Shown: positions 1 through 48,388 of the stretch, one piece after another | How the letters are laid out: every line of letters begins with the position of its first letter | Numbering within the stretch: the stretch's first letter is position 1 | Virus record (IMG/VR): IMGVR_UViG_3300032278_000015 | Location: 1 to 48,388 of that record | DNA length: 48,388 nt | DNA from: a virus | Strand: one strand, 5' to 3' | Program-made: the position numbers and the translations under genes | The notes under the pieces: generated by a model | Databases searched by the model: none | What the model was told of the DNA's origin: nothing | The model's input: only the letters and a program-made list of their open reading frames with translations

Positions 1-2
1 AC

Positions 3-3000
3 GAACAGGCTATCCAAGACTTTATTGATAGGATCAATTCTGATACAGACCTGAGTACTTTCGATAAAACCTTTTTGCTTTCAATCATAGAGGATAGAGA
101 AGACTCTTGGCGAAGCCCCCATTGGGGACACGAGAAAAAGGTGATCGCTCATTTCAGAGCGCACCAGAGAGAGGCGCCATCCGTATGGGAAGGCATTCGT
201 CAATTTTTCCACATTGATGAAATCCAATCCGACCGTCACCACAGAGCCAGAGACAAGGGGATGGCTGGTAGGGAACCTTTTATAGATGAACTGATTATGT
301 CGGAAACAATGGTCAGGGCTTGGAGCGACTTGCAGCGGATTCCCCCATCGGGGCGCCCCACCAACTGGCGCCTGAATATTCCGGAACCAGCAGACGCGCA
401 ACCCGACTATCACGGAGTCGCCAGAATAATGTTGGCCGAAGAGGGTAATGAAGCCAACCTAGTGACGATCCCGTTATTCAGCGGCTGGGAAATTTACGAG
501 AGTGGTAGATGGGTATCTGTTGATATGGATTACCTCGGTGATCAGATTCAAAGGGGTGAACAGGAGGTCTCTCAAGTCGATAGATTGCGCAATACTCTTA
601 CTATTGACCCCCGAATAACCCGTGGTGTATTGCCGTTACAGCGTTTACGGAGCATATCCACAGCCGCCGGAAAGAGCAACGTAATCGTGCGTCGCAGGTC
701 TATAGTTTCCGTAGGGGAGGCCAGACTCGGAACAGTTACATTAACCGCAGAGGAAAGGGCGGCTTTGAAGGTTTATATCAATGCGTATAACGCACTGGTT
801 ACACATCAACACCTAAAGGGGGCGGCGGCTGTATTCAATATACCTGAAGGCGAAATTCGTAATGGCGATTTTAGTGGCATCAGCGTACCCGACCGCACTG
901 ATGAGTCAGGAGAGTTAGTTGGGTGGACGCCATTCAAGGACAGTTGGCAGGCATTGATAATGAAGCACGCCCTCGTTCAGGCGGCTAACACTGGCCATAA
1001 CGTGGTTACTTGGATTTCCGGAGAGCAGTCCGGAAAGAGGTACAGATCACTCTCCAAGATACAGAAACTTCGCGCCAGATGGGACCAAGAGACTGACAGA
1101 TATTCAGTAACGTGGACGACCATCCCCGGAAATGAGACCACTAATAATTGGCAGTCACGCATATCCTTAACAGAAGAAGAATTAAAGAATACGGTAGGAA
1201 ACAAATTAGCCAACAAGATAATCAAAGACTCTCGCAACGGAACAATAGAGATTCCTCAAGTTTCTATCTTTCCGTATGTGGATCGGGGGCATCACCAGAG
1301 GTTTGAAGTTAGGGCATATTTACCAGAGGTGTCGGACGGCGCGGAGAATACATGGTTTGTTTTTGATGACACTCGAACCAGAGAGCAGGCGGAGGCATCA
1401 GTAGAGAGATACCTTTCACTTGCCGGGGCCAAGCAGGTACTAACTAATTATGACAACCTATCCGAACCCATTGGGGCTGATCTGCACAGAACAATATATG
1501 ACAATATTCTTCCGAAGTATGTAAGGCGTCTCATAAAGAAGTATCCGGGTTCTACGTTGGAATTAGTCTCCATGCCTGTGGAGGAGTCAGCCGACCCAAT
1601 TAAGATGTCCGCTGAACCCAGCCCCATTCGTGATTCATTATCTGAAATAGGGAGTGTCTATTTCTCTGTGCACGAAATATCGGATGAAAACAGTACGTCT
1701 TACACATTCAAACTTACCAGTGAGGCCACGGGTCTCGCGGGGGAGGCCAAGACACGCATATCGAACCGTTTGAGTTTTTGGGGCGACGAAGGGGTCTTTG
1801 GCGGCACCGTTGACTCCAGTGATATAAGAATTCCAGACAATGCGACTTTAGATGAGGCGGTCGGGATTGTACAAAAGTTTGTAGAAGAGAATAGGCGTGA
1901 CCCGTATAAGGTTTGGCGTCTCGATATGACAGACGAAATGAAGAGAGACCTGAGAGACAGGGGTCTTCCAATGTATTCGATGCCATACGAAGCGCCGATG
2001 ACGATGTCTGATCCTAAACCCACAGCACAGCCTTCAGAAAAGACTGCGGCTGATGCAAGGGCGGAACTTGTTAGCCAATATGGTGAAGACAATATAAGGA
2101 ATCTTGAGGAAAGTGGTGTCCTGAAGATTGTGGATGGCGTAGACGGCTTACCTGTCGGCCTAAATGAGGGCAAATACAGTTCAGCGGAAGGCATCTATGA
2201 CGGCATAAACAGTACCGCTTACCTGATTGCGAGCAACATCAGGGATGGCGGGGCTTCTGGTGTGCTTATGCACGAAGTTGGTGTCCATTTTGGCCTGCGT
2301 CGTATGGTTGGTGCTGTCGCTTTTGATGACATTCTTCAGAAACTTCTCAGCGGGAAAGAGTCTGCTGAGTTTAAGCCGTACTTCGACAGAGTGAAATCTT
2401 CCTATGAGGCGCTTTTAGAGAGCGGAGATGTTGTTGAGGATACCGACGAGTTCTTGGAAGAGGTTCTCGCCAAGATGGCCCAAGATAGAAATGCTCAGAA
2501 TATGGGGCTGCTTCAGGAGTTGTATGGGAGAATGCGTGTCTTTCTCTCAAAGTACTTTAAGGGAATAGACTTAAAAACAAGTGATCTTCAGGCTCTGGTT
2601 AGGGGTTCTCTCAGGAAGTCCATGAGAGGAGAGATTGATTTCCGAGGGCAGCTAATCAGGGATTCTGTATTTGCCTCTTTTGTTGATAATAACCTTACCA
2701 GAGCGGGCAATTTCTTCAATATCCTCACCAAGAATGAGGACGTTTATAAACCAAGTGAATTTCCCAGCAACCCGACAGGTCGTGTGCATGATTCGTCAAG
2801 CCATACTGCCTTCACCCACATTTCAGTGAAAGAAGATTCTATTGCCAAGGCGGCGAGAAAAAGGATGGTCGCCGCGCTAATGGCAATGGAAAAGATGTTT
2901 TACGAAATGGGGATTAAGGGGGCGGTAATAGACTTCCCCGCTCCCAACAAAAAATCCATGAGGGATGGTGAGCGATTGGTTCGCGTAAGGATGGGCGATG

Positions 3001-6000
3001 AAATGCTCACCATCCGGTTCGGATTCGCACCAATAGACCCTAATCTTCTCGCGATGATTGGCCCTATCGTTGATTTTGGAAGCATGGGGATGGTTTCTGG
3101 AAAGGGATCAATCTCTCTTACGAGGATGACTAACGACATCAGGAAGGCGTTAGAGTTGTTCAGTCAGGGGAAACTTAAAGAATCGTCTGGCTACAAGATG
3201 GCTTTGGATCACAAACTTGGTCTTCTCCCTGACCCCGCAGTTACACCGGGTTGGGATGGGAGAGCATCCTACATGGACTACATGCTTTTATTGTGGCGAG
3301 AACTAGACCCCGGCAGGGGGCGGTTGATGATCGAGCATAGTCAAGTTGCCTATGATTATGGATTCATTACCGAAGAGATGATGGCGCCCAATCCCGATAA
3401 GAAAGGCGTTGGACGAAAACCGACTAAGCATTACTCTATGCCGGACGATTCTGAAAACGACCTTTCGACAGAAGACAGGGTGCTACTGAATCGGGTCACT
3501 GGTAGAACTAAGCGTCGCGGACTTTTCAGTAACCTTGAAGAGGCTAGAGGACAGACCATGTTGTGGTTGTCGCAGGGTCTTGTTGATAAGTACAGGAGTG
3601 TGCGTAATAGATTGGGTGAGGCTGGGGAGCAGGCTTGGATGATGATGCACCTTTCGGATAACGTCCCCAACCTTATGCACGCGGTCTTGCAGTTTGGTAA
3701 ACCAATCGCTAGGCAGAGGGATGGAAAATTTGACGGGTACGATATTGATCCGAATACCGCAGGACTCATAGAGATTATGTGGGGGCTTGAGGGAGAGGTC
3801 GATAGATTTCTATCTTGGATAGTCGGCCACCGTGCCGCCAAGTTAATGAAGGAAGGCCGTGAAAAGAACTTTTCTGAAGAAGATATAAAGCGTCTCAAGA
3901 ATCTTGCCAGAGGGATGACTGCCAGTGGGAAACAAAGGCACCTTCTTTATGCCCAGACTATGAGGGAGTTGGGTAAGTTTCAATCAAGCATACTTGACCT
4001 CGCTGTGGAGGCCGGAACTATTTCCAAGGAAGATAGGCCAGTACTGGCTTCTGATTTCTACGTCCCGTTTTACCGCGAGATGGAAACTGCTCGCTCTGAC
4101 ACTGTTCGCGGCCCAGCAATGACCGGAAGTTTCGTAAACATTAAAGATGTTGTTCACAAGTTGAAGGGTAGTGAACTGGAAACCAATGATGTATTGCACA
4201 ACCTCTTGATGAATTGGGCCGCACTTCTGGGCGCGTCAATGAAGAATCGCGCTGGAACTGCCGCCGTGGAGGCCGCAGTAGGAATGGGGTCGGCGCGATT
4301 GGTTGAAGATAAGCAAGAAGCATCTCAGATCGCTTTCGGAAAGTCGAAGACTTCTACAAATAAATTTGAAAACTATATTTATATCCTAAAAGACGGGAAG
4401 AAAGTGTGGTATGAAGTTAGCGATAATTTAGTTTTGAAGTCTTTGTTGGCCCTTAATTGGTCCGGCGTTGATAACGGCTGGATGAAAGCGGCTTCCACCT
4501 TTAAGAGGTGGTTCACATTAGGAGTAACAGCAAGCCCAGCATTCAAAATACGCAACTTAGTCCGAGATTCTGTACACACTATTGCAGTAGGAGAAACAAG
4601 TTACAACATATTTGGAAATGTAGCCAAGGGATTAAAACGCGCCCAAGTGGCTGACCCCGTTTACCAAAGTATGCTTGCCAGTGGTGGTGCTTTCTCATTT
4701 GGATTTCTGCATGATGACCCGTCTGCTATACGCAGGCTTCTAAGAAGGGGAGTGAAACAGGCAAATGTTTTAGACACCAGCAAGAAGGGGTTGGGGTTTG
4801 CTCGCAAGTTGTGGGATGGTTACGGAGAGGTGGGTAACCGAATGGAGAACGCTAACCGCGTAGCGCTGTACCTTAATCGCGTAGACGAAGTTGGTCACAT
4901 GCAAGCCTCTTTTGAAGCTAGGGATTTACTTAACTTTTCAAGTCATGGAAGTTTCCTTGCGACTCAGTATTTAATCGGAGCGATCCCCTTCCTAAACGCT
5001 CGCATACAGGGACTCAGCAAGATTGGAAGGGCTGTGGGCGGTGACCAGCGCGGGCGAGCTATGGTTGTAGTAGGCTCGTTGATTCTGGCAAGTGTTTTGT
5101 ACGAACTGTCTATGGATGACGATGAAGAATACAAGAGCCTGCCTGATTGGGTTAGAGATACATACTGGCCTGTCAAAATGCCGGGTGATGACGCTTGGTT
5201 CTACATCCCCAAACCTTTTGAAATTGGCGCTATTGCTTCTGTAGCCCAGCGGTTTACACAAACATTTGTAGATGAAAGCGCCAATCCAGCCTTTTTTGCA
5301 AAGCGTGTCGGTGAGATTCTTATGGATCAACTGGCCTTCGATTGGCGCCCGCAAATAGTACGCCCCGCTTTGGAAGTTGGATTTAACTATGATTCTTTCA
5401 GAAATAAAAGCATTGAGTCATTAGGAAAGCAACTCAACACACCAAAACATAGAAGGGTTACAGCAACGTCGTCTGACTTCTCTATTGTCTCCTCTCAGGC
5501 ATTTCAAGATTGGTTCGGAGGAACACCACTATCACCGGTTCAAATAGATCATCTCATAAAGGGGTATTTTGGTTGGCTTGGCGCAACTATTGTCGGAGCG
5601 GCGGATTTTGTTTTGTATCCGTCTGAGCCGGAGCAACCAACCAAACGATGGGATGAGATGTATGGTCTGGTTCCTGTCGGGAGTTTCTATAAGCAGGGTC
5701 CGCCTAAGACGACCAAGCAAATGCAACTTTTCTGGGAACAACTTAAAGAGATCAAAGAGCATCACAGCATTTATAAAGACTACTTAACGCGCGGGCTTGA
5801 TGATGAACTCAAGGAGTATCTAGCGAAGAATAGACAGTCTCTTGTCTGGAGAAAGCATTACGAAAAGATGCAGAGGCACCTTGGAAAGATAAACAAGAGA
5901 ATGACTCAGGTTTATGATTCAACCGATATGACGGCAGACGAGAAGAGGGTGGAGATAGATCGCCTGATAGAAATGAAAAATAAGTCGGCTGAAAGAATTA

Positions 6001-6662
6001 TAAACATGAGAGAAAGAGCGGAAAAAAGGAGCAACCAACAGTCTTCTTTCTCCATAATAAGTTCAGCCAAAGCCGACTCAGGTGAAGACGTAGAAACAAA
6101 CTACGATGTTCAAGCGCTCCAGAAAGCCATACAAACTGGTGATTTGTCCGCATATCCCCGATTAGCTGGGGAGGGGATTGTCGGTAATTTATACAACTCT
6201 ATTATGTCAGCAGAATTCAGAGGCGCTAGGGGTTCATTGGGAAGTAAATTTATAAGAACAAGGCACGCCCCAGCGAAGGGGTCCACTGCTTATGGGCCAC
6301 TGCAAATAACTTTGAGCCTTATGACGAGCGGGAGCGCCCAATTAGATTTGACTGATAAGGAGTCCGATTATGTTGTTCGGTTCAAGGAGCAGGCCCGCTT
6401 GTTCCTTAAATACGGAAGGGAGCCAGACAAGGAAGGATACCACCCAAGATACGATTACGGTGGTAGTGGCGACTTAACTTCCGATGAAGATAAAGCGCTG
6501 TATGAAAGTGTTGGTAGAAAATTGATACAACTTGTCCTAGACCAATCTGGTAACGATACGGATGAGTTTATCAACCAGTGGAGATACGGCAAGGGGAATA
6601 AGGGAGATGTATCCAAAGATGATGAAAAATATTACGCCGCTTTCAAGGAGGCTTATAAGTAA
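3..6662 (+). CDS. Large virion polyvalent protein, 5' end outside window (LPD38-type)
   Basis: The reading frame is open to the first base, so the N-terminus is missing; a TTG at 75 is only the first possible internal start. Residue numbers here count from that TTG. An EIQSD motif (about 49-53) and a TPFKDSW block (about 285) match regions common in phage polyvalent proteins. HEVGVH at 2271-2288 (about residue 733) is a zincin-type metallopeptidase motif. From about 1480 to 1750 there is an LPD38-like region with the hallmarks RNLVRDS, SLPDWVRDTYW and IPKPFEIG. Near the C-terminus an AEFRG glutamate (about 2047) followed by STAYGPLQIT (about 2071) resembles a lysozyme/transglycosylase core. 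Such proteins are usually packaged and ejected, and peptidase plus muralytic parts would fit envelope crossing. Ejection is inference; the family-level call is firm. Confidence 0.88.
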   Translation, partial: EQAIQDFIDRINSDTDLSTFDKTFLLSIIEDREDSWRSPHWGHEKKVIAHFRAHQREAPSVWEGIRQFFHIDEIQSDRHHRARDKGMAGREPFIDELIMSETMVRAWSDLQRIPPSGRPTNWRLNIPEPADAQPDYHGVARIMLAEEGNEANLVTIPLFSGWEIYESGRWVSVDMDYLGDQIQRGEQEVSQVDRLRNTLTIDPRITRGVLPLQRLRSISTAAGKSNVIVRRRSIVSVGEARLGTVTLTAEERAALKVYINAYNALVTHQHLKGAAAVFNIPEGEIRNGDFSGISVPDRTDESGELVGWTPFKDSWQALIMKHALVQAANTGHNVVTWISGEQSGKRYRSLSKIQKLRARWDQETDRYSVTWTTIPGNETTNNWQSRISLTEEELKNTVGNKLANKIIKDSRNGTIEIPQVSIFPYVDRGHHQRFEVRAYLPEVSDGAENTWFVFDDTRTREQAEASVERYLSLAGAKQVLTNYDNLSEPIGADLHRTIYDNILPKYVRRLIKKYPGSTLELVSMPVEESADPIKMSAEPSPIRDSLSEIGSVYFSVHEISDENSTSYTFKLTSEATGLAGEAKTRISNRLSFWGDEGVFGGTVDSSDIRIPDNATLDEAVGIVQKFVEENRRDPYKVWRLDMTDEMKRDLRDRGLPMYSMPYEAPMTMSDPKPTAQPSEKTAADARAELVSQYGEDNIRNLEESGVLKIVDGVDGLPVGLNEGKYSSAEGIYDGINSTAYLIASNIRDGGASGVLMHEVGVHFGLRRMVGAVAFDDILQKLLSGKESAEFKPYFDRVKSSYEALLESGDVVEDTDEFLEEVLAKMAQDRNAQNMGLLQELYGRMRVFLSKYFKGIDLKTSDLQALVRGSLRKSMRGEIDFRGQLIRDSVFASFVDNNLTRAGNFFNILTKNEDVYKPSEFPSNPTGRVHDSSSHTAFTHISVKEDSIAKAARKRMVAALMAMEKMFYEMGIKGAVIDFPAPNKKSMRDGERLVRVRMGDEMLTIRFGFAPIDPNLLAMIGPIVDFGSMGMVSGKGSISLTRMTNDIRKALELFSQGKLKESSGYKMALDHKLGLLPDPAVTPGWDGRASYMDYMLLLWRELDPGRGRLMIEHSQVAYDYGFITEEMMAPNPDKKGVGRKPTKHYSMPDDSENDLSTEDRVLLNRVTGRTKRRGLFSNLEEARGQTMLWLSQGLVDKYRSVRNRLGEAGEQAWMMMHLSDNVPNLMHAVLQFGKPIARQRDGKFDGYDIDPNTAGLIEIMWGLEGEVDRFLSWIVGHRAAKLMKEGREKNFSEEDIKRLKNLARGMTASGKQRHLLYAQTMRELGKFQSSILDLAVEAGTISKEDRPVLASDFYVPFYREMETARSDTVRGPAMTGSFVNIKDVVHKLKGSELETNDVLHNLLMNWAALLGASMKNRAGTAAVEAAVGMGSARLVEDKQEASQIAFGKSKTSTNKFENYIYILKDGKKVWYEVSDNLVLKSLLALNWSGVDNGWMKAASTFKRWFTLGVTASPAFKIRNLVRDSVHTIAVGETSYNIFGNVAKGLKRAQVADPVYQSMLASGGAFSFGFLHDDPSAIRRLLRRGVKQANVLDTSKKGLGFARKLWDGYGEVGNRMENANRVALYLNRVDEVGHMQASFEARDLLNFSSHGSFLATQYLIGAIPFLNARIQGLSKIGRAVGGDQRGRAMVVVGSLILASVLYELSMDDDEEYKSLPDWVRDTYWPVKMPGDDAWFYIPKPFEIGAIASVAQRFTQTFVDESANPAFFAKRVGEILMDQLAFDWRPQIVRPALEVGFNYDSFRNKSIESLGKQLNTPKHRRVTATSSDFSIVSSQAFQDWFGGTPLSPVQIDHLIKGYFGWLGATIVGAADFVLYPSEPEQPTKRWDEMYGLVPVGSFYKQGPPKTTKQMQLFWEQLKEIKEHHSIYKDYLTRGLDDELKEYLAKNRQSLVWRKHYEKMQRHLGKINKRMTQVYDSTDMTADEKRVEIDRLIEMKNKSAERIINMRERAEKRSNQQSSFSIISSAKADSGEDVETNYDVQALQKAIQTGDLSAYPRLAGEGIVGNLYNSIMSAEFRGARGSLGSKFIRTRHAPAKGSTAYGPLQITLSLMTSGSAQLDLTDKESDYVVRFKEQARLFLKYGREPDKEGYHPRYDYGGSGDLTSDEDKALYESVGRKLIQLVLDQSGNDTDEFINQWRYGKGNKGDVSKDDEKYYAAFKEAYK

Positions 6663-7029
6663 ATGTCCAATACTAATGGCAATACTGATGATGGCGGGGT
6701 GTACCAGTCTGAAAAAATCTTTGCTGATAGGAACGGGAGCGCTAGTTCCCGGTGCGATTGCCTCGATTGCGACATCGGGGAGTGCTCCTGTGTTACTGGC
6801 CTCAGCGGCAGGTGCCTCTGTGACCAGTGTCGCTGTGGACTTGATGACGCCATCGAAAGGAGGCAACATGCCTACAGCAGCTAGTTGTGCGCCCGATAAT
6901 TTTTGGTCCCTTCTAGGGGATTTGGTAAGCATGGGCGGTTGGTTGCTTATTTTGGTGATTATAATTCCCATGATTTTAGGGTGGTTATTGCCGGGGCCGC
7001 TTGAGAAGGCGAAGAAGAAAAGACGATGA
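6619..7029 (+). CDS. Predicted lipoprotein with C-terminal membrane segment
   Basis: Starts at tandem ATGs inside the end of the polyvalent gene (44-nt overlap), with AGGGAGA upstream. The N-terminus is a lipoprotein signal: basic residues (SRR), a hydrophobic run and the lipobox LMMAGC. An Ala/Gly/Ser-rich hydrophobic middle follows, then a strong transmembrane segment (GGWLLILVIIIPMILGWLL) and a basic tail ending KKKRR. Membrane topology and position after the virion genes and before a TM/coiled-coil gene suggest a lysis role, but I do not recognise the family. A strong internal ribosome site before an in-frame ATG at 6868 implies a second, shorter product. Confidence 0.65.
   Translation: MMKNITPLSRRLISKCPILMAILMMAGCTSLKKSLLIGTGALVPGAIASIATSGSAPVLLASAAGASVTSVAVDLMTPSKGGNMPTAASCAPDNFWSLLGDLVSMGGWLLILVIIIPMILGWLLPGPLEKAKKKRR
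6868..7029 (+). CDS. Internal-start short membrane protein (same frame as lipoprotein)
   Basis: AAAGGAGG at 6856-6863 sits 4 nt before an in-frame ATG at 6868. This is a better Shine-Dalgarno than the one of the longer gene. The predicted 53-residue product keeps only the C-terminal transmembrane segment and the basic tail. Overlapping long and short membrane products recall dual-start phage holins. Dual translation is inferred from the SD only. Confidence 0.4.
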   Translation: MPTAASCAPDNFWSLLGDLVSMGGWLLILVIIIPMILGWLLPGPLEKAKKKRR

Positions 7030-7328
7030 AAATAGACCCTAAATTCTTTAGCTTTATGTTGTTCGTCATAGCGCAGACATGTGCCGCAATCTGGTGGGCT
7101 TCTGGGCTTTCTTCTGAGGTAGAAAGGTTATCTGGTATCCAAGGAACGGCTATTCCTGCTTTGGAGGCCGAGGGACGCCAATGTCAAATCGAGATTCACA
7201 ACATGAAAAAGTTGATTGCCGACACTGAGGAGGTCGAGAAATCCGTGAAGAATCTGGATGTCATGCTCTATCGACTGCAAACCATCGAAACGATGCTGGA
7301 CAAGATTTTAGCAACAAAGGTTAGGTGA
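7026..7328 (+). CDS. Small TM plus coiled-coil protein, possible i-spanin-like lysis protein
   Basis: 100 residues; the start overlaps the previous stop (ATGA). Residues about 9-27 form one transmembrane helix, and the rest is charged and helical with heptad-like spacing, giving an N-in membrane anchor with a periplasmic coiled coil. That is the architecture of Rz-type inner-membrane spanins. It follows a lipoprotein gene, as o-spanin partners often are, although the lipoprotein here is larger than usual. No sequence-level match is recognised, so the lysis role is inference from topology and place. Confidence 0.7.
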   Translation: MKIDPKFFSFMLFVIAQTCAAIWWASGLSSEVERLSGIQGTAIPALEAEGRQCQIEIHNMKKLIADTEEVEKSVKNLDVMLYRLQTIETMLDKILATKVR

Positions 7329-7350
7329 GTGACAAAATTAGGACAATCCC

Positions 7351-7464
7351 GTGAAGTACCTCCGGAGCGCAAGGCCGTGGGCTATCCGTGCATACCTGAT
7401 TTATTCAGTGTGCTTGGATGTGACCGTGGTCGGCACATTGGTATGGTACTTCCTAATTAAGTGA
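7351..7464 (+). CDS. Very small membrane protein (37 aa)
   Basis: GTG start with AGGA about 8 nt upstream. The product has a basic N-terminus (KYLRSARPWAIRAY) followed by one hydrophobic helix (LIYSVCLDVTVVGTLVWYFL). It fills the gap between the coiled-coil gene and the next cistron. Positive-inside charge followed by a single TM is sensible for a membrane microprotein, but length alone makes it uncertain. Confidence 0.45.
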   Translation: MKYLRSARPWAIRAYLIYSVCLDVTVVGTLVWYFLIK

Positions 7465-7484
7465 ACATCGTGGGAAAGTGATAA

Positions 7485-7778
7485 GTGAAAAGATGTTTGC
7501 ATCGAATCGTACAGGTTTCTTGGATTGATGCAGAGGAAGAGTCAGGATGGACTGAATACAAGAAGAAACCTTCTTGGGTCATTCATACGGTTGGGTACCT
7601 CGTCGAACTACCAAAGAGAAAAACAGATTTTATTGTACTCGCTAATTCCCACCTACCGGATACAAATTCTTGGGGCGGATTAAATCGAATCCCGAAAGGG
7701 ATGATTCTGTCAGTGAAAACTATCCTCACGGGCGTGCGGTGTGGAGAAGAGTATGACGCGAGTTCTGATTGTACCTGA
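7485..7778 (+). CDS. Conserved-looking small phage protein of unknown function
   Basis: 97 residues from a GTG with GGGA upstream. Soluble and mixed alpha/beta in character: an N-terminal VSWIDAEE strand/turn, a GWTEY turn, then VGYLVE and FIVLANS strands and a closing RIPKGMILSVK strand. This reads like a compact beta domain of a kind often carried by phages, but I assign no family. It overlaps the following phosphoesterase start by 26 nt, suggesting co-translation. Confidence 0.65.
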   Translation: MKRCLHRIVQVSWIDAEEESGWTEYKKKPSWVIHTVGYLVELPKRKTDFIVLANSHLPDTNSWGGLNRIPKGMILSVKTILTGVRCGEEYDASSDCT

Positions 7779-8508
7779 CACGCAAGTAAAGCCGGGAGTT
7801 GAGATCGCTCATTTCCGTTGGATAGCGAGAGCGATCAAGGACTATAAGCCAACGCATGTAGTCCACTTGGGGGATCATTGGGATTTCCCATCTTTAAGCA
7901 GTTACTCCTCTCGTAAAGAAATTGAAGGGAAGCGAGTAATTCAAGATATTGCTGCTGGCAACGCAGCGATGGAACTTTTTTGGAAAACACTTAAAGGTCT
8001 AAAACATGAGTGTGAATTCCATTTTGTTTTTGGAAATCACGAAAACCGTTTGGAGAGATATCTCGGCGACAACGTAATTCTTGAAGGTGTACTGGGGATG
8101 GAAAGCCTAAACACAGAAGGCTGGATAACGCATCCTTTCAGAACCGTCTTTGATATAGAGAACGTCTGGATTACACATTACTTCTACAATCAATTTACTT
8201 CTCGCGCCTATGGCGGGACAGCACATTCCGTTCTAAAGAATGTTGGCCTGTCTCTGATCCAAGGACATAGACAGGGAAAAGATATTGCGGCCAGATCACT
8301 CCCGAATGGGAAGGTCCAACGGGCGCTGATTGCTGGATCATGCTATCTACATACGGAGGAATTTCTAGGCCCACAAGCCCGCGAGTCATGGCGCGGGATA
8401 ATAATCCTCAATGATGTCGAGGATGGAGACTATGATATGATGGAACTCTCTCTGAAGTACTTGTGTAGAAAGTATGAAAAACAGGAACTATCGGAGTACC
8501 TGCTATGA
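7753..8508 (+). CDS. Calcineurin-like metallophosphoesterase
   Basis: ATG at 7753 follows GGAGAAG at 7743-7749; an in-frame GTG at 7741 is less likely. The 251-residue product carries the family's metal-binding motifs in order: PDTQ (D9), GDHWD (about 40-44), GNHEN (about 97-101), then histidines in ITHYF and GHRQ. It is expected to hydrolyse phosphomonoesters or diesters (nucleic acid or nucleotide) with a dinuclear metal centre. The substrate cannot be read from sequence. It shares an operon with tiny phage genes and overlaps both neighbours, the next by ATGA. Confidence 0.9.
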   Translation: MTRVLIVPDTQVKPGVEIAHFRWIARAIKDYKPTHVVHLGDHWDFPSLSSYSSRKEIEGKRVIQDIAAGNAAMELFWKTLKGLKHECEFHFVFGNHENRLERYLGDNVILEGVLGMESLNTEGWITHPFRTVFDIENVWITHYFYNQFTSRAYGGTAHSVLKNVGLSLIQGHRQGKDIAARSLPNGKVQRALIAGSCYLHTEEFLGPQARESWRGIIILNDVEDGDYDMMELSLKYLCRKYEKQELSEYLL

Positions 8509-8759
8509 GTGAGTTCTTTGAAAACACTTTGTTATTAGAGAAGGGATACGAAATGAAAGTCGCACCTGTAAAGGCAATGAGCAGTTCCAAGTTTCAAGAA
8601 AACATCATGTTGGCTGAAACAGCGGAACAGAAACTGGCTATATGTTTTTCCAAATTGTCTGAGTATGGTGTTTTTAGCGACGCGCCGATTGACCTTCATA
8701 AAGACAGGTTCAGAATAATGGAACATCTTCCAGAGGGGTTGAGAGATGGACGATTTTAA
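8505..8759 (+). CDS. Hypothetical small protein
   Basis: 84 residues, ATGA-coupled to the phosphoesterase. A second in-frame ATG at 8553 follows GAGAAGGGA and could be the true start (68 residues). The product is soluble and mostly helical, with no cysteine cluster or recognisable motif. It ends inside the next gene's start (14-nt overlap). Confidence 0.6.
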   Translation: MSEFFENTLLLEKGYEMKVAPVKAMSSSKFQENIMLAETAEQKLAICFSKLSEYGVFSDAPIDLHKDRFRIMEHLPEGLRDGRF

Positions 8760-9057
8760 GATGAAACGCGGGTCTGGTAGACCGTTTATAAAAAATGATC
8801 CCCGCATAAACCGCAAGGGCCGACCAAAGGGGTCTAGGGATAAAATGAGTGAAGCCTTGGTTGACGCATTCTTGGCTGATTGGATGGTTCATGGTGAATC
8901 CGCCATCGAGCGTGTCCGTGAGAAAGACCCTTCAACTTATGTGCGGGTTGCCTTTGCAATGATGCCGAAGGAAATAAAGCAAGAGGTGGAAGTCACCGAT
9001 CAAACAGATCGAGCATCGAGCATCGAGTGGGATGTGATTACCGGCAAGGCTTCGTGA
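8746..9057 (+). CDS. DUF5681-like basic protein, possible terminase small-subunit role
   Basis: 103 residues. The N-terminus is basic and Gly/Pro/Arg-rich with the signature NRKGRPKGSR, typical of DUF5681-type proteins found near packaging genes. A helical segment (EALVDAFLADWMVHG) and an MPKE motif follow. A DNA-binding or terminase-associated role is inference from that family habit. The large terminase lies far away at 27454, so the link is weak. Overlaps the preceding gene by 14 nt. Confidence 0.7.
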   Translation: MDDFKMKRGSGRPFIKNDPRINRKGRPKGSRDKMSEALVDAFLADWMVHGESAIERVREKDPSTYVRVAFAMMPKEIKQEVEVTDQTDRASSIEWDVITGKAS

Positions 9058-9371
9058 AAATTAGCGGGGTTGCCCAAGGGCGCCTTGATGAAACTCTTAG
9101 GGACACTGAATATATGAGGGTGTCTGTGGACGGCGGCGGGTGTTCTGGGTTTATGGTGGGGTTCAAAAAAAGTTGCAGGCTGTTGCCATGCGCAGCCCCA
9201 GCGGAGGATATCTGGCTTTCCCACAACGTTATTTCTGACAAGTTATCATTAGCACTTCTCACAGACGGCGTGTTGGAGTGGGTTGATGATCCGTTTAACC
9301 CGAAGTTCAAAGTCGCTGTACCCGATACCAATGAGTGCGGTTGCGGGGACAGCTTTCAATTCAAAACGTAG
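9054..9371 (+). CDS. A-type iron-sulfur carrier (IscA/ErpA/HesB family)
   Basis: GTG start overlaps the previous stop (GTGA); 105 residues is the normal family length. The three conserved cysteines are present: C30 in GGGCSGF and C95/C97 in ECGCGDSF at the C-terminus. Family members accept Fe-S clusters and hand them to apo-enzymes. A phage copy could boost maturation of host or phage Fe-S proteins during infection. It is the last rightward gene here and meets the leftward cluster tail to tail, with an 11-bp 3' overlap. Confidence 0.9.
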   Translation: MKISGVAQGRLDETLRDTEYMRVSVDGGGCSGFMVGFKKSCRLLPCAAPAEDIWLSHNVISDKLSLALLTDGVLEWVDDPFNPKFKVAVPDTNECGCGDSFQFKT

Positions 9372-9669
9372 AATGGTGTTCCGACTCCCCAAAAGGATGT
9401 ATCCACGAACTTGGAGAGTCAATCGCCTTCCACACTATAGCCTGACGGCCACTCCTAGTTTTTCTACGCAAGCCGCTATCCATAGCCAACCCCTGCTTTA
9501 CCCCACCCCTAATTGCGGATGAGACAGACTGATGAGACCGGCTTAGTACCGTCTCAAGTTCATCGCATGTAAACCCGTTTGTTTCTCTGAGGCAGTCAAC
9601 TACCTGATAAATCAGTGTCTTTCGATTTATGCTTCTGTAAGCGGCTAGACTCGTCTCCTGCATCTTCAT
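9361..9669 (-). CDS. Winged-helix DNA-binding-type small protein
   Basis: ATG at 9669 has GGGGAGA upstream and is preferred over an in-frame start at 9762. The 102-residue product has helix-turn-helix character: TCDELETVLSRSHQSVSSAIRG as recognition helices, then a basic wing (RRKTRSGRQAIVWK). This resembles small phage proteins that read helix-turn-helix plus a TRSGR wing. Target DNA unknown. It is the last gene of the leftward operon. Confidence 0.75.
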   Translation of the reverse strand: MKMQETSLAAYRSINRKTLIYQVVDCLRETNGFTCDELETVLSRSHQSVSSAIRGGVKQGLAMDSGLRRKTRSGRQAIVWKAIDSPSSWIHPFGESEHHSTF

Positions 9670-9787
9670 GTTGCGCTCTCCCCGCCAAAAAAATAATGCG
9701 CCTGTAAAGGCTTTGAATATGCTCTTGACATCTTCTAATTTCCCCCTTGAGTTCTTTACCAATTTCGCACTCCAGTTTCCTACTCAT
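9596..9787 (-). CDS. Hypothetical small helical protein
   Basis: 63 residues. The ATG overlaps the upstream gene's stop (ATGAGTAG), and the last 74 nt lie inside the next gene. The first 35 residues are charged and helical (ECEIGKELKGEIRRCQEHIQ). Overlap-coupled starts fit this operon's style, but the long overlap lowers confidence. Confidence 0.45.
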   Translation of the reverse strand: MSRKLECEIGKELKGEIRRCQEHIQSLYRRIIFLAGRAQHEDAGDESSRLQKHKSKDTDLSGS

Positions 9788-9998
9788 TTTGAGAGCAGGT
9801 GTAGCAGACTAATTTGTTTTCGCCAGTTTTGGGAAATCTTGAGATGTGCAGGTGCCTACCGCACTTCCTGCATTGTTTAGTAAAGCCGCGAGACGGCCCC
9901 ATGAGAGAAAGCAGATGGCTTGCCACGACAACTGCGAGATTGAAACGTGGCACACTTAGCCAGCTATTGGTACCATCCGCTACTGTTCCAGTGCTCAT
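9780..9998 (-). CDS. Small zinc-finger protein
   Basis: 72 residues with AAAGGGG before the ATG at 9998. The C-terminal 35 residues hold a CxxC...CxxC pair (CRKCGRH and CYTCSQ), a compact zinc-ribbon-like knuckle. The N-terminal half is of low information, and an internal ATG at 9902 would give the zinc part alone. Start uncertain; function unknown. Confidence 0.55.
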   Translation of the reverse strand: MSTGTVADGTNSWLSVPRFNLAVVVASHLLSLMGPSRGFTKQCRKCGRHLHISRFPKTGENKLVCYTCSQNE

Positions 9999-10009
9999 AT
10001 TCTACCCCT

Positions 10010-10099
10010 TTAGATCATGTCCAGCATCCCACGAAGTGCTTGGATAGATGCGCTAATTGGTTGCAATCCGAGCACATGTTTACCGCGTTTTTTAGACAT
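10010..10099 (-). CDS. Very small basic ORF (29 aa)
   Basis: ATG at 10099 with GGAAAAG just before it. Product begins SKKRGKH and ends GMLDMI. It exactly fills the gap between the SSB-like gene and the zinc-finger gene, and its TAA runs into the next gene's AAAGGGG ribosome site. Placement supports it; length prevents a firm call. Confidence 0.45.
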   Translation of the reverse strand: MSKKRGKHVLGLQPISASIQALRGMLDMI

Positions 10100-10113
10100 C
10101 TTTTCCACATCTT

Positions 10114-10383
10114 TCAGAACGGCACGTCCTCATCTTCCTCTTCGGCAACCGCTTGTTGCGCTTGATATGAATTTCCGTACTTCTCTTCTGGCTCCTTGAT
10201 CGTCCCGCTAAAATATTTTTTGCCGTTTTTCTCCTTTAACCAAGCGGCCAATTCGACTTTCATTTCCCCACCATCTGGCAAGATCACTTTCGCACTACCA
10301 GTATGGCTTGGTGACTTTTCTGATTTTGGATTATGATTCCTAAAAAGGGAAAAGTTTCCGGGGTTGTGTTCAAACTCTGACAT
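10114..10383 (-). CDS. SSB-like / DUF736-like protein with acidic C-terminal tip
   Basis: ATG at 10383 has GGAGAAAG upstream. The 89-residue product has a beta-rich core (SAKVILPDGG, KVELAAWLKE, KKYFSGTIKEP). It ends EEEDEDVPF, which closely matches the acidic D/E-rich PF tip that single-stranded DNA-binding proteins use to recruit partners. It lies in the recombination operon with an exonuclease and an annealase, where an ssDNA-binding protein would fit. It is shorter than typical SSBs and the OB fold is not proven. Confidence 0.65.
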   Translation of the reverse strand: MSEFEHNPGNFSLFRNHNPKSEKSPSHTGSAKVILPDGGEMKVELAAWLKEKNGKKYFSGTIKEPEEKYGNSYQAQQAVAEEEDEDVPF

Positions 10384-10603
10384 AATCTTTCTCCGTGAAT
10401 GACCCGCAGGTGGTTGTGATAAAAAGATCGCTTCTGTGCTTTTCACAGTAGCCGATCACTGTCTTACCTTTATAGATGTACGACGGAAAGGTTGGTTCTG
10501 TTCTGTTCACCGCCCTCACTGGACAGAAATACACGCACAACTTACATGAACGAACCCGAAGGTGTGGCGATACAGTCGGGGGGCGCAATGGGCTAAGTTT
10601 CAT
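10370..10603 (-). CDS. Small cysteine-rich protein, possibly zinc-binding
   Basis: 77 residues. ATG at 10603 overlaps the exonuclease stop by 11 nt and follows CGAGG. Cysteines sit as CKLCVYFC, GYCEKH and TTCG, a possible zinc site. The basic N-terminus and small size suggest a nucleic-acid-binding accessory protein. Function unknown. Confidence 0.6.
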   Translation of the reverse strand: MKLSPLRPPTVSPHLRVRSCKLCVYFCPVRAVNRTEPTFPSYIYKGKTVIGYCEKHRSDLFITTTCGSFTEKDYVRV

Positions 10604-11216
10604 AAATAACCTCGGCGTCGATAACTCCTTCAAACTTCTTTCTTGGAGACCGTTTGGGTTCCTCATCCTTGGTAACGTGACTCCAAAAGTCTACCAGAAA
10701 TGGGAATATCCAATCCCAATATTCAATACTTCGCTTCACTTCCCAGACCCTTTGCCCTGCTGGTGACCAAGATTGGAAATGGCACTGCTTCATTTTTGTG
10801 CAAGCAAGCTGTCCCTGTATCTGCGCCATAAATTGATCGCTGATGAATTCATGCGGGTCACGCGAGCGGCACTTAGTTTCCAACACACCCACAGAAGGAA
10901 TGATGCCATCAGGTGAACAACCCAAGAAGTCGTGATCAGGATGAACAATAAGGCCACAATCATCAACGACATTGCCTGATAAAGTCTCATAAGCAAATTT
11001 CGCGACAGGCTCATATTGGGTTCCGAACTGCATCCATTCGTTGACCTCGACTATTTCTCTGCCCGTTTGGATTTTCCATAGCGCGGCCCTCGATTTGTAG
11101 GCGCCCTTAATATTTGCGGCTGATCCGAAGTTGGATGCGGTAAGTCTTTTGCGGCGTTCCGCAAACCACTCCGGACTCCTTTGTTTCAGTTCAGAAAGGG
11201 GCTTTGTCGCCTTCAC
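10593..11216 (-). CDS. YqaJ-type viral recombinase / lambda-exonuclease-fold nuclease
   Basis: A GTG at 11216 is chosen; a TTG at 11255 would add 13 residues. The PDDEXK core of YqaJ/lambda exonuclease is visible: RRKRLTASNFG, the QYEPVAKFAYE helix, GCSPDGII (catalytic Asp), VLETKCR (ExK) and MAQIQGQL. Such enzymes resect 5' strands of dsDNA to make 3' ssDNA. The gene directly follows and overlaps the ERF annealase, giving a complete Red-like pair for strand annealing and concatemer formation. Confidence 0.9.
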   Translation of the reverse strand: MKATKPLSELKQRSPEWFAERRKRLTASNFGSAANIKGAYKSRAALWKIQTGREIVEVNEWMQFGTQYEPVAKFAYETLSGNVVDDCGLIVHPDHDFLGCSPDGIIPSVGVLETKCRSRDPHEFISDQFMAQIQGQLACTKMKQCHFQSWSPAGQRVWEVKRSIEYWDWIFPFLVDFWSHVTKDEEPKRSPRKKFEGVIDAEVIYET

Positions 11217-11877
11217 GGGACTTGCTCTTTGCTCGTTCGTAGTCTGCTGGTGCAATTTTCACTCTATCCTTTTTGTCGGTTTTCTTCCAAGCATCGTTGA
11301 ATGAGGCTTCCCCCTTGAGTGCCGCGCCTTCCAACTTCTTCAGAACAACTTTGTCGGAAGTGGCTGGCATGTCCACGATATTAGCGTCGTCATCCCCGAT
11401 GACAGGAATGTTTGCGGCTAACTTTCTCTCAGTGCCAGTGATGCCAAGCAGGCCAGAAAGATGGTATCTCTTTCCGTATGTCAAACAGGCGCCAACCAGT
11501 TGTGCTTTGCTTGGGTCTTCACACCTTATGGATGCCACTGACCACAAATATTCTCCTGACTTGTGGCCAATCATTGTCCGGATGCAAATATCCTTCGGTG
11601 ATTCTCCCTTTTCCCAGCCCTGCATATAAAAGAGGTCATTGTCAGCCAGAGGTTTTTTTGCCGCTTGGCTTACCGCGTGAATGTCCGCGTACTTGCTGTG
11701 GAAGTATGGGTTCTCCTCTCCCTTTACCACCGGCTCGATTGCGGCCTGCGCTTTCGCCAAAGCCATAAACAGATTTGAGTGATTTGGGGAAACGAAAAAA
11801 AAACCGGGGGTTACCTCGATGTTCTCTGTTTCGGCATCTTCGGGAAAAAAATCGTCGGGGTTTTTCACTGCTTGCAT
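11191..11877 (-). CDS. erf: ERF-family single-strand annealing protein
   Basis: ATG at 11877 with AAGGA upstream; TAATG overlap with the preceding cistron. About 228 residues. ERF hallmarks: NPYFHSKYADIHAV (about residues 56-69), KPLADNDL, TMIGHKSGEYLW and ACLTYGKRYHLSGLLGI. ERF proteins form rings and anneal complementary ssDNA. The C-terminal third is Lys/Asp-rich and variable, as is usual. It works with the adjacent YqaJ nuclease and probably with the SSB-like protein. Confidence 0.92.
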   Translation of the reverse strand: MQAVKNPDDFFPEDAETENIEVTPGFFFVSPNHSNLFMALAKAQAAIEPVVKGEENPYFHSKYADIHAVSQAAKKPLADNDLFYMQGWEKGESPKDICIRTMIGHKSGEYLWSVASIRCEDPSKAQLVGACLTYGKRYHLSGLLGITGTERKLAANIPVIGDDDANIVDMPATSDKVVLKKLEGAALKGEASFNDAWKKTDKKDRVKIAPADYERAKSKSREGDKAPF

Positions 11878-12233
11878 TAGATGTTTCCTTTTCGTCGGTT
11901 GGCTTGTTCCGAACGCCACACTTCTATCTCTAAAATGTGCGTGTTGCGCTCATTATTCATGGTCTCATAGTCGGCTACACTGTTTTCAAAATCCTCTACC
12001 CATTTTCGATACTTCTGAGAGCGCATGGCGACCGCTTCCTTCTTGGCGACCGACCATCTTTCGCCTTTCTCAATAGCCATTTGCTCTGCCTCAAGGTAGG
12101 ATAATGCCTTCACAGTTTGCCGCTGATGTTCTTTGGATTTCATCAGGGCTTTCAGTTGAGCAACTTCACCGTCTGTCTGGGACAACTTCTCAAGAGCCTC
12201 AGACACTGATCGATCAGAGATCAACATCTTCAT
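11877..12233 (-). CDS. Conserved helical phage protein upstream of ERF
   Basis: 118 residues, charged and almost entirely helical, with the patterns KALSYLEAEQMAIEKGERW and IEVWRSEQANRR. Similar helical proteins ending in EVWR...NRR commonly sit next to phage recombination or replication genes. No catalytic motif. Its stop overlaps the ERF start by one base, so translation is likely coupled. Confidence 0.75.
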   Translation of the reverse strand: MKMLISDRSVSEALEKLSQTDGEVAQLKALMKSKEHQRQTVKALSYLEAEQMAIEKGERWSVAKKEAVAMRSQKYRKWVEDFENSVADYETMNNERNTHILEIEVWRSEQANRRKGNI

Positions 12234-12450
12234 CTACCCCCACTTCATCTATAAAGAACTCACAAATACGTCTTTCCTCTACCGTCATCGCTTTCAGTCC
12301 AGCACTTTTTCTGAGGACTGGGCGAAGCAACTCAGCTACCTCTTCTATGTTTTCAAGAATCGTGGTTCGCAAGAAGACTCTGTTGAGTAGTCTTTCTGAT
12401 GAGACAATAGGCAACTCCGTAATGCTTTCTCCAGAAATTTCATCAGCCAT
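12214..12450 (-). CDS. Hypothetical acidic protein
   Basis: ATG at 12450 with AAGGA about 13 nt upstream. 78 residues, acidic and helical, ending DEVGVDEDVDL. It starts within the end of the HNH gene (about 106-nt overlap) and ends inside the next gene (20-nt overlap). No family recognised. Confidence 0.65.
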   Translation of the reverse strand: MADEISGESITELPIVSSERLLNRVFLRTTILENIEEVAELLRPVLRKSAGLKAMTVEERRICEFFIDEVGVDEDVDL

Positions 12451-12692
12451 ATTGATTGGTCTTCCTTGAAATTGTGGAACTGCTGGTGAAACGTCTGATG
12501 ACAGATAACGTGCATAGGAAGCGTCAGGGTGTCTGATGCTTTTGTTCCCATCCCCCCAAGATTCAATCCGGGTATCGATATGCAATGGTGGGCGATTATT
12601 TGATTGTCGTCCCATCCTAATTCTCCGCACATGACACAGCATTGGTCGTTGTTCGCTACCCATTGTAAGTATTTCTTGTGCCGGAATCTCAT
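12345..12692 (-). CDS. HNH-type nuclease (DUF968-like)
   Basis: 115 residues. CCVMC (C19, C22), the AHHC pair (H35, H36), GLGGMG-like glycines, then ICHQTFH (C64, H65, H69) form a metal-bound HNH/beta-beta-alpha nuclease core as in DUF968-type phage proteins. A DNA nicking or recombination-related role is likely. The ATG lies directly in the U-tract of a terminator hairpin and has no clear SD. Its C-terminal 35 codons overlap the next gene in another frame. Confidence 0.8.
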   Translation of the reverse strand: MRFRHKKYLQWVANNDQCCVMCGELGWDDNQIIAHHCISIPGLNLGGMGTKASDTLTLPMHVICHQTFHQQFHNFKEDQSIWLMKFLEKALRSCLLSHQKDYSTESSCEPRFLKT

Positions 12693-12723
12693 AAAAAAAT
12701 GGGGGCGACTTGATGCCGCCCCC
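12690..12723 (-). terminator. Intrinsic terminator in the leftward operon
   Basis: On the minus strand, GGGGGCG and CGCCCCC (perfect 7-bp arms, 9-nt loop, 12701-12723) are followed by ATTTTTTTAT. This is a textbook intrinsic terminator, placed directly before the HNH gene. It would stop transcripts from the 13.4 kb promoter unless antiterminated. Confidence 0.75.
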
Positions 12724-12899
12724 TAATTGGCCCTATAGATGATGTCCGAGGCAAGTTCTCTCATAATTACCAATGAGAGCAGGAGGATAATCGGAGCCGT
12801 CATCACGACCCTACCGATATGGGACTCGGTAGGCACATCCGTTCAGTATCCAAAAATCAGCACGGCCAGCACAAACGCACAAGCCATTAGAAAATCCAT
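12723..12899 (-). pseudogene. Small two-TM reading frame broken by an in-frame TGA
   Basis: ATG at 12899 with AGAGG upstream begins an 18-residue hydrophobic segment (MDFLMACAFVLAVLIFGY) that ends at TGA (12843-12845). The same frame then continues to TAG at 12723 with a linker and a second hydrophobic segment (MTAPIILLLSLVIMRELAS). That part has its own ATG, with TAGGG just upstream. Either one small membrane gene has been interrupted, or there are two micro-ORFs in the same frame. Confidence 0.4.
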
Positions 12900-12911
12900 A
12901 TTGGCAACCTC

Positions 12912-13121
12912 TCAGGATTTGAAATAATTAAAGGGGTATTTTTCAAAAGGCATCAGCAACTTATCGTTCTTCAGCCGCTCGATCTCATCCCACTTGGAGC
13001 GGTGAACGTCGATGTATGGAATTGTCTTGACAACATCCTCATATTGCTCTCTGAGCATCGCGCTGTTTTTGCCCTCGCGTAGCGCGGTTATCAGAGCGTT
13101 TACTTTCGTTAGAGAATCCAC
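12912..13121 (-). CDS. Hypothetical small helical protein
   Basis: 69 residues from a GTG. Helical with a basic N-terminal part (VNALITALREGKN) and an aromatic C-terminus (FEKYPFNYF). It follows the zinc-finger gene by 12 nt. No strong SD and no recognisable domain. Confidence 0.65.
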   Translation of the reverse strand: MDSLTKVNALITALREGKNSAMLREQYEDVVKTIPYIDVHRSKWDEIERLKNDKLLMPFEKYPFNYFKS

Positions 13122-13133
13122 GATTTAGGTGTC

Positions 13134-13313
13134 TTAGATTTTCCACTCGATGTCTCTGGCCTTTGGGTGCGCCTTTGCGTTTAGTATGGCGGCGTGCCAA
13201 CATGGCCCGCATATAGGCAATTCGCCGGGTGCAGGTCTGGGCGTCCCGTCGAAATATTTCCTGTGAATAGACTTCTGACAGGAGCGGCATCGTTTCTCAT
13301 ATAGACCAGCCAT
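13134..13313 (-). CDS. Small zinc-ribbon-like protein
   Basis: ATG at 13313 is preferred; a TTG at 13349 extends the frame. 59 residues with CRSCQKSIH and CGPCWHA, two CxxC knuckles about 28 residues apart. First gene of the leftward cluster, immediately downstream of the control region, so probably expressed first. Could be a regulator or nuclease inhibitor; function unknown. Confidence 0.65.
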   Translation of the reverse strand: MAGLYEKRCRSCQKSIHRKYFDGTPRPAPGELPICGPCWHAAILNAKAHPKARDIEWKI

Positions 13314-13372
13314 CGATTCGTTTCTCGTAGTGTTCTTTTGGAAAGGCAATTCTGGCAGATACCGGCAGTTCC

Positions 13373-13394
13373 GTCAACAACTATTTTGGTTGAC
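13373..13394. promoter_or_regulatory. Operator-like inverted repeat GTCAAC/GTTGAC
   Basis: Perfect 6-bp arms at 13373-13378 and 13389-13394 separated by 10 bp, with an outer CCGTC/GACGG pair nearby. The right arm overlaps the -35 box of the rightward promoter and lies upstream of the leftward genes, so a bound protein could control both directions. Confidence 0.45.
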
Positions 13395-13419
13395 AAAAAG
13401 ACGGAAAAAGCACGACAAT
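13390..13419 (+). promoter_or_regulatory. Sigma70-like promoter for the rightward cluster
   Basis: TTGACA at 13390-13395, an 18-nt spacer, then GACAAT at 13414-13419. The -35 is perfect and the -10 matches 4 of 6. It points into the gene-free structured leader and the replication gene cluster. Confidence 0.55.
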
Positions 13420-13424
13420 AGGGT

Positions 13425-13640
13425 GTGGTTGCCCCTATCCACTGCCCCGCTTGTTTGGGCTGAAAAGGGGAGTTCGGGTGGTAATCGGGAACTGGAAACC
13501 CGCTATCGGCTCGTCGCTGATTCTATTGATGCGGCCCTGTCGCCCACGCCCGTCGGGTAGAAGAGAAGGCGAGTCCCCGCATAGGCTCACGATCCAAAGA
13601 CAGCCTTCCAGACGAAAGTCTGCACATGGGTAAGGCTATG
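13425..13640 (+). ncRNA. Candidate structured leader or small RNA
   Basis: About 215 nt without a credible gene, directly downstream of the promoter. A nested fold is visible: ATGCGG (about 13529) pairs CCGCAT (about 13577); inside, TCGCC pairs GGCGA; innermost CCCG-T-CGGG. Further on, CAGAC-GAAA-GTCTG (13609-13622) is a perfect hairpin with a GNRA tetraloop. It does not match any RNA family I can name. It could be a 5' leader of the replication gene or an independent RNA. Confidence 0.45.
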
Positions 13641-13650
13641 GAGAAGCAGA

Positions 13651-14262
13651 ATGGACGAGATGATAAGACTAAGTAAGGAACAAAAAAGTACCTTGGTTAC
13701 TTTGTTTGAGGCTTGGTGGTCGAGGCTCCCAAAGGGTGTTGGTGCGAAGGTAGGAAAGGGTGCCGCTAGGGATGCGTGGATAAAGAAATTCAAGCTGGTT
13801 GGGAAAAGTCATTGGGAAGAGTTGAACGAAGTAATTTGTCAGAGCCTTGAGGCGCAAGAGGAGTACCGTAAGCGTGTTATTCGCCGTTTTCCCGATGAGC
13901 ATGAACGCAAACGTGCCGGTATTTTTCTACCATCGAGGCCGCATCCAGCAACATGGTTGAGCCAAGAAAGGTGGCATGATGAAGTTGCTGAGATAAAGCC
14001 GGATTTTGAATACCGATCAGATAGCGTGCGTGGTTGTTCGCAATGCCCGAAAGATACGGCTGTGCTTGTTGATGATGTCGGATATTGTGCGTGGTGTTGG
14101 CAGAAGAAATTTGCGCCAGCATCTTTGGGCGCCTTGCGGGATAAGGCTAGGGAATTGGGTTTAGTAAAGCGACAGGGAGAGACTATTGAGGACGTTGCTG
14201 TCAGGGCGAGAGAAATCTTGAAGACTAAATCGAAGGCGTGGTCTAACCATTTTGGTGCGTAA
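13651..14262 (+). CDS. Replication-initiation / helicase-loader-like protein with zinc ribbon
   Basis: ATG at 13651 with GGAG upstream; 203 residues. The N-terminal half follows the pattern of phage replication proteins: FEAWWSRLPKGVGAKVGK, AWIKKFKL, then RPHPATWLSQERWHDE, the PHPATWL(N/S)xxRW motif seen at the end of many DnaT/O-like or loader-associated proteins. A CSQC...CAWC zinc ribbon follows (about residues 130-155), and then a helical tail. First gene after the structured leader, which fits an early replication role. The exact function (origin binding or helicase loading) is inference. Confidence 0.75.
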   Translation: MDEMIRLSKEQKSTLVTLFEAWWSRLPKGVGAKVGKGAARDAWIKKFKLVGKSHWEELNEVICQSLEAQEEYRKRVIRRFPDEHERKRAGIFLPSRPHPATWLSQERWHDEVAEIKPDFEYRSDSVRGCSQCPKDTAVLVDDVGYCAWCWQKKFAPASLGALRDKARELGLVKRQGETIEDVAVRAREILKTKSKAWSNHFGA

Positions 14263-14470
14263 TAAGGTGGACATACAGACAAGTGTGGTTGGTCGGACTC
14301 TGAAACAAAGACCAGAGCCGACTCATTGGGAGCGAAAGTTTACAAGTAAGCGGGCCAAGTGGAATTGGATGCAGGAGCATATGCCGGAAGCCTGTGAGTT
14401 GGCGCATGAAGTCAAAAAGCACTTTGGAAGAATAGAGAGTGTCGTTATTAAATCGCCAATAAAAAAATGA
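14252..14470 (+). CDS. Hypothetical small basic protein
   Basis: Up to 72 residues from TTG at 14252; GTG at 14255 or 14267 are alternatives. Basic and Trp-rich (THWERKF, KRAKWNWMQEHMPEACELA), ending in a Lys tail. It overlaps the previous stop and is ATGA-coupled to the next gene. Possibly nucleic-acid binding. Confidence 0.6.
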   Translation: MVRNKVDIQTSVVGRTLKQRPEPTHWERKFTSKRAKWNWMQEHMPEACELAHEVKKHFGRIESVVIKSPIKK

Positions 14471-14766
14471 GAGATAAAGTTAAGGAATGCACTGGGTGTG
14501 GTGTTGTAAAGCCTGTGAATTTTTTTTACACGGACAAGAGAGCGCCCGATGGACGTGTCACCAAATGCCGAAGTTGCCTAGCCGGGGCGCGAAAGCAGGC
14601 CACTGGTGTCAGCAAGCACACCGTTTTGGTGCGGGACGTGCCTTGCGATGACTGCGACAACTTCCAGTACTGTGGAGACGAGGGCTTGATGTGTGCAAAT
14701 TTCGAGCATTGGATGGTGTTGGCCAAGCCTAATGACAAGCCAAAGATTCCCGACAGATTTGTTTAA
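14467..14766 (+). CDS. Double zinc-knuckle protein
   Basis: 99 residues, ATGA-coupled. An N-terminal CTGCG/CRSC pair (a treble-clef type seen near HNH proteins) is followed by a second CDDC...YC...MC cluster (about residues 60-78). No HNH catalytic triad is evident. A T9 run lies 20 nt after the stop but lacks a convincing hairpin. Confidence 0.7.
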   Translation: MRDKVKECTGCGVVKPVNFFYTDKRAPDGRVTKCRSCLAGARKQATGVSKHTVLVRDVPCDDCDNFQYCGDEGLMCANFEHWMVLAKPNDKPKIPDRFV

Positions 14767-14805
14767 CGTGCTCCTCTGGGTTTTTTTTTGTGCTTTTGTT
14801 GGTAG

Positions 14806-15177
14806 ATGATGACAAGTACTTTAGAGGAAGAGTTGTTTCTCCAAGTTGACGCAGCGAGAGTGCCTCTTCCTGAAAGGGAGGTTCGGTTTCATCCGACGAG
14901 AAAGTGGAGATTTGATTTTTATTGGCCAGATTTGATGGTGGCTGTGGAAGTTGAGGGAGGCATATGGGTGAGGGGTCGTCACAATCGCCCAGCATCTTTC
15001 ATTAAGGATTGCGAGAAATACAACGAGGCGGCACTCATGGGGATTACTGTTTTGCGGGTGACAGACAAACAAATCAAGGATGGTTCCGCGCTCGATTGGA
15101 TAAGGAGAGCGGTAGATGGACGCAAACACATTCCCGTCGGCTCACGACGCAATAGCATGGGCAGTAAGGCGCCGTAA
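14806..15177 (+). CDS. PDDEXK-fold endonuclease (Vsr/DUF559-like)
   Basis: 123 residues. The core RKWRFDFYWPDLMVAVEVEGG gives the Asp and ExE of a PDDEXK site, followed by HNRPASF...DCEKYN and the GITVLRVT strand, a layout shared by phage Vsr/DUF559-like nucleases. Likely a DNA nuclease in replication or recombination. The start is weakly supported (no good SD). It overlaps the next gene by 62 nt. Confidence 0.8.
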   Translation: MMTSTLEEELFLQVDAARVPLPEREVRFHPTRKWRFDFYWPDLMVAVEVEGGIWVRGRHNRPASFIKDCEKYNEAALMGITVLRVTDKQIKDGSALDWIRRAVDGRKHIPVGSRRNSMGSKAP

Positions 15178-15622
15178 CATTCCGATTATCGAGAGGTCGA
15201 GTGTTCACGCGATGGGTAAGAAAAAGGCTGTTTTTGAATGGATGCCGGGGTTGGATGCTTGGGAAAAACTAGCCGAAGCGGTCTACATCTTCAAGGCAAT
15301 AGAGCGTACTTGCACAAAACTGGAAATGGTTGTTTTGGAGACGTACTATATGGGTGGGACGAATGAATTGGCAGACAGTTTGGCTGGAAAGATTGGGCGG
15401 GAACTGCGCAGGGATAAGTGGTTTGTCGCTGATGTCTTACGCCAATGGGCGAGAGAACGACCCCGGCACAATTTGAAATGGTGGTCAAAAAAATATAAAG
15501 TCCACGAAAGTACGGTAAGAAGGTGGCAGGGTGATGTCATCGACAGGCTCGACATTATGCTGAAAGCGTCGCTAACTGGTGCCGATCATGCTCTAAAAGA
15601 GTCGGGTCACGTCGATTATTGA
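15116..15622 (+). CDS. HTH-containing phage protein, possible transcription regulator
   Basis: ATG at 15116 follows AAGGAGAGCGGTAG. 168 residues, helical. A conserved-looking block WFVADVLRQWARERPRH precedes WWSKKYKVHESTVRRWQGDV, a helix-turn-helix with a clear recognition helix (ESTVRRWQ). Position at the end of the early rightward block would suit an antiterminator or late regulator, but that is inference from context only. Confidence 0.7.
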   Translation: MDANTFPSAHDAIAWAVRRRNIPIIERSSVHAMGKKKAVFEWMPGLDAWEKLAEAVYIFKAIERTCTKLEMVVLETYYMGGTNELADSLAGKIGRELRRDKWFVADVLRQWARERPRHNLKWWSKKYKVHESTVRRWQGDVIDRLDIMLKASLTGADHALKESGHVDY

Positions 15623-15676
15623 AATTTGTCAAGTAAAATAAATATAAGTTATTGTTTTATATAGGAAATATATGGA

Positions 15677-16687
15677 ATGAGACGGGTCGTAAATGGTACA
15701 ATTAATAGTGAGGGGGGAGGTTCGTCTCACAAAGTACTTGTGATTGGCGATCTTATTCTCGACAAATATATCTCAGGGAGATGTTCCCGCATCTCGCCAG
15801 AAGCACCTGTTCCGGTGGTGGTTGAGGAGAAAACCGAATATCGAGCAGGTGGCGCGGCCAATGTTGCCCTCAACCTAAAAGCGTTAGGGGTAGATTGCGC
15901 CTTGGTCGGTATCACTGGCAGAGATGATGAGGCCAGAATTCTCATGGACTTGGTGGGAGACATCCCAACTCATTTCCAGCAAGAAGATATCCCAACCACA
16001 CTTAAAACGAGGTTTCTGATTGATGGGCATCATGCCCTTGGTCGAATTGATCGTGAGTCGGTTGGAGAATTTAAGGATATTCTAAAGTACGTCAGCGGAC
16101 ATATCGGGGCCGGAACGGATGTGGTGATCGTGTCGGATTATGGCAAGCACTTTAAGACAGCCATACCGATTATTATTCGCGAAGCAGTTGCGCGTGGCGC
16201 ACATGTGATAGTAGACCCGCAATCCGATGATTGGGTTTCTTACGCCGGGGCTACGACGGTCACTCCGAACCTCAAGGAGATATCGGGCGAGGTTTATGGG
16301 GATAAAGCGGTCGAGTCCATGTATTGGTTACGGATGCGTTACGATATCGAGAACATTTTGGTGACCAGAGGAGGGGATGGCTTATTTCATTCAAGTTCTG
16401 ATGGTTGTGTTGAAGATGTTCCTGAGAAGTCGGAAGTTGTGGACGCAACTGGGGCGGGAGATACTGTCGTGGCGGCGTTTGCGGCTGGAGTTCTGGCTGA
16501 ATTGAGCAATAGGGATTGTTTGCGATTTGCAAATGCGGCGGCGGGAGATGTTTGCCGCAAGAAGGGTACTGCGGTTGTTGATGAGTCTTTCGCGCCTTGG
16601 GCGCTGGACGGTTGGTTCGATTACATGACTGACAAGACACAACGCAAAAAAGAAAAGGCCCGCCACAAACATCGTGACGGGCCGTAA
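15677..16687 (+). CDS. hldE: HldE/RfaE1-type D-glycero-D-manno-heptose-7-phosphate kinase
   Basis: 336 residues, PfkB/ribokinase family. GDLILDKYISGRCSRISPEAP matches the HldE N-terminal signature (GD..LD.Y..G..SRISPEAPVPV). Then comes AGGAANVALNL, and DATGAGDTVVAAF near residue 257 holds the catalytic Asp and anion hole. The cytidylyltransferase half of bifunctional HldE is absent, so this is kinase only. The enzyme makes heptose-1,7-bisphosphate on the route to ADP-heptose for LPS core. An AT-rich 54-nt gap and AGGAAA precede it. Its Lys/Arg-rich last codons coincide with the terminator of the opposing operon. A GT9 gene at 35936 may use the product pathway. Confidence 0.9.
   Translation: MRRVVNGTINSEGGGSSHKVLVIGDLILDKYISGRCSRISPEAPVPVVVEEKTEYRAGGAANVALNLKALGVDCALVGITGRDDEARILMDLVGDIPTHFQQEDIPTTLKTRFLIDGHHALGRIDRESVGEFKDILKYVSGHIGAGTDVVIVSDYGKHFKTAIPIIIREAVARGAHVIVDPQSDDWVSYAGATTVTPNLKEISGEVYGDKAVESMYWLRMRYDIENILVTRGGDGLFHSSSDGCVEDVPEKSEVVDATGAGDTVVAAFAAGVLAELSNRDCLRFANAAAGDVCRKKGTAVVDESFAPWALDGWFDYMTDKTQRKKEKARHKHRDGP
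16640..16683 (-). terminator. Intrinsic terminator of the leftward accessory operon
   Basis: On the minus strand GGCCCGTCAC and GTGGCGGGCC (10-bp arms, one mismatch, 7-nt loop; 16657-16683) are followed by TTTTCTTTTTTG. It lies 7 nt after the stop of the last leftward gene and within the 3' end of hldE on the other strand. Confidence 0.85.
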
Positions 16688-16690
16688 TAT

Positions 16691-17203
16691 CTAATCTCTC
16701 TCGCGCTGTTTAGCGCCAACCTTTTCTGCGTCCTTCGCGTTTCCGACCACTCTTCCTAAGTCGAAACCAAAGGCCATGCCAGATACATCGACGGGTTCGT
16801 TCATTACCCAAAGATGATATTGGTTGGCGGTGTCATAGAGCAAACTTTCTGGTGGATAAATCTCATAAGCGAGGTGTTCGCGCCCCACAATCTGATTTTT
16901 GATCTCTTGCAGGTCGCGCCAATCATGGATAGGTTCGCGATCATGCCGCTTAATAGATAAGTAGGTGATGTGGCCAACCAACGCTGGTTGGATGAAGATG
17001 TCATCAGACAGGTGAGGCTCATAGTCCACCATGACATGGTAGACGTTGTTGACAAGATGTTTGCAGGATTTAAGTCGGAGCCAAGTACGATGCAGGCTAT
17101 CCTTTTCTTTCTTGTTTTTCACCGCGTGCATACGACGAGCCGTAGTCAAGAATTCACGCCATGATCCTATTATTTTTTTATTCGTTGGGATAAGGTTCAT
17201 CAT
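16691..17203 (-). CDS. Conserved phage protein of DUF7694 type
   Basis: 170 residues. The middle reads SIKRHDREPIHDWRDLQEIK then EIYPPESLLYDTANQYHLWV, a signature I associate with a widespread small phage family of unknown function. The C-terminus is basic (AKQRERD). Last gene of its operon, with a terminator 7 nt after the stop. Confidence 0.75.
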   Translation of the reverse strand: MMNLIPTNKKIIGSWREFLTTARRMHAVKNKKEKDSLHRTWLRLKSCKHLVNNVYHVMVDYEPHLSDDIFIQPALVGHITYLSIKRHDREPIHDWRDLQEIKNQIVGREHLAYEIYPPESLLYDTANQYHLWVMNEPVDVSGMAFGFDLGRVVGNAKDAEKVGAKQRERD

Positions 17204-17496
17204 CAGTGCCGTACCCCATCATCTTCATCAGCCAGCACTAATTCAGTGATGACCGCCGCGAAGTTGAAAAAGAAATCTCTGTCAAGTTCTTTTTCCGGTT
17301 CCGCTCTCGACGCTGAGAAAAGCCCGTGCAACGATGCGCCGATGAGGGCCATCAAGCAGAATGCCGTCTTGGGTGGAAGGTCATCGAAGTGCGCGCGATA
17401 AAATTTGTCGGCGTCCTTCATTGAGTTGTGGATGTCTTCGGCCCACTCTTCAAGACCGCCTATTGTTTCGAATTGTTCTTTGGCCCAATCAGTCAT
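17203..17496 (-). CDS. Hypothetical helical protein
   Basis: ATG at 17496 follows GAGGTGGG; 97 residues. An amphipathic helix (WAKEQFETIGGLEEWAEDIH) and a hydrophobic stretch (TAFCLMALIGASLHGLFSA) that may touch the membrane. Overlaps the previous gene by 8 nt and meets the next at a single base. Function unknown. Confidence 0.7.
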   Translation of the reverse strand: MTDWAKEQFETIGGLEEWAEDIHNSMKDADKFYRAHFDDLPPKTAFCLMALIGASLHGLFSASRAEPEKELDRDFFFNFAAVITELVLADEDDGVRH

Positions 17497-17758
17497 TACC
17501 CACCTCAATTGATTTTAGGAATTTGCGGGTCTCACCTGAGAACTTCTTGGCATAGACGGCGTGATCCAATGCGTCGATGTGGTCACGACACAAGGCGTTG
17601 TCACCGACCTTTACCACGTCGGCCATAGCCTTGGTGATGTCCTCGATTTCGCGAACGGTTTTGGTGACGCGCTTCGCGGAGTTGGTTTCTACCCTTGCCT
17701 CCAACTTCTTCAAGAGACATTGGGCTAGGCCGGTGTAACATGGTGTCCAGTTAGTCAT
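17489..17758 (-). CDS. Hypothetical helical protein, possible paralog of its neighbour
   Basis: ATG at 17758 follows GGAGAAAGGACA. 89 residues, all helical; ends HIDALDHAVYAKKFSGETRKFLKSI. That tail resembles, at low similarity, the C-terminal VDALKERL...FDKIFLLSI region of the upstream gene, hinting at tandem duplication of a small helical domain. Confidence 0.7.
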   Translation of the reverse strand: MTNWTPCYTGLAQCLLKKLEARVETNSAKRVTKTVREIEDITKAMADVVKVGDNALCRDHIDALDHAVYAKKFSGETRKFLKSIEVGND

Positions 17759-17783
17759 TGTCCTTTCTCCAAGGGGTCGTGTG

Positions 17784-18011
17784 TTAGGTTTTATCGAGTG
17801 CACCAATTGAAAGCAAAAAGATTTTATCGAAAGTAGTCAGGTCTATAGTAGCTAGACGTTCTTTTAGCGCGTCAACCGCCTCCAAAGTAGCGGTTATTTG
17901 GCCATCAGTATCAAGATCGACCAACATCTCTAGGCCTTGCCTGATTGATTCCAGTAATTGAAAACCGCTGTGATATTTAGTCCAAGTGGCAATTCTGGGT
18001 TCATCAGTCAT
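17784..18011 (-). CDS. Hypothetical helical protein sharing a DNA patch with the polyvalent gene
   Basis: 75 residues, ATGA overlap with its upstream neighbour, GAGG before the start. The C-terminal segment LTTFDKIFLLSI is almost the same as LSTFDKTFLLSI at the left edge of the polyvalent gene. The underlying DNA matches over about 39 nt (47-85 against the complement of about 17806-17844) with two differences. Function unknown. Confidence 0.7.
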   Translation of the reverse strand: MTDEPRIATWTKYHSGFQLLESIRQGLEMLVDLDTDGQITATLEAVDALKERLATIDLTTFDKIFLLSIGALDKT

Positions 18012-18204
18012 TCGTAAAACCTCTCGTGTGGTAGTTACCCTGTCCTAAGTCTCTAAGGAACTGAAATAATTTCTTCCAATCGCCTTCAACTACGTCGATT
18101 CTGAGAAATTCCATTGTGTCATCGCAGTCGCGCACGATAATTTGTGAGTTTAAGTGGTGGACTTTGATACATGCTTGTCCTCGCGCCAGTTCTTTTTTAG
18201 TCAT
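18004..18204 (-). CDS. Hypothetical small protein
   Basis: ATG at 18204 has AAGGAGAA upstream, so the longer frame to 18282 is rejected. 66 residues with a beta/alpha pattern (SQIIVRDCDD, FLRIDVVEGDWKKLFQFLRD). First gene after the operator-rich gap and probably the head of its own transcription unit. Confidence 0.7.
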   Translation of the reverse strand: MTKKELARGQACIKVHHLNSQIIVRDCDDTMEFLRIDVVEGDWKKLFQFLRDLGQGNYHTRGFTND

Positions 18205-18254
18205 AGGTATGTTCTCCTTATGTATGTAAGCCGGGTTGTGGGAAGTTTTTTCAC

Positions 18255-18277
18255 AGAAAGATAAATAATATCTTTCT
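18255..18277. repeat. Perfect inverted repeat AGAAAGATA/TATCTTTCT
   Basis: 9-bp arms with a 5-bp AATAA centre, 50-70 bp upstream of the gene starting at 18204. AT-rich and without a U-tract on the transcribed side, so an operator is more likely than a terminator. Confidence 0.5.
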
Positions 18278-18328
18278 CTCAAAGAACTTCACGGGAGAGA
18301 TAAGAATTTGAACTCTGCTCCCCCAAAC

Positions 18329-18362
18329 ATAAGAAATCTTATATTTACATAAGAAATCTTAT
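18329..18362. promoter_or_regulatory. Tandem operator-like palindromes
   Basis: ATAAGAAATCTTAT occurs at 18329-18342 and again, identical, at 18349-18362. Each has 6-bp perfect arms (ATAAGA/TCTTAT). Centres are 20 bp apart, close to two helical turns, as for cooperative dimer binding. They sit upstream of the 18204 transcription unit. Confidence 0.6.
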
Positions 18363-18383
18363 GCCCCGTTTAACGACCGGGGC
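18363..18383 (-). repeat. Post-stop hairpin F
   Basis: GCCCCG and CGGGGC (6-bp arms, 9-nt loop), 16 nt after the stop of the 18400-19116 gene on the minus strand. Followed by CATAAGATTTCTT, so at most a weak terminator. One of six hairpins placed after stop codons in this operon. Confidence 0.6.
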
Positions 18384-18399
18384 CACGTCGTGCGAGAAT

Positions 18400-19116
18400 C
18401 TACAGATTCCTGATGTCTCGTTCTGACATGCAGACGTAGGTGCCACCGGGAGATTGGTCAGCGAAATACCCGGCATAGGTGTTGCCGATGTCAAACTCGC
18501 CCCCTATATGATTCTTGCCACCGACGGGTTCGGTGGTTGGCTCAAATTCCTTGGCGAGTTTAATCAGGGCGTCGATGATGCCGTTGTGGTTCAAACTCGA
18601 TGGCGGATTCACCGTGAGGCACGCCAAATCAGGCTTGGATTTCAGAATGCCGCTCCGACCGATCCGGAATGCACCTTCTAGTTCTTTCGGTCTTTTCTGG
18701 GCGATAACTTTAGACACGGCAGACGCCCAACATGGGCGGGCGCATAGCATCCTTGCCATCAACAACTTCTTGAGAATGAATGCCTTCTTCGCATAAACCT
18801 TGGCGTCGTACAGGTACAGCGCCACCAACGAGAAGTTGTTCATCCAAACTTCTTTGGTGGAGTCATCTGGAAAGCGGCGGGAATTTTCAGCGGAAAAATT
18901 CCGGTTGAATTCGTAACCGAATTCCTCGTCGGTGCAACGATACCACCCTTCGATTTTTTCGGATGAACCTGTGCCAGAGGCGTCAATTCGTATAGTGTGA
19001 TAGTGGTCATGGATGACCCAACTGCTAGGGTTCCTTGATTCCAGAAAAGCCTCGCTGACAGGGTAAACAGCCAGCGATGCCTTGGCGATGTTTAGATCGC
19101 GTTTCGACATTTTCAT
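18400..19116 (-). CDS. Hypothetical protein
   Basis: Up to 238 residues; GCGAGA precedes the ATG, and a second ATG lies two codons later. The N-terminal half has WVIHDHYHTIRIDA and GWYRCTDEEFGYEF, the middle a basic helical region (YAKKAFILKKLLMARMLCARP), and the end GGTYVCMSERDIRNL. No family recognised. Grouped with the AAA/VWA operon by strand and by the shared GCGAGA box. A hairpin follows the stop. Confidence 0.75.
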   Translation of the reverse strand: MKMSKRDLNIAKASLAVYPVSEAFLESRNPSSWVIHDHYHTIRIDASGTGSSEKIEGWYRCTDEEFGYEFNRNFSAENSRRFPDDSTKEVWMNNFSLVALYLYDAKVYAKKAFILKKLLMARMLCARPCWASAVSKVIAQKRPKELEGAFRIGRSGILKSKPDLACLTVNPPSSLNHNGIIDALIKLAKEFEPTTEPVGGKNHIGGEFDIGNTYAGYFADQSPGGTYVCMSERDIRNL

Positions 19117-19143
19117 AATTGTTTCTCGCAGTATCGAAAATGG

Positions 19144-19380
19144 TTAGGTGTTCAGCCAACGGATGGGGTCGGTCGTTCCGTAGTAATCGAATGGTGCGGT
19201 TACCCTTTTGTGTTCGACCCAATAGTCGCGCATGAGTTCTAAGCCGCGCTCCACACACTCACGGTGTTCACCGTGCAGGGATGGAAGGATGTCTAATTTG
19301 CAATGCTGATAGGCAACCGCTAGGGCTTTTAGATCATCGAATGACATATACGTTTTGCCGGTTAAGTAATTGATGGGCAT
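19144..19380 (-). CDS. Hypothetical small protein
   Basis: 78 residues; GAGAGA precedes the ATG at 19380. Helical, with HGEHRECVERGLELMRDYWVEH and a C-terminal TDPIRWLNT. Unlike its neighbours it is not followed by a hairpin; the next start is 27 nt away. Confidence 0.7.
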   Translation of the reverse strand: MPINYLTGKTYMSFDDLKALAVAYQHCKLDILPSLHGEHRECVERGLELMRDYWVEHKRVTAPFDYYGTTDPIRWLNT

Positions 19381-19408
19381 GTTTATCTCTCAGTTGTGAT
19401 GTGAATAT

Positions 19409-19442
19409 CGTAATACCCACTCGCGATTGAGTGGGTATGGTC
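19409..19442 (-). repeat. Post-stop hairpin A with conserved flanks
   Basis: On the minus strand ATACCCACTC and GAGTGGGTAT (perfect 10-bp arms, 19413-19438), 6-nt loop. Preceded by ATCGACC and followed by TACGAT. The outer ATCG/CGAT can pair, leaving an ACC/TA internal loop. It starts about 9 nt after the VWA gene's stop. Confidence 0.75.
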
Positions 19443-19447
19443 GATGC

Positions 19448-20698
19448 TCACACGACCTCGACAGATGTCCCCCACGGTGCGGGGGAGAATCCGTATGTGT
19501 TGCTGATCGCCCAGAACACGGGATAATCAGGCTCGTCGGGGTAATCACATTCACCGTCGGTGAAGTAGATCAAGGCAGTCGGCGTTGAGTCCATATTATC
19601 TTCAACCCATCTGAATGGTGGCTTGAATGATGTTCCACCACGTCCACCTAACTTGAATTCGCCAACATCTTGCGGGATATCATACGATTCGAATTCCCGT
19701 ACCTTACCGATGCGGGAGTCGCATGGGATAACGGTGATTGAACAGTCCATCTGCTCGACCAAGGTGATTGTCTCCGACATGAATTGTCGCAACTCTGAAT
19801 CAGAGACCGATCCAGATGTGTCCACCGCAATAACGACGTGATCAATACCCTCACGTTTCATGCTGGGCAGGTACTGGCCCCTGCCGATAAAGCGTCGGTT
19901 AGGCTTAGACCACGTTGTGTCGAAGTTGTTGCCAGAATCTGAGAGGAAGTTGGCCAGTGTCTCCGACCAGTCGATCATCCCCTCGTTGCGACCTTGGATG
20001 GATGCCAGCGCCTTGCCCGACATTGTGCCTCGCGCCTTTTCCTGCGCGATTGCAATCTGGACGGCACCTTCCCATTCGTCTGCGGAATCGGTGTCGGCGT
20101 TGCCGTCTTCGTCGGTGGCCTCGCGAAACTCTCCGAATTGCCCTGACTTAACCGCCTCGCTGAACGTCGGCACATCATCCGGGCCATATTCTTTTTCCGT
20201 TTCCTCTCCAGAAGTACTTGGTGAGTTGTTGCCATCGCCTTGCCCGTTCGAGTCATCACCGGCATCACCGGCATCATCGGCATCATCCTGATTGGCGCGG
20301 CGTTGGGACTCAAGGTCGGCGTACACCCATTCGGTGGACTTGCCGTCATACTTTCTGTCGAGCAATATGTTGGATAACAGTTTGAACCCGTCATTAAGGC
20401 AAACGAGATTGATTACATAGTCACCCGCTTGATTGAACAACTCATGGTCTCGCGAACCCTTGCGCCACGGGTGCTTGAGGATGCAGTGAAGCACCTCATG
20501 CAAGACCAGAAACAATGATTCTTGCTTGTCTATCTGATCGACAAAGTGACTGTTGAATCCGATCACCTTGCCGTCGGTGTAGGCTGTCGGTTGGGTGTTG
20601 TCTTCAACAATATTGAGGCGTAGTGCAAGCGCCCCGTAAAACGGACGCTTTAGTAACAGTCGCGTCCGCGCGTTCTCCATTTTGGATAATGCGTTCAT
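19448..20698 (-). CDS. DUF2201-like metallopeptidase/VWA-domain protein
   Basis: ATG at 20698 with GCGAGA upstream; 416 residues. N-terminal zincin-like part with VLHEVLHCILKH (HExxH at 67-71), then an acidic low-complexity linker (about 145-190), then a C-terminal VWA-like domain. The MIDAS residues are complete: DTSGSVS (D293, S295, S297), GGTSF threonine (about 356) and FTDGE aspartate (about 381). This layout matches DUF2201 proteins, which pair with MoxR/CobS-type AAA ATPases. The two are expected to act as a remodelling machine. The partner ATPase is the next gene upstream. Confidence 0.88.
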   Translation of the reverse strand: MNALSKMENARTRLLLKRPFYGALALRLNIVEDNTQPTAYTDGKVIGFNSHFVDQIDKQESLFLVLHEVLHCILKHPWRKGSRDHELFNQAGDYVINLVCLNDGFKLLSNILLDRKYDGKSTEWVYADLESQRRANQDDADDAGDAGDDSNGQGDGNNSPSTSGEETEKEYGPDDVPTFSEAVKSGQFGEFREATDEDGNADTDSADEWEGAVQIAIAQEKARGTMSGKALASIQGRNEGMIDWSETLANFLSDSGNNFDTTWSKPNRRFIGRGQYLPSMKREGIDHVVIAVDTSGSVSDSELRQFMSETITLVEQMDCSITVIPCDSRIGKVREFESYDIPQDVGEFKLGGRGGTSFKPPFRWVEDNMDSTPTALIYFTDGECDYPDEPDYPVFWAISNTYGFSPAPWGTSVEVV

Positions 20699-20732
20699 GT
20701 TTTTCTCGCATGTTGTTGATGCTTGATTGCAT

Positions 20733-20770
20733 CGTGATACGCCCTCAGGTGATAGTGAGGGCGTATGGTC
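20733..20770 (-). repeat. Post-stop hairpin B with conserved flanks
   Basis: ATACGCCCTCA and TGAGGGCGTAT (perfect 11-bp arms, 20737-20766), 8-nt loop. Minus-strand flanks ATCGACC before and CACGAT after, as in hairpins A and C. Begins 12 nt after the ATPase stop. No U-tract follows. Confidence 0.75.
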
Positions 20771-20778
20771 GATGGAAT

Positions 20779-21807
20779 CTAGCCCGTGAGTGCTTCCCGG
20801 TGAAGGGAAATCACTTCGGCGTAGACTGGGTGTTGTGTTATATCGAAGAAGCCAAGTGCCATAACATCTTTGGCCCAGAGAACTTGCCAATCATCTGGCA
20901 ACTTGATCATAAACTTCCAGATGTTCTCGACGTTGTCCTCGTCGGCACGTCGTGCCATAGCGCCCGTTACACCGTGACGCAGGTCACTCTCTACGGGGTC
21001 GTCGTGATCGTCGGGGTTGGCGATAATATCGTCGATATCAGGCAACTTGCGCAACGTCTTAATGAACCCGATAAACTCACTACCAGCACCTTCACCGACG
21101 GCACCAAGTGTATAGGTGCGCACGATGTCGCTGTCCTCATCAACGGCGCTGATGATTGATGCGAGATTAGTCCATGACCTCAATGAAGGGTAGGCCGGGG
21201 ATGTGGACTTGGGATCGTACTGGTAGCACAATTCGGGGCGCCACCTGAGAAACGAAACGACCCGCTCATCGACGCGATTAGCGACCGCCCATTCGCACCA
21301 ATCGTGACTGTTCACGACCAGTTCATAATGCATGAAACGGTTGGCGGTATGCGCGGCCATGCGGTTGGCGGCGGCACGATCAAAGTGCCTGTTAGATGCG
21401 GCGAACACCACGACGTTATCAGGTAGCACATAGTCGCCTAATCGACGCTCGTGAATAATCTGACCAGCAACGGCGGTTACTGACCCGTGCGCTTGCATAA
21501 TCTCATCGAGGAATAACACCGTTGGGCCACAACCCTCGACCGGCAACGTTGCGGGTGGAGCGTAGTGGGTGCGACCATCGTCGCCGATGTATGGAATACC
21601 GCGCACGTCGGCGGCGTCCATCTGGGCCAATCGCCAATCGATAATGGAGAAGCCGTTCTCGACTGCAATCTGCCGCATGTGTTCGGTCTTGCCACAACCG
21701 GGCGGCGACCATATGCACATAGGTATTTTAGTGGCCAGATGCCCCCTGACTACTTCGGCAAGGTTGGCATGGTATACAGGTACAGCAGTTAACTTGTTGT
21801 TTTCCAT
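20779..21807 (-). CDS. MoxR/CobS-like AAA+ ATPase
   Basis: ATG at 21807 with GCGAGAGA upstream; 342 residues. Walker A SPPGCGKT (34-41), Walker B VLFLDEI (97-103), sensor-1-like VVVFAASNR, and the ADVRGIP loop typical of MoxR/CobS ATPases. The family uses ATP to remodel partner complexes through VWA proteins. A VWA gene follows immediately. A third protein is encoded upstream, giving the common AAA/VWA/partner set. The target in the infected cell is unknown; host takeover, defence or virion-related work are all possible. Confidence 0.9.
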   Translation of the reverse strand: MENNKLTAVPVYHANLAEVVRGHLATKIPMCIWSPPGCGKTEHMRQIAVENGFSIIDWRLAQMDAADVRGIPYIGDDGRTHYAPPATLPVEGCGPTVLFLDEIMQAHGSVTAVAGQIIHERRLGDYVLPDNVVVFAASNRHFDRAAANRMAAHTANRFMHYELVVNSHDWCEWAVANRVDERVVSFLRWRPELCYQYDPKSTSPAYPSLRSWTNLASIISAVDEDSDIVRTYTLGAVGEGAGSEFIGFIKTLRKLPDIDDIIANPDDHDDPVESDLRHGVTGAMARRADEDNVENIWKFMIKLPDDWQVLWAKDVMALGFFDITQHPVYAEVISLHREALTG

Positions 21808-21851
21808 GTGGAAATTCTCTCGCAGTTGTTTATAGGAACAGATGATAAAAT

Positions 21852-21882
21852 CGTAATGCGCACCAATGTGGTGCGCATGGTC
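21852..21882 (-). repeat. Post-stop hairpin C with conserved flanks
   Basis: ATGCGCAC and GTGCGCAT (perfect 8-bp arms, 21856-21878), 7-nt loop. Flanked on the minus strand by ATCGACC and TACGAT. Starts about 11 nt after the stop of the 21890-22831 gene. Confidence 0.75.
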
Positions 21883-21889
21883 GATTGCA

Positions 21890-22831
21890 TCAAAAGTAGG
21901 ATGCTGATTTTTGCTGGCAGGTTTTCGACAACGTGGCCTTAGTGACCCCGGCATCTTTCGCCGCTTTGCTCGTTGCCTTGGCGACATTACGGGCCGCTGA
22001 TGCGGTGTACTCTCGCGCGGATGGTGTTTCGCGTATCTGAGCGTCGCTGTACTTGAGCATTTTCCGTGCCTGCTTGGCCAGTTCGTTCAGTTCGGGGTCA
22101 TCGTCGATATTACCGGCTGGTATAAACTCCTCGACAAGGTCGCGCACGTTGCCCAGCAATGATGGGAATATCTTGCCCTTCTCCTTCGCGCACTCGTTAG
22201 CGACGTGGCTGGCATGTTCCAACAATCGACGCAACAACTCGCGCTTGATTTCGCCGACCATTTTAGACTGTCGTTCGTTAGCCTGCGCTTGCATCTTGGC
22301 GGTATGCGCCCCGGCATTGATAGACTCAATAGTCGGCAGACCATCGACGAATACTTCGGCGTGGAATTGGTCGCGTGCCTGCTCGGGTGTCGGGTAGTCA
22401 GACTCCTTGAACATCTGACCGAGACGGATTTTCTCTGACTCGATCCAGCGCGGGAGTGCGGTGCATTCCTCATCAGCGCGGTGGTGGAAATCGTCAATCG
22501 CGACGGTGATCTCATTAAGAAACTTTTCGGCGATCTTAGTCGGTAAGACCTGCGGCCCTTTTTGTTGGCCGCCGCCGTTCTTCGGCAGGGGAAACGTGAA
22601 ACGATACAGCGTCGAACGGATGCGGCTCGATGCTCGTTGGGTGCGCGGGAATGCGTTGTCTAGGATGCGCTTTTTAACCTTAGTACTGCCGACCTTGGCG
22701 TCCTTGGAGATTGCCAACTCCCGGCTTACTGCATCGTCACGCACTAACGTATTGAACATCGACACGCGGACGCTGGCCAGCATCGCGGCCTCAGATAACA
22801 CGGCGCCGCGCTTGGTGGATTCTATTTTCAT
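21890..22831 (-). CDS. DUF3150-like partner of the AAA/VWA pair
   Basis: 313 residues; GCGAGA precedes the ATG. Almost entirely helical and charged, with a basic middle and a C-terminal Ala/Lys-rich stretch (SAARNVAKATSKAAKDAG). Its length, helical make-up and position next to CobS- and CobT-like genes fit DUF3150 proteins, which accompany such ATPases in phages and mobile elements. The family call is by context and character, not by a decisive motif. Confidence 0.65.
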   Translation of the reverse strand: MKIESTKRGAVLSEAAMLASVRVSMFNTLVRDDAVSRELAISKDAKVGSTKVKKRILDNAFPRTQRASSRIRSTLYRFTFPLPKNGGGQQKGPQVLPTKIAEKFLNEITVAIDDFHHRADEECTALPRWIESEKIRLGQMFKESDYPTPEQARDQFHAEVFVDGLPTIESINAGAHTAKMQAQANERQSKMVGEIKRELLRRLLEHASHVANECAKEKGKIFPSLLGNVRDLVEEFIPAGNIDDDPELNELAKQARKMLKYSDAQIRETPSAREYTASAARNVAKATSKAAKDAGVTKATLSKTCQQKSASYF

Positions 22832-22860
22832 TGGTGCTTGTCTCGCTGTTGTTGCAATAG

Positions 22861-22880
22861 ACTCCCGACCTCACGGGAGT
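22861..22880 (-). repeat. Post-stop hairpin D
   Basis: ACTCCCG and CGGGAGT (perfect 7-bp arms, 6-nt loop), about 20 nt after the stop of the 22901-23368 gene on the minus strand. Lacks the ATCGACC/ACGAT flanks of hairpins A-C. Confidence 0.65.
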
Positions 22881-22900
22881 TTCGGATACTCTAATCCTCG

Positions 22901-23368
22901 TCAGTATTGCTTGGGGTTGGGGATGCCGCGCGCATCCTCTGGGTTGTAGTGTTGATTCAATACAATTTCGGGGACAATGGTCTGGCGCGGCGCGGGGACT
23001 TGCATAACCAGTACCGCACGCTCAATACCTTCAAGGTACGCTCTCATGCGGTTGTACAGGTCGCGCTTGGGGACGTGGCCACAGTTGAATACATCAGTCA
23101 CGGCGCCGTTATCGTTGGCGGTGCGGTGTAAGCACACGCCGCCATACGCGCCGCTGATGTGGTAGTGGCCGATCTCAATCTGCCACGTTTTGCGGTCATA
23201 CTTAGCATCGCGCCAAGTTATCTGTCTAATGGGGTCGCCGTTATTGTCACGGGCGTGGTAAGTGATCGGCGCACCTAGTGCTTTATTAATGAATAGCGCC
23301 ATATGCTCTAATTGCGTTGCTGTGATTCGTTGCATAGATAAAGGTCTCATTGTTTCGGGGTGACTCAT
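22901..23368 (-). CDS. Hypothetical protein
   Basis: Up to 155 residues; internal ATGs at codons 7 and 12 are alternatives and no start has a good SD. Contains ITWRDAKYDRKTWQIEIGHYHISGAYGG, then VCLHRTANDNGAVTDVFNCGHVPKRDL, which looks like an ordered beta-rich domain, then a helical part and a Pro-rich C-terminus. Possibly part of the AAA/VWA operon. No family recognised. Confidence 0.65.
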   Translation of the reverse strand: MSHPETMRPLSMQRITATQLEHMALFINKALGAPITYHARDNNGDPIRQITWRDAKYDRKTWQIEIGHYHISGAYGGVCLHRTANDNGAVTDVFNCGHVPKRDLYNRMRAYLEGIERAVLVMQVPAPRQTIVPEIVLNQHYNPEDARGIPNPKQY

Positions 23369-23371
23369 CAG

Positions 23372-23392
23372 GTAGGGCTACCAATGCCCTAC
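23372..23392 (-). repeat. Post-stop hairpin E
   Basis: GTAGGGC and GCCCTAC (perfect 7-bp arms, 7-nt loop), 14 nt after the stop of the 23407 frame and directly before the next ATG. It could hide the start of the following gene. Confidence 0.65.
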
Positions 23393-23406
23393 AACAATGA
23401 ATAGTG

Positions 23407-23676
23407 TTAGCGGTTATCGTTCCTCGCTAACTTTCCCATGCAACGCGCCGAACTGCTTATCTCGTTAAGGGGACGGTCACCCAGACTTAACTGGCTGATT
23501 GCGCCGACCGATCTATTAGATTTTCGTGGGTGCTTGCTAGGCGTTGCTCTCCTCACAGTTGAAGGCAACTTGGCCACGGGCAACTCAGCATCTTGGTGCG
23601 ACCCCCGATTCGATGGTGCGACGTCGCGCACGGGCTTAGTGCCGTCGGGGTTCTGAACTGCCACGACGGACATTAC
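23407..23676 (-). CDS. Probable small basic protein at the head of the leftward operon
   Basis: 89 residues from ATG at 23676; the upstream frame continues to a TTG at 23766, so the start is uncertain. Ser/Pro/Arg-rich and basic, with NPDGTKPVRDVAPSNRG and ATPSKHPRKSNRS, probably disordered. Support comes mainly from placement: its stop is followed by a hairpin just as in the other genes of this operon. Function unknown. Confidence 0.45.
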   Translation of the reverse strand, partial: VMSVVAVQNPDGTKPVRDVAPSNRGSHQDAELPVAKLPSTVRRATPSKHPRKSNRSVGAISQLSLGDRPLNEISSSARCMGKLARNDNR

Positions 23677-23766
23677 AGGAAACACCAGCCTGATACATGG
23701 TGAAATAGTGGCTTCGATATGGCACTTATCAGCGTGAACAAACAGGGATAAGTTATTGATATACAA

Positions 23767-24250
23767 GGGGAAACCCGTACAGGCTCACGGCGGAATAAGC
23801 GCGAGTCATAAGGGGCTAGGGTATTACTTCTCTTAAAGTGCGTTACAAGACCATACAGGGACGCATAAGGGGGAACCTAATCACCCAACCTTGGCCGACC
23901 CCTGATACCGGGGGGGTTGGAGTGGGGGTTGTGGGATGGTATGGCACGGCCCGGTCGGACAGCGGAACAGACAGAAACTGCGGCCTGATCGACTGACCAA
24001 CTCCTTGCCAACGGCTGGCTGACTCCTCGCTATGGTCGGGGGCGTGTCTCCCCGTGTTCGCAATGATGAAGGAGTCCCGCGCGGAAGTATGAACGAGTTT
24101 CGATGCGTGACAGTTGGGGGTCGCGTGTGTGGGCGAGGGGCTAACAGACTCATACCGTATAACCATTCCCTACGTCTGAGGCTAGTTTTCATTTCCATTA
24201 CCCAGAAAACCCAGTGTTTATGCGGGCTACCGGGGGGAGTTATTCTCCAT
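23767..24250. other. Gene-free structured control region between divergent units
   Basis: No credible frame on either strand. Several nested inverted repeats: CCAACC (23885) with GGTTGG (23915) enclosing CCCC/GGGG; GACTCCT (24021) with AGGAGTC (24070) enclosing a GGGG/CCCC hairpin. It should carry the leftward promoter for the AAA/VWA operon and the rightward promoter for the 24251 genes. I see no consensus -35/-10 pair. An origin or a structured RNA are alternatives. Confidence 0.4.
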
Positions 24251-24496
24251 TTGATTTCGGATTGCACCCATTTTGAGGCTTGTTCAGCCCCTATATGCCC
24301 CCTTGATTCGGATTGGCACTTAAAAACTTATATCAGGGGCGAATCTATCTGTTACTACTTGAAGAAATACCCCCTAGAAGCCTTAAAAGGGGGGTGCATA
24401 GCGGAACAATACGGTTTAGAGATAGGTAGGGTAGGGGTAGATATTCTTAATCGCTATACACCATCAAAAAGGAGGGTACCCAGTGCGGGATTATGA
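24251..24496 (+). CDS. Small cysteine-containing phage protein
   Basis: 82 residues from a TTG with GGGGGGAG upstream. The motif FEACSAPICPLDSDWHLKTY followed by RGESICYYL resembles small phage or proteobacterial proteins with a CPL.xDWH...GE.(V/I)C pattern. ATGA coupling to a membrane microprotein downstream supports translation. The start is not certain, since no ATG or GTG is available in frame after the gene-free region. Confidence 0.6.
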   Translation: MISDCTHFEACSAPICPLDSDWHLKTYIRGESICYYLKKYPLEALKGGCIAEQYGLEIGRVGVDILNRYTPSKRRVPSAGL

Positions 24497-24624
24497 ATTT
24501 GATGCAGTGGTGGCCAGTACTTATTGCGCTGGTGACGTTAATTATTATTCTCGCCAAGATGCACGCGGCGATTGAGGTTCTGAACGAGAAAGTGAAAGTT
24601 CTTTTTCAGATCATAAACAAATGA
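24493..24624 (+). CDS. Membrane microprotein (43 aa)
   Basis: ATGA overlap with the previous stop and AAGGAGGG at 24469-24476. One N-terminal transmembrane helix (WWPVLIALVTLIIILA) followed by an amphipathic helical tail (IEVLNEKVKVLFQIIN). Could be a holin-like or membrane-regulator peptide; unknown. Confidence 0.6.
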   Translation: MNLMQWWPVLIALVTLIIILAKMHAAIEVLNEKVKVLFQIINK

Positions 24625-24651
24625 ACATGCGGGTACTGAATTAGTTGTACC

Positions 24652-24676
24652 GGGTTTATGGCCAATCCATAAACCC
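24652..24676. repeat. Perfect 10-bp hairpin
   Basis: GGGTTTATGG and CCATAAACCC with loop CCAAT, 28 nt after the microprotein stop. No U-tract follows, so it may be an RNA processing or 3'-protecting stem upstream of the real terminator. Confidence 0.55.
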
Positions 24677-24719
24677 AAATACTTCTCTCCTTTCCTATAT
24701 AAAACTTCGTATAAAGGTA

Positions 24720-24763
24720 ATGCAGGAGGAGGCGAATATAATTTCCGCCCCTGCATATTTTTA
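24720..24763 (+). terminator. Intrinsic terminator
   Basis: ATGCAGG pairs CCTGCAT and the inner GGCG pairs CGCC (4-nt bulge, 24720-24756), followed by ATTTTTA. It closes the 24251-24624 unit. Confidence 0.7.
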
Positions 24764-24813
24764 CAGGAAGGGGTGCATTCACCACGAATGGAAATGTAAT
24801 TGCAGGACGCGAT

Positions 24814-24879
24814 ATGCCAGTAAAAAAAGTTAGTAAGGATGGTGAGCAGGTACCCGCGCACTGGTGCACGGGTTCGTAG
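24814..24879 (+). pseudogene. Truncated duplicate of the downstream small basic gene
   Basis: The first eight codons (MPVKKVSK) match the gene at 25014 with few base changes. Then the frame diverges and stops after 21 residues. The 135-nt stretch up to the intact gene holds further short inverted repeats (CCCG.GCAC/GTGC.CGGG at 24853-24872; AGTAGG/CCTACT at 24878-24891) and no gene. Confidence 0.45.
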
Positions 24880-25013
24880 TAGGCTCCTACTTCTTAGAAA
24901 GTTCTTCGCAGGAATGATTGAAATTAAGGCGAAATTTAACCTTGACGAACCCTGCGGAACCTTACTCTGAGAAAGTCAACAAACATGCGGGTTTCAAGGG
25001 GGACTTATTCTCC

Positions 25014-25154
25014 ATGCCGGTAAAAAAAGTTAGCAAAGGTTACAAATGGGGGTCCAGAGGGAAGACCTACCCATCAAAGAAAGGGGCCGCAAAGCAAGCA
25101 AAGGCCGCTTATGCCAGTGGATATAAGAAAAAGGCGAAGAAGAGTTCCTATTGA
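25014..25154 (+). CDS. Small lysine-rich phage protein
   Basis: 46 residues; AAGGGGG precedes the ATG at 25014. Very basic: KKVSKGYKWGSRGKTYPSKK, then AAKQAKAAYASGYKKK. Such small Lys-rich proteins with the GK.YPS..GA..QA..A pattern occur often near phage structural genes. DNA or RNA binding is plausible. The TTGA at its end couples it to the methyltransferase. Confidence 0.7.
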   Translation: MPVKKVSKGYKWGSRGKTYPSKKGAAKQAKAAYASGYKKKAKKSSY

Positions 25155-25927
25155 CCTATAACGTCATCAAGGATACTCCGCACGGATATATCCTTTACAA
25201 CCAATTCGACGAGTATGTGGGTAAATCCATTGAAAAGTACGCGGATTACCAAGTAGAAGAAACTAAATTCTTCGAACATTTCGTCTCTGAGGGCGATACT
25301 GTCCTCGATATAGGGGCAAACATCGGTACTCACACCCTGTGGTTCGCTAATAAGGTGGGTAAGAAGGGTAAAGTGCTCGCTTTTGAGCCTCAAAGGCTCG
25401 TTTTCCAGACTTTATGCGCGAATATGGCCCTTAATTCAGTCCAAAACGTGGATTGTAAGAACCTTGGCATAGGTGCCAGCCAAGCATTGATTGACGTACC
25501 CGTGCTTGATCCGGAAGTACCAACAAATTTTGGCGGACTATCCATTAGCGGTCATCTACAGGGCGAGAAAGTCGCTGTATGCAGGATTGATGATATTGGC
25601 CTGACCCAGTGTGACTTCATAAAGATCGATGTTGAGGGCATGGAGCCAGAGGTATTGATGGGCGGCATAGATACCATCGGCACATTGCGCCCGTTTATTT
25701 ATATCGAGATAGACAGGAAAGAAAATAACCCAGCAGTTTTCGAGATTTTCAAAAAATTGGAATACAGCATTACTCCACATAACCCACCTCTGTACTCGGA
25801 AGATTACGAAGGGGATAACATATTTGGAAATATAGTTTCCATCAATGCTATGTGCGTTCCGTCAGAAATGATGGGCAACAAGGAAATACTTAATGGCGGG
25901 TCTGATCCGGGCAAGAACGTCCAGTGA
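25151..25927 (+). CDS. FkbM-family SAM-dependent methyltransferase
   Basis: TTG start overlaps the previous stop (TTGA); 258 residues. SAM-binding motif I VLDIGANIGTHTLWFA (about 52-67), acidic AFEPQ at motif II, and the FkbM hallmark FIKIDVEGMEPEVLMGG (about 156-172). FkbM enzymes O-methylate sugars or small molecules. In phages they may alter surface glycan, capsid sugars or a metabolite. It sits among tiny virion-associated genes ahead of the terminase. Confidence 0.9.
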   Translation: MTYNVIKDTPHGYILYNQFDEYVGKSIEKYADYQVEETKFFEHFVSEGDTVLDIGANIGTHTLWFANKVGKKGKVLAFEPQRLVFQTLCANMALNSVQNVDCKNLGIGASQALIDVPVLDPEVPTNFGGLSISGHLQGEKVAVCRIDDIGLTQCDFIKIDVEGMEPEVLMGGIDTIGTLRPFIYIEIDRKENNPAVFEIFKKLEYSITPHNPPLYSEDYEGDNIFGNIVSINAMCVPSEMMGNKEILNGGSDPGKNVQ

Positions 25928-26168
25928 ATATAAAACAGGCGGTGGTACACCACGCAATTACAAGCGGGAATACAAAAAATTCCACTCTTCTCCCAAAGCA
26001 GTTGCGGAGAGGAGTTCAAGGAACAAGGCGCGACGGAAACTTACAAAACTTGGTCGCGTTCGGAAAGGTGATGGGAAGGATATTCATCATGCTAATAAAA
26101 ACCCCAAGGACAATCGAGCAAAGAATCTCAGGGTTATGTCGAAGTCAATAAATAGGTCGATGAAATAA
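25893..26168 (+). CDS. Degenerate HNH-like basic phage protein
   Basis: 91 residues overlapping the methyltransferase end by 35 nt. The central NKARRKLTKLGRVRKGDGKD is followed by IHHANKNPKDNRAKNLRV and SKSINRS, the family pattern of phage HNH-like proteins (GDGKD.hH...NP..N...NLR). Whether catalysis remains is unclear. Very basic; DNA binding likely. Confidence 0.75.
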   Translation: MAGLIRARTSSEYKTGGGTPRNYKREYKKFHSSPKAVAERSSRNKARRKLTKLGRVRKGDGKDIHHANKNPKDNRAKNLRVMSKSINRSMK

Positions 26169-26539
26169 TGGCTATAAATTTAGCTCCAACCGGCAAGAAT
26201 ATAGGGTACAAGGGAAAGAAGAGGACTCAAGACCTTGGTCCGGGTTTGGTTACGGGTGAGGATGTTGGTGAAACTTCAGCCGCTACTGGCCAAACCGGCG
26301 CTACTGGGGCTGGTCAAGTCGGCGCTACTGGGGCTGGTCAAACTGGCTCACTTATTGGCGGGCGTCCTCCCGCTCCGGGGAACGTGGGCGAAGCGGAATT
26401 TGATCCCGCCACCCAAGCCCTGCTTGGTGTTCTCAGGGTTGGCTCTAAGATGGAAGACTCTACAGAGAAGGCGATAAACAACATACAGGAAAGTTGGGAT
26501 GAAACACTGGCCAAAGCAGATGCGGGGCCGAACCAATGA
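26168..26539 (+). CDS. Small protein with Gly-Ala-Thr repeats
   Basis: 123 residues, one-base TAATG overlap. Low-complexity middle with repeats of GATGAGQ from a 24-bp tandem DNA repeat (about 26299-26346), then a helical C-terminus (ALLGVLRVGSKMEDSTEKAINNIQE). Probably a virion or head-assembly accessory by position. Function unknown. Confidence 0.65.
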   Translation: MAINLAPTGKNIGYKGKKRTQDLGPGLVTGEDVGETSAATGQTGATGAGQVGATGAGQTGSLIGGRPPAPGNVGEAEFDPATQALLGVLRVGSKMEDSTEKAINNIQESWDETLAKADAGPNQ

Positions 26540-27267
26540 TTTCCGTAGATTTTCTTAACCGAATCGCGAAGATGCGCGAAGAGTCTAGGAATCGTCGCCT
26601 TGCCGCGACTGCATCAGGACTGACGACTTCAAGCCCCATCATAAAGAAGACGATTGGAACCAGACCGGGCGCGTATGCCCGATCCACCCCTACTGATATC
26701 AATGTTGTTGTGTATGACCCCAACACTGGCAAAGCCTATCCCAACCCAGCCGCAGCACGCACAGCAGGTGTGATGAGATTTACTTTCAATATGCCGCCGG
26801 GAATGAAAATAGATTGGTCATATTGGGATAGATTCAAACAGCCAGAACCAGAGCCGGTCAAGACAGATGACATCACGCCAAGCGATGTGACGTTGCCGTT
26901 TGAGCCGACTAAGGTCGATCCACTGAGGTATCCGGACGGCACAGGCGGTCCGGCAGCACCAGCACCAGACGATGACGATGGCGGTCCCAAGGCTATCGAC
27001 TACACCAATACAGACCCAGCTTACTGGAAAGATATTGCGGCTAACCGCGCTGACGAGGTATGGATTCCAAATCTTGAAAAGACAGGCCACGCCCAGACTG
27101 TGGGCGCAGTTGCCAAGCAGTACATACGGGCGGTGGAGGGAAGTAACTATGCGTCCAATGATCCAGAAAAAACCCGCAAAGAGGTGGTGGTGGCGAGAAG
27201 GGACCGCATGGGCGTGTTGCCGGGTAAGCCGGGTTATGACCCCAACACTTTTGAAAGTGACAGATAA
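26536..27267 (+). CDS. Hypothetical protein, probably virion-associated
   Basis: 243 residues, ATGA-coupled. Basic helical N-terminus, a VVVYDPNTGKAYPNPAAART turn-rich segment, a Pro/Asp-rich linker (APAPDDDDGG) and a C-terminal VGAVAKQYIRAVEG helix. No family recognised. The strand and coupling place it in the head-gene operon. Confidence 0.65.
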   Translation: MISVDFLNRIAKMREESRNRRLAATASGLTTSSPIIKKTIGTRPGAYARSTPTDINVVVYDPNTGKAYPNPAAARTAGVMRFTFNMPPGMKIDWSYWDRFKQPEPEPVKTDDITPSDVTLPFEPTKVDPLRYPDGTGGPAAPAPDDDDGGPKAIDYTNTDPAYWKDIAANRADEVWIPNLEKTGHAQTVGAVAKQYIRAVEGSNYASNDPEKTRKEVVVARRDRMGVLPGKPGYDPNTFESDR

Positions 27268-27470
27268 TGGCTTTTTCAGACAAATTCAAAAAACAATACT
27301 CTTCCTTATCTAAGAGGGGGACTTCCTCACTTAAAGTGACCCCTACGAGTCAGGTTTCGAAGGAGCCGACCCAAAATAAATCTGGAACCAGATACTCAAG
27401 TAAATTCTCTCCCGCCGATTACCAAACATGGAATAGAAAGGGGAAAAGGAAAGTTGCCGGGAAAGGCTAA
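27267..27470 (+). CDS. Small basic protein upstream of terminase
   Basis: 67 residues, TAATG overlap; Ser/Lys-rich (FKKQYSSLSKRGTSS) ending RKGKRKVAGKG. It runs 17 nt into the terminase frame. Small basic proteins at this position can be terminase small-subunit substitutes, but nothing in the sequence proves it. Confidence 0.65.
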   Translation: MAFSDKFKKQYSSLSKRGTSSLKVTPTSQVSKEPTQNKSGTRYSSKFSPADYQTWNRKGKRKVAGKG

Positions 27471-29079
27471 ATTAAGCCGTGATCAATTCATTGATCGTTC
27501 TAAGGAGTACCTCCCAAAAGCAACACTTGAGCAGGCTGGTACGTTCTACAAGAACCTTCTTGAGAAGAATTACGATACAGAACTGATAAGGGAACTGGCT
27601 AAATGCGATAGATGGTTTCTTCTGGTCGTACTCCTCAATAGAAAGGATGCTGTCCATCCTTGGCTTTATGACCGTTGCAGAGAGGTTGAGAATGCACCCG
27701 ACGGGGTTCTCGATCTGTGGGCTAGGGGTCATTACAAGTCCACTTTGATTACTTACGCTGGGACTATTCAGGAAATACTTCGCAACCCCAACATGACAAT
27801 AGGGATTTTTTCCCATACCCGTCCTATTGCAAAGGGGTTCCTGAAGCAGATCAAACGTGAGTTTGAAATAAACGAATTTCTCAGAGAGTTGTTTCCAGAT
27901 GTCTGTTACAAAAACCCACGGCAGGATTCACCGCAGTGGAGTGAAGACTCTGGAATCATAGTCAAGCGTGATTCAAACCCCAAGGAAGCGACTGTAGAAG
28001 CATGGGGGCTTGTGGACGGGCAACCTATTTCCCGCCACTATGATTTAAGAATTTACGATGACGTTGTCACAAGAGACTCCGTCAACACACCTGACCAGAT
28101 TGCAAAGACGACAGAAGCATTAGACCTGTCGCAAAACCTTTCCGGTGGGCAGAACAGGGAGTGGTACATAGGTACGCGGTACCACTACGCGGACACCTAC
28201 CGCGAACTAATAGAGAGGGGTACTGAGATTCGCATTTATCCTGCGACAGACTCAGGTACCCCCGATGGAAAACCCGTTCTTCTCTCAGAAGCGGAATGGG
28301 ACAAGAAAAAATCCTCGATGGGGCAGTATGTGTTGGCCTGTCAAATGTTACAGAACCCCATAGCGGGTTCCGAGCAAGTTTTCGATCCTGAATGGATTAG
28401 ACGCATAGAACTAAGACCGAGAATACTGAATATATACATATTGTGTGATCCGGCGCATTCTAAAAAACAGTCTTCAGATAGAACGGCTATAGCCGTTATC
28501 GGCGTTGACCACTCTTTTAACAAATATCTTCTGGATGGACTTTGCCATCGAATGAATTTGAAAGAGCGGTGGAGCGCTCTAAGGAAGATAAGGGATAGAT
28601 GGGTGCGCCAACCGGGTGTGCAAGTTGTAAAGGTCGGCTATGAGCGTTACGGAAAAGATTCGGATATAGAGCATTTCAAGGAAATGATGCGTATTGAGAG
28701 TAATTATTTCCCCATCGAGGAACTAGCATGGCCAAGAGAAGGGCCGGGTTCTAAACGGGATCGAGTACAACGACTACAGCCTGACTTTGAGAACTGGCGC
28801 TTCTTCTTGGCCCCTTCTACAGATCAACTTACAAAACGACAGAGAAAGGCGTTCGAAATTGGTGAGGCAACTCTTATTTCAAGACCAATAAAACAAAAAG
28901 ATGAGAACGGACGAATTTACGATGTAACGCAAAGGATGATCGACAATGAGTACAACCTTTTCCCCGCTGTTCATGTTGACATGATGGATGCAATGTCCCG
29001 CATTTACGACATTAAAGCGGCCCCCCCGCAAACAATATTTGGTGACGATCTTGAGCCGGAAGCAATGCCGTCTTATTGA
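27454..29079 (+). CDS. terL: Terminase large subunit
   Basis: 541 residues from a TTG. The ATPase half has the Walker-A-like ARGHYKST (about 89-96) and Walker B LRIYDDVV (about 203-210). The nuclease half opens with ILCDPAHS (about 330) and continues with DRTAIAVIGVD and later acidic residues (HVDMMDAMSRI). It cuts concatemers and drives DNA through the portal. The coupled small gene upstream and the portal 800 nt downstream complete the packaging set. Confidence 0.92.
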   Translation: MPGKAKLSRDQFIDRSKEYLPKATLEQAGTFYKNLLEKNYDTELIRELAKCDRWFLLVVLLNRKDAVHPWLYDRCREVENAPDGVLDLWARGHYKSTLITYAGTIQEILRNPNMTIGIFSHTRPIAKGFLKQIKREFEINEFLRELFPDVCYKNPRQDSPQWSEDSGIIVKRDSNPKEATVEAWGLVDGQPISRHYDLRIYDDVVTRDSVNTPDQIAKTTEALDLSQNLSGGQNREWYIGTRYHYADTYRELIERGTEIRIYPATDSGTPDGKPVLLSEAEWDKKKSSMGQYVLACQMLQNPIAGSEQVFDPEWIRRIELRPRILNIYILCDPAHSKKQSSDRTAIAVIGVDHSFNKYLLDGLCHRMNLKERWSALRKIRDRWVRQPGVQVVKVGYERYGKDSDIEHFKEMMRIESNYFPIEELAWPREGPGSKRDRVQRLQPDFENWRFFLAPSTDQLTKRQRKAFEIGEATLISRPIKQKDENGRIYDVTQRMIDNEYNLFPAVHVDMMDAMSRIYDIKAAPPQTIFGDDLEPEAMPSY

Positions 29080-29095
29080 GATGGAGGACTTGAAC

Positions 29096-29272
29096 ATGAA
29101 CAACAGCCCGGAGCATGTGGCGCTTATGTTTTTGTCTAATTTTACAAACGTCCCTAAAGATGAATTGGCGGAACTGGATATCACGCACGCTCTAACGGAT
29201 TTATTGTGTCGGGTTGTTCAGGAGACCGTTGATGCAATGCACTACAAGCAAGAAGAGAGGGTAATTCACTAA
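29096..29272 (+). CDS. Hypothetical small protein
   Basis: ATG at 29096 with GGAGGA about 7 nt upstream; an ATG at 29081 is less likely because it contains that SD. 58 residues, acidic and helical (TNVPKDELAELDITHALTDL). One of four microgenes between terminase and portal. Confidence 0.6.
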   Translation: MNNSPEHVALMFLSNFTNVPKDELAELDITHALTDLLCRVVQETVDAMHYKQEERVIH

Positions 29273-29413
29273 ATGAAAGTTAAGGAACGAAAGTATTCTT
29301 GGAAAGAAATGGTTGACAAGCAGGCTGGTGTAGAACAACCCATCCTAGTCTACAACTTCAAGAAAAGAAAACTTTATGAGAACCCCAACAGGCCGTATGG
29401 CCCCAAGAGGTAA
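29273..29413 (+). CDS. Small basic protein (46 aa)
   Basis: ATG directly after the previous stop. Basic N-terminus KVKERKYSWKEMVDK, then VEQPILVYNFKKRKLY and ENPNRPYGPKR. Exact head-to-tail placement supports it. Function unknown. Confidence 0.6.
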   Translation: MKVKERKYSWKEMVDKQAGVEQPILVYNFKKRKLYENPNRPYGPKR

Positions 29414-29415
29414 TT

Positions 29416-29511
29416 ATGGATCGCATCGTTGAGTGGGTGAAGAAGAATTGGATTCTTAGCGGGATGGTGGCACTGATACTTGTTGTCGCACTCTACCAGC
29501 ATCTTGCATGA
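29416..29511 (+). CDS. Membrane microprotein (31 aa)
   Basis: Starts 2 nt after the previous stop; ends with ATGA overlap onto the next gene. WVKKNWILSG then a single transmembrane helix MVALILVVALY. Topology with basic residues before the helix predicts N-in. Confidence 0.55.
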   Translation: MDRIVEWVKKNWILSGMVALILVVALYQHLA

Positions 29512-29852
29512 AAGTTATTATTGATACCCATAAACGGGGAATGCTCAAGGAAGCGTCGGTAACTTCGCTCGTAAAGAATGTTGCCGACGTTCTATACAAA
29601 CATTACCCCGGACATCTGTGGGCGGTTGGCCCAAGCAATGATTACTCTATGCTTGCGATATGGAATGAAGGTCTCTCCTCTAAGTACGGTATGTGGATTA
29701 GGGTCACTGACATTGACCCTGAATACAAAAACATTATGCGTTGGGCTGGCGAATTGCTTGAGCGAGCTAAAGTTACAAGAGGCAGGGCGAATGAGCAAGA
29801 ACTCCTATCTCTTAAAAGAGACTCAATGGATGAAGTAAAATTCGATGAATGA
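29508..29852 (+). CDS. Hypothetical protein upstream of portal
   Basis: 114 residues with alternating strands and helices (VIIDTHKRG, HLWAVGPSNDYSMLAIW, MWIRVTDIDPEYKNIM). Small alpha/beta fold. Overlaps the portal start by 8 nt, so the two are probably translated together. No family recognised. Confidence 0.7.
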   Translation: MKVIIDTHKRGMLKEASVTSLVKNVADVLYKHYPGHLWAVGPSNDYSMLAIWNEGLSSKYGMWIRVTDIDPEYKNIMRWAGELLERAKVTRGRANEQELLSLKRDSMDEVKFDE

Positions 29853-32088
29853 AGAAGCCCCTCTTAATAAAGATTCAGAAAGATCGCCTTGGTTGAAATT
29901 AGCGAGTGATGCTTATAGGTCATCTACGTCTTATCTGGATTCTAATTACAGGAAGCAGTGGGAGAGAAATATCTCCCTGTTTCAGTCAGATCATCCTTCG
30001 GGATCAAAGTACCACACGCAACAGTACACACATCGGTCGAGATTGTTTCGTCCGAAAACAAAGTCTGCCATACGAACCAATGAGGCCGCAGTAGCCTCCG
30101 CGTTTTTTGCTACCGAAGACGTTGTCTCTGTTTACCCTGTAAACGATTCCGACCCAAGCCAAAGAGCGTCCGCGAACATACTGAAGCATCTTATTCAGTA
30201 TCGACTAACGAAGACAATACCGTGGTTCCAGACACTGGTTGCCGCTTATCAGGAAGCATTGGTTTTCGGTACTGTGGTGTCCCATCAGAACTGGGAATAC
30301 AAAGAAGAAAAGACGAAGATCAAGGAGCCTTTATTCGACGACAATGGGAACGTTGTCCTGAATGAGGACGGCAGTGAGGCGCAATCTTCCCGTGATGAGA
30401 ACACGATTGTTAAAGACAAGCCGGATATACGCTTAGTCGCGTCTGAGAACTTCCGCATAGATGCCGCCGCAGATTGGAGCGACCCTATTGGCTCGTCACC
30501 GTTTGTTATCGAAATAATACCGATGTACATCCACGATGTACTGGAACGGATGACTGACATTGATCCAAAGACGGAAGAGCCTAAATGGAAAAGTCTAAAG
30601 ATCGGTGAACTTTTAGAGGCTTCGAAGAAGAGTGAGTTTGACTCAACACGTCAAACACGTCAGGGCAAAAGGCAAGACCCGTTGGCGGACAGGGTAAACG
30701 ATATTTCTGAGTACACCACCGTCTTCATACATAAAAATATCATTCGAAAGAATGGAAAGGATTGGTTGTTTTATACGGCAGGCACGTTGCATATGCTAAC
30801 TGATCCAAAGCCATTGCAGGAGGTATACCCACATCTGAGGAACGGGGAGCGTCCTTATGTAATGGGTACTACGAATATAGAGGCGCATAAGTGCTATCCG
30901 TCTTCTCTTGTTGAGATGACGCAGGACTTACAGACAGCCGCTAACGATATCGCAAACCAGCGGTCTGATAACGTTCAATTAGTCCTTAACAAGCGCTACC
31001 ACATCCGAAGAAGTTCAAACATCGACATCAATGCACTGAAGCGAAGCGTCCCCGGTGGCTCAGTGATGATGGATGACCCAATGACAGATGTGCATATCGT
31101 CAACACACCTGACGTTACCGCAAGTTCCTACGAAGAGCAGGACAGGTTGAACGTTGATTTTGATGACATTGCTGGCAACTTCTCTCAAGGAACTGTCCAA
31201 ACCAACCGCATGATGAATGAAACGGTTGGCGGCATGGAGATGTTGTCTGGTCAGGCTAACGCCCAGATGGAGTACATGGTCAGAGTATTTGCAGAGACTT
31301 GGATAGAGCCTGTATTGATGCAGTTGGTCAGGTTGGAACAGTACTACGAAACGGATGATACTATTTTAACTGTTGCGACCAATAAGGCAGAACAGGATTC
31401 GAATCAGCAGAGCGGGGCGTTCCAGAGGTTCGGTGCGGAGGAGATGGATGAGTTGCTTCGCCATGAAATGACGGTCGGCGTCAACGTTGGTATCGGGGCT
31501 ACCGACCCAATAAGGAAAATAGAAAGATTGCTTCTTGGCATTAGGACGATGGGCGAGATCAATCCGGACATAATCAGCTTGATAAATCAGGAAGAAGTCA
31601 CTAAGGAAGTGTTCGGCGCTCTTGGATACAAGGACTCCAAACGATTCATAGCGTCACAACCGCAAGCTAGTCTGGCAGAGATGTCCGCTCAACTAGAAGA
31701 ATTGGGCGGTGCAGTGCAGCAACTCATGGAGCAGGGTTCCAATAAGGAACTCGATGTTCAGGGCAAGATTGTTTCCGCCCAGATAAAGGGTCAGTCTGAT
31801 GTTGCCGCCGCCGAAGCGAAGGCGCTTGGTGAAATGAGAACTGCCCAGTTGCAGGTGCAGGCAATGAATGAGCGAGATGCGGTTAAGGCTCAACTACATA
31901 TGATTGATTCCAGAATAAAGGCTGAGAAGAATGACATCGCTAGAGGTGAACTGCTACTTCAGAAAGAAGCGTTAGTTCACAAGATGCTGATGGATCAGCC
32001 TGATATTGGAATTGATCCAGAAGGCAAGAAGATGAGCGAAGTTTTAATGAATGATGAATACGGAAGCGTACAGGGAGCAGAAGGATGA
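29845..32088 (+). CDS. Portal protein
   Basis: 747 residues. The N-terminus YRKQWERNISLFQSDHPSG and RSRLFRPKTKSAIRTNEAA, then ILKHLIQYRLTKTIPWFQTL and VFGTVVSHQNW, match large portal proteins of short-tailed phages. The C-terminal third is Gln/Glu-rich and coiled-coil (about 600-720), like the P22-type barrel extension. It forms the dodecameric ring for packaging and neck docking. Fits its place after terminase and before scaffold and capsid. Confidence 0.88.
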   Translation: MNEEAPLNKDSERSPWLKLASDAYRSSTSYLDSNYRKQWERNISLFQSDHPSGSKYHTQQYTHRSRLFRPKTKSAIRTNEAAVASAFFATEDVVSVYPVNDSDPSQRASANILKHLIQYRLTKTIPWFQTLVAAYQEALVFGTVVSHQNWEYKEEKTKIKEPLFDDNGNVVLNEDGSEAQSSRDENTIVKDKPDIRLVASENFRIDAAADWSDPIGSSPFVIEIIPMYIHDVLERMTDIDPKTEEPKWKSLKIGELLEASKKSEFDSTRQTRQGKRQDPLADRVNDISEYTTVFIHKNIIRKNGKDWLFYTAGTLHMLTDPKPLQEVYPHLRNGERPYVMGTTNIEAHKCYPSSLVEMTQDLQTAANDIANQRSDNVQLVLNKRYHIRRSSNIDINALKRSVPGGSVMMDDPMTDVHIVNTPDVTASSYEEQDRLNVDFDDIAGNFSQGTVQTNRMMNETVGGMEMLSGQANAQMEYMVRVFAETWIEPVLMQLVRLEQYYETDDTILTVATNKAEQDSNQQSGAFQRFGAEEMDELLRHEMTVGVNVGIGATDPIRKIERLLLGIRTMGEINPDIISLINQEEVTKEVFGALGYKDSKRFIASQPQASLAEMSAQLEELGGAVQQLMEQGSNKELDVQGKIVSAQIKGQSDVAAAEAKALGEMRTAQLQVQAMNERDAVKAQLHMIDSRIKAEKNDIARGELLLQKEALVHKMLMDQPDIGIDPEGKKMSEVLMNDEYGSVQGAEG

Positions 32089-32288
32089 ATCATCTGAAAG
32101 ATAGCGGTATTGGTTATTTCTGCCATTGGGCTATGTCTATGAAATATAGCGGAAAATTCTTCACCCTGTGGATAACTTCTTGTATTCATGCCTTTCTCCC
32201 GAACATCTTTGAGAGAACCGCTACAAAAGCAATTATCACAATGCACGGAGAAATACCTCCGGTTGATGACAGCCTTTATAACAATTAG
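32085..32288 (+). CDS. Hypothetical small protein
   Basis: 67 residues, ATGA-coupled to the portal. Aromatic and Cys-containing (YFCHWAMSMKYSGKFF), ending GEIPPVDDSLYNN. No domain recognised; coupling is the main support. Confidence 0.55.
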   Translation: MNHLKDSGIGYFCHWAMSMKYSGKFFTLWITSCIHAFLPNIFERTATKAIITMHGEIPPVDDSLYNN

Positions 32289-32294
32289 ACAAGA

Positions 32295-32573
32295 GTGGAA
32301 GAAAAAGAGTTACTGATTGCGGAGGCCAGACTTGGCCTCCAGACACGGGAATTTCTGAATTCAGAAGTGGGCCGGTATTTAATTGGAAGGGCCAATAAAG
32401 CCAAAGAAGAATCTTTTGAGGCTTGGTCGGTTATTGATCCAAATGATGCCGAAACAATTCGCGAACTTCAGTTCCGGGCTAGGTTGCCCTCTTTAATCAT
32501 TACATGGTTGGAAGAGGCGATTAACCAAGCGAAACACGCAGAGAGTTCTCTGCAAGAAATAATAGGGAATTAA
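32295..32573 (+). CDS. Hypothetical helical protein of the head operon
   Basis: 92 residues from a GTG. Helical and charged, ELLIAEARLGLQTREFLNSE and a C-terminal ITWLEEAINQAKHAE. Small helical proteins in this slot between portal and scaffold are common in related phages; role unknown. Confidence 0.7.
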   Translation: MEEKELLIAEARLGLQTREFLNSEVGRYLIGRANKAKEESFEAWSVIDPNDAETIRELQFRARLPSLIITWLEEAINQAKHAESSLQEIIGN

Positions 32574-32575
32574 TT

Positions 32576-33553
32576 ATGGCCGAAGACGCTATCCAAGAGG
32601 ACGTATCCGAAACCAAAGAAGTCGTTCTTACCACTCATCAATCTGAATTGGAAAGAATTGCCGCCAAGGTGGAAGCTGACGAAGAACACCTTATGGGGGA
32701 CGAAGAAGTAGTAGTAGAGGAAGTGTTAGATATTGAAACCCGATCTCCGCTTCAACGCAAGGGTGACGAGTGGTACGCCACCGCTAAAGTTGACGGTGAA
32801 AAGGTTGATGTATCTTACGATGATCTGTTGGCTCAGTATCAAAAAAATTCCTCTGCCGACAGACGCCTTCAGGATGCCGCAGACCGACAACGAGAGTTGC
32901 AGGATTACGAGCGGAAACTGAATGCTTACCGGGACTCACTAGAGACCCAAGCAAATCAGCCATCTCCGGACGCTGGTGAAAGTGTATCGCCATCCACTAC
33001 GGACGCGACTACGGATGCCCTTTATGGGCAGTACCACGATGCCCTCTTTCAGGGCGATGAAGTCAGGGCAAATGAATTGCTTAGACAGATTCGCACCGCA
33101 GATCGACCTACGGAGCAATCGATTGATGTTAAGTCAATTATCGAGCGCACCAAGGCTGAAATGCGTGAAGAGGAGAAAGCGGCCCGCGAAAGGGGCTATG
33201 AGGAGCGACGACAAGAGGCCGTCAAGTTGTTTCACGACGAGTACCCCGAAGTCGTTGGAGACCCTTCATTGCTCGCTGTTGCTGACCGCCGTTCTGCCGA
33301 ACTTTATCAAGAAGACCCTACCCGTGATCCTTGGGACATTATGAAGGAATGCGGCGACTACGCCAAAGACTGGTTGTTTAAATATGTCGAGGAACTGGGC
33401 GGGAAATCTGGAGAAAGTAGACAAAAAAGAAAGCAGAACATGGATGACGTTGCTCCTGTAAATGCTCGCGCTCATATAGGCGAGGATGAAAGTGAGCCAA
33501 GTTATTCAGACATCATAAATGAGATGAAGCAGGAACGAGGTCAGTTCGCTTAG
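32576..33553 (+). CDS. Scaffolding-type protein
   Basis: 325 residues, acidic N-terminus, long coiled-coil stretches (RRLQDAADRQRELQDYERKL; IIERTKAEMREEEKAARERG) and a basic segment near the C-terminus (SRQKRKQN). Charge pattern and position directly before the major capsid gene fit an internal scaffold. No protease motif is visible. Confidence 0.75.
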   Translation: MAEDAIQEDVSETKEVVLTTHQSELERIAAKVEADEEHLMGDEEVVVEEVLDIETRSPLQRKGDEWYATAKVDGEKVDVSYDDLLAQYQKNSSADRRLQDAADRQRELQDYERKLNAYRDSLETQANQPSPDAGESVSPSTTDATTDALYGQYHDALFQGDEVRANELLRQIRTADRPTEQSIDVKSIIERTKAEMREEEKAARERGYEERRQEAVKLFHDEYPEVVGDPSLLAVADRRSAELYQEDPTRDPWDIMKECGDYAKDWLFKYVEELGGKSGESRQKRKQNMDDVAPVNARAHIGEDESEPSYSDIINEMKQERGQFA

Positions 33554-33592
33554 TCTCTAATTTTCATTTTCTGATTAAAGGAAACAATACTC

Positions 33593-34564
33593 ATGGCTGG
33601 ACAAGTATGGGGAACAAGTAACCTTGGTGGTTTCATGTATTCCCTAAATTTAAGCAAGGAGTTGCGTCTTTCCCTGCGTCCGATTGTGAAGTTCCGTCAG
33701 TTTGCCGATGTAAAGGATGCGGCCCATCAAGGGCTTAATCGCGGCGATACATTCCACTGGAATGTTTATTCGACTGTTGCCACTAAAGGCGCGGCGCTTA
33801 CTGAAAATACGGCTATCGCCGAAACGAACTTTACAATCACTCAGGGGACTATGACAATTACCGAACACGGTAACTCAATTCCCTTCTCCTCTAAACTGGA
33901 TGATTTGTCTGAGCATCCCGTTAAAGAGATCATTCACAAAGTCTTAAAACTCGATGCGGCACAAGTGCTTGACGGTTTGGTTGCTGACCAGATTGACACA
34001 TGCAAGTTGCGTGTTGTGGCAGAAACGGCTACCGATGCGGTAACCTTGACTGTTGATGGCGCGGCAACGCTAACCAATACGGTAGCGCTAGGCAAAGATC
34101 ATATCAAAGCCATCGTGGACGTAATGAAAGAGCGTAACATACCCGCATACGAGGGTGATGACTACTTTTGTATTGCGTGGCCGACAACGTTCCGTACCCT
34201 GAAGAACAACTTGGAATCGATTTCTCAGTATGTCGAAACCGGGTTCCAGATGATCCGTAATGGTGAAACTGGTCGTTACGAAGGCGTGCGTTTCGTTGAG
34301 CAGACTTATCGAGCGAAAGGTGGTTCTGCCACCGGTCTAGGTACCCCAGCGGGTGCTTGGGCAGGGGCGAAGTCTGATTGGGCAGTATTCATGGGCGCCG
34401 ATACCGTTGCTGAAGCAGTTGCGATCCCCGAAGAAATTCGCGGGAAAATCCCAACTGATTTCGGACGGGCTAGGGGCATTGCATGGTACTACCTTGGTGG
34501 TGCAGGTCTCGTTCATTCAACCGCAGCAGAGTCCCGCGTTGTTATGTGGGATTCAAAAGCCTAG
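33593..34564 (+). CDS. Major capsid protein (HK97 fold, N4-gp56-like)
   Basis: 323 residues, well separated by its own 39-nt leader with AAAGGAAAC. LRPIVKFRQFADVKDAAHQG and RGDTFHWNVYS in the N-arm region, and a C-terminal ARGIAWYYLGGAGLVHSTAAE, match N4-gp56-like coat proteins. Self-assembles into the head on the scaffold. Confidence 0.85.
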   Translation: MAGQVWGTSNLGGFMYSLNLSKELRLSLRPIVKFRQFADVKDAAHQGLNRGDTFHWNVYSTVATKGAALTENTAIAETNFTITQGTMTITEHGNSIPFSSKLDDLSEHPVKEIIHKVLKLDAAQVLDGLVADQIDTCKLRVVAETATDAVTLTVDGAATLTNTVALGKDHIKAIVDVMKERNIPAYEGDDYFCIAWPTTFRTLKNNLESISQYVETGFQMIRNGETGRYEGVRFVEQTYRAKGGSATGLGTPAGAWAGAKSDWAVFMGADTVAEAVAIPEEIRGKIPTDFGRARGIAWYYLGGAGLVHSTAAESRVVMWDSKA

Positions 34565-34575
34565 AGGAGATAGTC

Positions 34576-34740
34576 ATGGCACAATCAACTCAAGGCGTTG
34601 GAGTTAAAAGCGGTCTTTCTGATCAACAGAAGATTAGCGACTCCAAAGAGTCTCTGGGCCTCGGCTCTAAGGGTAAAGACCAGAAGCCGCAAGGCGTTGG
34701 TCCTGCCCAGAGCGTAGCAGGCGGATACAAAATCCGTTAG
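34576..34740 (+). CDS. Small Gly/Ser/Gln-rich protein after capsid
   Basis: ATG at 34576 with AGGAGA upstream. 54 residues with two copies of a QGVG motif near the ends (STQGVGVKSGLSDQ and KPQGVGPAQSV). Could be a head decoration or stabilising peptide. A strong terminator follows 18 nt after the stop. Confidence 0.65.
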   Translation: MAQSTQGVGVKSGLSDQQKISDSKESLGLGSKGKDQKPQGVGPAQSVAGGYKIR

Positions 34741-34757
34741 GTCCATCAACCTAGGTT

Positions 34758-34785
34758 GGGGAGGGCGAAAGCCCTCCCCTTTCTT
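34758..34785 (+). terminator. Strong intrinsic terminator after the capsid genes
   Basis: GGGGAGGGC-GAAA-GCCCTCCCC (perfect 9-bp stem with a GNRA tetraloop) followed by TTTCTTA. It should limit read-through from the capsid gene, giving high capsid and lower downstream expression. Confidence 0.88.
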
Positions 34786-34787
34786 AT

Positions 34788-35030
34788 ATGAACATGTGGA
34801 AAGAATTTTTTCGTGCCGCTGGAGTTGGCTCAATGAAAGAAAACAAATATTGGAAGAAAGAGAAGGACATGGATAAGTCATCCATTGTGTGCCGTGATCC
34901 AGAGATGGGTCCGCACATGGTTGATGATTTTGAGAAAGGTGAAGTCTATCGTGAAGAGATGTATCCCATTCCGAAGATTTGGTCTTTTTCTTTTCCTCCG
35001 TTCCGTAGACACCGACCGCTGAATAAATAG
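34788..35030 (+). CDS. Hypothetical small protein
   Basis: 80 residues from ATG at 34788, which has no SD. An ATG at 34833 follows GGAG and would give 65 residues. Charged centre (KENKYWKKEKDMDKSS), a CRDPEMGPHMVDDFEKGE segment and a Pro/Arg-rich tail. No family recognised. Confidence 0.6.
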   Translation: MNMWKEFFRAAGVGSMKENKYWKKEKDMDKSSIVCRDPEMGPHMVDDFEKGEVYREEMYPIPKIWSFSFPPFRRHRPLNK

Positions 35031-35032
35031 TC

Positions 35033-35929
35033 ATGGCATCAGTAGATGGTGTAGAAGGTAATATAGACGGGGACACTACCGGAACCACTGGCGGAGGAAT
35101 GGGGCCGGATGACGATCCGTCGATAGACCAATCTTCAAGCGCGGATACTGGTTCATCCTCTACGGGCGGCGCTCCGGGTGGCCCGGACGATGCTCCAGCG
35201 GCTGGGCAACATGACCCAACACCGGAGGATGCCGGTCAAGACGACACTGATGATGAGGAGTCCGCTAATCCATACGACGCCTATGAGACAGAAGACCTCG
35301 AAGCCATGCAGGAGGACTTCGACAAGAGGCAGGCCGCCCTACCTACCCGCCACAAGGCTAATGCCATTGCCATAAGAAATGAGTTGGCGAAAGTTACAGA
35401 TAAAGTAAATTCCAAAAAACAGGCTAACATTTTAGGCATCACCTATCAGAAAGATCGCTACACCGAAAAAGAAAAGCAGGACATGGTGCAGGCGTTCAAA
35501 GATAAGCATGAAGATACGATTACCGCCCTGTCTAAAGCCCACAGCAAGGAGATGGATGCGCAAAGGGGCAAGAAAGGCGCTTTGAAGGGCGCTTTTGATG
35601 CTACCAGAAGTCCGGCGGGTATGCTTATGGGTCTCGTAGGCGGCCCAGTAGGGACGTTAGGGATGGCGATTACAGGGTTGCTGACTGAGATGGGGTTGAA
35701 TTATACCGCCATCGATATAGAGACAGACCTAGATTCGTTGATGCAGGAAGTTGGCCTTAAAGAGAAAGATGCGCAGTCCAATGTAAGTGATCCAGACGTT
35801 GTGTTTCTAAAGGCAGAATGCGAGGAAAGAGATGGATACAGGTGGGACGATGCAATGGCATCCTGCGTAATTGACACAACTAAGAAGGCAGATTCAGCAA
35901 CCCCGATTGACGTGGTCAACCCGTATTAA
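35033..35929 (+). CDS. Virion-associated protein with disordered acidic N-terminus
   Basis: 298 residues. The first 80 are Gly/Asp/Ser/Pro low complexity. Then a helical domain (RQAALPTRHKANAIAIRNEL), a glycine-rich hydrophobic hairpin (MLMGLVGGPVGTLGMAITGLL, about 195-220) that could insert in membrane, and a Cys-containing C-terminus. An ejected internal protein is possible; this is inference. Confidence 0.65.
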   Translation: MASVDGVEGNIDGDTTGTTGGGMGPDDDPSIDQSSSADTGSSSTGGAPGGPDDAPAAGQHDPTPEDAGQDDTDDEESANPYDAYETEDLEAMQEDFDKRQAALPTRHKANAIAIRNELAKVTDKVNSKKQANILGITYQKDRYTEKEKQDMVQAFKDKHEDTITALSKAHSKEMDAQRGKKGALKGAFDATRSPAGMLMGLVGGPVGTLGMAITGLLTEMGLNYTAIDIETDLDSLMQEVGLKEKDAQSNVSDPDVVFLKAECEERDGYRWDDAMASCVIDTTKKADSATPIDVVNPY

Positions 35930-35935
35930 AGCTAA

Positions 35936-37030
35936 GTGAAGGTTTTTAATCTACCGACCTCTTCTGAAGTTGGTACGAACAGATGGCAAGACCTCTCCGA
36001 AGAAGAACTTGGTGGGAAGCGGGAGAATACGGTATGTGTTGTTCGCTACGGCGGCTACGGGGATCAGTTGCAGATAAGTTCTGTATTTCCGTTGCTGAAA
36101 AAGCAGGGTTATAAAGTCTGCGTAAATGTTACGGAGATCGGGGAACAGATTTTAAGGAACGATCCCCACATAGATGAATTGTTTGTTCAGAAAACAGATC
36201 AGGTTCCCAACAAAGAACTGGGTCCATACTGGGACCGTATAAAACCGTTATTTTCCAAGTTTGCAAATCTTGGGCTGGTAATAGAACACAACTTACTGTG
36301 CGTCCCAAAGCAGGAGATGTATTACTGGGACACTGACAAGCGCCACGAAAAACTTAATAAAAACTATGGCGAGGCGCTACATGATGCGGCTGGTGTCGAG
36401 TATACCTTCAATAACAGATTTTTCCAGACGCATTCAGAAAGAAAGTGGGTTGCAAAGCAGCGGCGAGCGATGCGTATTGGTTCGCACCATTACGTCATTA
36501 TGGTTGCCCTTTCTGGGTCTTCAGTACACAAAGCGTACCCGCACTTGGATTCCGTAATGGCTAGGGCGCTTATGGAGTGGCCTAATGTTCGTTTCGTTAT
36601 GGTCGGTGACGCTATTTGTAAGATTCTGGAACAAGGCTGGGGGAAAGAAGATAGGGTTTTTTGCAAAAGTGCGGTGTGGGAGATAAGAAAAACTTTAGCG
36701 TTTGCACAGCAATGCGATTTAATTCTTGGCCCGGAGACGGGCATTCTCAATGGTGTTAGCGCTGACGATATAGCAAAAGTTTGTTTATTAAGCCATTCGT
36801 CAGAAGAGAATCTAACTAAGCACTGGGTGAATACAACGGCAATATCATCAGAGGATGTTCATTGTTACCCATGCCACATGATGCACTGGGGATTTAACTA
36901 TTGCAACAGGGACATGGAGACAGGTGGCGCAATGTGCGCTGCGAAGATAGAACCGAAAACAGTTTTTAATGCTATTGAATATCACAGAAATTTGAAATAT
37001 GACGTTCTTAGAACTTTGTCAAACAGTTAG
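35936..37030 (+). CDS. GT9-type glycosyltransferase (ADP-heptose:LPS heptosyltransferase-like)
   Basis: 364 residues from a GTG. The N-terminal VVRYGGYGDQLQISSVFPLL has the GDxL glycine loop of GT9 enzymes. The C-terminal nucleotide-sugar lobe shows IMVALSGSSVHKAYP, VRFVMVGD and LILGPETGILN, followed by a cysteine cluster (CYPCHMMHWGFNYCNRD). The family transfers heptose from ADP-heptose to LPS core. The phage also carries an HldE-type kinase at 15677, so heptose metabolism appears twice. It is unusual to find it inside the head-to-tail gene block; a surface-altering role is inferred. Confidence 0.8.
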   Translation: MKVFNLPTSSEVGTNRWQDLSEEELGGKRENTVCVVRYGGYGDQLQISSVFPLLKKQGYKVCVNVTEIGEQILRNDPHIDELFVQKTDQVPNKELGPYWDRIKPLFSKFANLGLVIEHNLLCVPKQEMYYWDTDKRHEKLNKNYGEALHDAAGVEYTFNNRFFQTHSERKWVAKQRRAMRIGSHHYVIMVALSGSSVHKAYPHLDSVMARALMEWPNVRFVMVGDAICKILEQGWGKEDRVFCKSAVWEIRKTLAFAQQCDLILGPETGILNGVSADDIAKVCLLSHSSEENLTKHWVNTTAISSEDVHCYPCHMMHWGFNYCNRDMETGGAMCAAKIEPKTVFNAIEYHRNLKYDVLRTLSNS

Positions 37031-37685
37031 GCTGGAAGTTGGTGTATCAGGCACAGGCCCAAGCACAGTTGTGGGCCAAGAAGGCCAATTAAAATCAATA
37101 ATTGATTATGTGGCCGAAGCCGATCATCAGGTTCAAGGATTGTGGAAGGATTGGAATTTTCTCTGGACGCAGTACTCCTCTACTCTATCAACCGGCACAT
37201 CCGCACCCGCATTAACCAAACCCACTGATCTTGGAACTTGGGACATGCGCTCATTTTTCCTTGACTACACCTCTGACGACCACACAAACCTGACACCGCT
37301 TGCTTATACGGATTACAGGTCTTCGCAGAGACAGGGAACCCAAACGAATTCGACTCCGTCGAATGTGATTGTTCAGCCGGATGAATCCATTATCGTATAT
37401 CCAAACCCGGATAAATCTTACACGATTACGGCTGATTACTGGAAAACTCCAACGAGGATGTCTGCCAATACAGATTCGTCCTCAATACCTTCCCAGTACC
37501 ATCGAATTATTGTTTCGCGTGCGAAAACAATGTGGGCTGAGAGGGAAGAGGCACCGGAAATTCTTTTGGCTTCATCCGCAGAGTATTCAGATATTCTTGA
37601 TAAGTTGGAGGCGCAGTCTCTCCCAGATCAGAGACTGAGAAGACTCAGCAGTATCGATACGAACGAAGTTATTCAGGTAATGTAA
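36999..37685 (+). CDS. Head-tail adaptor (SU10-type)
   Basis: 228 residues, overlapping the GT9 gene by 32 nt. IDYVAEADHQVQGLWKDWNFLW is the helical signature of SU10-type phage adaptor proteins. A beta region and a C-terminal helical AKTMWAEREEAPEILLASSA follow. Expected to form the ring beneath the portal and receive the nozzle, which is the next gene. Confidence 0.8.
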   Translation: MTFLELCQTVRLEVGVSGTGPSTVVGQEGQLKSIIDYVAEADHQVQGLWKDWNFLWTQYSSTLSTGTSAPALTKPTDLGTWDMRSFFLDYTSDDHTNLTPLAYTDYRSSQRQGTQTNSTPSNVIVQPDESIIVYPNPDKSYTITADYWKTPTRMSANTDSSSIPSQYHRIIVSRAKTMWAEREEAPEILLASSAEYSDILDKLEAQSLPDQRLRRLSSIDTNEVIQVM

Positions 37686-40234
37686 TGCCAAATATTTATT
37701 CTGATACTATTAGTCGGAGTAATTTTCCAGCGTCGTCCATGCGGGCGAAATACTTTGCTTTTGAGGGTGGGGAAATTCTTACCGACCCCGCTTTGTCAGC
37801 ACCTCCCGGCAGTCTTTTGTACGGGAAGAACTATGAGGTTTACCCGGAGGGCGGTTATCGTCGTATAGATGGATTTGAGCGATACGATGGGCGGACAAAG
37901 CCATCCGAAAGCATCTACTGGATACTTGAGTTTCAGACCGGAACTACTGCGACAGTAGATACAAATATAATTACCGGCTCTATATCCGGCGCCACCGCTG
38001 AACTTGTTTCTACTTCAGTCGTAGAAAGTGGTTCTTACGCTGGCAATGATGCAGTTGGATATATGGTGATTGCTCTACTCACGGATAGTTTTCAGGTGGG
38101 AGAGAATATTCAAGTCAGTGCCTCGACGGTTGCGGTAGTAAAGACGGTCGAAAAGTCTCTTGGAGCATCAACAGATGCCCTCGATGCTACATATTCTCAG
38201 GCTTCTATAGAAAGGGCGAGATCAAAGATTGGGACTGTAACCGGATCAGGAGCGATCCGTGGAGTCTGGGTATATAACGGAGTCACTTACGCATTTAGGA
38301 ATAATGCTGGCGGTACGGCGTGCATTATGCACAAGGCTTCCGCTGCCGGATGGTCTGAGGTTGATCTTGGTTCATATATAAAGTTTGACCGAGGCAGTGA
38401 AGCCTTTTCAGAAGGCGACACGATAAAACAGAACGGGACAAACACTACAGCCATTGTCAGGCGCATAGTCGTAAGGGCGGGAACTTACGCTATTGTTGAT
38501 GCCGAAGGGTTGTTTGTTCTTTCTGACGTAAAGCATGGCACGGCCTCCGCAACAGTAACCGCAGGCGGCTCCGGTTATTCAACCGCCCCGACAGTGACCT
38601 TTACCGCCGCACCAGTTGGCGGCACTACTACCGCAGGCACGGCCACGGTATCTGCCGGTGCTGTTACCGCGATTAATATTACAACGAAAGGTTCTGGGTA
38701 TCTAACCGCCCCAACCATTAGCTTTGGTGGCCCCGGAACAAGCGCTGCTGCAACAGCAGTACTAGATGCGTTTGCCGATAATCAAACGCTCTATAAATAT
38801 GACACTACCTTGTCTAGCGGGATTAACGCTTCAGTTACGGTTATTCCTGTAACGGATGTAACAGATTTTCCTGACGCCGGGACTATCGCCATAGGGGCGG
38901 AACTAATAACCTACACCGGGAAAACCGGTTCAACGAGTCTAACTGGTTGCGTTCGTGGGTCTCACGGCACTACAGCGGCATCACATTTGTCCGCTGCGGT
39001 TGTTTTCGCCCACAGGGCTTTATCGAACGAGGCGCGGGTAATTGTTACGTTGGTCCCTAGCGGTCGATATAAGTTTGTCAACTACAACTTTGGAGGAAGC
39101 GCCACAACCAACAGGATGTATGGGTGTGACGGATTCAATACAGCATTTGAGTATGACGGAACATACTGGGTTCCAATCTTTACTGGAATGTCGGTCGATA
39201 CTCCGGTGCATATTGCTTCGCATAAGAAGCAACTGTTTCTGGCCTTTCATAAAGGCTCTTTGCAGCACTCCGGTATAGGTGAGCCATATTCTTGGACGGT
39301 TATAAGTGGTGCGGCAGAACTTGGGACTGGTGATGAAATTACCGGGTTACAGGTTATGCGTGGTGATGCGATGGCTATATTTAACCGCAATCGCACTTAC
39401 ATACTTTATGGAACCAGTAGCCTCGATTGGAATCTAAAAACATTCTCCAATCAGTCTGGAGCGGTTGAACACACTATACAAGACCTGACTGAGATCATTT
39501 ATCTGGACGACAGAGGTGTAACAAACCTGTCTGCTGTAAATGCTTTCGGCGATTTTGCAATATCGTCTTTGAGTAAGAAGATAAAGCCTGTTATTGACTC
39601 AAAGATTGGCACGTCTATTGCATCTGTAAGGGTTAGGTCAAAAGGGCAGTATCGGTTGTTTTTTACTGACGGCTCTGCCATCTACGGAACGTTTGCCGGG
39701 AACAAACTTGCTGGCTTTATAAGGGTTGATCTTGGGAAAGTGGTTTATACCGTTTGTTCGGCAGAGGACTCAGATGGTAACGAGATTTTATTTTTTGGAT
39801 CGGACGATGGATACGTTTATCAGATGGACAAGGGTACATCGTTTGATGGCTCAAAAGTGGAAGCGATGTTGCGGTTATCTTACTACCACTACGATACGCC
39901 AACCAGAAATAAAAGATTTAGGAAGATTCATTTTGAAATGTCGGCAGATACAGATGTTACTCTGAAATTTGTTCCGGCATATTCATACGACGATCCGCTT
40001 GTTCCCGCCGCTAGGGAGCAGTCAGTATCTATTAGCGGCGGCGGCGGTTATTGGAACATTCATAACTGGAACACATTCAACTGGAGTTCCGCTGTCATTT
40101 CCACAGCAGAGAATAATATAGAAGGCGTGGGAACGAACATGGGGTTACTCATTCTTTCTGAGGCTACATATGAACAGCCGCATACATTGCAGGGAGTAAC
40201 TGTGCATTATTCGCCACGGAGGATTAGGCGCTAA
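37685..40234 (+). CDS. Tail nozzle-like protein with glycine-rich repeat insert
   Basis: 849 residues. The N-terminal DPALSAPPGSLLYGKNYEVYPEGGYRRIDG and the later beta-propeller-like stretches (LFLAFHKGSLQHSGIGEP; MYGCDGFNTAFEYDG) fit nozzle proteins of short-tailed phages. Residues about 295-355 hold two copies of a GSGY.TAPT(V/I).F repeat, a beta-sandwich element seen in phage fibres. It probably closes the tail channel under the adaptor. Call rests on position plus fold impression. Confidence 0.7.
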   Translation: MPNIYSDTISRSNFPASSMRAKYFAFEGGEILTDPALSAPPGSLLYGKNYEVYPEGGYRRIDGFERYDGRTKPSESIYWILEFQTGTTATVDTNIITGSISGATAELVSTSVVESGSYAGNDAVGYMVIALLTDSFQVGENIQVSASTVAVVKTVEKSLGASTDALDATYSQASIERARSKIGTVTGSGAIRGVWVYNGVTYAFRNNAGGTACIMHKASAAGWSEVDLGSYIKFDRGSEAFSEGDTIKQNGTNTTAIVRRIVVRAGTYAIVDAEGLFVLSDVKHGTASATVTAGGSGYSTAPTVTFTAAPVGGTTTAGTATVSAGAVTAINITTKGSGYLTAPTISFGGPGTSAAATAVLDAFADNQTLYKYDTTLSSGINASVTVIPVTDVTDFPDAGTIAIGAELITYTGKTGSTSLTGCVRGSHGTTAASHLSAAVVFAHRALSNEARVIVTLVPSGRYKFVNYNFGGSATTNRMYGCDGFNTAFEYDGTYWVPIFTGMSVDTPVHIASHKKQLFLAFHKGSLQHSGIGEPYSWTVISGAAELGTGDEITGLQVMRGDAMAIFNRNRTYILYGTSSLDWNLKTFSNQSGAVEHTIQDLTEIIYLDDRGVTNLSAVNAFGDFAISSLSKKIKPVIDSKIGTSIASVRVRSKGQYRLFFTDGSAIYGTFAGNKLAGFIRVDLGKVVYTVCSAEDSDGNEILFFGSDDGYVYQMDKGTSFDGSKVEAMLRLSYYHYDTPTRNKRFRKIHFEMSADTDVTLKFVPAYSYDDPLVPAAREQSVSISGGGGYWNIHNWNTFNWSSAVISTAENNIEGVGTNMGLLILSEATYEQPHTLQGVTVHYSPRRIRR

Positions 40235-42091
40235 ATGGCTAACGATTATTATACAAGACAAGGTTCCTATACGCAGGGAACCCTAGCGAGAGGCGACGTT
40301 GTTAAGTCGGATTTTGATGCGCTGGTTACTGCTTGGGATACTGGACAAACCAATCTCAAGCGGGCGCTCAAACTTCCAGATGAAGGCTCTCCCCAAACGG
40401 ACTTTGCAATAACCGCAAACGCCGCAACTAGGGCGACTAAAGCATTGGGGTTTGATTCCGCTGGCGCTCTGGAGTTGCAGGCCGGTGTGGGCAGTTGGGA
40501 AGGAACTTGGGCAACATCAACAGCATATACCTTGAGGGATGTGGTTGTTGATGGCGCGGCAGGTGCCAACACAGACAACCTGTATATATGTATTGTCGCC
40601 CACACTTCAGGCACATGGGCAACAGACTTATCCGCCGCAAAGTGGGAATTGATGATCAATGTTTCTGAGGCACGCGAGTGGGCGCGTAAGACTACCGGAA
40701 TCGTCGATTCTACCGATTACAGTTCCAAGGCTTGGGCTATAGGGGGAACGGATGTAACGGACACAGCAAGTCGTGGCGCATCCAAAGAGTGGGCCATCGA
40801 GACTTCTGGAACTGTTGATACATCCTCTTACTCAAGCAAAGAATATGCACAAGGAACTCAGGCATCTACGGGCGGTTCATCGAAGGACTATGCGCAGAAA
40901 ACAAATGGAGGAGTTAGTGGGGCAACATCAGATCACTCTTCCAAGGCATGGGCCGTGGGTGGTACGGGCGTCACCACAACAGCCTCTAAGGGTGCTGCTA
41001 AAGAATGGGCGACGGGTGTCTTAGTTGATACCGCTGAATATTCCGCAAAAGAATATGCCATAGGTACTACTGTAGCGGCTGGTTCGGCTAAAGATTGGGC
41101 TATGCAAGCGAGTGGGACAGTCGATGGGTCTTCCTACTCCGCAAAATATAATGCCGATGCCGCCGCGACATCAGCTTCGGCTAGTTCGACATCAGCTTCG
41201 GCTAGTTCGACATCAGCTTCTGCCAGTTCGACGAGCGCGACTGCCGCTGCAAGTTCAGAAACTGCCGCTGCAAGTTCAGCAACTGGTGCCGCAAGTTCAG
41301 CCACTGCCGCCGCCGCTAGTTATGACTCATTCGATGATCGGTACTTAGGAGTCAAAAGCGCGGACGTAGCCGTTGATAACGACGGCAACGCTTTGGTTGA
41401 TGGGGCTTTATATTTTAATACGACCAACAATGTAATGATGGTCTACGACTTGGGTGGTACGACTTGGAATAGAACCACACCAACCACATCTGACCAGACT
41501 AAGATCAATACGGTCAGCGGGATTGCAGCTAATGTAACGACAGTTGCTGGAATCTCGGCTAATGTAACGACAGTTGCGGGTATCTCAGCTAACGTAACGT
41601 CGGTTGCAGGCGATGCGACGGATATTGGTGTGGTTGCCGGTGCAATCTCTCCAACTGACAATGTTGGAACGGTTGCCACGAATGTCGCTAATGTTAATTT
41701 AACGGGCGGCTCCATAGCGAACGTCAACCTAACAGGCGGATCAATAGCCAACGTTAATACAGTAGCCGGGTCAATCGCTGATGTTAATCGTTATGCTAAC
41801 GAATACACGATTAGCGCATCAACACCGGTTGGCCCATCTACGGGTGACTTGTGGTACGACTCTACGGCTAATGTTCTCAAATATTACAACGGGACATCGT
41901 GGGCGGCACTTGCTGGTGACACTGATGTTCTTGTTGGGGTGTCCGCAAACGACAGTACAGCGGGATACTTAAATGGGAAACTTGTTGGTGGGACTGGTGT
42001 GACACTAACAGAAAACAACGATGGGTCTAATGAGTCATTGACCATCACATTTGCGGACAATTCAATACCGATGGCAATAGCGCTTGGATAA
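40235..42091 (+). CDS. Main tail fibre with tandem repeats
   Basis: 618 residues. Early segments repeat EWA...SS.YSSK-AxG units (about 145-300), then Ser/Ala-rich tandem repeats from 21-bp DNA repeats (41168-41230 and 41239-41301). DDRYLGVKSADVAVD follows, then beta-helix-like repeats SANVTTVAG (three 30-bp units from 41528) and NLTGGSIAN (two). The pattern SFDDRYLG...YFNTTNN is typical of marine phage fibre proteins. It probably trimerises. No autoprotease or chaperone motif seen. Confidence 0.82.
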   Translation: MANDYYTRQGSYTQGTLARGDVVKSDFDALVTAWDTGQTNLKRALKLPDEGSPQTDFAITANAATRATKALGFDSAGALELQAGVGSWEGTWATSTAYTLRDVVVDGAAGANTDNLYICIVAHTSGTWATDLSAAKWELMINVSEAREWARKTTGIVDSTDYSSKAWAIGGTDVTDTASRGASKEWAIETSGTVDTSSYSSKEYAQGTQASTGGSSKDYAQKTNGGVSGATSDHSSKAWAVGGTGVTTTASKGAAKEWATGVLVDTAEYSAKEYAIGTTVAAGSAKDWAMQASGTVDGSSYSAKYNADAAATSASASSTSASASSTSASASSTSATAAASSETAAASSATGAASSATAAAASYDSFDDRYLGVKSADVAVDNDGNALVDGALYFNTTNNVMMVYDLGGTTWNRTTPTTSDQTKINTVSGIAANVTTVAGISANVTTVAGISANVTSVAGDATDIGVVAGAISPTDNVGTVATNVANVNLTGGSIANVNLTGGSIANVNTVAGSIADVNRYANEYTISASTPVGPSTGDLWYDSTANVLKYYNGTSWAALAGDTDVLVGVSANDSTAGYLNGKLVGGTGVTLTENNDGSNESLTITFADNSIPMAIALG

Positions 42092-42141
42092 AATTATGGA
42101 ACACACACATGAGTTACAAACTTACACTGCGGAGTTGACGT

Positions 42142-42477
42142 ATGGCTAATGACTTTATTAACGCAGGGAAGAATCTTACAAATAGTACCCGGACGGATGT
42201 GTATCAAATAACCGGCTCTGGTAATACTGCGGTAGTGCATTCAGTCACTGTGGCCAACACTCATGGCACAAGTTCTGTCGATGTAACGCTAGAAGTATAC
42301 GATAACAGCACTACAACGTATTTCCCGGTTACCTCAACTGTCCCGGTTCCGGCGGATTCTACCCTTGTACTGGAAAACGTGAAATTGAATTTAGAACAGG
42401 ATGACAAGATATGTGCAACATCCTCTAACGGTAGTGGGAACTTAACAGTTTTCGCATCAATACTGAAGATATCATAA
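42142..42477 (+). CDS. Small beta-sandwich virion protein
   Basis: 111 residues, beta-strand-rich (TRTDVYQITGSGNTAVVHSV, SSVDVTLEVYDNSTTTYF). Ig-like head or tail decoration proteins look similar. It follows the main fibre by 50 nt and is one base short of overlapping the next fibre gene's ATG (TAATG). Role unknown. Confidence 0.7.
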   Translation: MANDFINAGKNLTNSTRTDVYQITGSGNTAVVHSVTVANTHGTSSVDVTLEVYDNSTTTYFPVTSTVPVPADSTLVLENVKLNLEQDDKICATSSNGSGNLTVFASILKIS

Positions 42478-43025
42478 TGTCATATTTAGGCGCGACGCAA
42501 CTTAAAGCAAGTGATATTAGGAATGCTGGCCCGACGACTGCCAGCGGCGGGGAAACTTATGTAGATGCCGCTTGGAACGCTCCGAATATTCAATCTCTAT
42601 TGCTTATTATAAATGGCATTAAGCAGGCAACGGATGCGTATACGATAGGCGGGACTCCTACAAGATTAACGTTTGTTGGTTTTACGCTCACCGCTGGTGA
42701 CGTTTGGGAAATTATAGGCATCAATGATGTTGGCCAAACGGTAACCCCTGCTGATGGAACGGTCAATCTTGCAAAGATGGATGCAGGGACTGTTACTTCT
42801 GGATACTTCCTAAAGACTGACGGAAGTTCTCTTTCTTGGTCTGAAGTTAGTAGCCCAACCGTAGGCGACATCACCACAGCGAATAACTTTTTCCAGAACT
42901 GGAATACAATCGATACAAACACAACTAGCACGTTCGCTACAACTATTAACGCCGCAATCATTGGACCAATAAGTGTTACAGGTTCTTATGTTTGGACTGT
43001 GAACGGCACTTTGAACATCCTTTAG
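42477..43025 (+). CDS. Fibre/adhesin protein of the 'YLG' paralog type
   Basis: 182 residues beginning SYLGATQLKAS, with LLIINGIKQATDAY and FTLTAGDVWEI typical of short phage fibre modules. The C-terminal 50 residues (FFQNWNTI...GPISVTGSYVWTVNGTLNI) closely resemble the end of the gene at 47847 and, more loosely, the one at 43956. The shared tail probably forms a trimer cap or a host-facing tip. Confidence 0.78.
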   Translation: MSYLGATQLKASDIRNAGPTTASGGETYVDAAWNAPNIQSLLLIINGIKQATDAYTIGGTPTRLTFVGFTLTAGDVWEIIGINDVGQTVTPADGTVNLAKMDAGTVTSGYFLKTDGSSLSWSEVSSPTVGDITTANNFFQNWNTIDTNTTSTFATTINAAIIGPISVTGSYVWTVNGTLNIL

Positions 43026-43034
43026 GAGTTAAAC

Positions 43035-43670
43035 ATGGCAAGTAAAATTTTAGTAGACGAACTGGCACCGCAATCACACGCGACAGACGTTACGATTACG
43101 ACAGGTAAAAAGATTGCTGGGGCTAACACTCAGTTCAAGATGACAGGGGGTGTTGCATCTAACATCATTGAGACAGATGGAGCAGGTAATTTATCATTTG
43201 TTGCCCCAACCGTCGGCTTGTCTAACGCTTGTCAGTTTAGATTGATTGCAGATTTCACAGGTGCCGCCAATCCAATTACTAATTGGGAGTTGATGGATAA
43301 CCCGCTAGGACAGGGACTTTTAGGCACAGCGGTTGCGGAGAGTTCTGGGACATTCACTTATCCAGCGGGCGGAACAGGGTATTGGCTAATTATATTCAAA
43401 TCCCAAGCAGAGGGTTCTGCCCATTGTCACGTTATTATTGATATATCGACAACTACAAATAACTCGACATATGCAAAAGCGGCAGAGGGTCGGGCGGGAA
43501 CATATTATGGACACTGTAACCCAACGGCATATTATATACAGAAAGTGACTGATCTTACTTTGGATAAGGTGAGACTTAATACGAATTTCAGCACTGCCAC
43601 AGTAACGACACATGGTGATACAGACTTCAATGAAACGACTGTCTCATTTATCAAGTGCGGCGTATTATAA
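43035..43670 (+). CDS. Fibre/adhesin protein with C1q-like domain
   Basis: 211 residues; starts MASKILVDELAP, the short N-terminal anchor shared with other genes here. The C-terminal half is a jelly-roll of C1q type (GTFTYPAGGTGYWLIIFKSQ; ETTVSFIKCGVL at the end). Likely host or surface binding. Confidence 0.75.
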   Translation: MASKILVDELAPQSHATDVTITTGKKIAGANTQFKMTGGVASNIIETDGAGNLSFVAPTVGLSNACQFRLIADFTGAANPITNWELMDNPLGQGLLGTAVAESSGTFTYPAGGTGYWLIIFKSQAEGSAHCHVIIDISTTTNNSTYAKAAEGRAGTYYGHCNPTAYYIQKVTDLTLDKVRLNTNFSTATVTTHGDTDFNETTVSFIKCGVL

Positions 43671-43679
43671 AGGAGACAT

Positions 43680-43955
43680 ATGATGGCGCGACCACAACAT
43701 ATTGAAGATGTATTGGTAACATTGCGCGATGGACAATGGTTTAGTTGGAGCGGTTCTAAGGTTTATGAAAACCTAGTTATGCTAACAGATGAAGAAACGC
43801 CAACCAACAGCGAATTGGAAACGAAACTCTCTACTATGCAATCAGAATGGGATGCGGAGCAAGCGGCTCATTCTGAAGATACGTCGAGTGCTAAAGTTAA
43901 GTTGGCTGCGCTAGGACTCTCTGAAAACGAAATCTCGGCTGCGTTTGGAATCTAA
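43680..43955 (+). CDS. Probable fibre assembly protein
   Basis: 91 residues; AAAGGAG before the ATG. N-terminal strand part (VLVTLRDGQWFSWSGSKVYE) followed by a helical C-terminus (SELETKLSTMQSEWDAEQAA, VKLAALGLSENEI). Small helical proteins inside fibre clusters are often fibre chaperones. Assignment by context. Confidence 0.6.
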   Translation: MMARPQHIEDVLVTLRDGQWFSWSGSKVYENLVMLTDEETPTNSELETKLSTMQSEWDAEQAAHSEDTSSAKVKLAALGLSENEISAAFGI

Positions 43956-44234
43956 ATGGCTACGACTAAAATCAGATCATCGTCTATCTTAGACGGGCAA
44001 GTTTCTATTGCTGACATTGTTGGTGGTGGTGCAGCTTCTGCCGGGACGTTTCTAAAACAAGACGGAACTTGGGCGGCGGCTGGAGCAAAAGACGATATAT
44101 TCTGGGAAAACAATACTACTGTATCGGATGATTACACATTGACGGGTAAAAATGCTGTGAGCGCTGGCCCTATTACGGTAGCCGATACTAAAACTGTAAC
44201 TGTAGCCGATGGCTATGTTTGGGTGATCGTATGA
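43956..44234 (+). CDS. Short fibre module protein
   Basis: 92 residues immediately after the previous stop. Contains GTFLKQDGTWAAAG and the tip motif NNTTVSDDYTLTGKNAVSAGPITVADT, a beta-helix cap common at fibre ends. Probably carries only the anchor and the tip. Confidence 0.75.
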   Translation: MATTKIRSSSILDGQVSIADIVGGGAASAGTFLKQDGTWAAAGAKDDIFWENNTTVSDDYTLTGKNAVSAGPITVADTKTVTVADGYVWVIV

Positions 44235-44818
44235 GTAAGTTATATGTAGATACAGTAGAGCCGGAAGGTGCAACCACGACATTAACCCTTGGCGCGAGTG
44301 GGGACACTGTATCAATCCCGGTTGGCGCAATTATTGCGAATAGCGGTTCAGCAACAGGTTTCGCAACAACCGTTAAACGTGCGGTGATTTGTGAACAGCA
44401 AGCATCTGGAGTTTCTGGCGGCGGGGCTACTAGCGGCTCTTGGGAGATCAGAGTATTAAATACAGAGATATACGATGATATTGGCCTTTCAATAGCAACA
44501 AATGTTTTCACTCTTCCTGCTGGAACTTATTACATCAAGTGGAATGCTCCTGCCCGTGGAGTGCATTCCCATATAAGCAGGCTTTACGATGTAACAAATA
44601 CTGCTGTAGTCGAGTACGGCACAACTGCCTACGATGCGGCTGCGCCTTATGACAACCACGGCAGTAGTGTTGGTCATGCAAAGGTCACGCCCAGCGGTGC
44701 AACTGGATATCGTATTGAGCATCAGGTGTATCAAACGGTCGCTAGTTATGGTTATGGCTACCCCGCCAGTTATTCGGTAGAAAAATACACGATGGTTGAG
44801 ATAGAGCAGCATTCCTAA
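44231..44818 (+). CDS. Fibre/adhesin protein with C1q-like domain
   Basis: 195 residues, ATGA-coupled. N-terminal MSKLYVDTVEPEGATTTLTL anchor, then a jelly-roll domain (WEIRVLNTEIYDDIGL, FTLPAGTYYIKWNAPARGVH, ending TMVEIEQHS). This is one of the anchor-plus-variable-domain set. Confidence 0.75.
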   Translation: MSKLYVDTVEPEGATTTLTLGASGDTVSIPVGAIIANSGSATGFATTVKRAVICEQQASGVSGGGATSGSWEIRVLNTEIYDDIGLSIATNVFTLPAGTYYIKWNAPARGVHSHISRLYDVTNTAVVEYGTTAYDAAAPYDNHGSSVGHAKVTPSGATGYRIEHQVYQTVASYGYGYPASYSVEKYTMVEIEQHS

Positions 44819-44836
44819 GATCATGGGACACATAAT

Positions 44837-45424
44837 ATGAGCAGTGAAATAAAAGCAAATAAATTAAGTCCGGGTTCTGGGAATGATGTCACTATGGGTG
44901 ATTCTGGTGATAAGTTTACATTCGCTTCAGGATCAGAAGTAGATTTGACCGGCGTGACCAAGACTGGGTTTCCAGCAACCGCAACAAATGCTCCTGCGTG
45001 GCATGTTGGTATAAACAGCGCGACCCAAAACATCCCCGATGCTTCTCAGACTATAGTGGAATTGGATGATGTAAAGTTTAATTCTGGATTTACTTGGGAC
45101 ACAGCAAATTACAAAGGTATTCCGGGGACAGCAGGAAAGTATGTAATTGGTGTTTATGCTGATTTTGATCCTACCTCTCAGGGCGCAATGTGGGTTTATT
45201 TATATAAAAATACAACATCTATTGCTTTTTTTGGATCAGAGGATACTGATGGGGTGCAGCATTTAAATAGCTTCGGTGGAACTACTATTGTTGATTTGAA
45301 TGATACAGATTATGTGCAAATGAAAGTTTACATAGACTTTCCTTCTGGGACGGCCACAATAAGGCAATATGACGCTACACAATGCGTAACATATATGTTG
45401 GGTTTTAAGTTGATGGGGATTTAG
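44837..45424 (+). CDS. Fibre/adhesin protein with C1q-like domain
   Basis: 195 residues. Starts MSSEIKANKLSPGSG, a diverged anchor. The C-terminal domain reads TWDTANYKGIPGTAGKYVIG, MWVYLYKNTTSIAFFG and VTYMLGFKLMGI, a C1q/TNF-type jelly roll. Probably a trimeric binding tip. Confidence 0.78.
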   Translation: MSSEIKANKLSPGSGNDVTMGDSGDKFTFASGSEVDLTGVTKTGFPATATNAPAWHVGINSATQNIPDASQTIVELDDVKFNSGFTWDTANYKGIPGTAGKYVIGVYADFDPTSQGAMWVYLYKNTTSIAFFGSEDTDGVQHLNSFGGTTIVDLNDTDYVQMKVYIDFPSGTATIRQYDATQCVTYMLGFKLMGI

Positions 45425-45425
45425 T

Positions 45426-45935
45426 ATGAGCAAAGTAAAAACAGATGCTATAGAAACCCGCGCAGGTGGAACGTCTGTACTGACTATTGGTACGGCTACG
45501 CAGACTATTAAGCTACCGGGCGGAACTCCGGGTGCTGGCAAATTCTTGCAATCAGACGCAGATGGTGACGCTAGTTGGGCTGCCGGTGGTGCAGATACAA
45601 GCCTAAGTAATTTAGTTGCCGCTGGAGCAGATAAAATAGTGAAGGCATGGGTTTGTTTTGATGGTGATCCCATGGCGATAAGGGATAGTTTTAACGTATC
45701 AAGTCTAACCGATATTGGTGTTGGTGTTTGGGATGTATTTTGGGATACAGATTTTGCTAATGCTAGTTATGCTGTGGTTGCGGGCGGGTCTGCTTCTTCT
45801 GGCGGTGGAGATTATATGCAAACCCAAAATACACTAATCACGGTTGCTAAAACACGGATATATGCATATACAAGCGGAGGTGGGTCGACTTGGGATCCAA
45901 ACTACGTTTCAATAGTTGCCATTGGAGATCAATAA
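45426..45935 (+). CDS. Fibre/adhesin protein with conserved fibre C-domain
   Basis: 169 residues. Anchor MSKVKTDAIETRAGGTSVLT, spacer PGAGKFLQSDADGDASW, then KAWVCFDGDPMAIRDSFNVS and DIGVGVWDVFWDTDFANASY, a domain very widespread in marine phage fibres. Ends VAIGDQ and overlaps the next gene by one base. Confidence 0.82.
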   Translation: MSKVKTDAIETRAGGTSVLTIGTATQTIKLPGGTPGAGKFLQSDADGDASWAAGGADTSLSNLVAAGADKIVKAWVCFDGDPMAIRDSFNVSSLTDIGVGVWDVFWDTDFANASYAVVAGGSASSGGGDYMQTQNTLITVAKTRIYAYTSGGGSTWDPNYVSIVAIGDQ

Positions 45936-46342
45936 TGAGAATAGTTTATCCAAATGACGATGGTGGTGTTTCTATTGTTGTTCCATCCCCGCATTGGATG
46001 GGAACAATGGAGGAACTTGCTGCCAAGGTTATTCCTGACGGCAAGGCATATAAAATTGTTGAAGATTCTGTTGTTTCAACAGACAGAACATTTAGAGATG
46101 CTTGGGAGAACTATGAGGATATTACTGTAAGTTTCCCAAAGGCAAAAGAAATAACTAAAAAGCGTTTGCGTCGGGAACGTAAACCTCTGCTGGAAGAGCA
46201 GGATATTCTTTTCATGAGGGCAGTAGAAACCAGCCAAGACAAAAGTGAGATTGTTACAGAAAAACAAAGACTGCGGGACATTACTGCATTAGTTGATGAT
46301 GCTACCACTCTCGATGAATTGAAGGGTTTGGAAGTATCCTAA
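45935..46342 (+). CDS. Tail fibre assembly-type protein
   Basis: 135 residues, TAATG overlap. N-terminal strand domain (IVYPNDDGGVSIVVPSP), then helices with KEITKKRLRRERKPLLEEQD and LFMRAVETSQDKSEIVTEKQ, a pattern of (R)R..R.PLL...D..(F/Y)MRA(V/L)E seen in fibre chaperone-like proteins of many phages. Probably helps fibre folding rather than forming the virion. Confidence 0.75.
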   Translation: MRIVYPNDDGGVSIVVPSPHWMGTMEELAAKVIPDGKAYKIVEDSVVSTDRTFRDAWENYEDITVSFPKAKEITKKRLRRERKPLLEEQDILFMRAVETSQDKSEIVTEKQRLRDITALVDDATTLDELKGLEVS

Positions 46343-46507
46343 GTGAGTTTTATAGTAGGCATAGCAAGGATAGCGCATTGGTTTTTAATACCGTTTCTGG
46401 TGGTATGGATGACAGTAGCACCGAATGACATGCTGCCAAGATGTCTCGCGGATGCGAAGGCACATGTAGCAGAACAATATAGAGGAAGTTATTTTGGCAC
46501 TAACTAA
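46343..46507 (+). CDS. Membrane microprotein (54 aa)
   Basis: GTG directly after the previous stop. N-terminal hydrophobic helix (SFIVGIARIAHWFLIPFLVVWMTVA) and a soluble tail with one cysteine. It overlaps the next gene by 14 nt. Single-TM product within the fibre cluster; a late membrane role is possible. Confidence 0.55.
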   Translation: MSFIVGIARIAHWFLIPFLVVWMTVAPNDMLPRCLADAKAHVAEQYRGSYFGTN

Positions 46508-47834
46508 AGTTACAAAAGGCATAAGAACGCTAGGAGCAGGCGAGGTTCTAAGTGCTAATATAGGAACAGGTGAGGTTTCTACGGCTAATATGGCTGTTGA
46601 TCCCACTAACGCATCCAATCTAAGCAGTGGTTCTGTGCCACTGGCTCAGTTGGGTAATGCTCCGTCTACTGATGTAACAGGATTGCGAAATGACATCGCC
46701 ACACTAGCATTACATTCTGCAATAGCCGATAACAAGGCTGCTTACAATCTTCCTAATTCCTTCATAGACCAGTTTGAAGATGACACAGGAATTGGAACGG
46801 AAACGGATGGCGATAGAAATTCTGGTGAATTTTGGAGTACAGGAGGTAGTGGTAATTGTTGGGCTACTGATGGTAATACAAAATTTTTATTGCAGTCCAA
46901 CACAACCAATGGCTCAACAACCTTCACAGATGAAAGTGCTACAGGTTTAACAATCACTGTCGCTGGTGATACTCAACATAAAACTGACCAATTCAAACAT
47001 GGCACTTCATCAATTTATTTTGATGGTAGTGGCGACCAGTTATATACAAGTGATGGTGGTGCAACAATTTCTGGGTTAAATGGTGGCGACTTTTGTGTCG
47101 AAATGTGGTTAAGAAAAGATAGTACATTTACTTACAGCAACCAGAATACTTTTTACATGGGTGGTTCTGACAATCAATGGGAATGGACAGGTGGACTTTT
47201 AGGGTCTTATAACTATGTCGCGTTTGGGGGCTGGACACATATCAATGAAAGTACTGCGGCAAGTTCAGATGCTTGGCATCATTATGCGCAAGTAAGAGAT
47301 GGTAATACTCATAGATTTTATGTTGATGGAACGCAAGTAGATGCAGGAACTGGAACTGGAACTGGTAATTTTTCAAATGGCATAATTAAATTAGGTCACC
47401 ACTCTTCTACTGCAAGCAGATATACCAAAGGTTGGATAGACAGCGTTAGAGTTTCAAATGTTGCGAGATACCCAAGCGGAACGACCTTTAGTCCTCCATC
47501 ATCACTGCCTGAACCGACTGGAACATTAATCTCAACAGCACAAACAGCCAGTGCAGCCCAAACAAAAGTAAGTGGAGTTATCATTTATAAGAATAATGCA
47601 GGAACAGCCACATTAGGAACAGATTTAAAAATTTATTTCACCTGCAATGGTGGAACAAATTGGACAGAGAGTACCCCAGTTGCGGCTGGAACATTTAGTA
47701 CGGGAATCTTAATGGCTAAATGTCCAGAGGTAACGTGCACAAGTGGAACTGATGTTAGATACAAGGCTGTGTGGGCGAATCAATCAAGTGGTTCTAAAGA
47801 AACACAGCTTCACGGCATTGGAATGAATTATTAG
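46494..47834 (+). CDS. Adhesin with LamG/concanavalin-like domain
   Basis: 446 residues from a TTG with GAGGAAG upstream. The N-terminal part repeats GTGEVSTANMAVD-like fibre motifs. From about residue 165 to 335 there is a LamG-type jelly roll: SIYFDGSGDQLYTS, FCVEMWLRKDS, WHHYAQVRDGNTHRFYVDGT and WIDSVRVSNVARY. These domains commonly bind sugars. The C-terminal 100 residues form a second beta domain. Likely a receptor-binding protein. Confidence 0.82.
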   Translation: MALTKVTKGIRTLGAGEVLSANIGTGEVSTANMAVDPTNASNLSSGSVPLAQLGNAPSTDVTGLRNDIATLALHSAIADNKAAYNLPNSFIDQFEDDTGIGTETDGDRNSGEFWSTGGSGNCWATDGNTKFLLQSNTTNGSTTFTDESATGLTITVAGDTQHKTDQFKHGTSSIYFDGSGDQLYTSDGGATISGLNGGDFCVEMWLRKDSTFTYSNQNTFYMGGSDNQWEWTGGLLGSYNYVAFGGWTHINESTAASSDAWHHYAQVRDGNTHRFYVDGTQVDAGTGTGTGNFSNGIIKLGHHSSTASRYTKGWIDSVRVSNVARYPSGTTFSPPSSLPEPTGTLISTAQTASAAQTKVSGVIIYKNNAGTATLGTDLKIYFTCNGGTNWTESTPVAAGTFSTGILMAKCPEVTCTSGTDVRYKAVWANQSSGSKETQLHGIGMNY

Positions 47835-47846
47835 GATGGAGTTAAC

Positions 47847-48380
47847 ATGGCATACTTAGGAAACCCACCGGAATTTGCAAACTTTCCATCAAAGTTCTTT
47901 TCTGGGGACTCATCAGAAACTGATTTCACTTTAAATAACGCCCCCCCTAATGACGCTTCTTTATTGGTTTTTATAGATGGGGTGAGGCAAGACACTAGCG
48001 CTTATAGTGTAAGCGGGACAACTCTTGCTTTTACCGCTGCTCCTCCTACTGCAACTAATAATATACAGGTCGTTCAACTTGGTTTGCTTCGAGATGTTGC
48101 AACTCCGGGTGACGATACCGTTAAAGTGGCTCAATTAGGAACGGATAGTGCGGGAACAACTGGTCAATTCTTAAAGAAGTCTAGTGCTACTAATCTTGAT
48201 TGGGATGCTGTAACAGTAGGGGCAATCACGACTGAAGGCGATTACTTCTACAACTACAACACGATATCATCTAACTTAACAACCACAGTAGCAACGACTA
48301 AAGCCGCATTTGTTGCTGGCCCTATTACCATCGCTGATACGTACACATGGACAATCAGCGGCGAACTAACAATGATCTAA
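47847..48380 (+). CDS. Fibre/adhesin protein of the 'YLG' paralog type
   Basis: 177 residues. Starts AYLGNPPEFANFPSKFFSGD, with SLLVFIDGVRQDTSAYSVSG as the fibre anchor domain, PGDDTVKVAQLGTDSAG linker and LKKSSATNLDWDAV. The tip (YFYNYNTISSNLTTTVATTK...GPITIADTYTWTISGELTM) is a close paralog of the end of the 42477 gene. The window ends 8 nt after the stop. Confidence 0.8.
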   Translation: MAYLGNPPEFANFPSKFFSGDSSETDFTLNNAPPNDASLLVFIDGVRQDTSAYSVSGTTLAFTAAPPTATNNIQVVQLGLLRDVATPGDDTVKVAQLGTDSAGTTGQFLKKSSATNLDWDAVTVGAITTEGDYFYNYNTISSNLTTTVATTKAAFVAGPITIADTYTWTISGELTMI

Positions 48381-48388
48381 GGACAACA

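Follow-up and report, generated by a model that had tools for sequence, protein, structure and literature searches.

Hammerhead-like sequences, a covarying stem-loop family and a pseudoknot at the gene junctions of a marine phage operon

The stretch of DNA analysed here, which we refer to as the window, comprises the whole 48,388 bases of a marine phage record. The phage encodes an SU10-type portal, its nearest named relatives are Vibrio phages (49% identity in the major capsid protein) and a comparison with phage records found no similarity at the DNA level. The features of interest lie in a leftward, minus-strand operon that runs from approximately 23.4 kb down to a canonical intrinsic terminator at 16683-16657, which is the sole strong site in our list of predicted terminators, is also a folding outlier and probably represents the operon end. 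The operon includes a gene at 22901-23368 with no Pfam or PHROG match, a DUF3150-like gene at 21890-22831, a MoxR-like AAA ATPase gene at 20779-21807, a VWA/metallopeptidase-like gene (DUF2201) at 19448-20698 and a further gene at 18400-19116, with the AAA and VWA genes assigned by Pfam and PHROG matches. The DUF3150-like gene was identified by a Foldseek search with its predicted fold, which is similar to those of phage proteins, one of them a DUF3150 protein; the gene is conserved in relatives and adjoins the AAA and VWA genes. In five phages, a GC-rich, apparently non-coding leader of approximately 0.4-1 kb lies 5' of the operon (window 23400-24180, minus strand; L214 11950-12890; L215 7620-8660, minus strand; L218 8520-8995; L217 1150-1990, minus strand). 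The leader opens with a conserved block (CTGAGACGTAGRGGATGTTTATACNGTATGAG...AAGCCCC...YTATCACG) and possibly comprises a promoter and a large structured RNA. Elsewhere in the window, a long imperfect hairpin at 18233-18297 lies 5' of the ORF at 18004-18282, its Rfam miRNA match being at chance level, and positions 75-6662 of the plus strand encode a 2195-aa protein with an LPD38 domain.

The original prediction placed hairpins after the stop codons of this operon at 18363, 19413, 20737, 21856, 22861 and 23372, and all six are present at these positions. None has a U-tract and none of the six appears in the terminator list; the GC-rich hairpin followed by a U-tract that characterizes intrinsic terminators is found at none of them and the strong terminator of the operon sits elsewhere, at 16683-16657, upholding the view that simple termination is unlikely. 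The placement after stop codons stands except at 23372, which has no convincing gene before it: the ORF whose stop codon precedes this hairpin (23407-23766) returned no tblastn match in relatives, and the stretch it occupies aligns with their poorly conserved, apparently non-coding leader. Among 44 junctions, the only folding outliers are the terminator and the three junctions with the hairpins at 21856, 20737 and 19413 (z = -4.4, -7.5 and -4.8 for these three junctions), and none of the 34 rightward stop codons in the window has a z below -2.4. The junctions of the 22861, 23372 and 18363 hairpins (z = -1.7, -0.8 and -1.5) fold no better than ordinary ones. Rather than forming one class, as had been proposed, the six hairpins fall into three, namely hammerhead arms, a family with shared flanks and one half of a pseudoknot.

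Judged by their common flanks and paired stems, the three flanked hairpins are one RNA family. Element 1, between the DUF3150-like and AAA genes (21850-21885, minus strand), reads AUCG-ACC-AUGCGCACCA-CAU-UGGUGCGCAU-UA-CGAU; element 2, between the AAA and VWA genes (20731-20773, minus strand), reads AUCG-ACC-AUACGCCCUCA-CUAUCACC-UGAGGGCGUAU-CA-CGAU; and element 3, after the VWA gene (19407-19445, minus strand), reads AUCG-ACC-AUACCCACUC-AAUCGC-GAGUGGGUAU-UA-CGAU. The flank sharing claimed for these junctions is borne out, since the window contains exactly three occurrences of ATCGACC...ACGAT versus 0.13 expected, and also three of a tighter flank pattern versus 0.00 expected, and the flanked pattern is not present outside the operon within the window. 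Including the relatives there are seven copies, which consist of an outer helix with a minimum of 4 bp (mostly 4-5 bp), a 3x2 internal loop with [A/C]C[C/U] opposite YA, an inner helix of 9-11 bp and a small loop. All 91 of 91 cells are paired (100%), two-sided changes occur in 9 of 13 pairs, and covariation is 0.718 compared to 0.205 in shuffled controls and at most 0.18 when partners are slid, values that describe seven copies from only two lineages that were recognised partly by their pairing. The outer ATCG/CGAT helix had been called invariant and is not, as one copy in a relative carries ATTG/CAAT, a compensatory change. No Rfam family matched the element at its gathering score or gave a useful match, no description of the family was found in a limited literature search, and it is apparently undescribed so far; phage operons with hammerheads and intergenic repeats such as the extended start-associated sequences (ESAS) are both already known. 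Mimicry of CRISPR repeats is disfavoured because the stems differ between copies, Racr being viral solitary CRISPR repeat units that mimic one CRISPR repeat (PMC10651486), and no CRISPR-family Rfam match was found at the elements.

Approximately 80 relatives were gathered from a capsid-protein alignment. One of these, L214, carries the operon with an AAA protein that is 59% identical, and L220 is near-identical to L214 across the operon. L214 has four flanked elements, located before the DUF3150-like gene, between the DUF3150-like and AAA genes, between the AAA and VWA genes and at a later gene, two of which (also in L220) occupy the same junctions as in the window with different stems. For the flanked copies, the claim of selected RNA structure is thus supported, the nearest relative keeping both shared junctions with different, fully paired stems. 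The outcome that was to count against it, stems lost or unpaired in related phages, is not seen in this nearest relative; the element is absent from L215 (AAA 45% identical), in which the junctions are short, and from L218 (62% by local alignment), in which the gene order differs. Because it was found only in the window and L214/L220 and is missing in L215 and L218, the element is lineage-specific. A covariance model returned only the known copies across 1.1 Mb of relatives, as did a general descriptor across 4.25 Mb, and a scan of 2.9 million viral contigs with the tight pattern returned known relatives and unpaired chance matches only. Wider pattern scans of viral and genome contigs gave, among the matches listed, chance occurrences with incomplete stems; scans with AAA or VWA as single proteins found no relatives, and a six-row alignment of distant AAA sequences contained no usable conserved stretch. 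At the AAA to DUF3150-like junction of L218 (10030-10075) there is a distinct 9-bp hairpin (TGCGCCCTC/GAGGGCGCA) followed by CACAAAC, which may be a decayed form related to the flanked element.

The position of the element bears on its function. It begins 2-7 nt past a stop codon in six of seven copies, the seventh being preceded by the non-coding leader, and all seven lie on the sense strand with the next ATG 26-42 nt further on. An element that is repeated, lineage-specific and missing from the same junctions of L215 could act at the DNA level, as a small mobile or recombinogenic repeat or a dyad binding site with no RNA role, but the orientation of 7/7 copies along transcription just past stop codons, stems that vary yet pair, including through U-G pairs that would be mismatches in a DNA dyad, and the restriction of copies to the operon within the window make this very improbable. 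The main rival to the formation of transcript boundaries is translational control of the next gene, whereby the hairpins would be translational operators or start-associated elements, similar to ESAS and perhaps bound by a phage protein, that together with a CAACTGCGAR motif govern initiation without any RNA processing. This is suggested by the ATG 26-42 nt past each element, usually accompanied by a CAACTGCGA-type motif, and by the precedent of ESAS, in which inverted repeats are joined to a conserved start-associated sequence (PMC3203893). In the window, motif inspection places the start-associated motif CAACUGCGAG 5' of the AAA gene (21818-21827, minus strand), with variants beginning near 22848, 20712, 19395 and 19132 on the same strand, and in both lineages CAACTGCGAR-type motifs recur ahead of the following start codon. 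However, the elements are held more tightly to the preceding stop than to the next start, they leave the ribosome-binding site free, and the start motif also occurs past hammerhead B (see below) and at 19132, a junction with no hairpin. We therefore regard translational control as possible but unlikely. We are similarly tentative about the flanked hairpins being sites for RNase III processing like those that divide T7 early mRNA, which would be a specific form of our preferred explanation: the intercistronic sites, asymmetric internal loop and near-constant 9-11 bp upper stem fit such signals, while the lower stem of 4-5 bp falls short of the long two-part helix of T7-type sites, in which the lower stem spans about 10 bp or more, and, given that flank and loop sequences are fixed, recognition would seem to be more specific than RNase III requires.

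Two sequences that, by their core and stems, look like hammerhead ribozymes account for the hairpins at 23372 and 22861, each of which forms one arm. Hammerhead A, which was detected by descriptor scans at 23346-23401 (minus strand), would be type III with stem III open and has the layout UUCAUUGU U↓GUAGGGC-AUUGGUA-GCCCUAC CUGAUGA GUCACCCC GAA ACAAUGAG (arrow, predicted cut, between 23393 and 23392 after the triplet GUU). Its stems I, II and III measure 7, 1 and 8 bp, making stem II minimal; the 23372 hairpin is its stem I, and loops I and II could form a 3-bp GGU/ACC contact, as identified by eye. Hammerhead B, detected by descriptor scans and a weak Rfam match at 22854-22910 (minus strand), would be type I with stem I open, reading GCAAUA CUGACGA GGAU-UAGAGU-AUCC GAA ACUCCCG-UGAGGU-CGGGAGU C↓UAUUGC, with stems I, II and III of 6, 4 and 7 bp and a predicted cut between 22860 and 22859 after GUC. 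The 22861 hairpin is stem III of hammerhead B, and no tertiary contact between its loop I and stem II was identified. Both sequences possess three helices around the core CUGANGA...GAAA with A15.1-U16.1 and H17. Hammerhead A had no Rfam match and hammerhead B matched RAGATH-1-hammerhead partially, at 24.6 bits (E = 0.014 over 101 nt) against a gathering score of 56.3, a detection threshold rather than a defining feature that neither A nor B reaches. Processing, one of several roles originally proposed for these hairpins, is the best reading for 22861 and 23372, for a reason that had been missed, namely their likeness to hammerheads.

The two candidate ribozymes surround a single gene (22901-23368, minus strand). 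Its stop codon (22903-22901) is contained in the CUGA core of hammerhead B, and the ATG at 23368 falls within the core of hammerhead A, the more likely start being the in-frame ATG at 23335, which follows a GAGA purine run. In a different viral contig, L303, a 51% homologue of this gene (2001-2267) has no hammerhead that we could see nearby, and the gene and the ribozymes are therefore not obliged to move together. A and B are the only well-formed hammerheads on either strand of the window by descriptor scan; when 3.3 Mb of loci were scanned with a strict descriptor, the only two hits fell within the window, and 300 shuffles produced two, equivalent to 0.007 expected per window. Because the descriptor found no hammerheads in relatives, A and B have no support from covariation. 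This absence, together with the 1-bp stem II of hammerhead A and its lack of an Rfam match, is what would be anticipated if the hammerhead-like sequences had arisen by chance or were defunct remnants, with function limited to the flanked hairpins and pseudoknot. The two strict hits, against an expectation of 0.007, share the sense orientation and lie at consecutive junctions of one gene, which argues otherwise, and we consider this explanation improbable. Hammerheads that flank single genes, cluster and cleave polycistronic RNAs have been described in phages, with cleavage shown for some, and hammerheads with a one-pair stem II and a loop pseudoknot are reported to be active (PMC3088659).

The remaining hairpin, at 18363, is stem S2 of an H-type pseudoknot (18363-18391, minus strand) that arises because the 5' flank of the hairpin pairs with the hairpin's own loop (S1 ACGAC/GUCGU, L1 GUG, S2 GCCCCG/CGGGGC, L3 UAAA). 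In the window it follows the gene at 18400-19116, and the same architecture with different S1 sequences is found past the VWA stop codon in L214, L215 and L218, such that four phages have a pseudoknot after a stop codon. The descriptor found none at the 43 other window junctions and at most 1.1% of shuffles per site contain one, an optimistic figure since the descriptor was written after three cases had been seen. Pistol-like ribozymes offer one comparison for this site; with no Rfam match and no third stem in relatives, we take it to be a plain H-type pseudoknot. In three relatives CACTATCAC lies just 3' of the pseudoknot (L214 16338-16360; L215 4089, minus strand; L218 12343), and this 9-mer is also present in the loop region of flanked element 2 (20757, minus strand). 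As a candidate phage RNA polymerase promoter it was set aside, having only chance-level matches in the window.

Collectively, these observations lead us to lean towards a model in which intercistronic RNA elements divide a polycistronic transcript, the structures being supported by sequence and the function inferred. We favour boundary formation because three unrelated structures have their position at gene boundaries in common. Assuming a single promoter, the leftward operon would be read as one long mRNA that probably ends at 16657. The two hammerheads would self-cleave this transcript on either side of the first gene, leaving 5'-OH and 2',3'-cyclic-phosphate ends, and at the next three junctions the flanked stem-loop may serve as the boundary element. 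Its inner stem could block exonucleases or incoming ribosomes, and its fixed internal loop could be recognized by a protein of phage or host origin, for which an endonuclease specific for double strands or a repressor would be the simplest candidates; lying a few nucleotides past the stop and approximately 30 nt before the next start, the element is clear of the next ribosome-binding site. The pseudoknot past the gene at 18400-19116 may play a comparable part at a junction further downstream. One promoter would in this way give rise to separate mRNAs that differ in expression. Counting against boundary formation are the 1-bp stem II, GUU triplet and missing Rfam match of hammerhead A, the score of hammerhead B below gathering, a lower helix in the flanked element that at 4-5 bp is short for canonical RNase III sites, the absence of this element from L215 and L218, and the limitation of its seven copies to two lineages. 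A more speculative idea, to which we give very little credence, is that the flanked hairpin represents a compact cleavable RNA of a new class, in which the fixed [A/C]C[C/U] / YA loop undergoes self-cleavage or is cut by a dedicated phage ribonuclease; a cleavable hairpin would then do at three junctions what hammerheads do at two others. Overall, our analysis suggests that one phage operon uses unrelated RNA structures, namely two hammerheads, a pseudoknot and a stem-loop family with no Rfam match that was not found beyond two phage lineages, to mark gene boundaries. This makes the purpose of phage hammerheads testable: if hairpins and ribozymes are interchangeable as boundary marks, swapping them should keep expression.

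Several known systems come close to these structures. The leader of T4 gene 32 provides another phage mRNA with a small H-type pseudoknot; the one at 18363 differs in lying past a stop codon inside an operon. RNase III sites in T7 early mRNA have an upper stem of approximately 10 bp, an asymmetric internal loop and a lower stem, with one cut at the loop; the flanked hairpins share the intercistronic position, the approximately 10-bp upper stem and the asymmetric internal loop and differ in their 4-5 bp lower stem and fixed flank sequence. Like the clustered hammerheads of phages and prophages (PMC3088659), A and B place type I and type III in one transcript, flank a single gene and include one minimal stem II, whereas here, as predicted from sequence, they share the operon with covarying hairpins and a pseudoknot, and A falls outside the Rfam models. 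In cluster K mycobacteriophages, ESAS are inverted repeats with conserved arms beside a 13-bp start-associated sequence (SAS), GGGATAGGAGCCC (PMC3203893), and the flanked hairpins resemble them as repeated intercistronic inverted repeats in one orientation that are each followed by a recurrent start-associated sequence. They are not ESAS in the strict sense, as the stems vary and the start motif is CAACTGCGAR: here the arms are free and covary, it is the short flanks and internal loop that stay fixed, and the element sits immediately past the stop codon before it.
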